This document shows, in pieces, positions 1-64,000 of a stretch of DNA of 64,000 nt (the stretch's first letter is position 1; each line of letters opens with the position of its first letter). The stretch is from Microbacterium lacus. Its GTDB lineage: Bacteria > Actinomycetota > Actinomycetes > Actinomycetales > Microbacteriaceae. The notes under the pieces were generated by a model, which was not told the origin of the DNA, did not search any database, and was given only the letters and a program-made list of their open reading frames with translations. The DNA lies in contig NZ_BAAAPK010000001.1 in assembly GCF_039531105.1 (NCBI RefSeq), positions 2,790,001-2,854,000 of the forward strand, given 5' to 3'. The translations under genes were made by a program, and so were the position numbers.

Positions 1-693
1 CTGGGCGAACCCGCCGGATGCCGCCGCGCCGCCGTCGCGGTACCAATGCCACCACCAGACGAAGCCGCCGATCGCCGCCCAGGCGAGCGCCTGCAGTGCG
101 TCGATCCCCCAGGATTGCGATGCCCCCAGTACGGGCTGCGCGCCCGCGAGCGCTGCGCCGATCAGCGCCGAGACCGCGCCGATCGCGCCGACGGTCAGGA
201 CGGCGAGTCCGTAGACCGCGCCGATCGTGACCGCGACCGTCGGCAGTCGGGTCGGGCCGGTGACGTGGCTCCGTCGCATCGCGCGGTGCCACACCCACAC
301 TCCCGCCCAGACGAGCGCGACCGCGAAGGCGCCGGCATCCCACCGTCCCTCGATCGCCGCCGTGAGCGTCGACGCGAGGGCCACGGTCGCCGTGACGAGC
401 GCGATCGTCGAGACGGCGACCACGTACAGCGCCCAGACGAGCGAATCCTTCTCCGCGGGGTCGGCGAACCGGCGGCGCTGCCACCACCACAGCACGCCCG
501 CGAGCGGGATCCCGATGACGGTGAAAGCGAGCGAACGCGCGAGACCCGCTTCATCGGCGGCGAGGACGCCGCCGGAGACCGCCCGCTCGAGCAGGCCGGA
601 CAGTCCGACGGCCGCGACGATGATCAGCGCGAACAGGATGCCGTAGACGAGGACGCGGCGCACTGCGGTCTGGGCGCGACCGGGAGCGGACAT
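1..693 (-). CDS. DUF5671-like multi-pass membrane protein (partial, 3' end outside window)
   Basis: Reading from an ATG at 693-691 gives 231 open codons up to the window edge, so the C-terminus is missing. The protein starts with a short basic leader (MSAPGRAQT) and then at least five hydrophobic segments. Repeated short LWWWQRRR / FVWWWHWYRD-like motifs after a helix resemble DUF5671 repeats, which is a family-level guess with no known function. Its start codon shares one base with the stop codon of the upstream gene (TGATG), so the two are probably co-transcribed. Location is expected to be the cytoplasmic membrane. No catalytic residues are recognisable. Confidence 0.7.
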   Translation of the reverse strand, partial: MSAPGRAQTAVRRVLVYGILFALIIVAAVGLSGLLERAVSGGVLAADEAGLARSLAFTVIGIPLAGVLWWWQRRRFADPAEKDSLVWALYVVAVSTIALVTATVALASTLTAAIEGRWDAGAFAVALVWAGVWVWHRAMRRSHVTGPTRLPTVAVTIGAVYGLAVLTVGAIGAVSALIGAALAGAQPVLGASQSWGIDALQALAWAAIGGFVWWWHWYRDGGAAASGGFAQ

Positions 694-1166
694 CAGCCGC
701 GGCCCGTCTCGGTGCACACGGCGAACTCCCACGGCGCCGTTCGGATCGCCCACGCGTCGTCGGTGCGGACGAGATCGAAGGCGCCCTCGCTCTCGTACTC
801 GTCACTGCCCAGCGGACCCGAGCCGTACACGGTGACGATGAGGACTTCGACGGTGGCCGAATCCGCGCGCTGCGTCGTCGCGGTCAGCGTCACCCGCCGG
901 TCCTGGGTGTCGAGCGGGATGAGCTCGCACTCCGCGGCGACGTCGGGCGCGAGATAGGACACGGCGGTGTCGGTGTCGCCGTCGATCACGGCCTGCACGT
1001 AGCGCTGCACGACACCCTCCGGCGTCGTTGCGTCCAACTGCGCGGGGTCGCGCTGCACGAAGACCGCGACGAGCGCGATCACCACGACGAGCGCGACCGC
1101 GCCGATCAGACTGATCAGCAGGATCCGCATGCGGCGCGGGTCCGGTGCGGGAGCGTCGTCGGTCAT
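693..1166 (-). CDS. Small membrane-anchored protein with NTF2/DUF4878-like extracytoplasmic domain
   Basis: The gene encodes 157 residues. A short charged N-terminus (MTDDAPAPDPRRMR) is followed by one hydrophobic helix at about residues 15-37, then a roughly 115-residue soluble domain. The segment 'TPEGVVQRYVQAVIDGD' resembles the start of NTF2-like/DUF4878 domains, which usually sit outside the membrane as ligand-binding or accessory modules. A longer reading upstream is possible, but the hydrophobic anchor follows this ATG closely and the extra sequence is low-complexity. It precedes the membrane gene at 1-693 with a one-base overlap, and is divergent from the MoxR operon, separated by 150 bp that must hold both promoters. 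The function is unknown. Confidence 0.65.
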   Translation of the reverse strand: MTDDAPAPDPRRMRILLISLIGAVALVVVIALVAVFVQRDPAQLDATTPEGVVQRYVQAVIDGDTDTAVSYLAPDVAAECELIPLDTQDRRVTLTATTQRADSATVEVLIVTVYGSGPLGSDEYESEGAFDLVRTDDAWAIRTAPWEFAVCTETGRG

Positions 1167-1316
1167 GGGTTCATCATGGTCCGTCGCGCGTGCGCGGTCC
1201 GGGACCAAAGCCCCACGTTTCGGCGAGGCCGAGACCCGCGTGCAGGGATCTCCCAGGCCCACCCCCGAGAACCCGCGATTAGGATCGGAAGGGTTCGCCC
1301 ACGCCCGGAGGCGACG

Positions 1317-2318
<1,002 letters not shown>

Positions 2319-2325
2319 CATCGCG

Positions 2326-3573
2326 ATGAGACGCCTCTGGCCGCTGACCGCCCGCGGGACGGGGGCCGCCGTGCTGGCCGTCGCGTGCTTCGTCGTGGCG
2401 AACGAGGTCGGCATCGTCGAGCTGATGTATTTCGGTCTGCTGCTGGTCGCGGTGCTCGCGGCCAGCATCCTCTCGCTCTACCTCACACGGCGCTCGGACA
2501 CCGTGACCCGCTCGCTCTCCCCCGACGTCGCCGCTGTCGGCCGCGAGTCGCTCGTGACCGTGCGGGTCGGGGTGCGCACCGCGCTTCCGACGGCCCCGGG
2601 CACGTGGCGCGACACGATCCCGCGGGGCCTGGCGGCGCAGGCGCGCGGCGTCTTCCCCGCCCTCGGTTCGGGGCTGCGCGGTGCCGAACGCGTCGTGCAG
2701 TTCTCATACGTCGTCACGGGCGAGCGGCGCGGCATCCACCCCCTCGGCCCGCTGCAGGTGACCACGTCCGACCCGTTCGGGCTCGCGCGGCGCACCACGG
2801 TGTTCGGCGAACGCACCCCCGTCACGGTCGCCCCCGCCGTAACTGACCTGCCGGCCCTGAGCGACTTCGCGGGCGAAGCCGGCGGCACACTCCACACCAC
2901 GAACAACCAGCTCGGGCAGGGCGCGGACAACCTGATCGCGCGCCCCTACGCGCCGGGGGACTCGATGAGGCGCATCCACTGGCGTGCGACGGCGCACCGC
3001 GACGAGCTCATGGTGCGCCAGGAGGAGCAGGAGTCCACGCCCGAGGCCACGGTCGTGATCGATCGCGGCGTCCTGCGCTTCTCGCCCGAGGCGATGCAGG
3101 CTCCCGGCGCCGACGCCGGCTTCGAGGCGGCGGTGTCGGCGTGCGTCTCGGTCGTCACCCGCCTCGTGCACGACGGCTACGCGGTCGAGGTGATCGACTC
3201 GGACGGCACCCCGCTCGCCGAGCGCATCGACGGCGGCGACATGAGCGAGGTCGAGGGGCTCGTGAACTCCTTCGCCGGGCTCACCGCACGCCGGGACGAT
3301 CACCTCGGCAAGCTCCCCCGGGTGTTCGCCGGGATGATGACCGGTCCGGTCGTGCTCATCGTGGGTCGGTTCGATCCGGCGGATGCCGACACCGTCGCGC
3401 CCGTCGTGCACCACAGCACCCTTCCGCTGCTGCTGGCGGTCGCCCCGGTCGGGGACGCGCTCGAACGTGCCGCGGACCGTGGATGGCATGCCGCCGCGGT
3501 GGACCCGGACGGCGATCTCGCGGTCGCGTGGTCCAGCGCCGCCCAGCGAGGGATCAGTCATGTCCTCCGATGA
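2326..3573 (+). CDS. DUF58 domain-containing protein
   Basis: This 415-residue protein starts with two adjacent hydrophobic helices (residues about 12-55), followed by a beta-rich region. It then has the DUF58 signature 'RPYAPGDSMRRIHWRATA' around residues 205-222, and a vWA-like C-terminal part. DUF58 proteins are routinely encoded between moxR and a transglutaminase-like membrane protein and are thought to be partners of the MoxR ATPase. The start ATG 2326 lies 7 nt after the moxR stop. The gene overlaps the start of the next one by 14 nt, indicating translational coupling. No enzymatic function is known for the family. Confidence 0.9.
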   Translation: MRRLWPLTARGTGAAVLAVACFVVANEVGIVELMYFGLLLVAVLAASILSLYLTRRSDTVTRSLSPDVAAVGRESLVTVRVGVRTALPTAPGTWRDTIPRGLAAQARGVFPALGSGLRGAERVVQFSYVVTGERRGIHPLGPLQVTTSDPFGLARRTTVFGERTPVTVAPAVTDLPALSDFAGEAGGTLHTTNNQLGQGADNLIARPYAPGDSMRRIHWRATAHRDELMVRQEEQESTPEATVVIDRGVLRFSPEAMQAPGADAGFEAAVSACVSVVTRLVHDGYAVEVIDSDGTPLAERIDGGDMSEVEGLVNSFAGLTARRDDHLGKLPRVFAGMMTGPVVLIVGRFDPADADTVAPVVHHSTLPLLLAVAPVGDALERAADRGWHAAAVDPDGDLAVAWSSAAQRGISHVLR

Positions 3574-5833
3574 CCGAGCGGCGCGGCGCGGCGCGGACCT
3601 GCCGCTGACGATCGGCGTCCTGGTCGCGGCTTTCGCCGCCCTCCTCCCCCTCATGCGGGTCGTCCGGCCGAGCGGCTGGCTGGTCGGCGCGATCCTCCTC
3701 GCCGCAGCCGTCCTCGCCGCCGGGTTCTTCGCACGCCGGCTGCGGCTCCCCGCCCTCGCCGTGAGCCTGATCGAGGCATCCGTCTGGATCGTCTTCATGA
3801 CGTTCGTGTTCCTGCGGGACACGGCGCTGCTATGGATCATCCCGACACCCGAGACGGTGCGGGCGCTCCCGGGGCTCGTGCAGGTCGCCGGGGAGGAGAT
3901 CGCCCTCGGCGCCGCGCCTCTGGACGCCAGCACCGCATTGTCGATGCTGATCGTCGGCGGGACGGGGCTGCTCACGATCATCATCGATCACGTCGTCCTG
4001 ACCGCACGGATGCCGCTCCTGGCCGCGATCGGACTGATCGCCGTCTGGCTGATCCCCTCGATCGCCGTGCCGGGCGAGGTCGACATCATGGCGTTCGTGC
4101 TGCTGGCCGCGGCGATCCTGTTCCTGATCCGGACTGACACGCGCTCGCGCGAGGAGCCGAAGGACCGTGCGGCCACCCGCACGGCGGGTGTTCCCGCCAC
4201 GGCGCTCGGCATCGGGGCGATCGCCGTCGTCGTCGCCGTCGCCGCCGCGCCGCTCCTGCCCCAGCCCGTGGCCCGCGCGGGGTCGGGCACGATCGGGACG
4301 GGTCCGGGGATCGACGCGACCCTCCAGCTCGGAGACGACCTGCGCCGCCCGACCGAGGTCGAGGTCATGCTCGTGCGCAGCAGCGCGCCGAGCGCCCCCT
4401 ACCTGCGGGTCACGACGCTCTCGCAGCTGGAGGGCACCGTGTGGGAGCCCGACAAGGTGCGCACCGTGCCGCTGGCGAGCGAGGAGGGTCTGGGCGCGGT
4501 CGAAGTGGATCCCGAGATCCGGCTGAGCGAATACGTCACGACCGTCGAAGTCACCAACCTGTCCTCGCCGTGGCTGCCGGTCTCGTACCCCGCGGTGGAC
4601 GTCGAAGGACTGCGCGGCTCATGGGCGGTCGCCCCGTACAACCGGACGGTCCTGCCGCAGGGCGGATCCACGCAGGGACAGAACTACGAGGTCATCACGA
4701 ACGTCCCGCGGCCCACGCTCGAGCAGATCCGCGCGCTCTCGGCGGGCACCGACAATCCGCCCGACGGGACGACCGCGCTGCCCACCGAGATCGACCCGAT
4801 CATCGGCGAGCTCGCGGCGGAGGTCACCGCCGGGACGACGAACGACTACGACGCGCTCGTGGCGCTGCAGGGGTGGTTCCGCAGCCCGGAGTTCCGCTAC
4901 TCGCTCGACGCGCCCGTCGAAGACGGCTTCGACGGGTCGGGAACGGATGCCGTGGCGAGGTTCCTGGAGGTGCGTGAGGGCTACTGCATCCACTACGCAT
5001 CCGCCTTCGCGCTCATGGCCCGCACACTCGGGATGCCGACGCGCATCGTCGTCGGCTACCTCCCGGGGAGTGCGACCAGTGACGCCGTCGACCGCGAGAC
5101 GGTGTACTCGGTCTCCAGCGGTCAGCTGCACGCCTGGCCCGAGGTGCTTTTCGACGGACTCGGCTGGGTGCCGTTCGAACCGACGAACGGCCTCGGCGTA
5201 CCGACGAGTTTCACCTCGGCCGGCTCGGCTCCGGGCGTCGTGGACGATCCCGCCGCGGCGACCCCGGCCCCGGAGGCATCGGCGCCGACCGACTCCGGTC
5301 TCACTCCGGACGGCGAGGACAACGCGCCGGAGGTCGGCACGAGCGACGCCAGCGGCACCACCGTGAACCCCCTGCCGACGCTGTCGATCGTGCTCGGCAT
5401 CCTGTTCGCGCTCGCGATCCCCGCCCTGCTCCGCGAAGTTCGCCGTCGGCAGACGCTCGCCGCGGCACGGACGGGCGATGCCGCCGAAGCGTGGCTCGCG
5501 GTACAGGACGCCGCGATCGACCTGGGGATCGACGTGCCCGCGAGCGAGAGCCCGCGGAGCCTCGGCGTCCGACTTGTCCAGGACCACGGCGCACCGCCCG
5601 CGGAGATGAGCGTGCTGATCAGCGCGATCGAGCGGGCGAGCTACGCGCCCGGAGGCAAGCACGCCTTCTGGCAGGGCGACGCGATCGCGGATGCCGCGAC
5701 ATCGGTGCGCATTGCGCTCTTCGCCGCCGTCGACACTCCGCGGCGGATCCTCGCGCTGATCGCGCCCCGATCGCTCGTGGTGCGTCCGGGCAGCGTGTAC
5801 GCCGGGTCGGGAAGGTCTGCGCGAGCACGGTAG
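3560..5833 (+). CDS. TgpA-like transglutaminase-domain membrane protein with DUF4129 tail
   Basis: The gene encodes 757 residues. About six membrane helices occupy residues 15-235 (DUF3488/TgpA_N-like). An extracytoplasmic region follows with a transglutaminase core: the catalytic Cys is in 'VREGYCIHYASAFA', and His/Asp region motifs are in 'SGQLHAWPEVLFDGLGW'. A Pro/Ala/Thr-rich linker, another membrane helix ('LSIVLGILFALAIPALL') and a cytoplasmic DUF4129-like tail complete it. The ATG at 3560 is preferred over the longer reading because it begins right at the end of the DUF58 gene (14-nt overlap) and the first helix follows directly. It is the last gene of the MoxR-DUF58-Tgp operon. The predicted role is cross-linking or proteolysis of surface proteins, which is not proven. 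Confidence 0.92.
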   Translation: MSSDDRAARRGADLPLTIGVLVAAFAALLPLMRVVRPSGWLVGAILLAAAVLAAGFFARRLRLPALAVSLIEASVWIVFMTFVFLRDTALLWIIPTPETVRALPGLVQVAGEEIALGAAPLDASTALSMLIVGGTGLLTIIIDHVVLTARMPLLAAIGLIAVWLIPSIAVPGEVDIMAFVLLAAAILFLIRTDTRSREEPKDRAATRTAGVPATALGIGAIAVVVAVAAAPLLPQPVARAGSGTIGTGPGIDATLQLGDDLRRPTEVEVMLVRSSAPSAPYLRVTTLSQLEGTVWEPDKVRTVPLASEEGLGAVEVDPEIRLSEYVTTVEVTNLSSPWLPVSYPAVDVEGLRGSWAVAPYNRTVLPQGGSTQGQNYEVITNVPRPTLEQIRALSAGTDNPPDGTTALPTEIDPIIGELAAEVTAGTTNDYDALVALQGWFRSPEFRYSLDAPVEDGFDGSGTDAVARFLEVREGYCIHYASAFALMARTLGMPTRIVVGYLPGSATSDAVDRETVYSVSSGQLHAWPEVLFDGLGWVPFEPTNGLGVPTSFTSAGSAPGVVDDPAAATPAPEASAPTDSGLTPDGEDNAPEVGTSDASGTTVNPLPTLSIVLGILFALAIPALLREVRRRQTLAAARTGDAAEAWLAVQDAAIDLGIDVPASESPRSLGVRLVQDHGAPPAEMSVLISAIERASYAPGGKHAFWQGDAIADAATSVRIALFAAVDTPRRILALIAPRSLVVRPGSVYAGSGRSARAR

Positions 5834-6080
5834 GCGTGCCGGCTTCGCCTTAACGGGCTCGGGTTCCTGGCTGGACACTCCTCGCGGGAACTCCCCGGCG
5901 AGGCCTCACCTGCCGTCCACCGAAGCGCCCGCCCCGCGATTCAGTGGGCCATATCGGCGAGGACCGGGTCACGGATGCCGATCTCATCGTCCACTGAAGC
6001 CGCGAGAACCGGTTGCGACACCCGCGGACTCGAGTGCCGCCGGCCTCGGGGTAGGATGGTCGACGGCCCGCGAGGGCCAC
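5834..6080. other. Non-coding gap before tRNA-Ser
   Basis: This 247-bp gap is between the transglutaminase gene and the tRNA. It must hold the tRNA promoter; GTAGGATGGT at 6050-6059 contains a possible TAGGAT -10 box. No other supported feature. Confidence 0.3.
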
Positions 6081-6165
6081 GGAGGATTCGCCTAGTGGCC
6101 TATGGCGCACGCTTGGAAAGCGTGTTGAGTGAAAGCTCTCAGGGGTTCGAATCCCCTATCCTCCG
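6081..6165 (+). tRNA. tRNA-Ser (anticodon GGA)
   Basis: The 85-nt gene has acceptor arms GGAGGAT and ATCCTCC plus discriminator G. The anticodon stem CACGC/GCGTG has the loop TTGGAAA, giving anticodon GGA, which reads UCC/UCU. A long variable arm (TTGAGTGAAAGCTCTC) is diagnostic of a class II serine tRNA. The T-arm is GGGGTTCGAATCCCC. CCA is not encoded. The 3' part is the attachment site of the adjacent island: its last 21 bases plus 3 more are repeated at 32297-32320, so integration restored an intact tRNA gene here. Confidence 0.97.
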
Positions 6166-6168
6166 CTC
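6145..6168. repeat. attL: 24-bp direct repeat within tRNA-Ser 3' end
   Basis: It begins GTTCGAATCC and ends CTCCGCTC, covering the T-loop, acceptor 3' strand and three bases beyond. It is identical to 32297-32320. The similarity continues imperfectly for about 9 bp further (C/T differences, then CGATCC) on both sides, as expected if the duplicated core is part of a longer ancestral site. Confidence 0.92.
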
Positions 6169-6558
6169 CCCCGATCCCAGTGTTTTCAAGGGATCGCGAC
6201 CCGATTTTTTCTGGGTGGCACAATTGGTGGCACAGTTAGCGCCGATTTCGGCGCCCCGGGAGCCCTGATTTTCCGCGAAGCGCACCAGCGCTGACATGAG
6301 CCGGTCACGACGTGGCGTCGCCATGTCACATCTGGCGCTGGCGGGTTTCGGACACGATTTCGCCGATGGTTGGCCATCCCTCCGACAGCGAGATGGTAGC
6401 GATCGGCCGCGTCTCCGTTCCCTCAGATCGCTCTTTGCAGACTCCGCTCTCCGCTGCGTTGCGAGCTGCGCTTAGCAAACCGCTCACACCGGGCACTGCG
6501 CCGCGCCCGATCGCTTGTTGGCTGATTGTCGGAGCGAGGGCGAGCGCTGAGGCGGTGG
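6166..6558. promoter_or_regulatory. Island left end: paired GTGGCACA arm-type sites and GCGCCGA hairpin
   Basis: No convincing gene lies in this 393-bp stretch. Two GTGGCACA direct repeats sit at 6215-6222 and 6227-6234 (12-bp period), about 50 bp from the attL core. They are followed at 6239-6254 by a 7-bp-stem hairpin (GCGCCGA-TT-TCGGCGC). Matching paired GTGGCACA repeats occur near the right end (32158-32176), which fits arm-type binding sites of the tyrosine integrase. The rest of the stretch shows nothing I can name. Confidence 0.55.
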
Positions 6559-7794
6559 TTAAGGAGTCGTGAGTGTCGACTGGTTTGTTGGCGCCGGCGA
6601 GAGAAGCTGGCCTACAAGATCTGCTGCACCGCGTTGGAGAGTCCTCACGGCGTGCGAGTAGGTGTTGAGGGTCGTCTGGATGTCTGCATGCCCGAGACGC
6701 TCGGACACGATCTTCGGATGCACGCCGGCCCGCAGGAGCAGCGTGGCGTGGGTATGCCGCAGCTCATGGAGGTGGAGCTCGTCGAGATCTGGATGCAGCG
6801 CACACGCCTTCAGCACCCGTTCACGCCACTGGCGGGAGAACTGCGTGGGGTTGTGGGGCTGACCGTAGCGGTTGCAGAAGATCAGGTGCTCGCCGCGAGC
6901 AAGCTCCGGCGAGACGGCGCGGAGCATGTCGCGCTTCGCACGGAAAGCACCGGCGAGATGCACGTCGATGTCGACGTTCCGGACACGTCCGCTCTTCGTG
7001 GCTCGGAAGTCGATGATCGGCTTCTTTCCCGCTTCCTTCACGTATGACATCGCGCGGGCGATCGTGATCACGTTGTTCTCGAGGTCGAGATCCTTCCACC
7101 GGATGCCGAGGATCTCGCCGCGGCGCATCCCGGTCCCCAACAGCGTCAGCCAGGCGAGCCAGAGGTAGTCCCCCGATGACTTCGACCAGTCCAGGAACAG
7201 CCGTGCATCCTCAGCGGACCATGTCGCCATTTCGGGCGGTGCGGCCTCGAGCTTGCTCGGCGGGGACGCACGCTTCGCGGGATTGAAGCGGATTAGTCCG
7301 TCCTCGAGCGCATGCTGCAGCACCTGCGAGATCAGCACATGGATGTGTCGCACAGTCGCAGCGCCGAGCGGATCGCCAATGTGACCGCGGTCCTTCCGGC
7401 CGTTCACCTCAAGCTGCCGGTAGAAGCGGTTCAGCTGGTCCTTCGAGATCGCGGCGATCGGCGTGCGTCCCACTGCGGAGGGAAACACGTGGACGCGGAA
7501 ATGCTTGCGGTAGCCGGCAAGGGTCGTTGGGCGGACGCGCAGCGAATCGAAGTACTCCTCCGCATAACCGTTGAGCGTCTCGCGCGTCTCCTCGATGTGA
7601 TCACCGCGACGGATGTCCACCTGCACTTCAGTCAGCGCGTTGAGCGCCTCCCGCTCCGTCGCGAAACCCCTACGGAACCTTCGGGCCGAATCGCCGTCGG
7701 CGCGATCCACGTGATAGGCGATCCGGTACTTCGTCTCCCCCGTCTTCGTTACATACGAAGAGACGGTCCCATCTTGGTTGGGTCGACGCGGCAC
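6559..7794 (-). CDS. int: Tyrosine-type site-specific integrase
   Basis: This 411-residue phage-type integrase has a GTG start. The N-terminus has an arm-binding (AP2-like) segment 'DGTVSSYVTKTGETKYRI', followed by a SAM-like core-binding domain (about 70-170) and the catalytic domain (about 190-390). The catalytic residues are visible: Arg in 'GTGMRRGEILG', the H-x-x-R box in 'HELRHTHATLL', His in 'LGHADIQTTL', and the nucleophile Tyr in 'NTYSHAV'. It reads towards the tRNA-Ser gene, 390 bp away, and is the enzyme expected to have inserted the island there. An HTH gene ends 8 nt upstream, so the two probably form one transcript. Confidence 0.95.
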   Translation of the reverse strand: MPRRPNQDGTVSSYVTKTGETKYRIAYHVDRADGDSARRFRRGFATEREALNALTEVQVDIRRGDHIEETRETLNGYAEEYFDSLRVRPTTLAGYRKHFRVHVFPSAVGRTPIAAISKDQLNRFYRQLEVNGRKDRGHIGDPLGAATVRHIHVLISQVLQHALEDGLIRFNPAKRASPPSKLEAAPPEMATWSAEDARLFLDWSKSSGDYLWLAWLTLLGTGMRRGEILGIRWKDLDLENNVITIARAMSYVKEAGKKPIIDFRATKSGRVRNVDIDVHLAGAFRAKRDMLRAVSPELARGEHLIFCNRYGQPHNPTQFSRQWRERVLKACALHPDLDELHLHELRHTHATLLLRAGVHPKIVSERLGHADIQTTLNTYSHAVRTLQRGAADLVGQLLSPAPTNQSTLTTP

Positions 7795-7802
7795 CGCTCC
7801 AC

Positions 7803-8387
7803 CTACCTGCCGATTGAGGGGCCGCCGGGTGCGGCTGCGCCCGTGAAAGGTCCGGTCGCGAACGGATCCGGGAGATCGACTCCGGGTGCGAGACCTTCGA
7901 GGCGCGCCCGGTTCATCAATCGTGTGGCCGTGCTCTGACTCACGCCCAAGCAGTCGGCCACTGCCTTCAGCGGCGGCAGATTGATGACCGACGCCAGCCG
8001 ATAGGTTGTCGACGCGTCCACAACACTGGCCGTGAGATCGCGGTCGGTGCGTTCCTGCATTCGTCGAAGATACTCGGCACCTGTTGCGACCGGATGGCCG
8101 GGCTCAGCAACTGTGGACATCTGCAATCCACTCGCCTGGAGCGCGTACTGCACACGCACCTCCCGCAGGGTCAGGCTGGTCACCTCGTCCCCGTCGCCTT
8201 GGCGGAGAACCCTGACCTCGGCGGCGACCGTGCGATTCAGCCGAGAGTCGTAGACGGCGTGCACGCGGACGGCGCCGGGGACCCCCGGTTCGCCGCGGAG
8301 CACGATCGTCCATGACGCCGGCACACTCACCCCGTTGCCGACGGCGACGCGCTCGTCGCTGACGTCGACATTCTCGAGGTGAACCAT
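7803..8387 (-). CDS. Hypothetical protein with C-terminal helix-turn-helix
   Basis: This 194-residue protein has no recognised family. Residues about 1-110 are beta-rich. Residues about 130-165 form a probable HTH ('LKAVADCLGVSQSTATRLMNRAR') of the kind found in proteins encoded beside actinobacterial integrases. The C-terminus is Pro/Gly-rich. It is immediately upstream of the integrase gene (8-nt gap) and is divergent from the excisionase-like gene, so it is a reasonable candidate for the element's own regulator. That role is inferred from position and the HTH only. Confidence 0.65.
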   Translation of the reverse strand: MVHLENVDVSDERVAVGNGVSVPASWTIVLRGEPGVPGAVRVHAVYDSRLNRTVAAEVRVLRQGDGDEVTSLTLREVRVQYALQASGLQMSTVAEPGHPVATGAEYLRRMQERTDRDLTASVVDASTTYRLASVINLPPLKAVADCLGVSQSTATRLMNRARLEGLAPGVDLPDPFATGPFTGAAAPGGPSIGR

Positions 8388-8515
8388 GCGCCCAGTATCT
8401 CAGTGTCCCATTTGCCGAACAAGGTATGACATGACGCATTCATGACACATATGGCTCACAATGGTGCTACCGTGTGCGCATGCGCTGACAAAGGTGGCTC
8501 ACGAAGGAGAAGAAC
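8388..8515. promoter_or_regulatory. Divergent control region of the integration module, with short direct repeats
   Basis: This 128-bp region separates the leftward HTH/integrase genes from the rightward excisionase-like gene. It contains CATGAC twice (8429-8446, 11-bp period) and TGGCTCAC twice (8452-8459 and 8495-8502). These would suit operators of a lysogeny-type switch, but the assignment is an inference. The AAGGAG ribosome-binding site of the next gene is at its right edge. Confidence 0.35.
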
Positions 8516-8695
8516 ATGAACCGCTCGCAGAACTCCCTCGCCCTCACCTACAAGGACGCCGCCGCGCTGGTCGGCGTCGAATACCGAACGATCAAGCTCG
8601 GAGTGGAGCGCGGGACCATCCCCACCGTCCAGCTCGGCCCCCGGCGAATGATCCCCCGCGCCGCGCTGCTGAGGATCTTCGGCGTCGAGCCCTGA
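8516..8695 (+). CDS. Excisionase-like small HTH protein
   Basis: This 59-residue protein starts at ATG 8516, with AGGAG 6 nt upstream. The sequence 'LTYKDAAALVGVEYRTIKLGVERGTIPTVQLGPRRMIPRAALL' has the layout of MerR-like/excisionase winged-helix DNA-binding proteins: a helix-turn-helix for reading DNA and a short wing before an Arg-rich strand. Beside an integrase, such proteins usually bend att DNA to direct excision or act as helix-turn-helix regulators. It is the first gene of the rightward leftmost transcript. Confidence 0.7.
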   Translation: MNRSQNSLALTYKDAAALVGVEYRTIKLGVERGTIPTVQLGPRRMIPRAALLRIFGVEP

Positions 8696-8714
8696 CCCGG
8701 ACCGCACGACGGTC

Positions 8715-9419
8715 ATGGTCGACGCGCGACTGCCCGCCGAGTGGCTGGGCAGCCTCCGGATCGACAAGCTGAGCGACCGCGCGTTCCGCATCCTCGCCGG
8801 CGCGCTCATGTGGTGCAACGGACAAGGCACAGACGGAGCCGTACCGGCTCGGTACACGAAGTATCTGCATCCCGACGGCGATGACCAGGATGCCTTTGAC
8901 GAGGTAGAGGCCGCCGGCCTGTGGTCGCGGGTGGAGGACGGTTACCTCCTGGCCGGCTGGTCGGATGATCTCCACCAGTCCACCGCCGACGAGATCCGCC
9001 GCTATCGAGACGCCGCCAAGCGCCGCCAGCAGGCGTATCGCGACCGCCAGAGGGGTGCAAATGCCTTATCCGATGAAGCGATGCCCAGTGCTTCATCGGC
9101 CATGCGTGACGTAACGCATAACGCGACGCGTGACGTGACGGCAAACGTAGGCTCAGGCTCCTTAAGCGGAAACAAAGAGAAGAGTGCCTACTCACGCCGT
9201 CACGTCACGGGTGGCGTAACGCATAACGCGCCCTCGCAGTTCTGCGCCAATCATCCGACCGGGACGACGGAGCCCTGCGGCGCGTGTGCGCGCGCCAGAA
9301 CGGCCTTCGCCGCCAAAGAGAGCCGCCTCACAATCCAGGGTTGGGACTGCACCATCGATGGCCACAAGCTCGTGACCGACGGGACATGCGCCGTGTGTGA
9401 GCTTCGCTCTATTGCGTAA
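8715..9419 (+). CDS. Replication-organiser-like hypothetical protein with C-terminal Cys motifs
   Basis: This 234-residue protein begins 'MVDARLPAEWLGSLRIDKLSDRAFRIL', resembling the N-termini of actinophage/island replication proteins that contain a winged-helix domain. A basic stretch (RRYRDAAKRRQQAYRDRQRG) follows at about residues 97-116. Then come low-complexity repeats encoded by iteron-like DNA, and finally two Cys clusters (CANH, CGAC, and CTID..CAVC) suggesting a zinc-binding tail. It follows the excisionase-like gene by 19 bp. By position and composition it is probably the element's replication-initiation or DNA-binding protein. Homology to a named family was not established. Confidence 0.55.
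   Translation: MVDARLPAEWLGSLRIDKLSDRAFRILAGALMWCNGQGTDGAVPARYTKYLHPDGDDQDAFDEVEAAGLWSRVEDGYLLAGWSDDLHQSTADEIRRYRDAAKRRQQAYRDRQRGANALSDEAMPSASSAMRDVTHNATRDVTANVGSGSLSGNKEKSAYSRRHVTGGVTHNAPSQFCANHPTGTTEPCGACARARTAFAAKESRLTIQGWDCTIDGHKLVTDGTCAVCELRSIA
9104..9230. repeat. Iteron-like repeats inside the replication-like gene
   Basis: GTAACGCATAACGCG occurs twice (9111-9125 and 9216-9230). GCGTGACGT occurs twice (9104-9112 and 9128-9136). The 12-mer CGTGACGTGACG (9129-9140) has an exact inverted copy at 9198-9209. Repeats of this type inside a replication-initiator gene are a known layout for phage and plasmid origins (lambda O is the classic case). That they form an origin here is inference. They also explain the repetitive peptide 'RDVTHNATRDVT'. 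Confidence 0.5.
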
Positions 9420-9487
9420 GTCGCTTAGCTCGATAGGACTACGGCGCGGCCGCGGGGCAGATCCGCTTCCGTCAGGCCGGCGTCGTT

Positions 9488-11968
9488 CTAGATGAACAAC
9501 GTCGTGCCCGACCTCTCGGCTTCGCCGAGGAACGTCGCGACACCGCCAAGCTCGATGCCATTGATCAGATCGGACTCGGCGATGCCGAGCAGGTCCATCG
9601 TCATGGTGCAGCCGATAAGCCGTGCGCCCGAGTCCTGTGCCGCCTGCATGAGTTCGGGCACCGTCTGCACGGAGTGCTGCCGCATGACGTGCTTGATCAT
9701 CGCCGGGCCCATTCCCAGCATGTTCATCTGTGACAGGGGAAGCTTCTCGGGGCGTGAGGGCATCATCATGCCGAACATCCGGTCGAGCGCCTTGCGCTCT
9801 CGCTTGGGCGGGTCATTGCGGCGAAGTGCGTTGAGGCCCCAGAAGGTGAAGAACATCGACACCTTCTGGCCCATCGCGAGCGCGCCATTGGCGATGATGA
9901 ACGCCGCGAGCACTTTGTCCATGTCGCCCGAGAACACGACGAACGACACCTGATCGAGCTTCGCGACCGACCGTGAGGTATCCGCCTGGGCGCCGCCCTT
10001 GCGGATGGTCGCCACGTATCCCGGCCCTTCGGGCTCGATTGCGAGGAGCTCGTGGCCTTTGCTCCCTGCCCATGCGGGCGCGTCGTGCGCGAAGCCGGGG
10101 TCCGAGACGTGGACGACGATGTCGTCGCCGGGTGTGAGCTCGTCCATCTTCTGGGCGAGCTTCATGATCGGGCCCGGGCAGGCCAGGCCGGTGCAGTCCA
10201 GGTCAACGACTTCGCCCGTACCGCGGGCCGCGGTGACGAGGTCGAGCGCTTCGGCGTAGTGGATCTCGGCGGGCTTGAACTCGAACCCGACCGGCTCGAG
10301 GTCGTGCCAGAACCGGAACGTCGTCGAGCCCCCGGAGAGGGTCGCGACATCGGTGAATCCCCGTTGCGCAAGGATGCGGTACGCGAGGTAGCTGCGGAAG
10401 CCGACGGCGCAGTAGAGCCGCACCGGTAGCGACGTGTCCCACGTGCCACAGTGTGCGCGCAGTGTGCCCAGCGGTACGTTCTCCGCGCCGGGGATGTGCC
10501 AGATGGCGTACTCCTCGGGAGTCCGGACGTCGACGATGCGCGCGCCCTCCAACGCCTGGGGAAAGTCCTGGGCGTACCACAGCACCAGGTCGCCATTCAG
10601 AACGTTCGTCGCCACGAAACCCGCCATGTTGACGGGATCCTTCGCCGATCCGAACGGCGGCGCATACGCGAGCTCCAACAACTCGAGATCGTGCACCGTC
10701 GCGCCCAGGCGGATGCAGGTGGCGAGCACGTCGAGTCGTTTGTCCACGCCATCGAAGCCCGCGATCTGCGCGCCGAGAATGACGCCGGTCCGCGGAGCGA
10801 ACAGCACTTTCATGTGCATCGCCGCGGTGCCGGGGTAGTACCCCGCATGACCGGACGGATGCAGGTGGACGGCGCGATATTCGACGCCGAGCTGTGTGAG
10901 CTGACGCTCGGTCGCTCCGGTACCGCCTGCGACCATCTCGAACGCCTTCACGATCGAGGTGCCCTGAGTGGAGAGGTACTCGGTGTCGCGGCCGCAGATG
11001 TTCTCCGCGGCGACCCTCGCCTCGCGGTTGGCAGGTCCAGCCAACGGGGTGAGCCAGCTGCCGGGAAGCACCGTGTGCGGCGTCTCGACCGCATCGCCGG
11101 CCGCCCAGATCGCGGCATCCGACGTGCGCATGTGCGTGTCCACCACGATGCCCCCGCGGGGACCGATCTCGAGTCCCGCCTCGCGCGCGAGTGAGACGTT
11201 GGGACGCACGCCCGCGGAGAGCACGACGAGGTCGGCGTCCAGTGTGGTGCCGTTGTTCAACTCGACCCGAAGGCCGCCGCCGGGCGCCTTCGCGAACGCC
11301 GCCGCCGCCGTGCCCAGATGAAGATCGACGCCGCGTCCGCGGATGTGCTGCTCGACCGGCAACGAGACATCCTTATCGAGCGGTGGCAGGATCTGGTCGG
11401 CGAGCTCGACCACAGCCACCTCGGCCCCGCGGTGGCGCAGGTTCTCCGCCATCTCGACACCAATGTAGCCCGCGCCGATCACGACGGCCCGCGTCGGGCG
11501 AGCGAGCGAGTGCGCCGCGTCGAGCGCCGCGTCCAGGCTCGCCTTGATCTCGTCCATATCGTGGATGTTGCGAAGCACGTGGATGCCGGGAAGGTCGACC
11601 CCGGGCAGCGGCAGCTGCAGCGGATCGGCGCCCTGGCACAGCGCGAGCGCGTCGTAGGCCTCCGTGTACTCTCTGCCGGTGTCAAGCTCGCGCACCGTCA
11701 CCGTCCGTGCGGTGGTATCCAGAGACACAACCTCCGAAGCGACGCGCACATCGATGTTCAACGATTCCCGCAGACTCTCCGGAGTCTGCAGGAGCAGCCG
11801 GCTGCGATCGGAGATCACTCCCCCGATGTGGTACGGGAGACCACAATTCGCGAACGACACGTAACCGCCGCGCTCGAACACGGTGATCTCGGCCGCCTCA
11901 TCCAGGCGACGTGCGCGAGCGGCGACCGACGCACCGCCGGCCACACCTCCGACAATGACGATCTTCAC
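9488..11968 (-). CDS. CoA-disulfide reductase / rhodanese / TusA / DsrE four-domain fusion
   Basis: This protein of about 826 residues belongs to sulfane-sulfur metabolism. Residues 1-450 form an FAD/NAD(P)H disulfide reductase (KIVIVGGVAGG at the N-terminus; redox Cys in 'SFANCGLPYHIGG'). Residues about 460-545 are a rhodanese with active Cys in 'RLYCAVGFRS'. Residues about 570-645 are a TusA/SirA-like domain with the CPGP motif ('TGLACPGPIMK'). Residues about 655-826 are a DsrE/DsrF-like domain (Cys in 'RLIGCTMTMDL'). Such fusions reduce CoA or low-molecular-weight persulfides and relay sulfur between cysteines. GTG 11968 is preferred because AGGTGAG lies just upstream; GTG 11977 is an alternative. 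The gene is convergent with the replication-like gene and divergent from the multicopper oxidase. Confidence 0.9.
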   Translation of the reverse strand: MKIVIVGGVAGGASVAARARRLDEAAEITVFERGGYVSFANCGLPYHIGGVISDRSRLLLQTPESLRESLNIDVRVASEVVSLDTTARTVTVRELDTGREYTEAYDALALCQGADPLQLPLPGVDLPGIHVLRNIHDMDEIKASLDAALDAAHSLARPTRAVVIGAGYIGVEMAENLRHRGAEVAVVELADQILPPLDKDVSLPVEQHIRGRGVDLHLGTAAAAFAKAPGGGLRVELNNGTTLDADLVVLSAGVRPNVSLAREAGLEIGPRGGIVVDTHMRTSDAAIWAAGDAVETPHTVLPGSWLTPLAGPANREARVAAENICGRDTEYLSTQGTSIVKAFEMVAGGTGATERQLTQLGVEYRAVHLHPSGHAGYYPGTAAMHMKVLFAPRTGVILGAQIAGFDGVDKRLDVLATCIRLGATVHDLELLELAYAPPFGSAKDPVNMAGFVATNVLNGDLVLWYAQDFPQALEGARIVDVRTPEEYAIWHIPGAENVPLGTLRAHCGTWDTSLPVRLYCAVGFRSYLAYRILAQRGFTDVATLSGGSTTFRFWHDLEPVGFEFKPAEIHYAEALDLVTAARGTGEVVDLDCTGLACPGPIMKLAQKMDELTPGDDIVVHVSDPGFAHDAPAWAGSKGHELLAIEPEGPGYVATIRKGGAQADTSRSVAKLDQVSFVVFSGDMDKVLAAFIIANGALAMGQKVSMFFTFWGLNALRRNDPPKRERKALDRMFGMMMPSRPEKLPLSQMNMLGMGPAMIKHVMRQHSVQTVPELMQAAQDSGARLIGCTMTMDLLGIAESDLINGIELGGVATFLGEAERSGTTLFI

Positions 11969-12187
11969 CGAACTCACCTTTCCGAGGTCCAGGGAAGACC
12001 TCCCCGATTAGAAAGACGTGTCGGGTCCACGGTCTGATCTTCGCGTCGGGCATCCACGTTCGTTCAGGTCGAAGGTCCTGCGCCGTGCGTCCCCATGCGG
12101 TGCGCAGGACGAAGGTCCTGATTCACCTCGTCGCGAGCCACATACCTTCGAGTGAGAGGCACGAAGCACAGACGCTATGGAGCAGAT

Positions 12188-13687
12188 ATGGAGCCGCTGA
12201 GTCGGCGGGGCGTCCTGATTCTCGGCGCCACGGGTGCGGTGGTGGCCGTGGGCGGCGGCCTCGTTGTGTGGAGTCAGCTGCAGGGAACGCCCGTCACCCC
12301 GGTGCCTCCCCCGAGCGCGCCGGCAGACCAGCCACCCGCATCGGAGTCGACCGGGACCCTTCGTGAGCCAGAGATCCTCGCCAGCTCAGGAGGCGTGCTC
12401 GAGCTGACCCTCACCGCCGCGATGACCGACATAACGATTGCCGGTGCGACGGTCCGCGCGCTCACCTACAACGGCACTCTGCCGGGCCCGACGCTCAGGG
12501 TGCGTCCCGGCGATCGCATCGCGCTCACCGTCCGCAATGAACTGGGCGCCGTGACGAACCTGCACACCCATGGGCTCGTGGTCTCGCCCGAAGGCAACAG
12601 CGACAACGTGTTCGTCATGATCGAACCCGGCGACAGCTTCGATTACGACTACCAGCTCGGCGCCGATCACCCACCGGGTGTGTTCTGGTATCACCCGCAT
12701 CACCACGGCCAGGTCGCCGAGCAGCTGTTCGCGGGCTTCTACGGCGCGATCATCGTCGAGGGCGACCCTGTCGTCGAGCCCTCTCGAGAACGGCTTCTGG
12801 TGATCTCTGACATCGCGTTCGACGCCGCGGGGAACGTGCGTGGGGCATCGCAGATGGAGCGGATGCTGGGACGCGAGGGTGACATCGTCATGGTCAACGG
12901 ACAGGCCGGCGGCACGATGAGCGCACAGCCCGGAGACCCGGAGCGTTGGCGGATCGTCAACGCCTGCAGTTCGCGCTACCTCCGACTTCGACTGGACGGT
13001 CAGAAGCTGCAGCTGCTCGGCATGGATTCCGGTCACTACGAAGCGCCCCAAGACGTTCAGGAGGTCGAGCTCATGCCTGGCAACCGGGCCGACATCCTGG
13101 TGACCGCCACCGCGGGAACATCCGTGCTTCGGACTCTTCCCTTCGACCGCGGCGGCATGGGCGGGGCAGGCGGCATGGGTGGTCCCGGATCGCCGAGCAG
13201 TGCGACGACAGGTGCCGACCTGGCGGAATTCGTGGTGAGCGGTGCTGTCGCATCCAGCGCTCCTCCGATGGCGTCGCTGCCTCCTCAACGCGATCTTCGG
13301 CTCGAGACGATGAGCGGCAGGCGAACCCTGACGCTCGAGATGGGTGGTGGTGGCATGGGCGGGATTGCGTTCACGATCGACGGCAAGCAGTTCGACGAGG
13401 GCCGCATTGACACTGAGGTGTCGTACGACTCACTCGAGGAATGGACACTCGTCAACACCAGCACGATGGATCATCCTTTCCATCTGCACGTGTGGCCGAT
13501 GCAGCTCCTCGAGGTCGCTGGCGTCCCCGTCACGCATACGGACTACCGCGATGTCGTCCCCGTCCCCGCGGGCGCAAGCACGATTGTTCGGATCGCCTTC
13601 TCAGGCCTCCGAGGAAAGACCGTCTATCACTGCCACATCCTCGACCACGAAGACCTCGGAATGATGGGTGTCATCAACACGGCATGA
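12188..13687 (+). CDS. Multicopper oxidase (three-domain, Tat-like signal)
   Basis: This 499-residue exported multicopper oxidase has an N-terminal 'LSRRGVLILGATGAVVAVGGG' segment that looks like a Tat signal or anchor, then a Pro-rich linker and cupredoxin domains. All type 1, 2 and 3 copper ligand boxes are present: 'HTHG', 'WYHPHHHGQ', 'HPFHLHVW' and 'YHCHILDHEDLGMM'. A Gly/Met-rich insertion (GGMGGAGGMGG, about residue 320) and Met-Ser stretches resemble copper-tolerance oxidases of the CueO type. Likely reactions are oxidation of Cu(I) or small substrates outside the membrane. GGAG lies about 6 nt before the ATG. It is divergent from the CoA-disulfide reductase fusion, with direct CGAAGGTCCTG repeats in the upstream region (about 12071 and 12111). 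Confidence 0.93.
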   Translation: MEPLSRRGVLILGATGAVVAVGGGLVVWSQLQGTPVTPVPPPSAPADQPPASESTGTLREPEILASSGGVLELTLTAAMTDITIAGATVRALTYNGTLPGPTLRVRPGDRIALTVRNELGAVTNLHTHGLVVSPEGNSDNVFVMIEPGDSFDYDYQLGADHPPGVFWYHPHHHGQVAEQLFAGFYGAIIVEGDPVVEPSRERLLVISDIAFDAAGNVRGASQMERMLGREGDIVMVNGQAGGTMSAQPGDPERWRIVNACSSRYLRLRLDGQKLQLLGMDSGHYEAPQDVQEVELMPGNRADILVTATAGTSVLRTLPFDRGGMGGAGGMGGPGSPSSATTGADLAEFVVSGAVASSAPPMASLPPQRDLRLETMSGRRTLTLEMGGGGMGGIAFTIDGKQFDEGRIDTEVSYDSLEEWTLVNTSTMDHPFHLHVWPMQLLEVAGVPVTHTDYRDVVPVPAGASTIVRIAFSGLRGKTVYHCHILDHEDLGMMGVINTA

Positions 13688-13724
13688 GGTTCGATTGCTT
13701 CACGATCATGGTGCCGCCGCGTCC

Positions 13725-14087
13725 CTAATCTGCGCCTGAGAGCGCCTGCACTCTGACTCCGATCACATAGATCGCCGCTCCCCCTGCGATCAGAAGCAGC
13801 GTCAGTGCGACGAGTCCTAGTGCGAGCCCATCGATGGGAAGCTCTCCGGAATTCGTCAGGCCCTCGTGTGCTCGTCGGTATCGCACGGACGCGCGCAGAT
13901 ATGCGGTCGCAGCGGTGGCGACGCCGACGATGCCCAGGACTGCGGCAGCCACGCCGATGGCCTCTCCGGCGAACCTCACGACGACTGCACTGGCTACGGC
14001 GAGAGCCAGACAGGTTCGTCGCCACGCGAGCAGCGTCCGCTCAGGTTGCAAGCCCGGGTCGAACGGTGCTTCGCTCGATGCAGTCAC
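13725..14087 (-). CDS. DUF202 small membrane protein (second copy)
   Basis: This 120-residue protein has a GTG start and a 4-nt overlap (GTGA) with the upstream DUF202 gene. The signature 'PERTLLAWRRTCLALAVAS' near residue 15 and three hydrophobic helices match DUF202 (YidH-like). Its function is not known, although DUF202 proteins are often found in metal or envelope-stress clusters. It is the shorter half of a tandem pair that probably form a heteromeric membrane complex. Confidence 0.85.
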   Translation of the reverse strand: MTASSEAPFDPGLQPERTLLAWRRTCLALAVASAVVVRFAGEAIGVAAAVLGIVGVATAATAYLRASVRYRRAHEGLTNSGELPIDGLALGLVALTLLLIAGGAAIYVIGVRVQALSGAD

Positions 14088-14440
14088 CAGAGGTATCCCA
14101 GTGTGAGCAGCACGACGCCCAGCACGACGCCGATGATGATGACGAAGCCGGAGCTTGGCGCGGGAAGAGCCCTGTTCTCGCGAAGCGCACGCTCGGTGCG
14201 CAACCAGCCGACCCACGCTTGAACCGCCGCGAGAACACCGAGGACCACGAAGACCACTGAGGCAGCCAGGCGAAAGCCGGGCGAGACCGGCACCTGAAGC
14301 GCTTCCAAGGCGACACCCGCCGCCAGCAACGCCAGAGACGTCCGCACCCACGCCAGGAAGGTGCGCTCGTTGGCGAGGCTGAACCGGGGGTCAGGCTCGG
14401 ATCCGCGTGAGTACAGCGAACCGGGGAATCGTTTCGGCAT
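14084..14440 (-). CDS. DUF202 / YidH-like small membrane protein (first copy)
   Basis: This 118-residue protein has the motif 'DPRFSLANERTFLAWVRTSLALLAAGVAL' (two pieces: the DPRF box and the NERTFLAW box), the classic N-terminal YidH/DUF202 pattern, followed by three membrane helices. It overlaps the second DUF202 gene by 4 nt and begins 8 nt after the lgt stop, so lgt and the two DUF202 genes are one transcript. No enzymatic role is known. Confidence 0.88.
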   Translation of the reverse strand: MPKRFPGSLYSRGSEPDPRFSLANERTFLAWVRTSLALLAAGVALEALQVPVSPGFRLAASVVFVVLGVLAAVQAWVGWLRTERALRENRALPAPSSGFVIIIGVVLGVVLLTLGYLW

Positions 14441-14448
14441 GTCTCCGA

Positions 14449-15390
14449 CTATGGCGCGGTCGAACGGTCCGACTCGCCAGCCAGCGAGTCCGCGGGCCGC
14501 ATAGCCGGACCTGCCTCGGCTGCGGGGGCCTCTGTCGGCTTGGGTTCGCGTCCGGTTTGGTAGACAGATGCCTCTGGTTCGGGGTGCCGTCTGCTCTGTA
14601 CGACGATGAGCAGAACGCCGAGGCCGATGGCGACGAAGGAAGCCCACACGTTCGCGGGGATCCCGAGCGGCGCGTCGCTGCTGGGGTCGATTCTGATCGC
14701 CTCGAGCCAGCTTCGGCCGAGCCCGTACCAAATCAGGTAGACGCCGAAGGCGCGCCCCCAGCGGAGGTTGAAGCGTCGCTCGAGAAGAAGGATGATCGCC
14801 ACACCGACCACGTTCCAGATGATCTCGTACAGGAACAGGGGGTGAAAGAGCGTTCCGGCGGGCAGGTTCTGGGGGAACATCGTGTCGGTCGGAAGGATTT
14901 CCAACCCCCACGGCAACGTGGTGGGCAGTCCGAACAGCTCGTGGTTGAAGTAGTTGCCCAGTCGGCCGATCGCCTGGGCGACGAGCATCGCCGGGGCGAG
15001 GGCGTCGGCGAAGGACCAGAGCCGGATGCCGGTGCGGCGGCATCCGATGAACGCCCCGACCGCGCCCCCGATCAACGATCCGTACAGCGCGTTGCCACCG
15101 TCCCAGATCGCGAATACGTCCCAGAGGTTGGCACCCGGGTAGAAGTAGTCCTCGCCGTGGGTGAGCACGTGATAGAACCGGGCCCCGACGATGCCGAGCG
15201 GGATCGCCCACAGCACGATGTCGAGTACGACGCCGTTCTCTGCTCCCCGGGTGGACAGGCGACGTTGCGTGTATATCGTCGCCGCGATCATCCCTGCGAT
15301 GAGGCACAGGGCGTACGTGTGGATCGTCAGCGGACCGAGCTGGAACTGCCCCCACTCCGGAGGTGGGCTCGGGATGCTCATTACTGTCAT
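14449..15390 (-). CDS. lgt: Prolipoprotein diacylglyceryl transferase (accessory lgt)
   Basis: This 313-residue integral membrane enzyme transfers diacylglycerol from phosphatidylglycerol to the lipobox Cys of prolipoproteins. About seven hydrophobic helices are visible. The Lgt signature 'RLGNYFNHELFG' (G-R-x-G-N-F/Y-x-N-x-E) with its essential Arg is present, as are 'GARFYHVLTH' and 'LFLYEIIWN'. The C-terminus is a charged/Ala-rich tail after the last helix. The start is uncertain: ATG 15390 (MTVMSIPSP) is used, but an in-frame ATG 21 bases upstream is possible. Its location inside a mobile island, near a lipoprotein rhodanese gene, makes it a paralogue additional to the housekeeping copy. 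Confidence 0.9.
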   Translation of the reverse strand: MTVMSIPSPPPEWGQFQLGPLTIHTYALCLIAGMIAATIYTQRRLSTRGAENGVVLDIVLWAIPLGIVGARFYHVLTHGEDYFYPGANLWDVFAIWDGGNALYGSLIGGAVGAFIGCRRTGIRLWSFADALAPAMLVAQAIGRLGNYFNHELFGLPTTLPWGLEILPTDTMFPQNLPAGTLFHPLFLYEIIWNVVGVAIILLLERRFNLRWGRAFGVYLIWYGLGRSWLEAIRIDPSSDAPLGIPANVWASFVAIGLGVLLIVVQSRRHPEPEASVYQTGREPKPTEAPAAEAGPAMRPADSLAGESDRSTAP

Positions 15391-15544
15391 TAGATAGCCG
15401 TCCTTCTTCATCGCCCCGACAATCATGCCTCTCCCCGCCGGGATCGGCCTCCCCTCTGCGAACGCGTGCGTCCCCCCATGAGACGAGCGCTGCGCCATAG
15501 GCTGGCGACAGATCCCGGGCCCGCTCCGCGAACGTAGGAGGAAA

Positions 15545-15937
15545 ATGAGCTACGCGCTCAGCACGACCATCCACAAGCCGTTCGATGAGAGCCTCGCCGC
15601 GACGCGTGCGGCGTTAGGTGCTCACGGATTCGGAGTACTGACCGAAATCGACATGGCCGCCACGTTGAAGAAGAAGCTCGGCGTCGACATCGCGCCGCAA
15701 GTGATCCTTGGCGCGTGCAACCCGCCCGCTGCGTACCAGGCCCTTCAGGCAGAGGAGTCGATCGGGCTGCTCCTGCCGTGCAACGTGGTGGTGCGATCTG
15801 TCGACGACGAGACGACCACCATCGAAGCCATCGACCCGGAAACGATGCATCAGCTCACCGGCAACGATGCGATGCGGCCGGTCGCTCAGCAGATCGGAGG
15901 ACTGCTCCAAGCCGCCCTCAACAGCCTCCACGAATGA
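15545..15937 (+). CDS. DUF302 family protein
   Basis: This 130-residue cytosolic protein has TAGGAGG just upstream of the ATG. It shows the DUF302 pattern 'FDESLAATRAALGAHGFGVLTEIDM', 'LGACNPPAAYQAL', and 'GLLLPCNVVV'. DUF302 proteins are small alpha-beta proteins, often encoded with sulfur, copper or arsenic stress genes. Their biochemical role is not known. It is divergent from lgt and immediately upstream of the CstR-like regulator, separated by a putative CstR operator. Confidence 0.88.
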   Translation: MSYALSTTIHKPFDESLAATRAALGAHGFGVLTEIDMAATLKKKLGVDIAPQVILGACNPPAAYQALQAEESIGLLLPCNVVVRSVDDETTTIEAIDPETMHQLTGNDAMRPVAQQIGGLLQAALNSLHE

Positions 15938-15960
15938 CTCGCCGGTCCAACCCAGAAGTC

Positions 15961-15976
15961 ATACCCGGGTAGGTAT
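15961..15976. promoter_or_regulatory. Putative CsoR/CstR operator (copy 1)
   Basis: ATACC-CGGGTA-GGTAT is a perfect 5-bp dyad with a 6-bp spacer, 43 bp before the CstR-like start at 16019. Similar ATACCCC/GGGGTAT dyads lie at 18857-18872 and 19450-19465. CsoR and CstR proteins bind G/C-rich TACCC..GGGTA palindromes, so autoregulation is expected. Confidence 0.65.
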
Positions 15977-16018
15977 CCTGGGAGCCTGCGGAAAGAACCG
16001 AGGAGCGGAGGAACTCCC

Positions 16019-16318
16019 ATGAACAGCATCGATGCGGCCGTCTCCGACGTGGATCGCGCGGCCGACCTCCTTGTACAGCAGCGCAAGATCGTGAACAGGC
16101 TGCGGCGCGCGGAAGGTCAGTTGAGCGCGGTCATCAAGGCGGTGGACTCCGGAGCGGATTGTCGCGACATCGTCATTCAGCTGTCAGCGGTCTCGAAAGC
16201 TCTGGATCGCGCGGGCTACGCGATCGTGGCGTCGGCGATGCGCAATTGCATCGCCGATCCCGAGGACACGTCGATGACGCCTGAAGAGCTCGAAAAGCTG
16301 TTCCTGACTCTCGCGTAG
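16019..16318 (+). CDS. CsoR/RcnR-family regulator, CstR-like (persulfide sensor candidate)
   Basis: This 99-residue all-helical DUF156 repressor has conserved Cys48 (DCRDI) and Cys77 (RNCI). They are 29 residues apart, matching the Cys pair in CsoR (36/65) and CstR (31/60). In copper-sensing CsoR a His sits four residues before the second Cys. Here that position is Ala73, which is typical of CstR-type persulfide sensors. The neighbourhood of rhodanese/CoA-disulfide reductase fusions supports sulfide or persulfide sensing. A consensus dyad lies upstream (15961). The function is inferred from residues and context. Confidence 0.85.
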   Translation: MNSIDAAVSDVDRAADLLVQQRKIVNRLRRAEGQLSAVIKAVDSGADCRDIVIQLSAVSKALDRAGYAIVASAMRNCIADPEDTSMTPEELEKLFLTLA

Positions 16319-16337
16319 GGCCCACCGCCCGCGCCGC

Positions 16338-16499
16338 TCACTGACCGAACAGCCGGGCAAAGAATCCCGTCGACGGCTCGTGGGCGTGACCTTCACACCG
16401 CTGATTTCTGGGAACTCCGCGCATCACCTGGTCGACGTGCTGTCCGCATCCGGACCATGTCGTCTTTCCGCACTTCTTGCAATTCACTGCGTAGCACAT
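16338..16499 (-). CDS. Small Cys-rich protein, paralogue A
   Basis: This 53-residue protein starts at ATG 16499-16497. The sequence has a CxxC motif ('NCKKCGKTTW'), then 'SGCGQHVDQV', 'GVPRNQRCEGHAH'. These C/H positions would suit a zinc ribbon. It is clearly paralogous to the 43-residue protein at 19281-19412 (shared pattern: xCxxCGKxTWxGCGxHV, GVPxxQRCxGH), with a 10-residue C-terminal extension. It lies at the promoter-distal end of the trx/CoA-disulfide reductase/CstR transcript. The function is unknown; a role in metal or sulfur handling is inferred from context only. Confidence 0.75.
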   Translation of the reverse strand: MCYAVNCKKCGKTTWSGCGQHVDQVMRGVPRNQRCEGHAHEPSTGFFARLFGQ

Positions 16500-16524
16500 G
16501 TGCTGTCTCCTTCTGTGGTGTTGA

Positions 16525-16788
16525 TCAGGCGAGCGTGAGGAAGAGCTTCTCGAGTTCTTCGGTGGTCAGGTCGTTGTCGCCGCGTTCGGCGTCGGGTGTG
16601 GAGACGCATTCCTTCATCGCCGTCGAGATGATGACGAAGCCGGCGCGGTTCAGAGCGCTGGAGACGGCGGCGAGCTGGGTGACGATGTCCCGGCAAGGGT
16701 CGTTGGCGTCGACCGCTGCGATGACCGCATCGAGTTGTCCCCGGGCGCGACGCAGCCGGTTCGAGATGAGCTTCTGCGCGTCAGGCAC
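16525..16788 (-). CDS. CsoR/RcnR-family regulator, CstR-like (second copy)
   Basis: This 87-residue helical DUF156 regulator has a GTG start and overlaps the upstream oxidoreductase gene by 8 nt. The sensor cysteines are Cys32 (PCRDI) and Cys61 (KECV), 29 apart. Ala57 replaces the His of copper-sensing CsoR. It shares the C-terminal 'TTEELEKLFLTLA' with the copy at 16019 ('TPEELEKLFLTLA'). It is likely the co-transcribed repressor of the operon transcribed from 19450/18857, giving feedback control. Two related sensors in one island may form mixed tetramers or divide the operators. Confidence 0.87.
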   Translation of the reverse strand: MPDAQKLISNRLRRARGQLDAVIAAVDANDPCRDIVTQLAAVSSALNRAGFVIISTAMKECVSTPDAERGDNDLTTEELEKLFLTLA

Positions 16789-18472
16789 CTTGCAGCACGC
16801 TTTCGGTGTCGAGTACGTCCGAGGCTCGTCCGCCGAGCGTGGCGCGCAGCGTGAGGATGCCGCCGGAGAGCGACGCGGAGTCCATCCCTGCCTGAGTGAC
16901 CACGCGGTGGGCGATCGCGGACCGAACTCCCGATGCGCACATCACCCGGACCGGACGTCCCGCCGCCTGCTCGCGCACTTCGTCGATGCGTCCCCGCAGT
17001 TCGGTGTGAGGGATGTGCAGGGCGCCGGGCACGTGTCCGGTCACCCACTCGTCATGGCGGCGCACATCGAGGATCAGCGCGTCGTCGAGCACGTCGTCGA
17101 GGTCCTCGGCGTACCAGAGCTTCAGCGTGCCGTTCAGAACGTTCTCGCCGACCATGCCGGTGAGGTTGACGGCATCCTTGGCCTGTCCGTAGGGCGGGGA
17201 GTAGGCGAGGTCGAGGTCGATGAGCTCGTCGACGGACATGCCTGCGCGGATGGCCGTGGCCAGTACGTCGATGCGCTTGTCTACGCCCTCCGTGCCGACA
17301 GCCTGTGCGCCGAGCAGCCGACCGGTGCCGGGATCGATGTGCACAACCAGGTGAATCTGGCTAGCTCCGGGGAAGTACCCGGCGTGCTGGTTCGCGTGCA
17401 GATGCAGAGTGCGGCAGCCGATACCTGCCCCGTCGAGCGCCATCCGGTTCGCGCCGGTCAGCGCGGCCGTCAGCGACCCGACTCGTACGATGGCGGTTCC
17501 GACGGGCTGCGGGATCTCGCGCGCGGTCTCGGGTCGGATGATGTCGTCGGCGACCAGGCGGCCGGCACGGTTCGCGGGACCGGCGAGGGCGACGGGTCGT
17601 CGGGTGCCGGTGACGGCGTCGATGCTCAGCGTCGCGTCGCCTACGGCCCACACGTCCGGGACGTTCGTGCGACCGTGAGTGTCGACGATCATCGCTCCGC
17701 GTTCGCAGGCGACCCCGGCTTCCTCGAAGATCTTGGTGTCGGGGCGGACGCCGACGGACATCACGATCAGATCTGCCCTGAGCTCCGTGCCGTCGGCCAG
17801 GACTACGGTGTCGGCGTCCGGTCCGTGGTGGATGGACGTCGCCGCGACCCCGACTCGCAGATCGATGCCGAGTGCGCGCAGTTCTTCGGACACCAGCCAG
17901 GCAAGTTCCGGCTCGACCGGCGGCAGTGGCTGCGGGGCCAGCTCGACGACCGAGACATCGAGGCCCTGGGCGGCGAGAGCTTCGGCCGCTTCGATCCCGA
18001 TGAATCCCGCACCGAGGACGACCGCGCGGCGAGCACCTGCGGTGACCTTGACACGAAGGGCGAGGGCATCCTCGACGGTTCGCAGGGTGCGCACCCTGGG
18101 CGAATCCACGCCGGGGATCGGCGGAACGAACGCCGAGGCACCCGGCGAGAGCACGAGGGCGTCATAGGCAATCTGCTCGACACCGTCCGCCGAGCGGACG
18201 GTGACCGTGTGCGCATCCGCGTCGACCGAGATCACTTCGTTGCCCGGTCGAACATCCAGCGCCAGCGCTGCGCGCAGTGATGCCGGCGTCTGCACGAGGA
18301 GTGCGCGCGGGTCGGTGATCTCGCCGCCGACGAAATAGGGCAGTCCGCAGTTCGCGAACGAGACGTGCGCGCCCCGCTCGAGCACGATGATCTCCGCTGA
18401 TTCGTCAAGACGACGGGCGCGTGCCGCGCAGCTCATTCCTCCAGCGACTCCGCCGACGATCACGATCCTCAT
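16781..18472 (-). CDS. CoA-disulfide reductase with C-terminal rhodanese domain
   Basis: This 563-residue flavoprotein begins 'MRIVIVGGVAGG' with the FAD-binding motif. The redox Cys is in 'SFANCGLPYFVGG' (about Cys43). NAD(P)H binding is in 'VVLGAGFIGIEAAEAL'. The C-terminal third includes the CoA-disulfide reductase dimerisation region ('YSPPYGQAKDAVN'). Residues about 465-555 are a rhodanese with active Cys in 'VMCASGVRS'. Such proteins reduce CoA or bacillithiol/mycothiol persulfides and polysulfides (Npsr/CoADR-RHD type). It overlaps trxA-like upstream by 4 nt and the second CstR downstream by 8 nt. It lacks the TusA and DsrE domains of its paralogue at 9488. Confidence 0.92.
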   Translation of the reverse strand: MRIVIVGGVAGGMSCAARARRLDESAEIIVLERGAHVSFANCGLPYFVGGEITDPRALLVQTPASLRAALALDVRPGNEVISVDADAHTVTVRSADGVEQIAYDALVLSPGASAFVPPIPGVDSPRVRTLRTVEDALALRVKVTAGARRAVVLGAGFIGIEAAEALAAQGLDVSVVELAPQPLPPVEPELAWLVSEELRALGIDLRVGVAATSIHHGPDADTVVLADGTELRADLIVMSVGVRPDTKIFEEAGVACERGAMIVDTHGRTNVPDVWAVGDATLSIDAVTGTRRPVALAGPANRAGRLVADDIIRPETAREIPQPVGTAIVRVGSLTAALTGANRMALDGAGIGCRTLHLHANQHAGYFPGASQIHLVVHIDPGTGRLLGAQAVGTEGVDKRIDVLATAIRAGMSVDELIDLDLAYSPPYGQAKDAVNLTGMVGENVLNGTLKLWYAEDLDDVLDDALILDVRRHDEWVTGHVPGALHIPHTELRGRIDEVREQAAGRPVRVMCASGVRSAIAHRVVTQAGMDSASLSGGILTLRATLGGRASDVLDTESVLQGA

Positions 18473-18849
18473 CGCACGACCTCCGCTTCCTGATCGGCGC
18501 GGGCGATCTCGGCACGGACGACGTCCATGTCCAGCGCCCGCACCGCGTCGATGAGCTGATCCAACTGGGGAGCGTTGAGGGCCCCCGGCTGGGAGAAGAC
18601 CAGAATCCCCGCACGGAAGATCATGAGTGTCGGGATGGAGCGGATCTGGAACGCCGCAGCGAGGGCTCGCTCGATGTCGGTGTCGACCTTTCCGAACACG
18701 ATGTCGGGGTGCGCTTCCGACGCGCGCTCGAACACCGGCGCGAAGGCGCGGCACGGACCGCACCACGCCGCCCAGAAGTCGAGGAAGACGATGTCGTTTT
18801 CAGCGATCACGGCCGGCAGGCCGGCTTCGCTGATCTCACGTGTTGTCAT
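18469..18849 (-). CDS. Thioredoxin
   Basis: This 126-residue cytosolic thioredoxin has the active site WCGPC (Cys30, Cys33) after 'VFLDFWAA', and the cis-Pro in 'IRSIPTLMIF'. It is about 20 residues longer than the classical family, with a charged C-terminal tail rather than an extra domain. It is co-transcribed with the CoA-disulfide reductase (ATGA overlap), so it probably reduces the rhodanese or persulfide intermediates. The putative CstR operator (18857-18872) overlaps the purine-rich region that would serve as its ribosome-binding site. Confidence 0.92.
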   Translation of the reverse strand: MTTREISEAGLPAVIAENDIVFLDFWAAWCGPCRAFAPVFERASEAHPDIVFGKVDTDIERALAAAFQIRSIPTLMIFRAGILVFSQPGALNAPQLDQLIDAVRALDMDVVRAEIARADQEAEVVR

Positions 18850-18856
18850 GATGGAA

Positions 18857-18872
18857 TTACCCCCCAGGGTAT
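18857..18872. promoter_or_regulatory. Putative CsoR/CstR operator (copy 2)
   Basis: TACCC-CCCA-GGGTA (18858-18871) sits just upstream of the thioredoxin start at 18849. Read on the coding strand, the GGGGGG tract of the site is 11 nt before ATG and could also be the Shine-Dalgarno sequence. Repressor binding would therefore cover both transcription and translation signals. Confidence 0.6.
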
Positions 18873-18919
18873 ATTTTGGGCAGACTTCCGCCTGCGACTT
18901 CTGGCGATTGTGGGTGGCT

Positions 18920-19294
18920 TTAGGGAACGACGGGCAGGCCCGTGGCTTTCGCGGCCTCGTCGATGCCGCCGGCGTCCTGCACGGCGAGATCGGCATCCTC
19001 CATAACGGAGACGGCCTGAGCTGAACGGTTTCCGGACTGGCAGTAGACGACGTAGTCCGTATCCGAGTCGAGGTCGGCCACGACGTCGTCGAACGTCGGT
19101 GACTGCAAGTCGATGTTGACGGCCCCATCGAGATGACCGGTCGCATACTCGGCGGGCGTCCGGACATCGACGATGACGGTGTCCGCACTCAGCTCGATGG
19201 ACGCGGGCGAACCAGCGCAGCCGCTTACACCGAGGGCAAGCGTGAGCACGGCGGCACCGAGACTGAGAGACCGCAGGCGACTATGCCGCGACAT
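18920..19294 (-). CDS. Rhodanese-domain lipoprotein
   Basis: This 124-residue protein begins with a type II signal peptide ('SLGAAVLTLALGVSGCAG', lipobox LGVSG-C). A single rhodanese domain follows, with active Cys in 'YVVYCQSGNRS' and the typical 'VIVDVRTPAEYATGHLDGAVNID'. It probably sits on the outer face of the membrane, transferring sulfane sulfur extracellularly. The start overlaps the small Cys-rich gene upstream by 14 nt. It is separated from the thioredoxin gene by 70 bp that hold operator copy 2. The extra lgt in the island could modify this lipoprotein, which is inference. Confidence 0.88.
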   Translation of the reverse strand: MSRHSRLRSLSLGAAVLTLALGVSGCAGSPASIELSADTVIVDVRTPAEYATGHLDGAVNIDLQSPTFDDVVADLDSDTDYVVYCQSGNRSAQAVSVMEDADLAVQDAGGIDEAAKATGLPVVP

Positions 19295-19412
19295 CCGCGT
19301 GCCCCGCGCAGCGCTGCTCGTCGGGAACGCCCCGAAGAGCCTCCTCGACATGCTGACCGCAACCCTCCCAGGTCGCCTTGCCGCACACTTCGCAGGTCAC
19401 TCGACTGCACAT
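19281..19412 (-). CDS. Small Cys-rich protein, paralogue B
   Basis: This 43-residue protein starts at ATG 19412-19410. 'CEVCGKATWEGCGQHV' and 'GVPDEQRCAGHAD' contain CxxC and C/H pairs that would suit a zinc ribbon. It is a paralogue of 16338-16499. It is the first gene of the leftward transcript after operator copy 3, and overlaps the rhodanese lipoprotein gene by 14 nt. The family is not recognised by name and the role is unknown. Confidence 0.78.
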   Translation of the reverse strand: MCSRVTCEVCGKATWEGCGQHVEEALRGVPDEQRCAGHADVAA

Positions 19413-19709
19413 GATCTCTTCTTTCCGGTTCGTTGATTCGTACTCTAGCATACCCCGGGGGGTATCCAGGGCGGATGGTGAGTCAGCAAGGTCCGACGCA
19501 CGAACGTCGAAGCCACCTAGCGAGACAGCCGCCGCAGCGCGATCCGCTACCCGCACGGATCGAGGACCACCGCAACGAATGAGCCCGACGACGAAGTCGC
19601 TCCGATCGCGCACACATCACTGACGACAGGAGTGCAATGCACGCAGGCACTTTAAGTGGACGGCTCGCGATCCCATGCAATGTCTGGGATGCCGTGTAAA
19701 CCAGGTTGC
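19413..19709. promoter_or_regulatory. Putative CsoR/CstR operator (copy 3) and non-coding gap
   Basis: The perfect dyad ATACCCC-GG-GGGGTAT lies at 19450-19465, 38 bp upstream of the small Cys-rich gene. It is the best match of the three copies in this island. The rest of the 297-bp gap to the next gene shows no supported feature. Confidence 0.65.
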
Positions 19710-20090
19710 ATGGCACGGAGCAGGAAAACGAAGCCAATCTTCCGTCGCGAAGAAGCGTATCGCCGGCAGCGAGAGGCGAACGACGCGGCCGCCGCGGTGG
19801 CACGTGAGCGAGCAAGAATGGTGGCGGAAGCGGAACGCTCGACCGCGGCGAATCGAGATCTGCAACTCGTTTGGGGTGGCCGCGAAGACGGACTCGCACG
19901 GCTTCGCGACATTTCACGCCAGCTGGAAAAGCTACATCGAGCGGAACGCGCCCTGCTTCACGAACGAGATGAGCTAGTCCATGTCCTCCGACGAGTGGAC
20001 GTCTCGTGGTCGCTGCTATCCACATGGTCCGGCCTGAGCCGCCAAGCGCTCAGCAAGCGACCGAAGGCGAGCCGACCGTCGTCCGCATGA
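19710..20090 (+). CDS. Hypothetical protein, coiled-coil plus HTH-like tail
   Basis: This 126-residue protein starts at ATG 19710 (MARSRKTKPIFRREE). Residues about 10-55 are highly charged and predicted coiled coil. Residues about 70-95 form a second helical stretch ('RQLEKLHRAERALLHERDEL'). Residues about 97-120 look like a helix-turn-helix ('VSWSLLSTWSGLSRQALSKR'). It reads in the same direction as the large NTPase gene, with a 245-bp gap. It could be a DNA-binding accessory or regulator of that gene. No family is recognised. Confidence 0.5.
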   Translation: MARSRKTKPIFRREEAYRRQREANDAAAAVARERARMVAEAERSTAANRDLQLVWGGREDGLARLRDISRQLEKLHRAERALLHERDELVHVLRRVDVSWSLLSTWSGLSRQALSKRPKASRPSSA

Positions 20091-20335
20091 GTTACCGCGG
20101 CTGGGCCAAAGATCGGGCAGGTCCAACGCCACGTGCTTGTGTCAGGGCAGACCATCCGAACACAGAGTGTGATCGTTGCACTCAAGGACCGGCCTACGGG
20201 CACTGCGCGAACGACGCAGTGCCGCGCCCGACATGGGTTGTGGTGTCGTAGCGCTCCCGACCGGGCGGGGGTGGCTAGCCTGGTCGTCAGCCTGCGCGTC
20301 GGATATGGGATCCGGAGAATCAAGGGGACAGACGG

Positions 20336-23300
20336 ATGTCAGAGAGCGTCAATGGTCGCGACGCTGTTCCGCCTTTGCAAATGGGCGATTTGAATGTGGG
20401 TCAGGCTGGATCTAGCCCGTATGCGACGGGCGGCGGGGGGACCTCGTTTGCTCACCGGGTCGCTGCCGTGTATCTCGCAAGTATGCTCACGCGCAGTCGA
20501 CGGGCGGAACTGGAAGAGCAGTCGGTCCACCGCATCTCATTTCAAACCGGGCCGACGCACCCGGTCGACGATCTGCTGGTCGCGTACTCGAGCGGGACTG
20601 TCGACGGCACGCTGGCCATTGCCTGCCGGGCGACGCCGAACTGGGTTCGAAGCCACCAGAGCACCGTTGACCTCGTGAAATCGTTGCTGTCCGAGCTCGC
20701 GACTCATGATCGTGAGACTCATCGGGTCGCCGTCGCGGTGTCCGGACGTTCGAGCCAGAGCGATCAACTCGCGAGGGTGTGCGATATCGCTCGCGCGCAC
20801 GCCGACGCGGATGCGTTCCATGCGTCTTTTGACGTCGACGGACGGTGGTCCGCGCCGGTCAGACGTCGCTACTCGCAGTTCTTGGACATGGTCGAGCTGG
20901 CTGTGGGAGCCCCACCGTCCGACCCTTCGATCGCGCAGCGTGCGTGGCACTTGCTTTCGCGATTGCATGTTCTCTCAATTAGGGTTCAGGGTCACGACGA
21001 CACAGATCGGGTGTCTCTCGCGACATCTCTGGATACTGTGGCATCGCCACAGGGCGACGGTATCGCTGTCAGGGACCGGCTCGAAGTTGAGGCCACCCGG
21101 TACGACGCGACTGGCGCGACTGTAGACCGGAACCTTCTCCGACGCGACCTTCATTCTGTCTTGGACTCGCCGCTTACCCGAAGCACCGTCGCGTGGGGTG
21201 TGCTGGCCGAACATCGAAAAGTAGCCACCGCCAGCGTGCGACTCACCATTGGAGATGACGCCTCTTCGAATGGGCCGTTGACGTTGGGTTTTTCCGATCG
21301 TCGTGTCCAGCTAGCCGAGCGGCTGGAGGCGAGCGCCACGTCTGGCGGTGCCCTGCTGGTCGTCGGAGAGTCAGGCGCCGGCAAGAGCGCGTTGGTGTTG
21401 TCAACGGTCGCCGACCTAGAGGAGGCGAACGCCGACGAGTTCGAGGCTTTAGTCATCAACTTTCGCAACTTGCCCGATACGGGGATGGAACTTCGCGCCG
21501 CCCTCGGCATGTCCGTTCAGGACCTACTCGGCGAGCTATCCGCAGCGGGCCGACTCGTCGTCATCGACGCTGCAGACGCCGCGCTAGAGAGATCTTCGGG
21601 GCTCCTGAACGAGCTTGTCCACGCCGCCCGATCCGCAGGCATCGGGGCTGTCGCGGTCACCTCGGCATCCGCCGCCGACTACGTGCAGGAACAGCTCGCC
21701 GCTGCTTACTCATCCGAAGTTGACACGTTCGAAGTGGCGCCGCTCAGTGACGAGGACGTGCGAGAAGTGTCCGAGCACTTTCCGCTGCTACGGAATGTCC
21801 TGCGCGACCTGCCAGCGTCCTCGTTGCTGCGACGGCCGGTGGTCCTTGATCTCCTCGCGCGAACCGAACTGCAGGTTGAACGCTCGCTGGGGGAATGGGA
21901 ATGCCTTGAACTTGTGTGGCGCAAGATCGTGCGCGCAGAGGGGCGTACTGGGGCGGGCTCTTCAGAGGCGCGCGAACAGACCTTACTCGCGACCGCCGCT
22001 GCCGCACTCAACCTGCCGATCCAGTCGCGCCCGGAGCTCGGTTTCGATTCAGCCGCTGTAGATCAACTTCGCCGAGACCACCTCCTATCCCCAGCCAGCC
22101 CGTATCGACATCGACCGGAGTTCGCGCACGACGAGATACGCCGCTACGCCACCGCGATCCTCCTCGTTCGTGCCCACACGCCCACCGAGACCCTTGAATC
22201 GGCAGAGGCGCCGAGATGGGCGCTGTCCGCGGCCACACTGGCTCTCAAGGGGCAGCTCCTGGCGCCCGGCGCTCAGCCGCCCCGAGTCTTTGCCGAAGCG
22301 CTGCGCAGCTTCCATGGCTTTGCCGACCGCCACGGTGCACGATGGGCGGACGTGCCCATCGAAGCTGTCACAGAGACTCCACAGGCGTACGACTGCCTCA
22401 GGGCCGCCCTCACCGCCGACCACCCCCTCTTGACGCTTAAGGACGTCGTGCGAGTAACGCAGCAACGCCATCAAGTCGCTGGGCGGCTCGACGCTGTCGC
22501 ATCGACGCCTGTGATCAGGGTCCTCCTGGACGAGGAGCAACCCTGGGATGTCTCGAAGGACTCGTTCCAGCTTCTCGTCAGCTGGCTGCAAGCACTGGTC
22601 CTCGCGCAGCTCCCGGCCGGGAACCTTCTCCGCACGACACTGCGCGACCGACTCCTCACCTTCTGGGAACTTCATCCATCGCGGCAGGTCTCCGCCATCG
22701 ATCCCAGCAGCTACCTTGGTGGACATCGACGCCGCCGACGGCGCGCACTGGACTACCACGTCACCTCCGAGGAGTTTGTCGAGTCGTTAGCCCTTCTCGG
22801 CCCGGACCTGAACGAACGCGTGGAGGCATGCCTGCGGGCGATCGCAGCTGACGCTCCCGCATTCCTTGCTCCAGCGGTCGACGAACCATTGAGCGCGAGG
22901 GCTCTTGCCCTGCATGACCCCGAGTTGCTCGCCGACCTGATCGAGGCCTATTACATCGACGACGACACAGAGGATTGGCACCTCGACCACGGCGTACGAC
23001 GCCATCAGAGCCGATGGACAGGGTTCGGGGTTCCCCTGTTCGCCTATTACTTCGGAGGGTTCTGGCCACTGTTCCAAACAGCCCCCTTCACGACCTCGAT
23101 TCGCGTGCTCAACAAGATCCTGAACCACGGCGCGGCCACTCGCGTCCAGACCCTCGCACGTCACCGTAGGCAAGGCGAGATCGACGAGGACGACCGCGGC
23201 GTGGTCATGACCCTTGACGGCGTCGAGCGAACCTACGTGGGAGATAGCCACGTCTGGAGTTGGTATCGCGGCACCTCGGTCGGCCCGTATCCGGGGATGA

Positions 23301-25339
23301 GCGCGCTCCTGGCAATGGAACGGGTCGCCGAAGGGTGGCTCGATCAGGGGATACCACCCGGCAGAGTAGTCGATGTGCTGCTCGCGGGGTGCGAAAACCT
23401 CGCCGTCCCCGGAATGCTCTACGGGCTCCTCGTGCGGCATATCGAGAAGGTCGGTCCCGAACTCGACTTCTTCCTAGCCGAGCCGGCGGTGTGGGAACTC
23501 GAGTTTGGCCGAGTCACCAGCGAGTATTCGGGACTGCGCGCAAACACCGATGACCTCGCGAACAATGACCGCCGTCAATGGTCGCCCCGAGACGTCAGCG
23601 CCTGGCTCATCACCCACGGTGAGGAAGAGCGCATAGCCTCCCTCAGAACGGTCGGAGAGACGCTAATTCGAAACGGCGAGCGGCTCGGTCTCACGGACGA
23701 GCGTGCGAAAGGCTGGGCCGCCAGCCTCGATGCGTCCCGCTATCAGATCACCCAGCAGGGGGATCAGTACTATCTGGAGGTCGTGCCGCCACCGGAAGTC
23801 ATCGCGGCACAGCGGGAGATGGCTTCCTACCAGGAGGAGGTACAGACGACGCTCCGACTCCAGAATCGTTACTGGGGTTCCGCGAAACACGACCCCGACT
23901 ATCAATTCCCGACCGTCGCGGAGATCGCTGCTGACCTCAAGGCGGCCAAAGAGCTGCTGGAGTCCGACGGACAACAACTGCCAAGCGACCGCATCGACGT
24001 CGTCGCACAGGTGGTGGGCGCCGCCGTCTCTCGCGCCGCGGACGGCGAGCCAGAGGCTTTCGGAGATGAAGAGCAGTTCGCCACCCGTCTCGTGCTCGAT
24101 GTGGCGCTGTCGTTTCGGAAGGCGCACAGCCAGCGCCACGAAGGGCAGTACTTCGACTTAGGCGCCGACCGCGCTGTCGCACGATGTCTTCCGGCGTACC
24201 TCACCACCCTGCTCAGACCACTTCTTCACGAGGTCGGGGCAACCGACAGGGACGTCGCCGCGGGGGGAATGGCGATGGCGTCACGTGCAACATCGGAAAC
24301 CCGCCTCTACCTTGCCCGAGGATGCGACATCGTCTGGACGGCGCCGTGCGCGGGTAGCCCCTGCGCCCACGAGATAGCGGTGGGCTGGCTTCTGGAGAGC
24401 GCCCGCGACGCGGAGATCGGACCGTGGAGTCAAAAAAAGCAACGCCCCACCCGTAAGCGCATCAAGGGCGATGTGATCGCCCGCCTGCAGCGCATCCCGG
24501 GCGATTCCATACGCATCGAAGCACTCGACCCGGCAATCCGAGGCCTCGGCGCTGCCTCTCGATGGCAGCACTGCCGATCCGATGAGGCCGCAGCTGCGCT
24601 GAGCACGCTCCTTCACATCCAGCGGCACGCGATGGTCGTTCACGAAGAAAAGGGCTGGACCGCCGACGACCGGGGCAGTCACACCCTGATCGCCGCGCGC
24701 GCCCTGCTCGACACCACGTCCGCAATAGCCGATTCAAGTGCGGTTCTCGACTACCTCGACACGCTTCGCGTTGACGCGGGGCTCATGACTAACTTCCTTC
24801 ACGGTCTCGCAGCGGCCGGCGCGGAAACCCAGGCTCGCGCTGACATCATTCGTGAACTGTGGCCGCCGCTGTTGGCTCACGCGTCGGGCTACATCAACGA
24901 CGGCACGGACACCTTCCGAGACAGACACTGGGGTGACTGGGCGGCGGCCGCGTTGCTACCGGACCCACTGACGTGGACGCAGGGCCTCTACAACGAGGTT
25001 GTCGGGACGGCGATCGATTGGGTTCGGGCTGACGATCTCTCGAACCTGATCGACGGGTGGATTCCCGCCGGCCGCGGGAGCATAAAGTGCGTTGACGCCT
25101 TGATCCGCATCCTTCGCCGGATGCCCATGCCCGATCAGGTAGTCCGCGGCCTTGCGTGGATGAGCGAACTCTGCGTTCAAGACAACCGAGCGACCGTGAA
25201 GCAGACCTGGACTTCGGACGAATGGCTGAAAGAAGTTAGAAGCGCGGCCGAAGAACACGGACTGCTCGACCAATGGCAAATGTTGGTTGACGCAATGGTT
25301 GTCGCCGGTAACGAGGGTCTCGCCCCCTACAGCCGATAA
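20336..25339 (+). CDS. Large STAND-type NTPase, candidate Avs-like antiviral protein
   Basis: This 1667-residue protein starts at ATG 20336 after AAGGGGA. Residues 35-230 resemble a degenerate restriction-endonuclease-like effector domain ('GTSFAHRVAAVYLASML', 'VDDL' at 77-80, 'ACR' at 96-98 where a Q-x-K strand would be expected). Residues about 330-560 are a P-loop NTPase: Walker A GESGAGKS (344-351, Lys350) and Walker B LVVIDAAD (407-414). Residues 600-1667 are largely alpha-helical without a named domain, as in STAND sensor regions. The N-effector / NTPase / long helical C-terminus layout and the length are those of Avs (AVAST) anti-phage proteins. This is an architecture argument only, and no homology search was run. 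Confidence 0.75.
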   Translation: MSESVNGRDAVPPLQMGDLNVGQAGSSPYATGGGGTSFAHRVAAVYLASMLTRSRRAELEEQSVHRISFQTGPTHPVDDLLVAYSSGTVDGTLAIACRATPNWVRSHQSTVDLVKSLLSELATHDRETHRVAVAVSGRSSQSDQLARVCDIARAHADADAFHASFDVDGRWSAPVRRRYSQFLDMVELAVGAPPSDPSIAQRAWHLLSRLHVLSIRVQGHDDTDRVSLATSLDTVASPQGDGIAVRDRLEVEATRYDATGATVDRNLLRRDLHSVLDSPLTRSTVAWGVLAEHRKVATASVRLTIGDDASSNGPLTLGFSDRRVQLAERLEASATSGGALLVVGESGAGKSALVLSTVADLEEANADEFEALVINFRNLPDTGMELRAALGMSVQDLLGELSAAGRLVVIDAADAALERSSGLLNELVHAARSAGIGAVAVTSASAADYVQEQLAAAYSSEVDTFEVAPLSDEDVREVSEHFPLLRNVLRDLPASSLLRRPVVLDLLARTELQVERSLGEWECLELVWRKIVRAEGRTGAGSSEAREQTLLATAAAALNLPIQSRPELGFDSAAVDQLRRDHLLSPASPYRHRPEFAHDEIRRYATAILLVRAHTPTETLESAEAPRWALSAATLALKGQLLAPGAQPPRVFAEALRSFHGFADRHGARWADVPIEAVTETPQAYDCLRAALTADHPLLTLKDVVRVTQQRHQVAGRLDAVASTPVIRVLLDEEQPWDVSKDSFQLLVSWLQALVLAQLPAGNLLRTTLRDRLLTFWELHPSRQVSAIDPSSYLGGHRRRRRRALDYHVTSEEFVESLALLGPDLNERVEACLRAIAADAPAFLAPAVDEPLSARALALHDPELLADLIEAYYIDDDTEDWHLDHGVRRHQSRWTGFGVPLFAYYFGGFWPLFQTAPFTTSIRVLNKILNHGAATRVQTLARHRRQGEIDEDDRGVVMTLDGVERTYVGDSHVWSWYRGTSVGPYPGMSALLAMERVAEGWLDQGIPPGRVVDVLLAGCENLAVPGMLYGLLVRHIEKVGPELDFFLAEPAVWELEFGRVTSEYSGLRANTDDLANNDRRQWSPRDVSAWLITHGEEERIASLRTVGETLIRNGERLGLTDERAKGWAASLDASRYQITQQGDQYYLEVVPPPEVIAAQREMASYQEEVQTTLRLQNRYWGSAKHDPDYQFPTVAEIAADLKAAKELLESDGQQLPSDRIDVVAQVVGAAVSRAADGEPEAFGDEEQFATRLVLDVALSFRKAHSQRHEGQYFDLGADRAVARCLPAYLTTLLRPLLHEVGATDRDVAAGGMAMASRATSETRLYLARGCDIVWTAPCAGSPCAHEIAVGWLLESARDAEIGPWSQKKQRPTRKRIKGDVIARLQRIPGDSIRIEALDPAIRGLGAASRWQHCRSDEAAAALSTLLHIQRHAMVVHEEKGWTADDRGSHTLIAARALLDTTSAIADSSAVLDYLDTLRVDAGLMTNFLHGLAAAGAETQARADIIRELWPPLLAHASGYINDGTDTFRDRHWGDWAAAALLPDPLTWTQGLYNEVVGTAIDWVRADDLSNLIDGWIPAGRGSIKCVDALIRILRRMPMPDQVVRGLAWMSELCVQDNRATVKQTWTSDEWLKEVRSAAEEHGLLDQWQMLVDAMVVAGNEGLAPYSR

Positions 25340-25569
25340 TCTCCTCACGCCATCCGCCGCCGACTGCTCGCGACTAAGCTGCCGCGAGAATCCACGCGAG
25401 AACCACCGACGTGTCCGACGAGAAGTCCATGTCCTGCGACAGCTCGCCTCCCGCCTGGCCAATCGCATGGATCAGGATCCGATCACCGGCCGATCAACGT
25501 TGCTGACAACAGCCGCCGCTACTTCCGCATGTCGCTTCACTCTCGACAGTTTGAGGCCGTCTAGGAACG
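25340..25569. other. Non-coding gap after the large NTPase gene
   Basis: This 230-bp stretch lies between two convergent genes. I see no hairpin strong enough to call a terminator and no supported coding sequence. Confidence 0.4.
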
Positions 25570-25755
25570 TCACGGCTCATTGCGACGACCCTGGATCATC
25601 GTGATCGTCTTGATCGCGAGATCGACGATCGCGTCCTCCAGATCCTCGCCGGTGCGTCCCGATGCCTTGATCGCGTCGACCTCGACCAGGAACCCCGCCG
25701 CGTTGGGGTTCGCAACGACATAGGCCTTGAGCCGCGCGTAATGGCTATCCGTCAT
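25570..25755 (-). CDS. Small hypothetical protein
   Basis: This 61-residue protein starts at ATG 25755 (MTDSHYARLKAYVV). A longer reading exists upstream but is poorly structured. The helix-rich sequence ends 'DLAIKTITMIQGRRNEP'. No family is recognised. It is convergent with the large NTPase gene (231-bp gap) and on the same strand as the next two hypothetical genes. Confidence 0.4.
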   Translation of the reverse strand: MTDSHYARLKAYVVANPNAAGFLVEVDAIKASGRTGEDLEDAIVDLAIKTITMIQGRRNEP

Positions 25756-25874
25756 GCGGCATGCTATCCAAATGCTCGCTCCGAGAGCACGCCGGATGCT
25801 GATCCGCGCGCGCACTGGGTGGCGCGTTTGGGCACAGCCGGCCGGATAGGGACGGTCGAGCCACGCTCTGACAC

Positions 25875-26591
25875 CTACCGGCTCGATTCGTCCTTCTCGC
25901 GTGCGGGCACCTGCATTAGCGGCGAGCTCAGCGCACCCACGATCTCTCCAGTTTTCATGGCGCCCCGATAGGCCCTCGGCCAGACGTTCGCATGCATCTC
26001 CGTCAGCTCGACAAGCCAGAAACACGCGAGAATCTTGTCGTCGTCACTGCCGAACGACGGAATCGAGGACCAGCTGAAGCCGCCGTCCGCGTCCGACGCG
26101 GCTCGAAAAGGTTGGGTGAAACCCGAGGCGACGGGGTGAGTGAACTCGGACAGCTGCTCATACACGTCCTTGAAGCCCGGCGCACGCTTTGCGGCGTTTG
26201 CGATAAGTCGACCAACTGCGAACCGCTGATCCTGCTGCGCGATAGCCGACACGCGACCGATGTCGTGTGGGTGCTCGAGCACCCACAGCAACACGGCCGC
26301 GTTCTCGGCATAACAGCGGACGAGGGGAAATGCAGCGTAGGGGTTGTCGGACTCGACTGCCTGCAACGCCCCGTTGTGGAAGCCCTGGGCTCGCGTTATG
26401 AGCGCGAGAAGTCCCATTACCTCGATCGTTAGGTCCGCCTGGACGACACGATCGAGCGATCGTCCGAATCTGGCAAACTTCGCTCGCGCGATTGCAATCG
26501 CGGACTCAAGATCGTGCATCCCACGCGACGCTGGCGAACTCGAGGGCAGTTCCTCGCTCTCCTCTTCCTTCACTCCGGGAGCATCGCACAT
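25875..26591 (-). CDS. Hypothetical helical protein (island defence region)
   Basis: This 238-residue protein may start at ATG 26591 or at the internal ATG 26519. It is helix-rich; residues about 90-112 contain 'PLVRCYAENAAVLLWVLEHP', an Arg/Glu pattern reminiscent of DUF5677-like helical proteins. The C-terminal half has His (SEFTHPVASG) and aromatic residues, as in that group. Its gene neighbour at 26696 has a similar 'LRVAIECMATAHWLIAD' segment, so the two may be distant relatives. No function is known. Confidence 0.5.
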   Translation of the reverse strand: MCDAPGVKEEESEELPSSSPASRGMHDLESAIAIARAKFARFGRSLDRVVQADLTIEVMGLLALITRAQGFHNGALQAVESDNPYAAFPLVRCYAENAAVLLWVLEHPHDIGRVSAIAQQDQRFAVGRLIANAAKRAPGFKDVYEQLSEFTHPVASGFTQPFRAASDADGGFSWSSIPSFGSDDDKILACFWLVELTEMHANVWPRAYRGAMKTGEIVGALSSPLMQVPAREKDESSR

Positions 26592-26695
26592 TCATGAAGC
26601 TCGCCGACGCCGCTCCACCGGGCGATGCCCGAATGGGGATCATTCTTGAACCTATGATCCGCCGTTCGCGGGACGGTCTTCTACCGCTGCCGCCA

Positions 26696-27520
26696 TCAGC
26701 TCACGGGGCGCCGGTTCTTGTGCTCCTCCGTCGCGTAGAGCATGAACAACTCGACTGTGGTTTGCAAGTCGGTGACGGCGATCTCAAGGAAGTTCGCGTA
26801 GACATTCATGCTGATCGGATGCTCAGCAGGGTTCCGAACCGCACGCGGCTCAACACCGATCCCAGCTGAGATCGAGATGTTCCCGTGGGACACACCTGCG
26901 CACGCCATCCAGCATGATTGCATCAAAGTCGGATAGCTCGGTCGCACAGCGCGGCTTGCCTCCTGAACGATGCTGCTCAGCGCCACTCTCTTGGACGTCG
27001 TCACCTTCTCCGGGTCAAGTCCTTTGATCGGCTGAGCGATCTCGTGAATCGTTTCCTCGAGGTCGTACACCGCGCTGAGATCGGGATCCGCGTCCGCGAC
27101 AACCGCCATATCAACGGCGCTCTCAGTGTCCCACCACATCCGTTTGAGGAATCGTTCGACCCTGCCACGGAGAGAGCGGTCCGCGATGAGCCAGTGCGCT
27201 GTCGCCATGCACTCGATCGCGACTCTGAGCACAACGAATGAAGCAAGGGCCGGCGCGCCACCGCCGCAGGCAGATTCGATGTAGTGCTGTGCCAGGCGAA
27301 GTTGAGTCCGCACCAAGTCCGAGGGGAGGAAAGTTCCCTCGAAATGCCGATCAACCGCGAACGCCCGCCCTCCGGGCACGATAATCACACTGCTAAGTAG
27401 CCCGCCGATCGATTCCAGGCGGGCGCGGCTGGCATGAAGGTGTGCTTGTGGATCCGGTCTCGGTACTCGCGCGTCAAGGAACTCCGACATGCGTCTGAGT
27501 TCGTGTTCATCCATCTCCAC
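26696..27520 (-). CDS. Hypothetical helical protein (island defence region)
   Basis: This 274-residue protein has a GTG start at 27520, with ATG 27514 as an alternative. Residues about 90-120 carry 'FVVLRVAIECMATAHWLIAD', which parallels the R-x-x-x-E motif of the protein at 25875. Residues about 195-215 have 'CWMACAGVSHGNIS', with a conserved-looking His that recalls the C-terminal His/Asn of DUF5677-type proteins. The function is unknown. It is divergent from the HipA-like kinase locus (333-bp gap that holds the 15-bp dyad). Confidence 0.5.
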   Translation of the reverse strand: MEMDEHELRRMSEFLDARVPRPDPQAHLHASRARLESIGGLLSSVIIVPGGRAFAVDRHFEGTFLPSDLVRTQLRLAQHYIESACGGGAPALASFVVLRVAIECMATAHWLIADRSLRGRVERFLKRMWWDTESAVDMAVVADADPDLSAVYDLEETIHEIAQPIKGLDPEKVTTSKRVALSSIVQEASRAVRPSYPTLMQSCWMACAGVSHGNISISAGIGVEPRAVRNPAEHPISMNVYANFLEIAVTDLQTTVELFMLYATEEHKNRRPVS

Positions 27521-27853
27521 AGGTTCAGGCTATGTCGGATGTCCCCGGTGCTTTTCCGAAGCACGGGCGGAGTGTTCGCGATGGCGGCGTGGCCGCATCG
27601 GGCGATCGCTTCGACTACGACGGCGACGTCGGCGCTGTCACGCGAGACTGGTACTGACGGGTGACATCTTGACTTGGCTTGCACGAAGGGGCCCGTTCAC
27701 CGCGCAACGCCCGCATGAGGATCCTGATCGTTCTGTGGAATTCCTGAGTGCTGGATCCCCAAGGATGCCGAGCCGGAGTACCAGGGAGAGTTTCGCGGGG
27801 TACTCCGGCTCGGGTGTCAGCGGACTGGGGGCGTCGGAGATAACGTCGACAGC
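27521..27853. promoter_or_regulatory. Gap before the HipA-like locus, with a perfect 15-bp inverted repeat
   Basis: The perfect dyad CCGAGCCGGAGTACC / GGTACTCCGGCTCGG occupies 27768-27782 and 27799-27813, with a 16-bp spacer. It lies 40 bp upstream of the kinase start. It could be an operator or a transcript hairpin. No antitoxin-type HTH gene is adjacent. No coding sequence is supported elsewhere in the 333-bp gap. Confidence 0.6.
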
Positions 27854-28765
27854 ATGCCGACTGCCTGGGAGTCCCTACACTTCATGCGCGGCGCCGCAGA
27901 GGCCGACGAACCGATGGGATCGAAGGAAAAGTGGTGGGTTGAACTGCCAATGCTCGGCGAGAGGCCCTGGCTGCTCAAATTGGCGCGACTCGACGAGCGC
28001 GATGGGACCGTCAGCGGAGAGGACTGGGCCGAGTGGACCGTCCACCAGCTCGCTGAACAGCTCGGCGTCCCCAGCGCAACCATTCGTCCCGCAATGCTGG
28101 AGAATCGCCGGGCAATTATTTCGAGATCCGTGCTGCGTGATGATTTCGAGTATCTCGACCACGGCAATAGCGTCCTGTCCGCCCGATTTCCAGGCTATGA
28201 CCAGTCGGTCCAAGGCGAGAACCCGGGCTACACACCGTTCGCGGTTCGACACGCCCTCGCAGAGGTTGCCCCACCCGCAGACAATGATTGGCCGGCTGGC
28301 TTCACTGCGTTTGATGTTTGGGCTGGCTACCTGCTCATGGATGCGTGGACTGCGGGACGCGACCGACACCATGAGAACTGGGCAGTCGTGCTTCGTGCCG
28401 ACGAACGCCGACTGGCGCCCTCGTTCGACCACGGGAATGCGCTCGGGTTCCAAGAGCGAGACGAGCGTCGCGTCCGGATGTTGGCCGATGAAGCGCACCT
28501 AATGCGGTGGGCGGAGCGCGGGGCCAGCCGGCACTTTGTCGGACAGCCCAAGCTCACCGACCTCGCATGGAGTGCACTGAACCTCGCATCACGGCAGGCC
28601 CGGCGGTTCTGGGTCGAACGACTCGACGAGATCTCCGAAGATGCAGTTCGTTCCGTCGTCTCACAAGTCCCGCGCGGGATAATGTCGGAAGTCACCCATA
28701 GATTTGTGGTTCAACTATTGGTGACGAATCGGAGGAGGTTGCTCGATGGCTACTCAAGCACTTGA
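27854..28765 (+). CDS. HipA-like serine/threonine kinase
   Basis: This 303-residue protein has the kinase core of HipA proteins but not their N-terminal subdomain. 'GSKEKW' (22-27) parallels the Ser/Gly loop that precedes the ATP pocket. Lys42 ('PWLLK') is a probable ATP-binding Lys. The catalytic loop is 'GRDRHHENW' (Asp170, Asn175), and the metal-binding Asp192 is in 'SFDHGNALGF'. HipA kinases phosphorylate translation factors or tRNA synthetases and cause growth arrest. The missing N-subdomain is supplied by the next gene, whose start overlaps this stop by 20 nt, so the pair is a split HipA. No HipB-like gene is visible. Confidence 0.78.
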   Translation: MPTAWESLHFMRGAAEADEPMGSKEKWWVELPMLGERPWLLKLARLDERDGTVSGEDWAEWTVHQLAEQLGVPSATIRPAMLENRRAIISRSVLRDDFEYLDHGNSVLSARFPGYDQSVQGENPGYTPFAVRHALAEVAPPADNDWPAGFTAFDVWAGYLLMDAWTAGRDRHHENWAVVLRADERRLAPSFDHGNALGFQERDERRVRMLADEAHLMRWAERGASRHFVGQPKLTDLAWSALNLASRQARRFWVERLDEISEDAVRSVVSQVPRGIMSEVTHRFVVQLLVTNRRRLLDGYSST

Positions 28766-29471
28766 CCGTGACCAGCTCGACCTCACCGCGAGCCGCAAGA
28801 CCCTGATCCTCGTTTGGCAGAACCCGGTCACCAGGCTCTTCGTCAAGGTGGGCCAACTCGACGCCCTGCCTGGGGGGAGGTTTGCCTTCCAATACCTCCC
28901 GGGGGCGTGGAACGACCCCGCGTTCGTTCCGCTACTCGAATATCCTGACCGCGACACCGCCTACGTCTCGGACGAGGTGCCGGCGTTCTTCGCGAACCGC
29001 ATCCTTTCTGTCGACCGCCCTCACTACGACCGTTACCTCAGCTGGCTTGGCATTGAGGATCTCAGCCCGGACGAGGTCCCGTTCGAGGTCTTGGCTCGCA
29101 CCGGCGGAGGTCGAGCAACAGACACTTTCCACGTAGTCGAGCTCCCGCTCGCCAAAGCAGATCGGTTCACGAGCCGGTTCTTCGTTTCTGGTGTTCGCTA
29201 CTTCGCCGATTCGGATGCCGCTATCGCCACGCTGAAGAACGGGGCGACGCTTCGACTTGAGCTAGACGAGGGTAACGAGGTGAACCCGAAGGCGGTCCTC
29301 GTCAACACCATCGATGGTCAAAAGTTTGGCTACGTTCCGGACTGGCTCTGCAGCGACGTTCACGCGCGCGCCAAGGACGGTTGGTCGGTCACCGCGGTGG
29401 CCGAGCGCGTGAATCCGGACGCCCCAGCTCACGTACGTGTGCTCTGCCGACTCGAAGCACGCCGGGGCTGA
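28746..29471 (+). CDS. HipA N-subdomain fused to HIRAN domain
   Basis: This 241-residue protein has GGAGG 8 nt before ATG 28746, inside the end of the kinase gene. Residues about 20-105 match the HipA N-terminal domain ('VKVGQLDALPGGRFAFQY', 'PLLEYPD', 'VPAFFANRILSVDRPHYDRYL'). Residues about 145-235 match a HIRAN domain ('SGVRYFADSDAAIATL', 'NEVNPKAVLV', 'FGYVPDWL'), a module that binds single-stranded 3' ends of damaged or unwound DNA. The coupling to the kinase recalls the HipS antitoxin of HipBST systems, but with an added DNA-sensing domain. The role as antitoxin or sensor is inferred. Confidence 0.75.
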   Translation: MATQALDRDQLDLTASRKTLILVWQNPVTRLFVKVGQLDALPGGRFAFQYLPGAWNDPAFVPLLEYPDRDTAYVSDEVPAFFANRILSVDRPHYDRYLSWLGIEDLSPDEVPFEVLARTGGGRATDTFHVVELPLAKADRFTSRFFVSGVRYFADSDAAIATLKNGATLRLELDEGNEVNPKAVLVNTIDGQKFGYVPDWLCSDVHARAKDGWSVTAVAERVNPDAPAHVRVLCRLEARRG

Positions 29472-29619
29472 CTGCACGCTGGCGTTCTGAATCGATCTCG
29501 CAGACGGGGCGGCCTCGGGCTGCGCAATCAAGAGTCGACATTCGGTGTCCGCTAAGCGAGACGATCGTCAACAATCCGCCCGCCATGCCCGCTGAGGGAT
29601 CCTTGCCAAGACTGGTTAG

Positions 29620-30621
29620 TCAGTCGTTGTGTGCCGGGCCTGTTCTGCCTGTGTCTTGGTATCGCTTGGCGAGGGTGGCGAAGGCGGCGGCGAGTTCGGG
29701 GGGACCGACGACGTCCATCGGTACTTCGAATTTTCCGAATGACGCGGCCAAGGCGCCCCACGACCACGAGCCTGATTCGAGACTGCAGGTGTGGTCGTCG
29801 ATGACTGTGACGGTTCCGTCCCCGGCGAAGGGAAGAACGTCGCGCGCTGGGAGGTGGAGGATGACCGTGCCGCGGCAGGCCCATTCGTTGGCGTCGGACC
29901 CCTTGAAGCGGGCCGAGACGAATTCATCGACGTCGCCGCCGGGCACCGTGCGCGGGGTGAACCGCGGACCGTGCGGGGTGCGTGTATGAATGCGTTCCAC
30001 GCTGTAGAGGCGCCAGTTTTTGCGGTCGAGGTCCCACCCGAGCAGATACCACCGCCCGTGTGAGCTGACGAGATGGTGAGGTTCGGCTCGGCGCGGGCGG
30101 AGCAGCGGGGTCGCATCGGTATCGACGGCCTCGCGCGCCGGATAGTCGAAGCGAAGCGTTTCGCGGTCGCGGATGGCATTGGCCAGGGTGACGAGGGCGT
30201 CGAGTGAGATGTGGATCGGCGGCGGATCGCCGGGACGGCCGACCACGGTGACGTTGAGCGCGTCCAGACGGTGCCGGAGGCGTGAGGGCATGACTTGCCG
30301 GATGGTGGCGAGAGCGCGGATCGCGGCCTCTTCGATTCCCGCGCCGATGGCGGGGGCGGCCTGCAGAGCGATGGCGACAGCGATGGTTTGATCGTCGTCG
30401 AAGAGGAGTGGTGGCAGTTCGCTTCCCGCGTCGAGCCGGTAGCCGCCGTCCGGGCCCATGGTCGCCTGGATGCGGTAGCCCATCTCGCGGAGTCGGTCGA
30501 CATCGCGGCGCACCGTGCGGGGGCTGATCTCGAGCCTTTCGGCGAGCAACGGACCGGGCCAGTCGCGCCGCGTCTGCAGGAGCGACAGCAGGCTGAGCAG
30601 CCGGGAAGTCGTCGTCGCCAT
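29620..30621 (-). CDS. WYL-domain transcriptional regulator (DeoR/YobV-like)
   Basis: This 333-residue regulator has an N-terminal winged HTH at residues 5-60 ('LLAERLEISPRTVRRDVDRLREMGY'). The WYL domain is at about 140-215, with the pattern 'HHLVSSHGRWYLLGWDLDRKNWRLYSVERI', in which the conserved residues are W-Y-L and R-x-x-R. A C-terminal WCX-like domain follows. WYL proteins bind nucleic acids or ligands and regulate stress or defence genes. ATG 30621 is chosen because the HTH begins 5 residues later. It is divergent from the VOC gene, with 99 bp between them. Confidence 0.9.
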   Translation of the reverse strand: MATTTSRLLSLLSLLQTRRDWPGPLLAERLEISPRTVRRDVDRLREMGYRIQATMGPDGGYRLDAGSELPPLLFDDDQTIAVAIALQAAPAIGAGIEEAAIRALATIRQVMPSRLRHRLDALNVTVVGRPGDPPPIHISLDALVTLANAIRDRETLRFDYPAREAVDTDATPLLRPRRAEPHHLVSSHGRWYLLGWDLDRKNWRLYSVERIHTRTPHGPRFTPRTVPGGDVDEFVSARFKGSDANEWACRGTVILHLPARDVLPFAGDGTVTVIDDHTCSLESGSWSWGALAASFGKFEVPMDVVGPPELAAAFATLAKRYQDTGRTGPAHND

Positions 30622-30720
30622 CTCTCGAGAGTAGACGCAGTGTAGGACCGAAGCTGACCTATACGGATGGGAGCGTGGTTGCAGCGACCCGAACGGGTCG
30701 ATTCTCACCAAGGAGCACAG

Positions 30721-31176
30721 ATGACCATCCAGACCACTACCCACCTGAACTTCCGCGGCGATGCCCGGGCCGCACTGGAGTTCTACCAGTCCGTGTTCGG
30801 CGGACACACCGTCATCAACACCTACGCAGATTTCGGGATGCCGGCCGATGTGCCCGGTGCCGACAAGGTCGTCTTCGGCCTCGTGTCCGCGGACAACGGA
30901 TTCCGCGTGATGGGCTACGACATCCCCGGCCAGACCGAGGGCTGGATCGCCGGAGGCGGCTCCACCCGCCGCGAGGACAACACCACGATCACCGACCAGG
31001 CGGTGTTCGTCTCGATCAGTTCCGACACGCTCGAGGAGGCCCGACGCTACTGGGACGTCCTGGCGCGCGACGCCATCATCGTCGAGCCGCTCGCCGCCTC
31101 GGCGTGGAGCGCGGGATTCGGCATGCTGACCGACCGTTTCGGCGTCACCTGGAGCGTCAGCGTCGCCGGAGCCTGA
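30721..31176 (+). CDS. VOC family (PhnB/glyoxalase-like) protein
   Basis: This 151-residue protein has the VOC fold pattern 'HLNFRGDARAALEFYQSVFGG' at the N-terminus and 'AAWS..FGMLTDRFGVTW' at the C-terminus, typical of PhnB-like members. The expected metal and substrate positions cannot be assigned. AAGGAGCACAG lies just before the ATG. It is divergent from the WYL regulator, a frequent pairing in Actinobacteria, and is probably its target. Confidence 0.87.
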   Translation: MTIQTTTHLNFRGDARAALEFYQSVFGGHTVINTYADFGMPADVPGADKVVFGLVSADNGFRVMGYDIPGQTEGWIAGGGSTRREDNTTITDQAVFVSISSDTLEEARRYWDVLARDAIIVEPLAASAWSAGFGMLTDRFGVTWSVSVAGA

Positions 31177-31413
31177 CTTACCTCTGCGGTGCGGGTCGGC
31201 CCGACCCGCACCGCGCCCATCTCTCCCGTCCTCGGGCTCTTCACCCCACGACGTGCAATCCCGCGCGGCCCGCCCCGCGTCTCATCGCTTGACCGCCCCG
31301 TCAAAGGGCATCTACCTCACCCCGGCAACACTTCGGCCCGCTAACGGATCCCAAGAGAGTTGGGTCCCGGATAGAGTCGCGAACGTGATAGCTCCACTCG
31401 TACCGGTGCGCCT

Positions 31414-31950
31414 GTGACCGCTGAGGAGCCGTGGTATTCGCAGTTGCGTGAGCAATGGAGGCCGCAGCATGTCAGGCTGCTCATGATCGCCGAGAGTGCG
31501 CCCGACGATGGTGGGGACGTCTCGCGTCGCCGATTCTTCTACGCGGACAGACTCGGTGCTGACAACCTGTTCCGTGGCGTCGTCGAGGCGATGTACGGGA
31601 GCACGAAGGATGATCTGAAGCGAACAGGAAAGCGCCCATGGCTGGAGCGGCTTCAAACTGACGGGTTCTTCCTGATCGATTTGGCTCCATACCCCGTCAA
31701 CGCACTTGGCAGCGCGGCACGTCGGCGTTCGCTGCTCGACGCCGTCCCCGGGTGCGTGTCCCGCGCGGCGGAGGTGGCGCCCGATGGTGTAGTCGTAGTT
31801 AAGGCCGATCTTTATCCCATGCTCGCGGGTCCGCTCCGCAAAGCCGACCTCCCGCTTCTGCAAGACGGCCCGATCGCATTTCCCCTCGGCAACACACGCG
31901 CCGAATTCGTCGACGGATTCAACCGAGCTCGATCGAAGCTTGGCGCGTAA
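31414..31950 (+). CDS. Hypothetical protein, possible uracil-DNA-glycosylase-like fold
   Basis: This 178-residue protein has a GTG start. 'VRLLMIAESAP' at about residues 20-30 and 'GFFLIDLAPYPVN' at about residues 85-97 loosely match the two first motifs of UDG-superfamily proteins. The third motif is not evident. No catalytic residue can be assigned, so this is only a fold guess. It is the last gene before the island's right end. Confidence 0.45.
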   Translation: MTAEEPWYSQLREQWRPQHVRLLMIAESAPDDGGDVSRRRFFYADRLGADNLFRGVVEAMYGSTKDDLKRTGKRPWLERLQTDGFFLIDLAPYPVNALGSAARRRSLLDAVPGCVSRAAEVAPDGVVVVKADLYPMLAGPLRKADLPLLQDGPIAFPLGNTRAEFVDGFNRARSKLGA

Positions 31951-32296
31951 CCGACCGACACGAGGGTCGGCGTTGCCCATCATCGATCGTTTGACGCCGG
32001 CTCTACGGGACGATTGACGACGATTATGCGACCAGTGTCCGGCTAGGGATCCTGATCGGCCGATTCGCCGAATTCAACCGACACTCGAACCGCGCTTCGG
32101 AGGACCGAGGCCACAAAGAGAGCCAGGCTTGCGCCACTGGCTCAGTGTCGGCCCCCCGTGGCACAGTTGTGGCACAGTTAAGCGCGACACGCCGTGCATT
32201 CAAAGGCAGGGGGATGCTGTTGTGCCACGATTTCGGTCTCACGAAAACCGCGTAATTACGCGGCAAAACGCGGTATTTGCGCCCCAGAAAATCGGA
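31951..32296. promoter_or_regulatory. Island right end: paired GTGGCACA sites and a 16-bp palindrome
   Basis: GTGGCACA direct repeats lie at 32158-32165 and 32169-32176 (11-bp period). An inverted copy, TGTGCCAC, is at 32221-32228, and the perfect palindrome CCGCGTAATTACGCGG is at 32248-32263. Together with the repeats at 6215-6234 these are candidate integrase arm sites. No gene is supported in this stretch. Confidence 0.55.
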
Positions 32297-32320
32297 GTTC
32301 GAATCCCCTATCCTCCGCTC
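32297..32320. repeat. attR: copy of the tRNA-Ser 3' end
   Basis: This is identical over 24 bp to 6145-6168. It carries the T-loop/acceptor 3' segment only (no D-arm or anticodon), so it is not a second tRNA gene. It is preceded by ATCGGA rather than the tRNA sequence. It marks the right boundary of the island. Confidence 0.92.
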
Positions 32321-32465
32321 TCTCGATCCTCGTGCTCATGCGGGATCTGCACGCCGTCAGGATCTCGACACGACCTCTCGACGCGTCCTCCCGCCGTTCT
32401 CCGACTCTCCCGCCTCCTTCGCACGATGCCGTTGAGCATCCGCCGACGTCGAGACGGTTCGACGG

Positions 32466-33191
32466 TCAGCCGGCGGTGTTTGGCCCGTGCGCCACGGTGG
32501 GGAACAAGAAGGCGGCGAGTCCGAGGGCGATGCCTCCCCCGATGAGCTGAGCCGCGAGGAAGGGAAGGACCGAGGCCGGCGCGATGCCGGCGAAGGTGTC
32601 CGTGAAGATACGACCGATCGTGACGGCGGGGTTGGCGAACGAGGTGGAGCTGGTGAACCAGTACGCCGCGCCGATGTAGGCACCGACGGCCGCGGCGATC
32701 ACCGGCACGGAGCGTCGTGTGCGGGTCAGCCCGACGATCAGCAGGACGAGCCCCGCGGTCGCGACGATCTCGGCGAGGAAAGTGGCCGGGGTCGCGCGAT
32801 CAGTGCTCGAGACCGCGGTCGGCGTGTCGAACATCGCGTTGGCGAGGATCGCTCCGCCGATCGCGCCCAGGATCTGCGCGACGATGTAGGCGACCAGCGC
32901 TCCCGCGGGGAGTCCCGCACGAGAGCGGCGACCGAGGACTGCGTCCGCGAGCGAGACGACAGGGTTGAAGTGCGCCTCCGACACGGGCGCCAGCAGCAGG
33001 ATGAGGACGCCGAGGCCGAGCGCGGTGGCGAGCGAGTTCTCCAGCAGCTGCAGGCCGGGGTCGGCGGAGAGCCGCTGAGCGGCGATGCCGGAACCGACGA
33101 CGATCCCGACGAGCAGCCCGGTTCCCAGGAATTCAGCGACACAGCGACGCCAGAGGGGCGCCTTCGCGAGGGCGGGGCCGTCGATCGTCAC
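32466..33191 (-). CDS. Aquaporin-family channel (AqpS-like, arsenic locus)
   Basis: This 241-residue MIP-family channel has six hydrophobic segments. The first pore box is 'HFNPVVSLAD' (NPV in place of NPA) and the second is 'SFANPAVTIGR' (NPA). In Sinorhizobium meliloti an aquaglyceroporin (AqpS) in the ars operon conducts As(III) out after ArsC action, and the gene order here is comparable. It has a GTG start that overlaps the stop of the ArsC gene upstream by 4 nt (GTGA). No ArsB/Acr3 gene is in this locus, so this is the only visible export route for arsenite. That role is inferred from family and context. Confidence 0.88.
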   Translation of the reverse strand: MTIDGPALAKAPLWRRCVAEFLGTGLLVGIVVGSGIAAQRLSADPGLQLLENSLATALGLGVLILLLAPVSEAHFNPVVSLADAVLGRRSRAGLPAGALVAYIVAQILGAIGGAILANAMFDTPTAVSSTDRATPATFLAEIVATAGLVLLIVGLTRTRRSVPVIAAAVGAYIGAAYWFTSSTSFANPAVTIGRIFTDTFAGIAPASVLPFLAAQLIGGGIALGLAAFLFPTVAHGPNTAG

Positions 33192-33850
33192 CGTTCTGCG
33201 GCCGTTGCGGCGGGGGCGAGCTCAGAGAGCAGGTCTTCGACCCGACGGCGGATCTCGTCGCGGACTGCGCGGATGCCGTCCAGGTCGAGTCCTGCGGGAT
33301 CCGCCAAGTCCCAGTCGAGGTAGCGCTTCCCGGGATAGAACGGGCAGGCGTCTCCGCAACCCATGGTCACCACGGCGTCCGCGGCTCGGACCACGTCGTC
33401 GGTGAGGGGCTTCGGAAACTCCTCTCCCACGTCGAGGCCGGCTTCTGCGAGCACCGCGATGACGTCGGGGAGGATGCCGGTGCCGGGCTGCGATCCGGCG
33501 GAGCGGACATGGACTCGGCTCCCTGCGAGGTGGCGGGTGATGGCGGCGGCCATTTGGGAGCGCCCGGAGTTCTGCACGCAGACGTAGAGGATCTCCGGCA
33601 CGGGTTTGGCGATCAGTCCGCGAGACTGAGCGAGGGCGGTGAGTCGGTCGCGGGAGAATTTCTCGGCGACCGATGCGAGGTGCGTGGAGACGCTCGCGGT
33701 GCGGGCCAGCGCCGTGTAGGACTCGAACACGACCCGCTCGACGGTTTCCGCGTTCACCATCCCGGTGAACTGCTGCGCGAGCCGATCCGCTGCCCGATGC
33801 AGGACCTGTTCCGCTGACCGCAGACCGTCCTGCCCGCGAGTGACGATCAT
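33188..33850 (-). CDS. arsC: Arsenate reductase with N-terminal three-helix-bundle domain
   Basis: This 220-residue protein starts at ATG 33850 after a 4-nt overlap with the previous ArsC. Residues about 10-85 form a helical bundle that precedes the low-molecular-weight phosphatase-like ArsC domain. The catalytic loop is 'ILYVCVQNSGRSQMAAA' (Cys-x5-Arg-Ser). The 'TMGCGDACPFYPGKRYLDW' segment carries two further Cys needed for redox turnover. The helical-bundle layout is known from an arsenate reductase of Corynebacterium glutamicum. It is followed by the aquaporin gene (4-nt overlap). Confidence 0.9.
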   Translation of the reverse strand: MIVTRGQDGLRSAEQVLHRAADRLAQQFTGMVNAETVERVVFESYTALARTASVSTHLASVAEKFSRDRLTALAQSRGLIAKPVPEILYVCVQNSGRSQMAAAITRHLAGSRVHVRSAGSQPGTGILPDVIAVLAEAGLDVGEEFPKPLTDDVVRAADAVVTMGCGDACPFYPGKRYLDWDLADPAGLDLDGIRAVRDEIRRRVEDLLSELAPAATAAER

Positions 33851-34260
33851 GACGGGTCTCCGGCCGGTACCAACTCGCCGATCAGCGCCTGGATCCGTCG
33901 GCGGATCTCGTCGCGGATCGGACGAACCGCCTCGATGCCCTGCCCCGCCGGGTCGTCCAACTCCCAGTCCTCGTAGCGCTTGCCGGGGAAGATCGGGCAC
34001 GCGTCGCCGCATCCCATCGTGATGACCACGTCGGATTCCCGGACGGCGTCGACGGTCAGCACCTTCGGAGTGTTTCCGGCGATATCGATGCCCTCCTCGG
34101 CCATCGCCGCCACGGCGACGGGGTTGATCTCGTCCTTCGGCGCGGAACCGGCCGACAGCACTTCCACGCGATCACCGGCTAATGCGCGCAGATAGCCGGC
34201 GGCCATCTGCGAGCGCCCGGCGTTGTGGACACAGACGAACAGGACGGTGGGCTTGCTCAT
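33847..34260 (-). CDS. arsC: Arsenate reductase (LMW-phosphatase type)
   Basis: This 137-residue ArsC reduces arsenate to arsenite. The P-loop is 'VLFVCVHNAGRSQMA' (Cys and Arg of the C-x5-R motif), and 'TMGCGDACPIFPGKRYEDW' supplies the extra redox cysteines. ATG 34260 is preferred over a GTG four codons upstream, since GGGAG is 11 nt before it. The putative ArsR operator at 34291-34306 lies just upstream. It overlaps the next ArsC by 4 nt. In actinobacteria the reductant is usually mycothiol/mycoredoxin or thioredoxin; which is used here cannot be told from sequence. Confidence 0.92.
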   Translation of the reverse strand: MSKPTVLFVCVHNAGRSQMAAGYLRALAGDRVEVLSAGSAPKDEINPVAVAAMAEEGIDIAGNTPKVLTVDAVRESDVVITMGCGDACPIFPGKRYEDWELDDPAGQGIEAVRPIRDEIRRRIQALIGELVPAGDPS

Positions 34261-34290
34261 GGATGATCTCACTCCCTCTCAAATGAAAGC

Positions 34291-34306
34291 ATAGATAACT
34301 GTCTAT
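34291..34306. promoter_or_regulatory. Putative ArsR operator between arsR-arsC fusion and arsC
   Basis: ATAGA-TAACTG-TCTAT (34291-34306) is a perfect 5-bp dyad. It overlaps the stop codon of the ArsR-ArsC fusion (34303-34305) and lies 31 bp upstream of the arsC start, so it could drive an internal promoter. It matches the ATAGAC dyad at 35212-35229 in half-site sequence. Confidence 0.6.
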
Positions 34307-35214
34307 CTGTTTTGGAATGTCTCCCCTGACGCGGAGGTGAACAATTCGGAAAGGAGCACCCGGACACGGGCGTCGATGTCGTCGCGGATGCGCCGGACCG
34401 TCTCCAACGGCTTGTCGACGGGGTCCTCGAGGTCCCAGTCGAGGTAGCGACGGCCGGGGTAGACGGGGCATGCGTCGCCGCATCCCATCGTCACGACGAC
34501 ATCGGCCGCCCGCACCGTGTCATCGGTGAGGGGCTTCGGGAATTCGGCGCCGATCGCGACGCCGATCTCGTCGAGCGCGGCGACGATGGCCGGGCGGACG
34601 TTCCCGGCCGGTGCCGAGCCTGCCGTGCGGACGATGACTCGGTCACCGGCGAGCTGACGGAGGATCCCCGCGGCGAGCTGTGAGCGACCGGCGTTCTGAA
34701 CACAGACGAAGAGCACAGCGGGGGTCTTCGCACCGGGGTGGCCGGCGCGGCGGAGATCATCAAGCCGGGCCGCTGCGAACATGGCCGTCCGCGACGCGAT
34801 GAGCGGAGCCGGCCCGCTCGCAGCGAGGTGGTCTCGGCTGTCGGCGACATAGCGAGCCACCGTCTCCCGGTTGAAGGTACCTCGGTAGCGGGCGGCGAGA
34901 TCATCGACCACTCGACTCCAGTCAGGCTCTTCCGCGGGCTCGGCTGCCTCACCGAGGAAGGCGGTGACCCGAGGCTTCCGGTCGGGATGCAGCGAGTACC
35001 AGACCCGACGACCCTCCGGCTCGCGGATCACGATCCCGGCCGCGAGGAGAGCGGCCACGTGATGGCTCACCGTGGGCTGTCGCAAGGAGAGGCGTTCAGC
35101 CAGCTGGCCGACCAGCGCGCGACCGTCGGGGGCGGCCACGATCAGCTGCACGATGCGCGCCCGCGTCGGGTCGGCGAGCACAGCCAACTCCGGCACTTCG
35201 GCCTGCGAACTCAT
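34303..35214 (-). CDS. ArsR-ArsC fusion protein
   Basis: This 303-residue protein joins a DNA-binding ArsR domain (residues 1-90, 'LRQPTVSHHVAALLAAGIV' HTH), a helical linker (about 95-160) and an arsenate-reductase domain (about 165-300). The ArsC P-loop is 'VLFVCVQNAGRSQLA' and 'TMGCGDACPVYPGRRYLDW' is present. No obvious CxxC sensing motif is seen in the ArsR part. The gene opens its transcript with a perfect dyad over the start codon (35212-35229), so autoregulation is expected. Combining the regulator and enzyme in one chain is unusual but known. Confidence 0.9.
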   Translation of the reverse strand: MSSQAEVPELAVLADPTRARIVQLIVAAPDGRALVGQLAERLSLRQPTVSHHVAALLAAGIVIREPEGRRVWYSLHPDRKPRVTAFLGEAAEPAEEPDWSRVVDDLAARYRGTFNRETVARYVADSRDHLAASGPAPLIASRTAMFAAARLDDLRRAGHPGAKTPAVLFVCVQNAGRSQLAAGILRQLAGDRVIVRTAGSAPAGNVRPAIVAALDEIGVAIGAEFPKPLTDDTVRAADVVVTMGCGDACPVYPGRRYLDWDLEDPVDKPLETVRRIRDDIDARVRVLLSELFTSASGETFQNR

Positions 35215-35229
35215 AGACCCGAGTCTATG
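35212..35229. promoter_or_regulatory. Putative ArsR operator covering the fusion start codon
   Basis: CATAGAC-CCGA-GTCTATG is a perfect 7-bp dyad (18 bp) that includes the start codon at 35214-35212. Repressor binding would block both RNA polymerase clearance and translation. The half-site ATAGAC is shared with the site at 34291. Confidence 0.7.
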
Positions 35230-35325
35230 ACTCGGCCCCCGACAGCTGGGGGCGATCGCTCCCGGGCTCTCGCCGGGTGGCGCGAGAGGGGCATCGCGTC
35301 ATCGACGGGCAGAGGATGCCGCGCA

Positions 35326-35835
35326 TCACCTTCCGTTGCGCAGGCTGCGCCGCTCGACGAGGAGGGTGTCGCGCCACTGCCCGGCGCGCGGACCACGGAG
35401 GGAGCGGGCGATCTTCTCCCTGCGTCCGACGGTCCGGAAGCCGGCCGACTCGTGCAGGCGGAGGCTCGAGGTGTTCTCGGCGAAGATGCTCGACTGGATC
35501 ATCCAGTACCCCGCATCATCGGCCGACTGGACGAGTCCGGTCAGAAGCGCCCTGCCGATTCCTCTGCCCTGATGCGCGGGGGCGACATAGACGGAGTGTT
35601 CGATGACCCCGCGGTAGGCGTCTCGAGTGGACACGGGGGAGGCAGCGGCCCAGCCGAGAACCGTGTCCATGTCGTCGACGGCGACCAGACGGGCCTCCCG
35701 GATCCTGCCGGCATCGAATCGGCGCCAGGACGGAGTATCCGTTTCGAACGTCGCCTCTCCGCCCGCGATGCCGGCTGCGAAGATCGCCTCGACGTCGGGC
35801 CAGTCCCCTGCCGTCATCGGCCGCAGACGAGTCAT
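35326..35835 (-). CDS. GNAT acetyltransferase, ArsN1-like
   Basis: This 169-residue GNAT protein has the acetyl-CoA motif 'APAHQGRGIGRALLTGLV' and an N-terminal 'IRPMTAGDWPDVEAIF'-like start. It resembles PAT/ArsN1-type N-acetyltransferases that acetylate phosphinothricin or organoarsenicals such as arsinothricin. Its place in an arsenic cluster supports an ArsN role, although close PAT/Bar-like homologues cannot be excluded. It overlaps the upstream flavoprotein gene by 4 nt. Confidence 0.85.
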   Translation of the reverse strand: MTRLRPMTAGDWPDVEAIFAAGIAGGEATFETDTPSWRRFDAGRIREARLVAVDDMDTVLGWAAASPVSTRDAYRGVIEHSVYVAPAHQGRGIGRALLTGLVQSADDAGYWMIQSSIFAENTSSLRLHESAGFRTVGRREKIARSLRGPRAGQWRDTLLVERRSLRNGR

Positions 35836-37154
35836 GAGCAGCAGGAGCCTCCCCCGCCGTCACCGGTGGAACAGACCCCGGTCGCGGGCAGGGTGAGCTG
35901 AACACTGCTGGCGGAGCGCATGTCGCCGTCGAGCCAGGCGACCACGGAGCGAACCTGCTCATACCCCGTCGCGAGGAGGAACGTCGGGGCGCGACCGTAC
36001 GACTTCATGCCCACCAGGAAGAACCCGGATTCCGGGTGACGAAGCTCATCGAACCCGTGCGGCGCGACGGTTCCGCACGAGTGCAGGTTCGGGTCGATCA
36101 GCGGCGCCAGCCTCACCGGCGCTTCCACGATGTCATCCAGCTGCAAGCGAACCTCCCGCAGCATCCCCAGATCCGGACGGAATCCGGTCGCGTTCACCAC
36201 CAGGTCCGTGTCATGCGCGGCCGGTTCCCCACGCCTCGACCCGATCAGTTGAACACCATCGCCCAGGCGGCTCATGGCGGAGATCTCAAAGGAATCGATC
36301 TTCTCGATCACGCCGGCCTGAACGAGCCGGTCCACGCGGGATCCGAGTCGGGCACGGTCGGCGAGCTCATCCTCAGCCGAGGAGGACACCCGGACCGCCG
36401 AGGCGTTCCGGATCAACCATGTCACTCGCGTCCCCGGTGCCGACTGCGCAAGCTCGGCCAGACCGATCAGTGTGTTCGCCGCGGAATGCCCCGCGCCGAC
36501 CACTGTGGTGTGGCGGCCGGCGAACTGCGTCCGATCCACTCCCCGCACGTCCGGAAGGGCGTGGATCACCAGATCCGCCACCTCCCCCAGTCCGATCGGG
36601 TCCAGGCCGGACGAGCTCAGGGGATTGGGAGTGGTGTAGGTCCCGGACGCATCGATCACGGCCCGCCCGGTCAGCTCCTCCGTGCGGCCGTCCGCCGTCC
36701 GAAGGCGGACCAGGAACGGCTTCTGCGCACGCCCGGCAGTGCGGGTCCGATCCATTCCCTCACGGGACACCGCGATCACCCGTACGCCGTAGCGGATGTG
36801 GGAGCGGACCGCGTCCAGCTCCGACAGCGGGACGAGGTAGTCGTCCACCAGCTGCTGACCGCTCGGTGCGCGGCCCTCATCCTGAGGCTCGACCCAGCGA
36901 CCCCCCTTTTCCAGCAGACGACGGGACGCCGGATCGATCAGGTGCCGCCACGGGGAGAAAAGCCGGGTGTGACCCCACAGCCTGATCGCCGCGCCGGCCA
37001 CCTCGCCCGCCTCGAGCACGATGAAATCGATACCCCGCTCGATCAGATTCGCAGCCGCCGCCAGACCGATGGGCCCGGCGCCGATGATCACCACGGGCAG
37101 TGTCGACAGGCGGTCGGCGACCACCGCACGCGGCGTGAGGTCGAGCAGGGTCAT
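35832..37154 (-). CDS. NAD(P)/FAD-dependent flavoprotein of the ars cluster (ArsO-like)
   Basis: This 440-residue flavin-containing monooxygenase-like protein has an N-terminal FAD motif 'VVIIGAGPIGLAAA' and an internal NADPH motif 'TTVVGAGHSAANTLIG'. 'LFSPWRHLIDP' and 'NATGFRPDLGML' are also typical of this family. The C-terminal tail 'CSTGDGGGGSCCS' is Cys-rich and could bind arsenite. AGGAGG lies 5 bp before the ATG. Related proteins are often paired with ArsR in actinobacterial ars clusters and are called ArsO; the reaction is not established. It is divergent from the ArsR at 37250. Confidence 0.85.
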   Translation of the reverse strand: MTLLDLTPRAVVADRLSTLPVVIIGAGPIGLAAAANLIERGIDFIVLEAGEVAGAAIRLWGHTRLFSPWRHLIDPASRRLLEKGGRWVEPQDEGRAPSGQQLVDDYLVPLSELDAVRSHIRYGVRVIAVSREGMDRTRTAGRAQKPFLVRLRTADGRTEELTGRAVIDASGTYTTPNPLSSSGLDPIGLGEVADLVIHALPDVRGVDRTQFAGRHTTVVGAGHSAANTLIGLAELAQSAPGTRVTWLIRNASAVRVSSSAEDELADRARLGSRVDRLVQAGVIEKIDSFEISAMSRLGDGVQLIGSRRGEPAAHDTDLVVNATGFRPDLGMLREVRLQLDDIVEAPVRLAPLIDPNLHSCGTVAPHGFDELRHPESGFFLVGMKSYGRAPTFLLATGYEQVRSVVAWLDGDMRSASSVQLTLPATGVCSTGDGGGGSCCS

Positions 37155-37170
37155 GGAAGACCTCCTGAGA

Positions 37171-37247
37171 ATCGATGAATGTCGATGAATGTCGATGACC
37201 AGTATCCGGCGCTATATCGATCACTGTCAATATCGACTATTGTCGAT
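37171..37247. promoter_or_regulatory. ArsR-type operator region between flavoprotein and arsR
   Basis: TCGATGAATG repeats with 10-bp period lie at 37172-37191, next to the flavoprotein start. The perfect dyad ATCGAC-TATT-GTCGAT lies at 37232-37247, three bases before the arsR start. Together they could repress both divergent genes. The half-site differs from the ATAGAC type used at 34291 and 35212. Confidence 0.6.
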
Positions 37248-37249
37248 GC

Positions 37250-37600
37250 ATGGCTACGATGCTCGCCGTCACCGATGTCTCCCCGGGCGCGACCTGCTGC
37301 GCTCCGCTCGTACGCGAACCGATCTCGCAGCCCGAAGCGGAGCGCGTCGCCGTGACGCTGAAGGCCCTCGCCGATCCCGCACGACTGCGTCTCTTGTCGA
37401 TCGTCGCCTCCTCCGCGGGCCAGGAGGCATGCGTGTGCGACCTGATCGAACCCGTCGGACTCTCTCAGCCGACGGTGTCGCATCATTTGAAGATCCTCAC
37501 CGAGGCCGGGTTCCTGTCCCGGTCCAAGCGGGGCACATGGGCCTACTACCGCCTCGAGGCAGACGCGCTCAGCACGGTGGCAGCCTTCCTCACCGCCTGA
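37250..37600 (+). CDS. arsR: ArsR-family As(III)-responsive repressor
   Basis: This 116-residue winged-helix repressor has 'ACVCDLIEPVGLSQPTVSHHLKIL', which contains the CVCDL As(III) site before the recognition helix. A further vicinal Cys pair near the N-terminus ('GATCCAPL') could complete a three-Cys site. DNA binding is at the 'QPTVSHHL' helix. It is divergent from the flavoprotein gene, with the operator region between. Its metal site is of the α3 type. Confidence 0.93.
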   Translation: MATMLAVTDVSPGATCCAPLVREPISQPEAERVAVTLKALADPARLRLLSIVASSAGQEACVCDLIEPVGLSQPTVSHHLKILTEAGFLSRSKRGTWAYYRLEADALSTVAAFLTA

Positions 37601-37630
37601 ACCCGCTGCGAAGCCCGGCTGCCTCCCTCT

Positions 37631-37750
37631 TCGCCGAGATGGTGCATCCTCCGCCGAGATGGTGCATTCCCCGCCGAGAGGGTGCATCCTTCGCCGAGAT
37701 GGTGCATTCCCCGCCGAGATGGTGCATCCTTCGCCGAGATGGTCCCCACC
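37631..37750. repeat. 20-bp tandem repeat array (six units)
   Basis: Units of 20 bp with core CGCCGAGATGGTGCAT start at 37631, 37651, 37671, 37691, 37711 and 37731. The last unit is degenerate in its second half. Units alternate between ends CCT and TCC. Inverted, partly degenerate copies follow at about 37766-37800 (for example GATGCACCACCTCG), so the array can fold back. The array occupies the gap between arsR and the HNH pseudogene. There are no spacers, so it is not a CRISPR array. Confidence 0.85.
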
Positions 37751-37851
37751 ACCTGGGTGCAAAACCCACCACCTCGGCGGAAGATGCACCACCTCGCGGG
37801 GAGGTCGCCGCATCGCGATGCGATGTCGGTGAGTGGCGATAACTTTAGAAC

Positions 37852-39191
37852 ATGCATTCGAACACGGTGGTCGGATTCACCGACTCGCAGACCGACACGT
37901 TGCGCAGTCTGCGCGACCAGGTCGCCGCGTTCGACCAGGCGATCGCCGCGGCAGAAGCGGCGCGGATGCGGGTGCTCGCGCAGGCGGCGGACCTCGTCGA
38001 CGATGTGCTGACCGGTGTCTCTGCCCGGGAGCGGCAGGCGGACATGGTGCTGCGGACGGTCGCGTCCGAGATCGCGGTCGCCGCACGGCTGTCGGACCGG
38101 TCCCTGCAACGCCAGATCGGCGAGGCCGCGACGCTCGTCGGGGACTACCCGGAGACACTGGCGTCGTGGGAAGAAGGGCGGATCAGGAGAGGGCACGTCC
38201 GCGCCGTGCAGGACGCCGGGGCGATCCTGCCCGCGGCGAACCGACACGAGTTCGACCGCTCAGCCGCCGAGATCTGTGCGGAGGACACCGCCGGCCGAGT
38301 CGGCCCCCGGCTGCGGGTCCTCGCCGAGCAGGTCCACCCGATCAGCATGCGGAACGCCACGATGCCGCCCACGCGACCCGATGCGTGAAAGTCCTCCGCG
38401 GCACCGAGGGCATGTCCACCATCATGCTGGCCGTCCCGTCACTCTCCGCCGACGCGGTCTACGACCGGCTGACCCAGCAAGCCCGCGTCATCGTCGACAC
38501 GAGGCGAACGCCACCCGCCGGGCTCGATGACGCCGACCTCGCGGTCGTGACGACGGACACCCGGACGGTGGACCAGCTCCGCGCAGACCTCGCCGTGGAC
38601 ATGCTCCTCACCGGCCACCCCACCACCGATCCCACCCGGGACACCGACGGGACCGCGGTACTCGGTGCGATCCACGCGAAAGTGCAGATCGTGATCCCCG
38701 TCCTCGCCCTCCTCGGCGTCACCGACGAACCCGCCACCCTCGAAGGCAACGGACCCATCGACGCCACCACCGCCCGCCGCCTCGCCCGCACCACTCGGTC
38801 CCCCTGGGAGAGGATCCTCACCCACCCCATCACCGGCGCCGTCCTCCATACCGACACCTACCAACGACCCGCCGCCATCGACAGACACCTCCGAGCAAGA
38901 GACCGACACTGCCGATTCCCCGGATGCCGCATCCCCGCCGTCAGATGCGAGGTCGACCACACCATCGACTGGGCGCACGGCGGACCCACCGAGACCCGCA
39001 ACCTCGCGCACTTGTGCCAACGGCACCACACCATGAAGCAATTCACCCCGTGGAGAGTTCGGCAGCTCCCCGACGGAGTCCTCGAGTGGACCTCCCCCAC
39101 CGGGACCGTCTACGTCGACATTCCCACCGCGTACCCGCCCGCCGTCGCCTTCGCACCCTCCATCGACAGCGCCGCCGATGCGCCTTTCTGA
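37852..39191 (+). pseudogene. DUF222/13E12-type HNH endonuclease gene with a frameshift
   Basis: Two reading frames together encode one full-length protein of about 446 residues. Residues 1-165 (37852-38350) are the DUF222 N-terminus. The C-terminal part carries 'DRHCRFPGCRIPAVRCEVDH' with the HNH metal site and 'HLCQRHHTMKQ'. The frame changes near 38351: if the run GG there had one more G, the protein would continue 'SMRERHDAAHATR', the expected family sequence. In the sequence as given, the first frame stops at 38388. The gene is either a real single-base deletion or a sequencing error. Confidence 0.85.
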
Positions 39192-39425
39192 ACTCATCGC
39201 CGGGACTCGACGATTCCTCGCCGTCGAACGGCGTCTTTTGGTGCTCCGACTCCGCGACGCCGACTCCGCGATGCCGACTCCGCGACGCCGACGCCGACGC
39301 CGACGCTGGCGACGTCCGCGGGACGACCGCACGCGTCGGATGTTGACCGAGCAGGATCGGAGAAGCGATGTCCGCGGCCCCGCCGTATCGTGACAACACA
39401 GACCGATCGAGGAGGGAATGAGCAC
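39192..39425. repeat. Low-complexity CGACTCCGCGACGC / CGACGC repeats in the gap before the DUF1801 gene
   Basis: CGACTCCGCGACGC-type 14-mers occur three times (39247-39288) and are followed by three CGACGC hexamers (39289-39306). The stretch is otherwise non-coding. It lies just after the HNH pseudogene. Confidence 0.6.
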
Positions 39426-39878
39426 ATGGCCGACAAGCGCGACGGAGGATCCACGGGCTTCAGCGACGCCGAGCGAGACGCGATGAAGCAGCGCGCCGCC
39501 GAGCTGCGCGAGCAGAGCAAGGGCGGGACCGGATCGGCGAAGAAGGAACGCGAAGCTCAAGCGTGCGTGGATGCCGTTCACGCGCTCAGCGGCACCGACC
39601 GGGATGTCGCCGAGGCCCTGCACCGCATCGTCCTCGAAGAGGCTCCGCACTTGGACCCGAAGACCTGGTACGGATTCCCGTCCTACGCTCGTGACGGCAA
39701 GGTCGTCGTCTTCTACCAGCCCGCCTCGAAGTTCGACACGCGCTACGGCACGGTGGGCTTCAACGAGGACGCCCTGCTGGACGACGGCGTCATGTGGCCC
39801 ACGGCCTACGCCGTGATCGAGGTGACGGATGCCGTCGAGGCGGCGCTCCGCGACATCGTCCGGCGCGCGGCCGGCTGA
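39426..39878 (+). CDS. DUF1801/YdhG-like protein
   Basis: This 150-residue cytosolic protein starts at ATG 39426. A charged N-terminal helix is followed by the DUF1801 fold ('LDPKTWYGFPSYARDGKVVVFYQPASKFDTRYGTVGFNE', with the Trp-Tyr-Gly-Phe-Pro pattern). Some DUF1801 members are frataxin-like iron chaperones, but function is mostly unknown. GAGGGAAT lies upstream. It is a core gene outside the islands. Confidence 0.85.
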   Translation: MADKRDGGSTGFSDAERDAMKQRAAELREQSKGGTGSAKKEREAQACVDAVHALSGTDRDVAEALHRIVLEEAPHLDPKTWYGFPSYARDGKVVVFYQPASKFDTRYGTVGFNEDALLDDGVMWPTAYAVIEVTDAVEAALRDIVRRAAG

Positions 39879-39881
39879 GGC

Positions 39882-40286
39882 TCAGGCGACCTGCCGGCCG
39901 CACATCCCGCATTCCCCCGTCGCCGAGACCTCGACGAAGCAATCCGGGCACATGGCGCGGGGAGCGGCATCCAGGGACACCGGTCGACGCACCGGCGCCG
40001 TGCTCTCCGCACGGGCCCGCGGCGCGCGGCGTACGGGAGCGGCGACCGGCTCCACGGGCGCACGTCGCGGCTCGGGCCGGTGCAGGAGGCAGTAGAACCG
40101 GATGTAGCCCGCGTGCTGATTCGGGTGACGATGCTTCACGGCCCACAGCTCGGTGCGCGCCAGCGGCGCGGAGGCCGCGCCGCACACCGAGCAGCGCGCC
40201 GGTTCGCCCGGAACGAGATCAGCCACGAGCGTGGGAGTCTCGAAGGGGATGTCGTCGCGCCAGTCGGAGGAGGCGGTGACCTTCAT
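39882..40286 (-). CDS. Zinc-ribbon hypothetical protein
   Basis: This 134-residue protein has two Cys pairs in the N-terminal half ('ARCSVCGAASAPL', then 'YCLLH') and two in the C-terminal tail ('AMCPDCFVEV', 'CGMCGRQV'). They look like two zinc ribbons joined by an Arg/Ala/Pro-rich linker. ATG 40286 is chosen over a longer reading with poorly formed residues. It resembles an unnamed Microbacteriaceae family. Function is unknown. Confidence 0.7.
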   Translation of the reverse strand: MKVTASSDWRDDIPFETPTLVADLVPGEPARCSVCGAASAPLARTELWAVKHRHPNQHAGYIRFYCLLHRPEPRRAPVEPVAAPVRRAPRARAESTAPVRRPVSLDAAPRAMCPDCFVEVSATGECGMCGRQVA

Positions 40287-40338
40287 CCCTCCAGAGTAAT
40301 CGGCGCCGCGACCGTCCTGACCCGTCCATGATGGAACC

Positions 40339-40728
40339 ATGCCCGTACTCCAGCCGACCGCCGACGGTGCGCGCCTTCTGAGCGACTACCACCTGGCGAC
40401 CCTCTCCACCTTCGCGCGGGATGCGAGCATCCACGTCGTCGCGGTCGGTTTCACGTTCGAGGACGGCGTCGTGCGCATCATCACGAGCGACGGCAGCCAG
40501 AAGGTGCGCAACATCGAGCGCGATCCTCGCGCGAGCGTCGGCCAGGTCTCGGGGCCGCAATGGCTGAGCATCTCGGGGCACGCCGTGATCGAGCGCGAAC
40601 CGGACGCGGTCGCACGCGCGGTCGAGCTGTACGCGCGGCGCTATCGACAGCCTCGACCGAACCCCCGGCGCGTCGTGATCCGGATCACGCCGGAGCGCAT
40701 GCTGGGATCCGCCGGCGTCTGGGTCTGA
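40339..40728 (+). CDS. PPOX-class F420/FMN-dependent enzyme (pyridoxamine oxidase-like)
   Basis: This 129-residue split-barrel flavoprotein follows the TIGR03618/PPOX pattern: 'LATLSTFARDASIHVVAVGFTFEDG', 'SDGSQKVRNIERDPRASVGQVSG', and 'VVIRITPERMLG'. Members bind F420 or FMN and reduce unknown substrates. No substrate can be assigned. It is divergent from the zinc-ribbon gene and close to the ClC gene (54-bp gap). Confidence 0.85.
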   Translation: MPVLQPTADGARLLSDYHLATLSTFARDASIHVVAVGFTFEDGVVRIITSDGSQKVRNIERDPRASVGQVSGPQWLSISGHAVIEREPDAVARAVELYARRYRQPRPNPRRVVIRITPERMLGSAGVWV

Positions 40729-40782
40729 GGACGCCGCACAGACTGCGGGCGCGAACCGCGGGGCTGGTGGTACTTTCCGCTC

Positions 40783-42066
40783 ATGACCCTCGCGCCCACC
40801 GAAACCGATCCGAACGTGACGCCGCGGCGACTTCTGCTGCTCGCGATTCCCGCCCTGCTCGTCGGCATCGTCTCGGCACTGATCCTCTGGACGCTCGACA
40901 GGGCGGCCGACGCGCTGTCGAACGTCATCTGGGATGCCGCTCCCACGGCGCTGGGCGTGGATCCGAACGGGTGGTGGATCATCCTGGTGCTGACCGTCAC
41001 CGGACTCGCCGTCGGCATCGCCCTGCAGGTGCTCCCCGGACACGGCGGCGCAGATTCGGCGACGACGGAGCTCGTCGCCCCTCCCCTGCCACTGAAGACC
41101 CTGCCCGGCCTGGCACTGGTGACCCTGCTCGGACTCGCGGGTGGCGTGAGCCTCGGGCCGGAGAACCCGATCATCGCGATCAACACCGCGATCATGGTCG
41201 CGGTTTTCGCGCGGTTCCTACCCGCGGTGACGCCACAGGTGTCGACGCTCCTCGCCGCCTCAGCCACGATCGGCGCGCTGTTCGGTACGCCGGTGGCGGC
41301 GGCGCTGGTTTTCACCGGTCTCGTGGCGGCGGTCCGCGCGGGAGGCTCGCTCTGGGACAAGCTCTTCCTCCCGCTCGCGGCCGCGGGAGCGGCATCCATC
41401 ACGATGCATCTGCTGGGTGCGCCCCCGTTCGACTTCGACATGCCGGCCTACGGACCGCCGCAGGCCGGTGACATCCTGATCGGCGCGCTCGTCGCGTGCG
41501 CCGTGACCGTCGTCGGACTGATCGCGCTGTACCTCTTCCCGCTCGTGTACAAGACGATGCACGCCCTTCGCCACCCGATCATCATCACGACGGTCGGCGG
41601 TCTGATCCTCGGCATCCTGGGATTCATCGGCGGGCCCATCACGATGTTCAAGGGGCTCACGCAGATGGGCGAGTTGCTGAAGGACCCGACGCAGTACGAC
41701 GCCGGTCAGCTCGCGATCATCGCGGGCATCAAAATCGTCGCGCTGCTGGTCGCCGCGTCCGCGCTGTTCCGCGGAGGACGGGTCTTCCCCGCGGCATTCA
41801 TCGGAGTGGCGCTCGGCCTGCTCGTCAGCGCGCTGTTCCCCGGACTCTCGATCAGCCTGGTCGTCGCTTGCGCCGTGCTCGGCATGGTGCTCGTCGTCGC
41901 CCGGGACGGATGGCTCGCGCTGTTCGTCGCAGTGGCGATCCCGGGCGATATCGCTCTGCTGCCGGTGCTGTGCCTCGTCGTGCTCCCGGCGTGGCTCCTG
42001 GTCTCGCAGGTGCCGCAGTTCCGTATCCTGCCTGCCGCGACGACGGAACCGCGCGTCACCGCCTGA
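40783..42066 (+). CDS. ClC-type ion channel/transporter family protein
   Basis: This 427-residue integral membrane protein has about ten hydrophobic segments. The ClC pore motif 'GGVSLGPENPIIAI' carries the gating Glu. 'GAFFGTPVAAAL'-like 'GALFGTPVAAALVFTG' is present. It resembles the YfeO branch. ClC proteins move chloride or other anions, either as channels or coupled to protons; which applies here cannot be told from the sequence. It ends 7 bp from the convergent kinase gene. Confidence 0.9.
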   Translation: MTLAPTETDPNVTPRRLLLLAIPALLVGIVSALILWTLDRAADALSNVIWDAAPTALGVDPNGWWIILVLTVTGLAVGIALQVLPGHGGADSATTELVAPPLPLKTLPGLALVTLLGLAGGVSLGPENPIIAINTAIMVAVFARFLPAVTPQVSTLLAASATIGALFGTPVAAALVFTGLVAAVRAGGSLWDKLFLPLAAAGAASITMHLLGAPPFDFDMPAYGPPQAGDILIGALVACAVTVVGLIALYLFPLVYKTMHALRHPIIITTVGGLILGILGFIGGPITMFKGLTQMGELLKDPTQYDAGQLAIIAGIKIVALLVAASALFRGGRVFPAAFIGVALGLLVSALFPGLSISLVVACAVLGMVLVVARDGWLALFVAVAIPGDIALLPVLCLVVLPAWLLVSQVPQFRILPAATTEPRVTA

Positions 42067-42073
42067 GCCACCG

Positions 42074-43447
42074 TCAGGGCTTGCCCTTGCCGCCACCCTT
42101 GCCGCTGTTGCCGTCGCCGTTGCCGTTGTTGTTACCCGGGCCGGCGTTCTCGTTCCCCGAGTTGTTCTCGACCGGCGCGGCGGGCTCGACCGGTGCCGGG
42201 TCGACCGTACTCGGATCGACGGTCGCCGGCTCCTCGGGCTGATCGGTCGTCTCCGAGATCGGCTGAGGCTCCGACGGTGCGGGGTTCACGACCTCGGGGC
42301 GGAACGTGGGCGACGGATCCGACGCCGTGACACCGAGCCAGGACCCGATCGCGATGACCACTGCCGCGGCGGCACCGGCGGCGAGCACGAGGCCGAGTGC
42401 CTTGGGGCGCGTGCGACGGATGGGGCGATGCCGGGTTCGCAGACCGGGTGCCGTCACCGCGGGCGACGGCGGTTCCGCCGCGAGCACCTGGGTCATCTCG
42501 GCTGAGACCGGGGGGACAGCGGGCGCGGCGAGCGGCGGCAGGACCGCCGGTTTCGGCGGCACCACGACGCCGACCGGCAGGGTGAGCGCCGGAGCGGTGT
42601 CCGCGGTGTCCAGGTCGCGACCCCGACGAGCGACCTCGAGTGCATCGGGACGATCGGCGGGGTCCAGAGCCGTCATCGCCGTGAGAAGTGACCGCCACCC
42701 GTACCCCCAGTCGCCGGGGATCACGGGCGATGCGGTCAGACGGACGGCGATCGCCTCTACCGGAGTCTGCGTCGCGTACGCGCGCCGCCCCGACAGCGCC
42801 TCGAGCAGCACCAGTCCGAGACTGTAGATGTCGGAGGCGTGCGTCGGCTCGTGACCTCGGACCTGCTCGGGCGAGATGTACGCGGCCGTTCCGATCGCGG
42901 TTCCCGGGGCCGTCACCCGGGCGGCATCGGCGACATACGCGATGCCGAAGTCCGCGAGCACCGCTCGGAACGTGTGATCGGGTGTGAGCGGGGGACGCAG
43001 GAGGATGTTGGCCGGCTTCACATCGCGATGGATGATGCCCGCCGCGTGCACGACGTGCAGGGCCTCGCCGAGGTCGGTCGCGAGGGACGCGGCATCCCGC
43101 AGCCCGATCGGCCCCTTCTCGATGAGCGACGCGAGCGTTCCGCCGTCGACGTACTCCATGACGAGGTACGACGGACCGGATGCCGCGATGTGTGCGTCGA
43201 ACAGGGTCACGAGCGACGGGTGACTCACCGCGGCGAGCAGCCGCTTCTCGGACTCTCGCCGGGTCGCGTCGCCCTCTCCCCCGGTGCTGCCCCAGAACAC
43301 TTTGACGGCCACCGTCCGCCCGAGTGCGGTGTCGACGGCGCGCCAGACCGACCCCATTCCGCCTTCGCCGATCGGCTGTTCCAGCCGATAGCGTCCGCCG
43401 AGCAGATCGCCGGGTCGGGTAGGCCCGGCGACGACCGTCTCCGTCAT
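42074..43447 (-). CDS. Membrane-anchored Ser/Thr protein kinase (PknB-type)
   Basis: This is about 457 residues. The N-terminal kinase domain (residues 18-270) has 'IGEGGMGSVWRA' (P-loop), Lys in 'VAVKVFW', the 'HRDVKPANI' catalytic loop, 'DFGIAY' and 'PEQVRGHEPTHASDIYSLGLVLLE'. A Pro-rich linker, one membrane helix ('ALGLVLAAGAAAAVVIAIGSWLG') and an extracytoplasmic Pro/Asn/Gly-rich tail follow. There is no PASTA domain. ATG 43447 is used; an upstream GTG at 43495 would add 16 residues. Substrates are unknown. Confidence 0.92.
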   Translation of the reverse strand: MTETVVAGPTRPGDLLGGRYRLEQPIGEGGMGSVWRAVDTALGRTVAVKVFWGSTGGEGDATRRESEKRLLAAVSHPSLVTLFDAHIAASGPSYLVMEYVDGGTLASLIEKGPIGLRDAASLATDLGEALHVVHAAGIIHRDVKPANILLRPPLTPDHTFRAVLADFGIAYVADAARVTAPGTAIGTAAYISPEQVRGHEPTHASDIYSLGLVLLEALSGRRAYATQTPVEAIAVRLTASPVIPGDWGYGWRSLLTAMTALDPADRPDALEVARRGRDLDTADTAPALTLPVGVVVPPKPAVLPPLAAPAVPPVSAEMTQVLAAEPPSPAVTAPGLRTRHRPIRRTRPKALGLVLAAGAAAAVVIAIGSWLGVTASDPSPTFRPEVVNPAPSEPQPISETTDQPEEPATVDPSTVDPAPVEPAAPVENNSGNENAGPGNNNGNGDGNSGKGGGKGKP

Positions 43448-43527
43448 CGAATCGATGATCGCAGGAGGATCGACGCCGCGAAGGAGGCTTGACACGGGGC
43501 CCCGATCGTGCGGTGTCGTCGTCCGCG

Positions 43528-45093
43528 TCAGCGGACCGTGATCAGGCTGCGCTGCCAGCCGGTCGAGCCGTCCGGAGCGATGGGTGCGCGCTCCTCGATC
43601 TGGGTCTCACCGGCCTTGTTCACGGCTCGGACGGTGACGTAATGGGTGCCCGCCGTGGCGTCCCAGTCGAGGTACCACTGCACCCAGGTGTCGTCGTTGA
43701 TCGGCGTCGAGAGGGTCGCGGCCTGCCAGTCGCCGTCGTCGATGCTGACCTCGACGCGCTCGATCCCGACGGTCTGCGCCCAGGCAACACCCGCAAGCGG
43801 GGTACGGCCCACGGTCACGGGCGTACCGGTGCGCGGGGTGTCCAGGCGCGAGGAGAACTTGATAGGTGCCTTCGCGCTGTACCCGCGCGGTGTCCAGTAG
43901 GCCTCGTCGGCGTCGAACGTCGTGACCTTGAGCTCGGTGAGCCACTTGGTCGCCGACACGTAGCCGTACAACCCGGGGACGACCATGCGCACCGGGAAGC
44001 CATGCTCGAGCGGCAGGGGCTCTCCGTTCATCGCGACCGCGAGGATCGCATCCAGACCGTCGTCGGTGAGCGACTCGAGCGGCGTGCTGGCGGTGAACCC
44101 GTCGATGCTGCGCGAGAGCACCATGTCAGCTCCGCTCTGCACTCCCGCACGTGCCAGGACGTCGCGCACCGGGACGCCATGCCACTTCGCGGTACCGAGC
44201 AGCGGACCTCCGACTTCGTTGGATACGCACGTCAGGGTGATCGCGTATTCGTCCAGCCCCATGCCGACGAGATCGTCGAAGCTCAACTCGACCCGCGTGT
44301 CGACCATCCCGTCGATCACGAGTCGCCAGGTGTTCGGGTCGATCGAGGGAACGGTCAGGGCGGTGTCGACGCGGTAGAAGTCCTCGTTCGGCGTGAACAG
44401 GGGCGAGATCCCGGGGATGTCGAGTTCCGCCCCGGCCGGCACGGTCACAGTGCTGCGCGGCGCGGGCAGGTTGAGCGCCGATCGCACCGCGGTGATCGAC
44501 GACGCCGTCGCGTTGATGAGCGCTCGCGCTCCGACACCCACGACGACCGCTGCCGCTCCGGCGATCGCGGACACCCGGAAGAACAGACGCCGATCGACGG
44601 ATGCCGGGCCCTCGGCACGAGCGCCCGCCGCGCCCCCAGCCCACCGGCGGAGCCGTGCGGACAGGAACCACAAGAGTGTGCCCCCGGCGAGCGCACCGAA
44701 GATCGGGGGGATCGCGGCGAGCGGACCGGCACCGGCCCGCGTGAGGATCGCCGCGACGGACAGCGCGCCCGCGACGCCGAGCGCGATGACGCCGAGTGGA
44801 GGTCGCACGTACTCGAGCACCCCCGCGATCGCCGACGCGATCAGCACGGCGAGCGCGAGCCCGACCAGGAGCGCGATCTTGTCGTACTCGCCGAAGGTCG
44901 CGATTGCGAACTCCTTGAACGGCTGCGGCACGATGTCGATCACGAACGAGCCGACGGCGAGGATCGGGCTGCCCTCCCGCGCGACCAGAAGCGCCATCAA
45001 CTCAGCCGCGGCGAGGAAGACCGCGGCGCTGACGACTCCGGACACTGCAGCCCACACCCAGAACCGCAGACGACCGCTCTTCTCGCTGACCAT
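43528..45093 (-). CDS. Molybdopterin-dependent oxidoreductase (sulfite-oxidase fold) with membrane anchor
   Basis: This 521-residue protein has about four membrane helices at residues 8-140 and another at about 172-190. An extracytoplasmic sulfite-oxidase-type domain (about 225-420) contains the Mo-coordinating Cys in 'TLTCVSNEVGG'. The dimerisation domain follows ('TPVTVGRTPLAGVAWAQ'). The layout is a membrane-anchored, YedY/sulfite oxidase-like enzyme facing outwards. Its substrate is unknown. It ends just before the Ser/Thr kinase gene on the same strand. Confidence 0.92.
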   Translation of the reverse strand: MVSEKSGRLRFWVWAAVSGVVSAAVFLAAAELMALLVAREGSPILAVGSFVIDIVPQPFKEFAIATFGEYDKIALLVGLALAVLIASAIAGVLEYVRPPLGVIALGVAGALSVAAILTRAGAGPLAAIPPIFGALAGGTLLWFLSARLRRWAGGAAGARAEGPASVDRRLFFRVSAIAGAAAVVVGVGARALINATASSITAVRSALNLPAPRSTVTVPAGAELDIPGISPLFTPNEDFYRVDTALTVPSIDPNTWRLVIDGMVDTRVELSFDDLVGMGLDEYAITLTCVSNEVGGPLLGTAKWHGVPVRDVLARAGVQSGADMVLSRSIDGFTASTPLESLTDDGLDAILAVAMNGEPLPLEHGFPVRMVVPGLYGYVSATKWLTELKVTTFDADEAYWTPRGYSAKAPIKFSSRLDTPRTGTPVTVGRTPLAGVAWAQTVGIERVEVSIDDGDWQAATLSTPINDDTWVQWYLDWDATAGTHYVTVRAVNKAGETQIEERAPIAPDGSTGWQRSLITVR

Positions 45094-45152
45094 GCCTGTT
45101 GTTCGCCGCCGGCGCGCATTCGGATTGCGCCGCCCGCCGCTACGGTCGAGCC

Positions 45153-45689
45153 ATGACGGTGACGGTGAGACCAGCGACCATCGCGGATGCGCGCGCGATC
45201 GCGACGGTGCGGGTGCGCTCGTGGCGCGCGGCTTACGAAGGCCTCATCGACCAGGCGGTCCTGGATCGCATGGACATCGACCGCGAGGCCGCACGCCGCG
45301 CCGAACTGTGGGAGGAATACCACGCGGACCCGCGCGGCGGCGATCTCGTCGCCGAGGGAGAGGGCGCCGTGGTCGGCTGGGCGGCGTACGGAAGATCCCT
45401 CGATGACGATCTGCTGGCGAACGGCCAGCTCTACGCGATCTACGCCCTGCCGGAGGAGTGGTCGTCGGGCATCGGGCACGCACTGCTGACGGATGCCGAG
45501 CGACGGTTGGCCGAGGCGGGCTTCGATCTCGCGCACCTCTGGGTACTCGACGGGAACACGCGGGCGGCATCCTTCTACGAGAGACACGGCTGGCGGGAGG
45601 ACGGCGCGGAAAAACACGACGACAGACTGATCGGCGGGGCGAATCCGCAGACGCTGCACGAGCGCCGACGCGTGAAGCGGCTCCGGTAG
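45153..45689 (+). CDS. GNAT-family N-acetyltransferase
   Basis: This 178-residue GNAT protein has 'VRPATIADARAIATVRVRSWRAAYEGL' at the N-terminus and the acetyl-CoA site 'EWSSGIGHALLTDAERRLAEAG' (the usual R/Q-x-x-G-x-G/A). The C-terminal 'HLWVLDGNTRAASFYERHGW' is also typical. No substrate can be assigned. It is divergent from the molybdopterin oxidoreductase (60-bp gap). Confidence 0.88.
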   Translation: MTVTVRPATIADARAIATVRVRSWRAAYEGLIDQAVLDRMDIDREAARRAELWEEYHADPRGGDLVAEGEGAVVGWAAYGRSLDDDLLANGQLYAIYALPEEWSSGIGHALLTDAERRLAEAGFDLAHLWVLDGNTRAASFYERHGWREDGAEKHDDRLIGGANPQTLHERRRVKRLR

Positions 45690-45737
45690 GACCTTCGACC
45701 CTGAGCGACGCATTCCGCGCCTTGAATAATCGGGGGC

Positions 45738-46358
45738 ATGTCGATGCCCCGCGCCGGATACAGTGCGATCTCCAGCTACTCGCGCGTCGAGATCCTCGCA
45801 CTCGTCCAGGCCCGCCCCGAGCGTACGATCGCCGAGCTCGCCGAGCTCACGAGACTTCATCCGAACACGGTGCGCGAGCATCTGCAGCGACTCATCGAGG
45901 CGGGTCATGTCCTGCCGAGCATCGAACACCGCACGCGGCGCGGGCGCCCGCGCACGCTGTACTCCGCCGCGACCGGTACGGGTCGCGCCTCCAGCCCGAT
46001 CGCCCGCCGCAAGGTGAAGGAGGCCGCCGATCGCGGTGACGTCATGCGCCGGGTGATGCCCTGGACCGGACGCGGTGTCGCCCGGCTCGGAGAGGCCGCC
46101 ACCCACCAGCTGGACGCGATCGTCGAGCACCTCGCCGAATCCGGATTCGATCCCGCGGTCGACGAGGAGAGGCTCACGATCGAGCTGTCACCGTGTCCGC
46201 ACGCCGCGAGCCAGGCCGACCATCGCGAGACGCTCTGCGCGGTGCACCTGGGACTCATGCAAGCCGTGCTTACCGAAGCGGGGGGTCCCCTCCAGGCCGG
46301 CTGCATCCGCACGTCGGTGCGCCCCACCGATTGCACCGTCGAACTCGTGCGCTCATGA
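45738..46358 (+). CDS. HTH regulator with four C-terminal cysteines, upstream of cydABDC
   Basis: This 206-residue protein starts at ATG 45738. The winged HTH is residues 12-65 ('TIAELAELTRLHPNTVREHLQRL'). The C-terminal half carries four Cys with spacing C-x13-C-x21-C-x9-C ('SPCPH', 'TLCAVHLG', 'AGCIRT', 'PTDCTV'), which resembles metal- or Fe-S-binding regulators of the SufR type. A redox or iron-sulfur sensing role is inferred. It lies 150 bp upstream of cydA on the same strand, so it is a likely regulator of the cytochrome bd genes. Confidence 0.75.
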   Translation: MSMPRAGYSAISSYSRVEILALVQARPERTIAELAELTRLHPNTVREHLQRLIEAGHVLPSIEHRTRRGRPRTLYSAATGTGRASSPIARRKVKEAADRGDVMRRVMPWTGRGVARLGEAATHQLDAIVEHLAESGFDPAVDEERLTIELSPCPHAASQADHRETLCAVHLGLMQAVLTEAGGPLQAGCIRTSVRPTDCTVELVRS

Positions 46359-46508
46359 GCGCGTCGGCCGGGGATTCCGCTGAGCGCGGGTCGTTCGACG
46401 TCGAGGTATTTTGCACGGTTTCGACATCGCCTGGGCACGCCCGGTCTGTGTACCGTGACCAGTGTCGCCGCAGCACTCGCCTACTGATGCGGACCTGAAG
46501 GGGAATCC

Positions 46509-47954
46509 ATGGACCTGTTCGATCCACTGCTTCTCGCGCGCTGGCAGTTCGGTCTGACGACGCTCTACCACTTCCTGTTCGTGCCGCTCACGCTCGGGAT
46601 GGCACTGACCGTCGCGATCTTCCAGAGTGCGTGGTACCGCACCGGCAACCTCAAGTGGCTGCACCTCACGCGCTTCTTCGGCAAGATCTTCCTGATCAAC
46701 TTCGCGATGGGCGTCGTGACCGGAATCGTGCAGGAGTTCCAGTTCGGAATGAACTGGTCGTCCTACTCCCGCTTCGTCGGCGACGTCTTCGGCGCACCGC
46801 TGGCGTTCGAGGGGCTGATGGCGTTCTTCTTCGAAGCCACCTTCATCGGGCTCTGGATCTTCGGGTGGGACAAGCTGCCCAAGGGCCTGCACCTCGCGAG
46901 CATCTGGATCGCGACGATCGGCGCCTGGTTCTCGGCATACTTCATCCTCGCCGCGAACGCCTTCATGCAGAACCCGGTCGGCTACCAGATGTCGCAGGAC
47001 GGCGGCCGCGCGGAGATGAACGACTTCTTCGCCGTTCTGACCAACCCCGTCGCCCTCGCCGCACTGCCGCACACCCTGTTCGCGGCGTTCATGATGACCG
47101 CGGGCGTCATCATCTCCATCTCCGCCTGGCACCTGGTGCGCAAGCAGAACGTCGAGATGATGCGGACCTCGCTCAAGTACGGCCTGTGGGGCATGATCAT
47201 CGCGTTCGCCGGCGTCGCGCTCTCGGGCGACCAGCTGAGCCTCGTGATGGTGCAGACGCAGCCGATGAAGATGGCCGCGGCCGAGGCCATGTTCGACAGC
47301 GCGTGCGGCGCGGACGCGTCGTTCTCGATCTTCACGCTCGGCACGCCCGACGGGACGAGCGAGCTCTTCTCGATCCGCGTGCCCTACCTTCTCGCCCTGC
47401 TGTCCACCCACTCGCTGGACGGCTGCGTCGAGGGCATCAACGACCTGAACGCGATGTACACCACCGAGATGTTCCCGCAGTTCGCCGACCAGGTCGACGG
47501 CAACTTCGCCCCGGTCCTCTGGGTCACGTACTGGGCGTTCCGCTGGATGATCGGTCTCGGCGGCGTCGCTGCGCTCACCGCGGTGGTGGGGCTGTGGCTC
47601 ACCCGCAAGAGCGCGAAGCGCCCGGTCCCGACCTGGGCGTGGCGCCTCGCGATCTGGGCGTGGCCGGCATCCCTGTTCGCGATCCTCGTGGGCTGGGTGT
47701 TCACCGAGATGGGCCGCCAGCCGTGGATCGTGTTCGGGCTCATGCTCACCGAGGACGGCGTCTCGCCGAGCGTGCCCGGCTGGAGCGTACTGATCTCGCT
47801 CGTGGCGTTCACCCTGATCTACGCGATCCTCGCCGTGGTCGAAGTCGGCCTGATCCTGAAGACCGCACAGAAGGGTCCCGAGCCGCTGCCGGGGCCGGAC
47901 GACCCGCCCCCCGCCGAGACGGCGCTCGAAGACACCCCCACGACGGTCTACTAG
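46509..47954 (+). CDS. cydA: Cytochrome bd ubiquinol/menaquinol oxidase subunit I
   Basis: This 481-residue subunit has nine or so membrane helices. 'LARWQFGLTTLYHFLFVPLTLG' at the N-terminus carries the high-spin heme His (about His21). 'GWVFTEMGRQPW' carries the Met that ligates heme b558, and 'ALPHTLFAAFMMTAG' the other His. The Q-loop region is short, as in Gram-positive members. The enzyme reduces O2 to water with menaquinol and has high oxygen affinity. AAGGGGA precedes the start by about 5 nt. It is the first of four cyd genes. Confidence 0.97.
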   Translation: MDLFDPLLLARWQFGLTTLYHFLFVPLTLGMALTVAIFQSAWYRTGNLKWLHLTRFFGKIFLINFAMGVVTGIVQEFQFGMNWSSYSRFVGDVFGAPLAFEGLMAFFFEATFIGLWIFGWDKLPKGLHLASIWIATIGAWFSAYFILAANAFMQNPVGYQMSQDGGRAEMNDFFAVLTNPVALAALPHTLFAAFMMTAGVIISISAWHLVRKQNVEMMRTSLKYGLWGMIIAFAGVALSGDQLSLVMVQTQPMKMAAAEAMFDSACGADASFSIFTLGTPDGTSELFSIRVPYLLALLSTHSLDGCVEGINDLNAMYTTEMFPQFADQVDGNFAPVLWVTYWAFRWMIGLGGVAALTAVVGLWLTRKSAKRPVPTWAWRLAIWAWPASLFAILVGWVFTEMGRQPWIVFGLMLTEDGVSPSVPGWSVLISLVAFTLIYAILAVVEVGLILKTAQKGPEPLPGPDDPPPAETALEDTPTTVY

Positions 47955-47963
47955 GAGAGCGCC

Positions 47964-48995
47964 ATGGATCTCGCATACATCTGGTTCTTCATCGTCGGAT
48001 TCCTGTTCGTCGGCTACTTCGTCCTGGACGGCTTCGACTTCGGCGTCGGCATGTCGCTGCCGTTCCTCGGCAAGAACGACATCAGCCGCAGGCAGATCAT
48101 CAACACGATCGGCCCCGTCTGGGATCTCAACGAGACGTGGGTCATCGTCGCCGGCGCGTGCCTGTTCGCGGCCTTCCCGGAGTGGTACGCCACCTTGTTC
48201 AGCGGCTTCTACCTCGCCCTCCTGCTGATCCTGCTGGCGCTCATCGCCCGCGGCGTCTCGTTCGAGTACCGACACCAGCGGGAGGGCCTGAAGTGGAAGA
48301 AGGCCTTCGACACGATGATCATCGTGGGCTCCGCCGTGCCGGCGCTGCTGTGGGGAGTCGCGGTCGCCAACATCGTGCAGGGTGTGCCGCTGGATGCCGA
48401 TCACGAGTTCATCGGATCCTTCCTGACCTTGCTCAACCCGTACGGTCTTCTCGGTGGACTGACCACTCTCCTGCTGTTCTTCACGCACGGCGTGTACTTC
48501 GTGGCGCTGAAGACCGACGGTCAGGTGCACCAGGACGCGCGACGCCTCGCCCGCCGCTCGGGTCTGCTCACGGTCGTCGTCGCCGCCGCCTTCCTGATCT
48601 GGACGATCTTCATCGCCGCAGGCCGGGGCGCGCCGCTGACGGAGTTCGCGATCGCGTGCGCCGCGATCGCCGCGGTGACGCTCGTCATGTCGCTCGTGTT
48701 CAACATGCGCGACCGCGAGGGGTGGGCGTTCGGCTTCGGGGCCGCCACGATCGTCACGGCGGTCCTGACGCTGTGGTTCACGCTCTTTCCGTACGTCATG
48801 CCGGCCTCGAACGACATCGCGAACAGCCTGACGATCGAGAACGCCTCGAGCACCGACTACACGCTGACGATCATGACGTGGGCGGCGGTCATCTTCCTGC
48901 CTCTCGTGCTCGCGTACCAGGCGTGGACGTACTGGGTGTTCCGCAAGCGCGTCACCCGGTCGCGCATCGAGAAGGCGGCGGTCACGACCCACTGA
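47964..48995 (+). CDS. cydB: Cytochrome bd oxidase subunit II
   Basis: This 343-residue subunit has about eight membrane helices. The N-terminus 'IVGFLFVGYFVLDGFDFGVGM' and 'IGPVWDLNETWVIVAGA' are the classical CydB signatures. It pairs with CydA to form the quinol oxidase. It starts 9 bp after the cydA stop, with AGGAG upstream. It ends with a basic cytoplasmic tail and is followed by cydD after 38 bp. Confidence 0.97.
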   Translation: MDLAYIWFFIVGFLFVGYFVLDGFDFGVGMSLPFLGKNDISRRQIINTIGPVWDLNETWVIVAGACLFAAFPEWYATLFSGFYLALLLILLALIARGVSFEYRHQREGLKWKKAFDTMIIVGSAVPALLWGVAVANIVQGVPLDADHEFIGSFLTLLNPYGLLGGLTTLLLFFTHGVYFVALKTDGQVHQDARRLARRSGLLTVVVAAAFLIWTIFIAAGRGAPLTEFAIACAAIAAVTLVMSLVFNMRDREGWAFGFGAATIVTAVLTLWFTLFPYVMPASNDIANSLTIENASSTDYTLTIMTWAAVIFLPLVLAYQAWTYWVFRKRVTRSRIEKAAVTTH

Positions 48996-49033
48996 GCGGG
49001 GGCGCGACCCACCCCCGCTAGGGTCGAAGCGTT

Positions 49034-50737
49034 GTGATGAGCCAGAGCACGATGGACGCGCCCGCGCGCGAACGCACGCGCCCCGTCGACCCGCGACTGC
49101 TGCGCTACGCGCGCGCGTCCCGCGCCTTCTTCGTCCTGATCGCGCTCCTCGGCGCTGCGCAGACGCTCGTGATCATCGCGATCGCGTGGCTGCTCACGCG
49201 GGCGATCACCGGCGTGATCGACGGGATGCCGACGCCCGAGCTCATGGGGACGCTCGGGTGGCTGGTCGCCGCGGTCGTCGCGCGGGCCGCACTGCTGTGG
49301 CTGCGCGACGCGGCGAGCGCGCGCGCGTCCGCCCGGGTGCAGACGCAGCTGAGGGCGGCGCTCACCGACGCCGTCGGGCGCCTCGGCCCCGGATGGCTCT
49401 CCACCCGCAATTCGGCACAGCTCGCGGTGACGGCCGGGCGCGGGCTGGAAGCGCTCGACGCGTACTTCGGTCGCTACCTCCCGCAGCTCGTCCTCACGGT
49501 GATCGCGACGCCGGTGATCCTCGCGGTGATGTGGTGGGCGGACTGGATCAGCGGCCTGACGGTCCTGCTCACCCTCCCCCTGATCCCGATCTTCATGGTG
49601 CTGATCGGCCTCGCGACGCGCAGCGTCCAGAAGCGCCAGTGGGCGACGCTGAAGCACCTCGCCGCCCGGTTCTCGGACACCGTGCAGGGGCTCAGCACCC
49701 TGAAGGTGTTCGGCCGGCAGCACCGGGCTGCGGCATCCATCGAACGCGTGACGGACGACTATCGTCGCGAGACGATGCGGGTGCTGCGGATCTCGTTCGT
49801 GTCGGGTTTCGCGCTCGAGTTCCTGGCGAGCATCGCGGTCGCGATCGTCGCGGTCTCGATCGGCTTCCGGCTGCTCGACGGCGCTCTCACCTTGGCGGTC
49901 GGACTCTTCGTCCTGCTGCTTGCCCCGGAGGCGTATCTGCCGCTGCGTCAGGTGGGCGTGCAGTTCCACGCCGCGGCCGAGGGGGTCGCCGCGACCGATG
50001 ACGTGTTCGCCGTCCTGGACGCCGCGCAAGCGCTCCCGCCGAGTGTCCACGACACGCCGCGTCCCTCGGGCGACGCACGGCGCGTTCTGGACACTCGACC
50101 GACGAGACCGCTGGTCGTGCGGGGGTTGCGCGTTCGGTACGGCGAGCGGATGCTGCCACCGGTCGACCTGGACGTGCGTCCGGGAACCGTGACCGTGCTG
50201 GAGGGGCCGAGCGGATCGGGCAAGACCAGCGTGTTCGCGGCACTCCGCGGCGCTGCGGAGTGGACCGGGACCGCGACCTACGGCGAGGCGGACATCGCGG
50301 GGCTCGCCCCGTCGGAGTGGCTCGCCTGGGCGGGTCAGCAGCCGGGCCTCATCACGGGCTCGATCGCCGAGAACATCGCGCTGGGGGATCCCGCTCCGGA
50401 CGCCGATCGGGTGCTGCGCGCTCTCGACCTGGCCGCGGCCGACGACCTCCCGCCCGACCTCGTGCTCGGCGTGCAGGGCGCGGGCCTGTCCGGCGGGCAG
50501 GCGCAGCGCGTCGCGGTCGCGCGCGCCTTGTATCGGCACCTTTGTGGCAGGGCCGGCGTGATCGCCCTCGACGAACCGAGCGCCGCCCTGGATGCGCAGA
50601 CCGAGGAGCGCGTGTGGCGATCGCTCCGAGAGCTCGCGGACGACGGCGCGGCGGTGCTCCTCATCTCCCACCGGAGGACGGCCCACGCGATCGCCGATGA
50701 CGTCGTCGTGCTCGAGGGACAGGAGGCGAGCCGATGA
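49034..50737 (+). CDS. cydD: ABC exporter subunit CydD
   Basis: This 567-residue half-ABC transporter has a six-helix N-terminal region and a C-terminal ATPase domain. Walker A is 'GPSGSGKTSV', the signature is 'LSGGQAQR', and Walker B is 'VIALDEPSAALD'. CydDC exports cysteine/glutathione and is needed for bd-oxidase assembly. The start may be GTG 49034 or ATG 49037. It overlaps cydC by 4 nt (ATGA). The product is expected to pair with CydC to form the heterodimer. Confidence 0.95.
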   Translation: MMSQSTMDAPARERTRPVDPRLLRYARASRAFFVLIALLGAAQTLVIIAIAWLLTRAITGVIDGMPTPELMGTLGWLVAAVVARAALLWLRDAASARASARVQTQLRAALTDAVGRLGPGWLSTRNSAQLAVTAGRGLEALDAYFGRYLPQLVLTVIATPVILAVMWWADWISGLTVLLTLPLIPIFMVLIGLATRSVQKRQWATLKHLAARFSDTVQGLSTLKVFGRQHRAAASIERVTDDYRRETMRVLRISFVSGFALEFLASIAVAIVAVSIGFRLLDGALTLAVGLFVLLLAPEAYLPLRQVGVQFHAAAEGVAATDDVFAVLDAAQALPPSVHDTPRPSGDARRVLDTRPTRPLVVRGLRVRYGERMLPPVDLDVRPGTVTVLEGPSGSGKTSVFAALRGAAEWTGTATYGEADIAGLAPSEWLAWAGQQPGLITGSIAENIALGDPAPDADRVLRALDLAAADDLPPDLVLGVQGAGLSGGQAQRVAVARALYRHLCGRAGVIALDEPSAALDAQTEERVWRSLRELADDGAAVLLISHRRTAHAIADDVVVLEGQEASR

Positions 50738-52443
50738 CCCGGATCGACGGGCGCGAGCGCGTCGGAGACGGACGCGCCGCATCCGCGTCGGCCGTCCTCC
50801 GCGGCGCGATGCCGCCCCCTCGTCGCTTCTGGCCGGCGGCCGCGTCGGGACTCCTGTCCGAGGCGTCAGCCGTCGCGCTCCTCGCGGTGAGCGCCTGGCT
50901 CATCGTCCGGGCGAGCGAACAGCCCCTGCTGCTGTACTTGTCGGCGGCGGTCGTCGGTGTGCGGCTCTTCGCCCTGACGCGCGCGACGTTCCGCTACCTG
51001 GAACGTCTCGCCGGGCACGACGCCGCGCTCCGTCAACTGGCGGAGACGCGGTCCACGCTCGTCCGTCGGCTGATCCCGCTCTCCCCCGACGGACTCGGCA
51101 CGACGCGCCGCGGCTCGGTGCTCGGCGCGCTCGTCGACGATGTCGACGAGCTGCAGAACCTGCCCCTGCGGGTCGTGCAGCCCCTCGTCGCCTCGGCACT
51201 CGTGGCCGCGGCATCCGTCGTCTTCATGGCCTTCATCTCCTGGCCCGCTGCCCTCACGCTGCTCGCGTGCCTCATCGCCGCCGGACTCGTCTCGACGCTG
51301 TGGGGGTGGGCGGCCGGCGCCCGCGCGGAACGCGCGCTCGCGCCGCTGCGGGCGCGGCTCGCGGATGCCGTGCTCGACCACCTCGGCAGCCTCGACGTCC
51401 TGATCGCGTTCGCAGCGGAGGAGGCTGCGCGCGAGCGCATCCGCGCCGCGGACGCCGCCTTGCGCGCCGCCCTCGTGCGACGGACCCTGGCGCAGGCGGG
51501 GACGACCGCGCTCGTCTCGCTCCTGGCGGGCCTCGCCTCCGTCGCCGCGCTGCTCGCGACCGCCCCGCTGTTCACCGCCGGCGACCTCACGGCGCCGGCA
51601 CTCGCGATCGCCGTCCTGGTGCCCATGGCCGTCTTCGACGTGTTCGGCTCGGTGCCGCTCGCGGCGTCTGCCTGGCGACAGGTGCGCGGGAGCGCGCAGC
51701 GCATCGCCGACGCCGTCCCCGCAGATGTGCCCGACGGCCTCGTCCGCGAGACGGCGACGCCGACCGGTGTCGCCCCGGCGCTCGGCGAGGGCGTGCGGCT
51801 GCGCGCAGTGTCGGCGCGCTGGCCCGGCGCCTCGGACGATTCCCTGCACCACGTCGATCTCGACATCCGGCCCGGCGAGCGGGTGCTCGTCGTGGGATCG
51901 AGCGGTTCGGGCAAGACGACACTCGCGCACGTGCTCGTGCGGTTCCTCGACGCGCGGGGATCATTCACGATCGGCGGCGTGCCCGTGGCCGACCTGGTGC
52001 CCGACGATGTCCGGCTCACGATCGGACTGTGCGAGCAGCGGCCGATGCTGTTCGACGAGGACATCCGCCAGAATCTCCTGTTCGCACGGGACACGGCGAC
52101 GGATGCCGACCTCCTGGCCGTGCTCGAGAGGGTGGGGCTGGGCGGATGGGTGCGCGAGCGCGGCGGGCTGGATGCACGGGTCGGCGAACGCGGTGCGCTC
52201 GTTTCCGGCGGTCAGGCGCAGCGTCTCGCGCTCGCCCGCGCACTGCTGCGGGGTTTCCCCGTGCTCGTGCTAGACGAGCCGACCGCGGGCGTCGACCCTG
52301 CCGCCTCCGATGCCCTGCTGACCGACCTCCTTTCGGCCGTCGGTGAGGATCAGGCCGTCGTGCTCATCTCGCACGTGGAGGTGCCGGCCGGAATGATCGA
52401 CCGCGAGGTGCGCCTCGTGCGAGGGCGGGTCGTCCCGGCCTGA
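50734..52443 (+). CDS. cydC: ABC exporter subunit CydC
   Basis: This 569-residue half-ABC transporter forms a heterodimer with CydD. Six membrane helices are followed by a nucleotide-binding domain with Walker A 'GSSGSGKTTL', signature 'VSGGQAQRLALARAL' and Walker B 'VLVLDEPTAGVD'. It ends three bases before the convergent oxidoreductase gene. Its start overlaps cydD by 4 nt. Confidence 0.95.
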   Translation: MTRIDGRERVGDGRAASASAVLRGAMPPPRRFWPAAASGLLSEASAVALLAVSAWLIVRASEQPLLLYLSAAVVGVRLFALTRATFRYLERLAGHDAALRQLAETRSTLVRRLIPLSPDGLGTTRRGSVLGALVDDVDELQNLPLRVVQPLVASALVAAASVVFMAFISWPAALTLLACLIAAGLVSTLWGWAAGARAERALAPLRARLADAVLDHLGSLDVLIAFAAEEAARERIRAADAALRAALVRRTLAQAGTTALVSLLAGLASVAALLATAPLFTAGDLTAPALAIAVLVPMAVFDVFGSVPLAASAWRQVRGSAQRIADAVPADVPDGLVRETATPTGVAPALGEGVRLRAVSARWPGASDDSLHHVDLDIRPGERVLVVGSSGSGKTTLAHVLVRFLDARGSFTIGGVPVADLVPDDVRLTIGLCEQRPMLFDEDIRQNLLFARDTATDADLLAVLERVGLGGWVRERGGLDARVGERGALVSGGQAQRLALARALLRGFPVLVLDEPTAGVDPAASDALLTDLLSAVGEDQAVVLISHVEVPAGMIDREVRLVRGRVVPA

Positions 52444-52446
52444 CGG

Positions 52447-54027
52447 TCAGGCCGGCTGCTTCTCGCGCTCCGCGGCTCCGGCATCCGCCTTCGCCTCTTC
52501 GTCGGCGGCGACGGCCGCGGCGGTGATCCGCGCCGCCATGCCGGCGAAGATGAAGCCGTGGAACGGCAGCACGGCGAACCAGTACAGGCGCCCGGCGAGT
52601 CCTTTCGGGAAGAAGACCGCGCGCTGGTCGTAGCGCGAGCCCTCGCCTTCGGGCGCGACGCGCATCTCGAGCCAGGCGAGTCCGGGAACCTTCATCTCGG
52701 CGCGAAGCCGCAGCAGCGCGCCGGGCTCGATCGCCTCGACCCGCCAGAAGTCGACCGCATCGCCGACGACCAGTCGGTCGCGGTGACGACGCCCCCGACG
52801 CAGCCCCACACCGCCGACGAGCTTGTCCATCCACCCGCGGATCGCCCACAGGAAGGGGTTCGAGTACCACCCGCGTTCACCGCCGATGCCCTGCACGACG
52901 CGCCACAGCGCCTCCGGTGAGGCGGGCGTGGCGAGGGTGCGCTTGTCGGTGAACACCGTCTTGCCCGCCCAGTCCGGATCGTTCGGCAGGGGGTCGCTCG
53001 GAACCCCGAGCACTTCGCCGTCCTGCCAGCTCGTCTCGATCGCGTCGAGCTCCACCTTGCCGAGCGCGAGGGCGACCGCCCGCCGGTACGGAGTCAGACC
53101 GCCTTCGGGCTGCGGGATCAGCGCGTCCACGTCGCGGTTCTTCACGATGCACTCGTTCTGCAGCGACTCCACGAGCGGCATCGCGACGCGCCGCGGAATG
53201 GGAGTGACGAGGTTGACCCAGTGCGAGGCCAGACGCGGGGTGAGCACCGGCAGCGCGGCAATGCCGCGCTGCTTCAGGCCCGCCTCGACCGCATAGCCGT
53301 TCATCATCTGCCCGTAGCGCAGGACGTCGGGCCCGCCGATGTCGACGGCGGTGTTGACGTCGGGGTCGACGCGTGCCGCGCCCAGGAGGTAGTGCAGCAC
53401 GTCGCGGACGGCGATCGGCTGGATGCGGTTGCGCACCCACTTGGGGGCCGGCATGTAGGGCAGCACCTCCGTGAGATGGCGCACCATCTCGAACGACGCG
53501 GAGCCCGAGCCGATCACGACGCCGGCCTGCAGGACGAGCGTCGGAACGCCGCTGTCGATGAGGATCTGCCCGACCTCCACGCGGGATCGGAGGTGCGCCG
53601 ACAGCTCGGTGTTCTCCGGATGCAGTCCCCCGAGGTACACGATCCGCTGCACTCCCGCCGCCGCCGCGGCCGTCGCGACGGTCGTGGCGGCCTCGCGATC
53701 CGCGCTCTCGAAGCCCTTGCCCGCGCCCATCGAATGGACCAGGTAGTAGAGCACGTCGACGTCGCGGACGGCGTCCGCCATCGCCGCCGGATCGGCCGCG
53801 TCGCCCTCCGTGACCTCGACGTTGCTCCCCCAGTCGAAGGCGGCGACCCGTGCGGCGTCGCGCGCGAGGACCCGCACGCGGTATCCCGCGTTCAGCAGAC
53901 GGGGCACGAGGCGTCCGCCGAGGTATCCCGTGGCGCCGAGCACGAGCGCGCGGGGAGCGGTGCCGTCCTCTCGCGGCACGGCGCGCAGAGCCTCTTCTCG
54001 ACCGGTGGGCGCAGTCAGATCGTCCAT
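52447..54027 (-). CDS. NAD(P)-binding SDR-like oxidoreductase with DUF2867 domain
   Basis: This 526-residue protein has an N-terminal atypical-SDR Rossmann fold ('LVLGATGYLGGRLVPRLL'). 'VLYYLVHSMG' and 'GGLHPE' are typical of the DUF2867-linked family. The C-terminal half (about 330-510) is the DUF2867/SRPBCC-like domain ('LRAEMKVPGLAWLEMRV', 'YWFAVLPFHGFIFAGM'). The reaction is unknown. It is convergent with cydC. It leads a leftward run with GNAT and RibD-like genes upstream on the same strand. Confidence 0.9.
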   Translation of the reverse strand: MDDLTAPTGREEALRAVPREDGTAPRALVLGATGYLGGRLVPRLLNAGYRVRVLARDAARVAAFDWGSNVEVTEGDAADPAAMADAVRDVDVLYYLVHSMGAGKGFESADREAATTVATAAAAAGVQRIVYLGGLHPENTELSAHLRSRVEVGQILIDSGVPTLVLQAGVVIGSGSASFEMVRHLTEVLPYMPAPKWVRNRIQPIAVRDVLHYLLGAARVDPDVNTAVDIGGPDVLRYGQMMNGYAVEAGLKQRGIAALPVLTPRLASHWVNLVTPIPRRVAMPLVESLQNECIVKNRDVDALIPQPEGGLTPYRRAVALALGKVELDAIETSWQDGEVLGVPSDPLPNDPDWAGKTVFTDKRTLATPASPEALWRVVQGIGGERGWYSNPFLWAIRGWMDKLVGGVGLRRGRRHRDRLVVGDAVDFWRVEAIEPGALLRLRAEMKVPGLAWLEMRVAPEGEGSRYDQRAVFFPKGLAGRLYWFAVLPFHGFIFAGMAARITAAAVAADEEAKADAGAAEREKQPA

Positions 54028-54037
54028 GCCCGAAAGG

Positions 54038-54667
54038 CTATGCCCCCGCGGAGGGCGCTCGGCGCGTGGCGGGCAGATCCATCGCGAACGCCTGAACGCC
54101 GTCGTGGGACGGGATCGGGTCGAAACCCACGCGCGGATAGAACGCGAGCGCGCCGGCGTTGTCGGCCGAGGCGACCAGGTGCAGACCCCGCACGCCGCGC
54201 GCCCGCAGAGCGGCGACGACGGTCTCGATCAGCCGCCTCCCCCACCCCTGTCCCTGCAGCTCCGGAAGGAGATCGATGTGCAGGTGAGCGGGATATCGAG
54301 CGGCATAGGGCTCCACGCCCGGCGCCCGCGAGTAGGCGTAGATCAGCGTGCCGTCCTGGCGCGAGCGCTCGCACTCCGGCTTCGGCCACAACGCTCCATG
54401 TTCGGGCCACCATTCGTCACGGAACCACGCCTCGAAGGCATCGGTGTCGTCCGTCGCGACCGCATAGCCCGCGACGCGCCCGTCGTCCGTCTCGACGACG
54501 AACGCGAGATCGGGATGCCGCGCGACGTACGGCAGCACGAAGATCTGGGCCCAGATGCGGTCGTCCGCGAAGATCCCGGTCCCGTCGGCTCCGGCATCCG
54601 CGGTCTTCAGGCAGATCTCGGCGAGTGCGGGTTCGTCGCCGGGTCGGAAGGGGCGGATGCGTGGCAC
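54038..54667 (-). CDS. GNAT-family N-acetyltransferase
   Basis: This 209-residue protein has a GTG start. 'RIRPFRPGDEPALAEICLKT' at the N-terminus and 'LLPELQGQGWGRRLIETVVAALRARG' (acetyl-CoA site) identify GNAT. 'GLHLVASADNAGALAFYPRVGF' is also typical. It resembles the acetyltransferase domains joined to O-GlcNAcase-like proteins. No substrate can be assigned. It ends 11 bp before the SDR gene start. Confidence 0.86.
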   Translation of the reverse strand: MPRIRPFRPGDEPALAEICLKTADAGADGTGIFADDRIWAQIFVLPYVARHPDLAFVVETDDGRVAGYAVATDDTDAFEAWFRDEWWPEHGALWPKPECERSRQDGTLIYAYSRAPGVEPYAARYPAHLHIDLLPELQGQGWGRRLIETVVAALRARGVRGLHLVASADNAGALAFYPRVGFDPIPSHDGVQAFAMDLPATRRAPSAGA

Positions 54668-54705
54668 CGCACCAGCCTACGAGCGGTCGCTCTCCGTCTC
54701 CCGGT

Positions 54706-55311
54706 TCACTCCAGCCGCCCATACCGGATGTGGGTCGCCAACGGCGAGTGCAGCACCTCGACGGGTTCGAAGCCGAAGACATCCAGGTCGGAGAAGATCC
54801 GTTCGCCGGATCCCAGGACGACCGGTGCGATATCGATCGTCAGCTCATCGACGACGTCGGCCGCGAGCGCCTGGCGGACGGTGGACGCCCCGCCGGCGAT
54901 GTCCACGCCGCGTTCACCGGAGACCTCGACGGCGCGCTCATACGCCGCGTCGAACCCGTCGGTCACGAAATGGAACGTCGTGCCGCCCGCCATCTCGATC
55001 GGCTCCCGGGCGAAGTGGGTGAGGACGAACACGGGCGCGTGATAGGGGGGCTCCGGACCCCACCACCCCCGCCAGTCCTCGTCCCACGCTCCGCGGATCG
55101 GCCCGAACATGTTGCGGCCCATCACGTACGCTCCGCGCGGACGACCGAGCCAGCCGGACGCGGTCGCGTCGGCCTCGGTCACGCGCGGGTCCCCGAGGTG
55201 CCAGCGATGCACCGCCAGCCCGCCGACTCCGAGCGGATCGTCTCGGCTCTGCGCAGGACCCGCGACGAACCCGTCGATGGACATGGACATGTGGCAGGTC
55301 GTGTGCGCCAT
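54706..55311 (-). CDS. RibD C-terminal/dihydrofolate-reductase-like protein
   Basis: This 201-residue protein starts 'MSMSIDGFVAG', the DHFR/RibD_C pattern, with 'YVMGRNMFGP' and 'DIAGGASTVRQALAADVVDELTIDIAPVVLGSGERIF' (a NADPH-binding G-G-x-x pattern and conserved ending). It binds NADPH; the substrate is not known. It is separated from the HerA-like gene by 21 bp and from the GNAT gene by 38 bp, on the same strand. Confidence 0.9.
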   Translation of the reverse strand: MAHTTCHMSMSIDGFVAGPAQSRDDPLGVGGLAVHRWHLGDPRVTEADATASGWLGRPRGAYVMGRNMFGPIRGAWDEDWRGWWGPEPPYHAPVFVLTHFAREPIEMAGGTTFHFVTDGFDAAYERAVEVSGERGVDIAGGASTVRQALAADVVDELTIDIAPVVLGSGERIFSDLDVFGFEPVEVLHSPLATHIRYGRLE

Positions 55312-55332
55312 GTGCGATCTCCGTTCTGTGCG

Positions 55333-57243
55333 TCAGCGTCTGCCGGTCCCGAACATGCCGCGGATCACGCCGTTCAGGATCGTCTGGGTCGACTTGGACC
55401 CCAGGATCTGCTCGAGCGGCGACTTCTGCGCCGCGCGCGGCGTCCGGGTCGTCCCGGAGGTCTTCTTCAGCAGCCGGTCGTATTCGGCTTGGCGCGCCTT
55501 GGCTTCCTTGTCGGCCTGCTTCTGGATCGCCGCCTGCTGCTTCGCGTACTCGGCATCCGCCTTCGCCTTGGCCAGCGCCGCCTCCTGCGCCGCCGCGGCG
55601 TCGTTCGCCGCGTTCATCCGTGCGGTCAGGATCTCGCGGGCGGACTCCCGATCGATCGGGGTGCCGTATTTCGGCAGCAGAGGGGATGCCGCCACGGCGG
55701 CGTCGATCGCGGCGTCCGGCGTCGGCGACATCAGTCCCTGCGGGGCGCGCAGACGTGTCCAGGCGACGGGAGTGGGCGCGCCCTTCTCGCTCATGACGGT
55801 CACGATCGCCTCACCGGTTCCGAGTTCCTGCAGGACGCGCTCGAGGTCGTAGCCCGACCGGGGGTACGTGCCCACCGTGGCGCGGAGCGCCTTCGCATCG
55901 TCGGGGGTGAATGCGCGCAGCGCGTGCTGGACGCGTGAGCCCAGTTGCGCCAGCACGTCGGACGGGACATCCTTCGGGGTCTGCGTCACGAAGAAGACGC
56001 CGACGCCCTTCGAGCGGATGAGGCGGACGGTCTGGACGATCGCGGCGGTGAAGTCCTTGGAGGCGTCCCGGAAGAGCAGGTGCGCCTCGTCGAAGAAGAA
56101 CACGAGCTTCGGCTTGTCCAGGTCGCCGACTTCGGGGAGCAGCTCGAACAGCTCGGCGAGAAGGTACATCAGGAACGTCGAGAACAGCGCCGGCTTGTCG
56201 GCGACGCCGGGCACCTCCAGGAGGCTCACGATGCCACGCCCGTCCGGCGCCGTGCGCAGGAACTCGCGCACGTCGAACTCGGGCTCGCCGAAGAAGACGT
56301 CGGCGCCTCCGTCGGCGAACGTGATGAGCTCGCGCAGGATCACGCCCGCGGTCGCGGCGGAAAGACCGCCGAGGTTCTTCAGCTCCGCTTTACCCTCGGC
56401 GCTGGTGAGGTAGGTCAGCACCGCCCGCAGGTCGGACAGGTCGACGAGGGCGAGACCGTTCGCATCGGCGTAATGGAACACGAGCCCGAGGCTCGACTCC
56501 TGTGTGGCATTCAGCCCCAGGACCTTGCTCAGCAGCAGCGGACCGAATCCCGACACGGTCGCGCGGACCGGCACGCCTTTGCCGACACCGCCGAGGGCGT
56601 AGTACTCCGTGACGGATGCCGCGGGCGACCAGTCCTGCCCGATCGCCATGGTGCGCGCGAGCAGCTTCTCGCTGGACTCGCCCGGTGTCGCGACCCCGGA
56701 GAGGTCGCCTTTGATGTCGGCGGCGAAAACCGGGACGCCCTTGGCCGCAAGCTGCTCGGCGAGCCCTTGGAGGGTGCGGGTCTTGCCGGTCCCGGTGGCT
56801 CCCGCGACGAGGCCGTGACGGTTCATCATGCCGAGCGGGATGCGGATCTGCGCATCGGGAACGGCATCCCCGTTCATGAGCGCGCCGAGGTCGAGGGTCT
56901 CCGCCGCGAAGGTGTACCCCGTGATCACGGTCTGCACCTGCTCGGGGCTCAGCGGCCCGGCGAGCGCTGCCTGCGGTGCAGCCTCCGCCGCGGGTGTCGA
57001 CGGCAACTCCGCGGGGGCCGGCGGGACGTCCGCTGCGGGCGCGGCTTGCTCCGGGGACGTCGATGTCGCCTGCCCCGCCGGTGCGGCCGCCGCCCTCGCG
57101 GCCGCGGCTTCGGCGGCCGCGAGCGCTGCCCGGGCCTGCGCCGCCTTCAGCTGCGCTTCGGCCGCCTCGGCCTCTGCGCGAAGCCTCGCGAGCTCCGCTT
57201 CGGCGGCGGCGACGGACGGATCGACGGGCTCGGCGGCACTCAT
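55333..57243 (-). CDS. HerA/DUF853-type P-loop ATPase
   Basis: This 636-residue ATPase has an Ala/Glu-rich N-terminal coiled coil (residues 5-60) and a low-complexity linker. Walker A is 'GATGTGKTRT', and Walker B is in 'LVFFFDEAHLLF'. Other family motifs are 'LIRSKGVGVFFVTQTPKDVP' and 'GSRVQHALRAFTPDD'. DUF853 proteins are HerA/VirB4-like motor ATPases of uncertain role, distinct from the archaeal HerA helicase. ATG 57243 is used, with GTG 57249 as alternative. Its start lies 9 bp from the PAP2 gene stop. Confidence 0.93.
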   Translation of the reverse strand: MSAAEPVDPSVAAAEAELARLRAEAEAAEAQLKAAQARAALAAAEAAAARAAAAPAGQATSTSPEQAAPAADVPPAPAELPSTPAAEAAPQAALAGPLSPEQVQTVITGYTFAAETLDLGALMNGDAVPDAQIRIPLGMMNRHGLVAGATGTGKTRTLQGLAEQLAAKGVPVFAADIKGDLSGVATPGESSEKLLARTMAIGQDWSPAASVTEYYALGGVGKGVPVRATVSGFGPLLLSKVLGLNATQESSLGLVFHYADANGLALVDLSDLRAVLTYLTSAEGKAELKNLGGLSAATAGVILRELITFADGGADVFFGEPEFDVREFLRTAPDGRGIVSLLEVPGVADKPALFSTFLMYLLAELFELLPEVGDLDKPKLVFFFDEAHLLFRDASKDFTAAIVQTVRLIRSKGVGVFFVTQTPKDVPSDVLAQLGSRVQHALRAFTPDDAKALRATVGTYPRSGYDLERVLQELGTGEAIVTVMSEKGAPTPVAWTRLRAPQGLMSPTPDAAIDAAVAASPLLPKYGTPIDRESAREILTARMNAANDAAAAQEAALAKAKADAEYAKQQAAIQKQADKEAKARQAEYDRLLKKTSGTTRTPRAAQKSPLEQILGSKSTQTILNGVIRGMFGTGRR

Positions 57244-57252
57244 GCGCACAGC

Positions 57253-57933
<681 letters not shown>

Positions 57934-58047
57934 CCGCCCATTCTGGCCGGTATCTCCGCAGAAATCGCGGGCCGCGGCGCGCGGTCACGACCGTGTATGC
58001 TCCCGACGCTCCCGCTGATTCCGGTCGCCGGCGGGGCGTCGTCTCCG

Positions 58048-59376
58048 TCAGGGAGTGAGCATCGCGACCGTACGCGGCCGCACGATCGTCCACAGGGCGA
58101 TCACGCCGATCACGGCGCACCCGAACATGACCGCCGCCATCGTGGTCGCCGTGATGCCCGCATCGCGCGAGATCCAGCCGACCACGGGCGAGATGACGCC
58201 CGCGATGCCGAAGTTCGTCGCTCCGATGAGCGACGCGGCCGTACCGGCCGCCTTGCCGTGGCGGTCGAGGGCGAGCACCTGCACGCACGGGAACGTGAAG
58301 CCGCACGCCGTCATGAAGAAGAACAGCGGGATCACCGTTCCCCAGAGGCCGAAGCCCAACTGGTCGAAGACGATGATCGCGGCCGCGGAGACGACGAGCA
58401 CGCCGGTGGAGTACGCCATCACCCACTGGGGTCCGAAGCGCGCGGCGAGCCGGGAGGCGAACTGCACGCCGGTGACGACGCCGAGCGAGTTCGCGGCGAA
58501 CAGCAGTCCGTACTGCTGAGCGTCGAAGCCGAACGACTGCTGGAAGAGGAACGAGGATGCCGAGAGGTAGGAGAACAGACCGCTGAACGTCATCGCCCCG
58601 ATCACGAGCGTGCCGATGAAGACGCGGTCGCGGAGCACGCTCTGGTAGCGCTGCAGCACGGTCGTGCTGCCCTTGTCGCTGCGCCGGGCCTTGGGCAGGG
58701 TCTCCGGGATCACGAAGATGGCGCAGGCCAGCAGGACGGCTCCGTAGATTCCGAGCACGACGAAGATGCCGCGCCACGGCATGACGGCCAGGAGCGCCGA
58801 TCCGACCAGCGGCGCGGCGACCGGCGCGACGCCCGAGACGAGCGCGAGGCGCGACAGCATGACCACGAGGCGCTTTCCGCCGAACAGGTCACGGACGATC
58901 GCCATCGCGACGACGCCGCCCGCGGCCGCGCCCATTCCCATGCCGACGCGCGCCACCATGAGGAGCTCGATGGACGGGGCCAGTGCGGCCGCCGTGCTCG
59001 CCACGACGTGCAGAGCCGTCACCACGAGGAGCGGAACGCGGCGACCCACCTTGTCGCTGAGCGGTCCGACGATGAGCTGGCCCAGTGCGAAGCCGACCAT
59101 CGTCCCGGTGAGCGTGAGCTGGATCACGGCGGCGGTGGTCTGGAAGTCCTCTTCCAGCACCGGGAAGGCCGGCAGATACAGGTCGATCGTGAACGGCCCC
59201 AGCGCCGTGAGGGCGCCGAGAAGCACGATGTACAGCACCCGGCGGCGGTGCGTGATGGCATCCCCGGGATGCAGCATGATCGGCGCCGTCGCGGGGTTGC
59301 TCCCGAGCGTGCGGATCGCACCGGTCGTGCGGGGGACGTGCGGCTTCTGGGTGGGCGTGGATGCGGTATCGAGCAC
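58048..59376 (-). CDS. Bcr/CflA-type MFS efflux transporter
   Basis: This protein of about 442 residues has twelve membrane helices. 'GPFTIDLYLPAFPVLEEDFQTT' and 'QLIVGPLSDKVGRRVPLLV' are Bcr/CflA (multidrug or bicyclomycin resistance) signatures. The start is uncertain: GTG 59376 adds about 33 residues before 'MLHPGDAITHRRRVLYIVLL', whose ATG 59277 is an alternative. The substrate is unknown. Confidence 0.9.
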   Translation of the reverse strand: MLDTASTPTQKPHVPRTTGAIRTLGSNPATAPIMLHPGDAITHRRRVLYIVLLGALTALGPFTIDLYLPAFPVLEEDFQTTAAVIQLTLTGTMVGFALGQLIVGPLSDKVGRRVPLLVVTALHVVASTAAALAPSIELLMVARVGMGMGAAAGGVVAMAIVRDLFGGKRLVVMLSRLALVSGVAPVAAPLVGSALLAVMPWRGIFVVLGIYGAVLLACAIFVIPETLPKARRSDKGSTTVLQRYQSVLRDRVFIGTLVIGAMTFSGLFSYLSASSFLFQQSFGFDAQQYGLLFAANSLGVVTGVQFASRLAARFGPQWVMAYSTGVLVVSAAAIIVFDQLGFGLWGTVIPLFFFMTACGFTFPCVQVLALDRHGKAAGTAASLIGATNFGIAGVISPVVGWISRDAGITATTMAAVMFGCAVIGVIALWTIVRPRTVAMLTP

Positions 59377-59580
59377 AGGGATTCGTTTCGTGGCAGCGCG
59401 GGTGACGGGGGGGGGTGCCGGAGGTGCGGCGGGAATCGCGACAGAGCGTCGTCGAATCGATTCGAACTCCCATGATAGCGGACACAGGCCCCTTCCTCAC
59501 AGCCCTCTCTCGTATGCGCTCGCATAGGATGTGTCTACCTTCCGAGCCGCCTTCAGGGCGCCCGAGCCGAGATCAGATCC
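59377..59580. other. Divergent intergenic region
   Basis: This 204-bp region separates the MFS gene from the DUF3105 gene. It contains a run of nine G's at 59408-59416 and must hold both promoters. No other feature is supported. Confidence 0.4.
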
Positions 59581-60300
59581 ATGACCCCGACACCCCCGCG
59601 CCCCGCCGACAAGAAGACCAGCGGCAACCCCGCGACCCAGGCCCAGATCAACCAGACCGTCAAGCAGCAGCGCGAGCAGAAGCGCCAGGAGAAGCTGGTC
59701 GAGTACCAGAAGCAGCTCGCGAAGCGCCGGCGCGGCAAGGTGGTCTGGTGGACCGTCGGCTCGGTGGTCGCCGTCGGCGTGATCGCCGCGATCATCGCGT
59801 CGATCGTGTTCGCTCCGGCGCAGGCGCCGACGCTGCAGCCGGGCGACGGCGACGGATCGTCGATCCAGGGTGTGGAGACGTTCGAGAACACCGCCAACCA
59901 CGTCGAGGGCTCCGTCGACTACGCGCAGAGCCCGCCGACCGGTGGAGACCACAACGCGATCTGGCTCAACTGCGGCATCTACGACCAGCCCGTGCCGAAC
60001 GAGAACGCGGTGCACTCGCTCGAGCACGGCGCGGTGTGGATCACGTACGACGCCGAGCAGGTCGCCGGCGCCGAACTCGACGCCCTGAAGGCCCAACTGC
60101 CCTCCTCCTACATCGTGCTCTCGCCGTACGAGGGCCTGGATTCCCCCATCGTGATGAGCGCATGGAACGCCCAGCTGAAGCTCGACTCCGCCGATGACGC
60201 ACGCGTGTCCGAATTCCTTTCGGCCTACTGGCGCAGCCAGAACGCCCCGGAGCCCAACGCCTCCTGCTCGGGTGCACTGAACGCCCCCGGCAAGCAGTAG
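59581..60300 (+). CDS. DUF3105 membrane-anchored protein
   Basis: This 239-residue protein has a highly charged N-terminal cytoplasmic region (Lys/Gln/Glu-rich coiled coil, residues 15-50), one membrane helix (about 58-78) and an extracytoplasmic DUF3105 domain. The signature is 'SPPTGGDHNAIWLNCGIY' and 'HSLEHGAVWITYD', whose His residues could bind metal. It is followed after 3 bp by the DUF305 gene, a pairing common in Actinobacteria and probably linked to copper. No function is known. Confidence 0.9.
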   Translation: MTPTPPRPADKKTSGNPATQAQINQTVKQQREQKRQEKLVEYQKQLAKRRRGKVVWWTVGSVVAVGVIAAIIASIVFAPAQAPTLQPGDGDGSSIQGVETFENTANHVEGSVDYAQSPPTGGDHNAIWLNCGIYDQPVPNENAVHSLEHGAVWITYDAEQVAGAELDALKAQLPSSYIVLSPYEGLDSPIVMSAWNAQLKLDSADDARVSEFLSAYWRSQNAPEPNASCSGALNAPGKQ

Positions 60301-60303
60301 CGC

Positions 60304-60981
60304 ATGACGTCCGAGGACGCCCCCCGCTCGTCGCTGCCGCGCTGGCTCGCGATCGTGCTGGCGTGTCTCGCGATCGGCGGTCTCGCTTTCGCGGTCGGTC
60401 GCTTCTCGACGTTCGGCTCCGTGCCGGCGACCCCGGGCACGGCATCCGCTGATGCGGGCTTCGCGCGCGACATGCAGGTGCACCACGCACAGGCGATCGC
60501 GATGGCGATGGAGATCTACCGCAAGACCGAGGACGACGAGCTGCGCGTGCTCTCGTACGACATCGCGACCGGGCAAGCCGGGCAGCGCGGCGAGATGTAC
60601 GACTGGCTCGTCCAGTGGGGGCTGCCGCAATCCGGCGGCCCCATGATGGCGTGGATGAGCGGGGCTCCCGGCGGTCACGAGCACGGCGGTGGCGGATCCG
60701 CCCTCAGCGACGACGAGGCGCGGGCCGCGATGGGCATGGCGACGGATGCCGAGCTCGACGCCCTCGCGGCGGCGACCGGCTCCGAGGCGGACTGCCTGTT
60801 CCTCGAGCTCATGATCCGCCACCACGAGGGAGCGATCCCGATGGCGCAGGCGGCGATCGACCTGGGCTCGGTCGAGCGCGTGCGTCAGGTCGCCGAGGCG
60901 ATGCGCGCCGGCCAGACGGCCGAGATCGACGCGATGACCGCGATGCAGGCGCGCTTGGGGTGCACCGCCTCGCTACAGTGA
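60304..60981 (+). CDS. DUF305 membrane-anchored protein
   Basis: This 225-residue protein has an N-terminal membrane helix and the DUF305 fold. The paired signatures are 'DMQVHHAQAIAMAMEIY' and 'MIRHHEGAIPMAQAAID', both with His-His pairs and Met, suggesting a ferritin-like helical metal site. Its middle loop is Met/Gly/His-rich ('GAPGGHEHGGGG'). DUF305 proteins are thought to be copper-binding. It is coupled to DUF3105 (3-bp gap). Confidence 0.92.
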   Translation: MTSEDAPRSSLPRWLAIVLACLAIGGLAFAVGRFSTFGSVPATPGTASADAGFARDMQVHHAQAIAMAMEIYRKTEDDELRVLSYDIATGQAGQRGEMYDWLVQWGLPQSGGPMMAWMSGAPGGHEHGGGGSALSDDEARAAMGMATDAELDALAAATGSEADCLFLELMIRHHEGAIPMAQAAIDLGSVERVRQVAEAMRAGQTAEIDAMTAMQARLGCTASLQ

Positions 60982-60985
60982 TCGG

Positions 60986-61384
60986 GTGAGCGACGCCGCA
61001 CCCACCGTGAAGGTCCAGCCGCTGCTGGTGCGCGTCGCTGTCGTGCTCGTCTACCTCAGCGGTTTCGTGAGCGTCGCGATCGGCATCCTGGTCCTGCTCA
61101 GCCGGTACCAGGTCGACAGGGCGGAGGTCCTGCCCGTCTCGCTGCTCGGCGCCGGCGTGATCCTCTTCGGACTCCTCACGGTCGCCGTCGCCTCGGGCAT
61201 CGCGCGGGGCCGCCCGGGGGCGCGTCTTCTCCTGACGATCTACCTGGTGATCCAGACGGTGCTGCACATCGTCACGATCGTCACGGCCGACACGTGGGAC
61301 TGGACCTCGATCGCCGAAGTGGCGCTCTACGCCTTCATCGGCGTCGCCGTCTGGACACCGCCGGGGTCGCGCTACTTCCGCTGA
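60986..61384 (+). CDS. Small membrane protein
   Basis: This 132-residue protein has a GTG start and four hydrophobic helices, with a short N-terminal soluble stretch. No family is recognised. It is 5 bp after the DUF305 stop, so it is probably the third gene of the transcript. Its 3' end overlaps the convergent P-type ATPase gene by 50 bp. Confidence 0.7.
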   Translation: MSDAAPTVKVQPLLVRVAVVLVYLSGFVSVAIGILVLLSRYQVDRAEVLPVSLLGAGVILFGLLTVAVASGIARGRPGARLLLTIYLVIQTVLHIVTIVTADTWDWTSIAEVALYAFIGVAVWTPPGSRYFR

Positions 61385-63797
61385 GGATGCGCGCCACGTA
61401 GCGCCGGTGGAAGAACCGGACGATCTCGATCGCGCCGATCGTGAGGATCGTGACGAGGGTCACGAGGTAGGCGCACTCCTCGCCGGGATCCACGAGTTGG
61501 AAGAACTCGGTGGACAGCGGGATCGTGAAGATCGCGATGAGCGCGATGAACATCGCGCCGATCACGACCGCCTTGTACCGGTTGATCGGCCGCGAGAGCA
61601 CGGTGAGGACCCAGATGCCGACGATCGCGAGGATGATCGTGGACCCCGTGCGCAGCTGAGGCTCGTCGACGCCGAGCGCCATCGCACCCCGCGTGTACAG
61701 GGTGAGGGCGATCGCGATGATGAGGCCGGACGGGATCGCGAAGCTCAGCGACCGACGCAGGAACCCCGGGACGTAGCGCTGCGTGTTCGGCATGAGGGCG
61801 AGGAAGAACGCCGGGATGCCGATCGTCAGGCCGTCGGTGATCGAGAGCTGACGCGGCAGGAACGGGAACTCCATCACGAGGATCCCGAACAGGACCGCGA
61901 GTCCGGTGGCGTACGCCGTCTTGGTGAGGAACAGCATCGAGACGCGCTCGATGTTGGCGATCACCTGCCTCCCCTCTGCGACGACATCGGGAAGGTGCGA
62001 GAACTGCCCGTCCAGCAGCACGAGACGCGCGACGGCTTTCGTGGCCGCCGCGCCCGAGTTCATCGCGATGCCGATGTCGGCCGACTTGATCGCGAGAGCG
62101 TCGTTCACGCCGTCGCCGGTCATCGCGACGACGTGCCCGCGCGACTGCAGCGCGAGCACCATGCGCTTCTTCTGCTCGGGGGTCACCCGCCCGAAGACGG
62201 TGTGCTCCTCGAGCACCTCGGCGAGCGCCGCATCGTCCTCGGGGAGCATCCGCGCGTCGAAGCCGTCCGCGACATCCAGCCCCACTTCGCGGGCGATGGC
62301 CGCGACGGTGCGCGGATTGTCGCCGGAGATGATCCTGATGCCGACCCCCTGCTCGCCGAAGTACGACAGTGTCTGCCGCGCATCGGGCCGCACCTGCTCG
62401 CGGAAGGTGAGCACGACCGCCGGCTCCACTCCGTCCGGCAGGCGCTCTGCGTCGACATCGCCCGGGTCGAGGCTCGCGGGCGTGAAGCCGAGGACGAGCG
62501 TGCGCCGCCCTGACGACGCGCGCTCGACGACGGTACGCCCGAATTCCGCGGTGACGTCGCTCGCGGCATCCCCGAACACCATCTCCGGCGCGCCGAGCAC
62601 CCACGTACCGGGTGCACCCGCGAAGGAGACGGCGCTCCACTTCCGGGCGGACGAGAACGGGATGTACGCAGCCACCGCCTCGGGCGCGGACACGGGAAAG
62701 GGGTCGCGGAGGCAGCGCGCCGTCGCGTTCGCGTCCGGGGCGGCGCCGTACCAGGCGAGCGTCCTCTCCCACCCGGGAGCCGTGACGTCCAGCGCGTGGG
62801 CGTCGTCGAATGCGATCTCGCCGCCCGTGAGCGTGCCCGTCTTGTCGAGGCAGATGACATCCACGCGGGCGAGCCCCTCCACCGCGGGCAGTTCGTTCAC
62901 GAGGACCTGGCGGCCCGCGAGCTTCGCGGCCCCCACCGCGAACGCGATCGAGGTCACGAGCACGAGGCCCAGCGGGATCATCGCGGTGAGCGAGGCGATC
63001 GTGTTGACGACCGCCTGCACCCACGTGCCGCTCTGCCAGGCCTGTACCCAGCCGCCTGCGACCATCATCTGGGCGTTGAGCACGAGGAGGCCGATCGGCC
63101 CGATGCCCCAGCCGACCCACGTGAGCACGCGGTCGATCGAGGTGCGCAGCTCGGAGGCGACCATCGAGAAGCGCTTGGCCTCATCGGCGAACCTGTTCGC
63201 GTACGAATCCGCTCCGACACGGGTGGCCTGCGCATCGCCCTCCCCCGCGACGACGACCGAGCCCGACAGCGCCTCGTCGCCGTCGTTCTTGTCGACCGCG
63301 TCGGACTCGCCGGTGAGCATGGACTCGTCGATCTGCAGTGCGCGGGCGCGGACGACCACCGCGTCCGCGGGCACCTGGTCCCCGGCCCGGAGGACCAGGA
63401 TGTCGTCCTGCACCACGTCGCCCGGGGCGATCTCGACCTCGACGCCGTCGCGCCGGACGCGGGCGCGGGGGGCGTTCAGCAGCGCCAGCCTGTCGAGCTT
63501 GGACTTCGCCCGGAACTCTTGGACGCACCCGATGATCGCGTTCGCGAACGCCGCGAGGCCGAACAGCGCGTCCTGCCACCGGCCGAGCAGGAGCAGCACG
63601 AGGAAGCAGCCGCCCACGATCGCATTGAAGAGCGTGAAGACGTTCGCGCTCACGATGTTCCATGCGCTGCGACTCGTATCGGCGGTGAAGGCGTTCGAGC
63701 GGCCGTCCGCCTGACGCTCCGCGACCTCCCCCGGGGCGAGCCCGCGGTCGGGATCGGTGCGGGGCGCGTCCGCGGCGACGTCGGTGGCGGCATCCAT
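61335..63797 (-). CDS. HAD-IC family P-type cation-transporting ATPase
   Basis: This 820-residue ATPase resembles the CtpE/Ca2+-type group. The actuator motif 'DESMLTGESDAV', phosphorylation motif 'CLDKTGTLTGGE' and hinge 'MTGDGVNDALAIKSADIGIAM' are present. About ten membrane helices are visible. It lacks N-terminal metal-binding Cys motifs and a CPx motif, so it is not a heavy-metal P1B type. Cation specificity is inferred only (Ca2+ or Mg2+ most likely). Its last 50 bp overlap the opposite gene. Confidence 0.93.
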   Translation of the reverse strand: MDAATDVAADAPRTDPDRGLAPGEVAERQADGRSNAFTADTSRSAWNIVSANVFTLFNAIVGGCFLVLLLLGRWQDALFGLAAFANAIIGCVQEFRAKSKLDRLALLNAPRARVRRDGVEVEIAPGDVVQDDILVLRAGDQVPADAVVVRARALQIDESMLTGESDAVDKNDGDEALSGSVVVAGEGDAQATRVGADSYANRFADEAKRFSMVASELRTSIDRVLTWVGWGIGPIGLLVLNAQMMVAGGWVQAWQSGTWVQAVVNTIASLTAMIPLGLVLVTSIAFAVGAAKLAGRQVLVNELPAVEGLARVDVICLDKTGTLTGGEIAFDDAHALDVTAPGWERTLAWYGAAPDANATARCLRDPFPVSAPEAVAAYIPFSSARKWSAVSFAGAPGTWVLGAPEMVFGDAASDVTAEFGRTVVERASSGRRTLVLGFTPASLDPGDVDAERLPDGVEPAVVLTFREQVRPDARQTLSYFGEQGVGIRIISGDNPRTVAAIAREVGLDVADGFDARMLPEDDAALAEVLEEHTVFGRVTPEQKKRMVLALQSRGHVVAMTGDGVNDALAIKSADIGIAMNSGAAATKAVARLVLLDGQFSHLPDVVAEGRQVIANIERVSMLFLTKTAYATGLAVLFGILVMEFPFLPRQLSITDGLTIGIPAFFLALMPNTQRYVPGFLRRSLSFAIPSGLIIAIALTLYTRGAMALGVDEPQLRTGSTIILAIVGIWVLTVLSRPINRYKAVVIGAMFIALIAIFTIPLSTEFFQLVDPGEECAYLVTLVTILTIGAIEIVRFFHRRYVARILSGSSATPAVSRRRRR

Positions 63798-63861
63798 GGA
63801 TCACACTGTATGACCCGCACGGCCGTGCGGTGGCGCGGTCGATGCCGGAGAATGGTCGCTT

Positions 63862-64000
63862 GTGAGCACCCCTCCCGATGCCCTGATCCACCTCGCGCAC
63901 GCCGGCGTCTCCCTCGTCGTCGACGCCCGCGCCGGCGCGCTCCCCGCGATCGTCCACTGGGGCGAGCAGCTCGAGGAGTTCGACGAGACCGCGCTGGCGA
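63862..64000 (+). CDS. Alpha-galactosidase (GH36-type), partial 5' end
   Basis: Only 46 codons of the N-terminus are present, from a GTG start. 'DALIHLAHAGVSLVVDARAGALPAIVHWGEQLEE' in pieces resembles the N-terminal domain of actinobacterial GH36 alpha-galactosidases. The catalytic domain is outside the window, so the call is tentative. Confidence 0.6.
   Translation, partial: MSTPPDALIHLAHAGVSLVVDARAGALPAIVHWGEQLEEFDETALA

Follow-up and report, generated by a model that had tools for sequence, protein, structure and literature searches.

A hipIN kinase and HIRAN-domain gene pair of Microbacterium lacus, a candidate defence cassette on a putative integrated element

Two overlapping genes in the window (the whole 64,000-nucleotide stretch of Microbacterium lacus DNA analysed here) are a real module and a further member of the published hipIN group, and we consider it probable that this module (PDC-M03) is a two-gene cassette of toxin-antitoxin type serving defence, in which a kinase held by HipN is freed by a phage-related signal. 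The pair has already been published, together with its antitoxin logic and a proposed trigger; new here are the asymmetry with which kinase and HipN are lost, the placements in restriction operons and phages, the tRNA-Ser element and the incompleteness of the HLTF-type pocket.

Results

Features of the M. lacus window that bear on the hipIN pair (positions within the window)
Feature	Position	Strand	Basis or remark
tRNA-Ser(GGA), element insertion site	6081..6166	+	ARAGORN
Left attachment-like repeat, tRNA-Ser 3' end	6145..6177	+	31/33 identical to 32297-32329, 24 exact
Tyrosine integrase	6559..7794	-	Phage_integrase E 9e-26
NACHT/STAND-like protein, 1667 aa, possible co-carried defence gene	20336..25339	+	Weak N-terminal matches
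HipI-type kinase, 303 aa, putative toxin	27854..28765	+	HipA core kinase without N-subdomain-1
HipN, putative antitoxin and sensor	28746..29471	+	HipS-like domain and HIRAN domain
Right attachment-like repeat	32297..32329	+	Repeat of tRNA-Ser end

The gene pair

The two open reading frames lie in different frames, kinase first, and share 20 nt, an overlap that has the look of translational coupling. The hipI frame starts at the ATG at 27854, the same codon at which DNA similarity to close relatives begins (the Microbacterium flavum gene starts with GTG at the equivalent position), and hipN starts at the ATG at 28746, preceded by GGAGGAGG. Both products match, nearly full length and as adjacent genes, the PADLOC candidate pair PDC-M03A/PDC-M03B (kinase E 6.3e-99, HipN E 2.1e-72; models from PADLOC-DB 2.0.0), and the length of the kinase falls inside the 279-321 aa range published for HipI (PMC8262856).

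The initial annotation had taken the locus for a split HipA without HipB, and domain and fold matches bear this out: the kinase has no N-subdomain, in the product of the overlapping second gene a HipS-like domain is joined to HIRAN, and the operon holds no HTH partner. No HipB adjoins the pair, the two upstream neighbours being minus-strand genes that gave no HTH match, and the sole HTH protein beside it (29620-30807, HTH_11 and WYL) is convergent and lies downstream. No sigma-70 promoter was found for the pair (0.5 expected) and no terminator after it, the single predicted one being inside HipN (1.4 expected); there were no Rfam RNAs within 20000-33000.

The kinase

Sequence comparison and a structure model together establish HipI as a HipA-family kinase that keeps the catalytic and metal-binding residues and lacks the HipA lid. 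Its HipA_C match in Pfam is weak; the model (pLDDT 92) matches CtkA, HipT and HipA in Foldseek. Residues E19, G22, K42, D170, N175 and D192 are kept in all 36 aligned kinases, as is the catalytic and Mg-binding set D170, R171, H172, N175 and D192, so that the core kinase motifs are present; this alignment omits the broken kinases of L008, L015, L016, L025 and L032 and contains none from L030, L046, L047 or L048. The Gly-rich loop sits at about residues 19-26, close to the N terminus.

As an observation in its own right, profile and fold comparisons both place the kinases of HipI type nearer to CtkA of Helicobacter than to HipA or HipT. The CtkA of Helicobacter pylori is the nearest solved structure (profile E 1e-21, fold E 3e-13), which suggests that CtkA belongs to the short-kinase branch of HipI. 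Its depositors describe CtkA as a proinflammatory kinase, and with this protein as the nearest solved kinase it follows that other roles exist in the branch.

The HipN protein

By sequence and fold it is equally well established that the HipA lid is present in HipN, in the form of a HipS-like domain (about residues 17-134) that is followed by HIRAN (about 137-241). Its Pfam Couple_hipA score is slightly below the cut-off, and its match to the HipS fold is clear. The neutralisation of HipT by HipS is experimental (PMC10627512, PMC9325769), and HipS inhibits HipT through a Trp two residues past a conserved Glu. That Glu is found in 39 of 44 HipN rows and is followed two residues on by Phe in 32 and by Pro in 12 of the 44, the window copy having Pro; the counterpart of HipS Trp65 is placed here by Glu-x-Trp spacing alone and, because this correspondence is one of motif only, the details of inhibition by HipN may differ from those of HipS.

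The HIRAN domain matches the fold of the DNA-bound HLTF HIRAN, the match beginning at model residue 137, equivalent to HLTF 57. We take the DNA contacts of the HLTF domain to be Arg71, Tyr72, Asn91, Tyr93 and Asp94 (residue numbers). In the profile alignment N177, V179 and N180 of HipN fall at the positions of Asn91, Tyr93 and Asp94, N177 aligning with the second Asn of the HLTF motif NNPYD and K182 with the next Asn after it, and R151 and Y152 are placed at Arg71 and Tyr72 only by where the fold match begins and by the lp_0118 alignment. A further HLTF residue, Phe142, is named as a HIRAN contact in PMC8262856, where actinobacterial HipN is presented as an exception among HIRAN domains that retain most motifs. 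Across the 44 rows of our alignment, which omits the HipN of L048, N177 is kept in 42 and R151 in 35, while position 152 is Tyr in 9, position 179 is Tyr in 8 and position 180 is Asp in 13. The 18 actinobacterial rows, of which those of L006 and L007 are near-identical, keep N177 in 18, R151 in 17, Tyr152 in 5, the Tyr93 position in 5, the Asp94 position in 2 and the Asn96 position in none. HipN also has a conserved set of its own (G195, P198, N223, A226, P227 and R231, each in 37 to 44 of the 44 rows, with P198 in 44, N223 in 42 and R231 in 39). The initial annotation had read the domain as a sensor of DNA ends; the fold speaks for this reading, but the window copy differs at several of the HLTF contact positions, and with a partial contact set the case for DNA-end sensing is therefore weaker than was first assumed. 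As judged from sequence, DNA-end sensing by this HIRAN is plausible.

Linkage of kinase and HipN

A search of named genomes that started from HipN gave 44 loci, spanning Actinobacteria, Proteobacteria, Planctomycetes, Latescibacterota, Acidobacteria, Gemmatimonadetes, Bacteroidales, Cyanobacteria and others. An open kinase frame on the same strand overlaps HipN or ends at most 23 nt from it in 35 of these. Among the other nine, contig ends cut two (L030, L046), one has no kinase (L047) and six have a broken one (L008, L015, L016, L025, L032, L048), for which sequencing error is possible because most are draft or metagenome contigs. Apparent kinase-HipN fusions in L016 and L047 were rejected: in both, the frame ahead of HipN seems to be an artefact of high GC content, matching the kinase over 60 residues in L016 and not at all in L047.

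Searches that started from the kinase gave matches in 12 of 394 genomes sampled from the class, all 12 with HipN adjoining (11 kinases open, one broken with HipN kept, in G224), and in 18 of 396 genomes sampled from the phylum, the M. lacus genome being counted in both samples. In the phylum sample all seven full-length kinases of the close family have HipN (own genome included), as do two partial kinases (G818, G788); without HipN are one partial kinase at a contig end (G721), five weaker kinases and three genomes with HipA-like matches only. The weaker kinases have E-values of 2e-24 to 6e-17 as compared to 6e-69 or better for the close ones, a split that was set after the scores were known. 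These five (L071, L073, L075, L076, L077) come from two families, with four genomes in the first and one in the second, and have no HipN-like neighbour.

HipN was found in 8 of 72,556 plasmid records and the kinase in seven, all among those eight; in one plasmid record the kinase match coincides with an annotated IS110 transposase and HipN lies about 1.5 kb further, and in the eighth (Oscillatoria) HipN is kept while only about 41 residues of the kinase remain, at its tail end. Phage records gave a similar picture, with HipN in 5 of 50,697 and the kinase in four, all among those five; in the fifth a kinase is annotated and is also matched by tblastn with a kinase panel. Each of the four HipN-bearing viral contigs shows a kinase match directly upstream. 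Chance adjacency of hipI and hipN is ruled out by this linkage across loci. No intact close-family kinase without HipN was found in the kinase-first searches (394 class genomes, 396 phylum genomes, plasmids and phages). HipN without an intact kinase was thus seen and the reverse was not. A kinase that does harm on its own would produce such an asymmetry, which is also partly built in, the HipN-first search finding keepers of HipN and the kinase-first search finding recognisable kinases, with small numbers in both.

Settings in other genomes, plasmids and phages

The defence association that had been surmised for the pair finds support in its occurrence inside type I restriction-modification operons and beside an HmaC gene. 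The order on a Rhodococcus pyridinivorans plasmid (L105 35-8317) is hsdR, hsdS, hipI, hipN, hsdM, and in a planctomycete (L031 4113-14420) it is hsdM, an RmrA/capP-like peptidase gene, hsdS, hipI, hipN, hsdR, so that hipIN occupies different positions in the two operons. On a Nostoc plasmid the pair adjoins HmaC, an Hma gene, and in M. flavum (L006) the gene upstream matches PD-Lambda-2_B. Other neighbours are PD-T4-6-like (L025), pAgo-like (L033), RmrA-like (L041) and PDC-S68/RecD-like (L020); PADLOC matches at E 1e-10 were obtained for 6 of 18 singly scanned neighbours, all hand-picked.

Further plasmid copies adjoin a RES/TnpB region, partition genes or iron-transport genes and are not plainly in defence settings. 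A wider scan covered 104 of 231 neighbouring ORFs, called by a longest-ORF rule and hand-picked as roughly the nearest two per side, from 27 loci (29 of the 44 having been considered); the top families, as the best 25 of 179 and the best 25 of 112, belong mostly to ordinary metabolism and transport in Pfam, as raw, uncontrolled counts. In a Rhodoglobus metagenome-assembled genome (L010 4732-9009) a 1425-aa ORF ends about 45 bases before hipI and is a possible third partner; it has no PADLOC match at E 1e-10.

The integrase side of temperate phages is a frequent place for accessory genes. The pair lies beside an integrase in Vibrio phage 10N.286.55.A12_PE001 (Vinavirales; L104 10953-13770) and in Clostridioides phage phiCDKH02 (L106 3128-5926), and three more Vibrio phage records hold both proteins.

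The tRNA-Ser element

We read window positions 6081-32329 as an integrated element of about 26 kb with hipIN among its cargo, on account of the tRNA-Ser gene, the tyrosine integrase, the 33-base end repeats and a lower GC content. A search of the M. lacus genome with the tRNA end matched these two repeats only (E 0.001), and the pair occupies the two lowest-GC of the 32 2-kb bins of the window (0.617 and 0.629). The relative G047 matches the window up to the tRNA end and then stops, which supports the left border; relatives carry the right-flank genes elsewhere, so that no clean empty site was recovered.

The other cargo includes a multicopper oxidase, sulfur-transfer genes and a NACHT-like gene. 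The 1667-aa product of the last has Pfam matches under the cut-off (NACHT E 0.005, AAA_22 E 3e-4), PADLOC matches to PDC-M54A (E 1e-10, residues 29-416) and Avs4 (E 0.004), and 19 bits against the NCBIfam Avs4 model, whose cut-off is 1500; the rest of the protein has no family match in the Pfam, PADLOC and NCBIfam scans. It could be an undescribed Avs-like sensor. Between this gene and hipIN, two minus-strand ORFs (25875-26591 and 26696-27520) are possibly a further pair, one being weakly DUF5677-like, while no family matched the other convincingly. PADLOC gave no match for ten further ORFs except the WYL protein (29620-30807).

The DNA of M. flavum (L006) and of L007 is similar to the window over 27855-29475 (81%), plus one far-off 91-base match, and that of L008 and L009 over 27855-29458 (80 and 75%); because the similarity covers essentially the pair, the flanking neighbours differ. 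Within the genus HipN is present in 4 of 59 genomes, own included, the copy of G048 being 91% identical. On these sequence comparisons, hipIN is a mobile two-gene cassette.

Discussion

On our preferred reading, HipN would bind the kinase at the site of the HipA lid and block the Gly-rich loop, in the way that HipS acts on HipT, and translational coupling would maintain the supply of HipN. On this scheme the HIRAN domain would read a phage-related signal and the HipI-HipN complex would loosen; free HipI would then phosphorylate a host target, and growth would stop before the phage spreads. In characterised relatives this target is an aminoacyl-tRNA synthetase. The signal may be an end of DNA or of another nucleic acid or, in the actinobacterial branch, possibly a ligand of a different kind. 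Copies embedded in restriction operons or borne by phages point to a concrete, testable trigger. One special form of this scheme, which we hold to be quite unlikely, is that hipIN is a back-up suicide kinase guarding other defences that target DNA, type I restriction foremost among them. HIRAN would then read the DNA ends left by restriction or by phage replication, HipN would free HipI, and infected cells would halt when the first line fails, which would make the module a kinase counterpart of the anticodon nucleases carried in restriction operons.

Several other explanations have to be weighed against the defence cassette. The one to which we give the most credence, doubtful as it is, concerns the trigger: the HIRAN of actinobacterial HipN might no longer bind DNA ends, its pocket having been rebuilt for a nucleotide, an RNA or a phage protein. 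The loss of HLTF residues in this branch (Tyr93 position 5/18, Asp94 2/18, Asn96 0/18) would fit, as would its naming as an exception (PMC8262856) and the separate conserved set of HipN; yet Arg151 and Asn177 are kept (17/18 and 18/18), the fold is that of the DNA-bound HLTF domain, and rows from outside the Actinobacteria also vary (Tyr93 position 3/26, Asp94 position 11/26). Alternatively, hipIN might serve addiction or stability: as a plain toxin-antitoxin pair it would safeguard the maintenance of its element, with HIRAN only anchoring HipN on DNA or regulating the operon and sensing no infection. Its presence on plasmids, in phages and in the integrated element described here agrees with such a role, as do its patchy occurrence in the genus and the DNA similarity of L006-L009, which covers the pair and, in L006 and L007, one distant 91-base match. 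We nevertheless think it unlikely: siting in type I restriction-modification operons and beside HmaC fits defence better, HIRAN would be an odd operator-binding domain, and the loss of kinases with HipN kept suggests that the toxin is often dispensable.

It is also conceivable, and we believe improbable, that HipI is a signalling kinase and not a toxin, which needs HipN as its lid in trans, the two being one enzyme split in two. The same domain does belong to the active enzyme in HipA, and HipL fuses all three parts (PMC8262856), but HipS, the studied counterpart, inhibits HipT (PMC10627512, PMC9325769) and broken kinases beside HipN fit antitoxin logic better. The defence cassette thus stays our preferred reading. 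So read, hipIN is a compact, well-conserved and mobile candidate immune switch in which one protein would act as putative kinase inhibitor and possible nucleic-acid sensor, and the window HipN with its divergent HIRAN is a useful contrast to the copies that keep more DNA-contact residues.

Comparison with known systems

The initial annotation had envisaged a new kind of abortive-infection switch. Novelty of this sort does not hold, since pair and mechanism were proposed in 2021 and PADLOC lists PDC-M03: Gerdes, Baerentsen and Brodersen (mBio 2021, PMC8262856) described hipIN as a HipI kinase with HipN as putative antitoxin, and proposed that HIRAN recognises phage DNA ends, whereupon HipI is activated and abortive infection follows. 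The PADLOC candidates of the PDC series are traced by PMC12988326 to a guilt-by-embedding preprint. About a third of diDNase genes adjoin HipA/HIRAN gene pairs, according to a 2025 paper that cites the hipIN proposal (PMC11706625); no DEDD-exonuclease Pfam family (diDNase-like) was found among the 15 other ORFs scanned from 6559 to 31950. A search of the open-access literature by titles, abstract starts and passages yielded no experimental test of the hipIN module.

The comparison with HipBST drawn in the initial annotation is sound in that both have a split HipA, the lid domain as a separate antitoxin, and matching kinase and HipS folds. The differences are that hipBST has the order B-S-T, an HTH protein and no HIRAN, whereas the window pair has the kinase first and HIRAN added; hipBST proper is ruled out by the missing HipB and by the encoding of the HipS-like domain after the kinase. 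HipL has kinase, HipS-like domain and HIRAN in the same order, as a single-gene fusion of all three parts (PMC8262856), and is ruled out by the two ORFs in different frames. With hipIN the window pair shares the order of kinase and then HipS-HIRAN, the short kinase without N-subdomain-1 and Actinobacteria among the hosts (PMC8262856). The assignment to hipIN is made by gene order, size, motifs and domains, and the pair differs in kind neither from published hipIN nor from PDC-M03, the candidate phage-defence pair of PADLOC.
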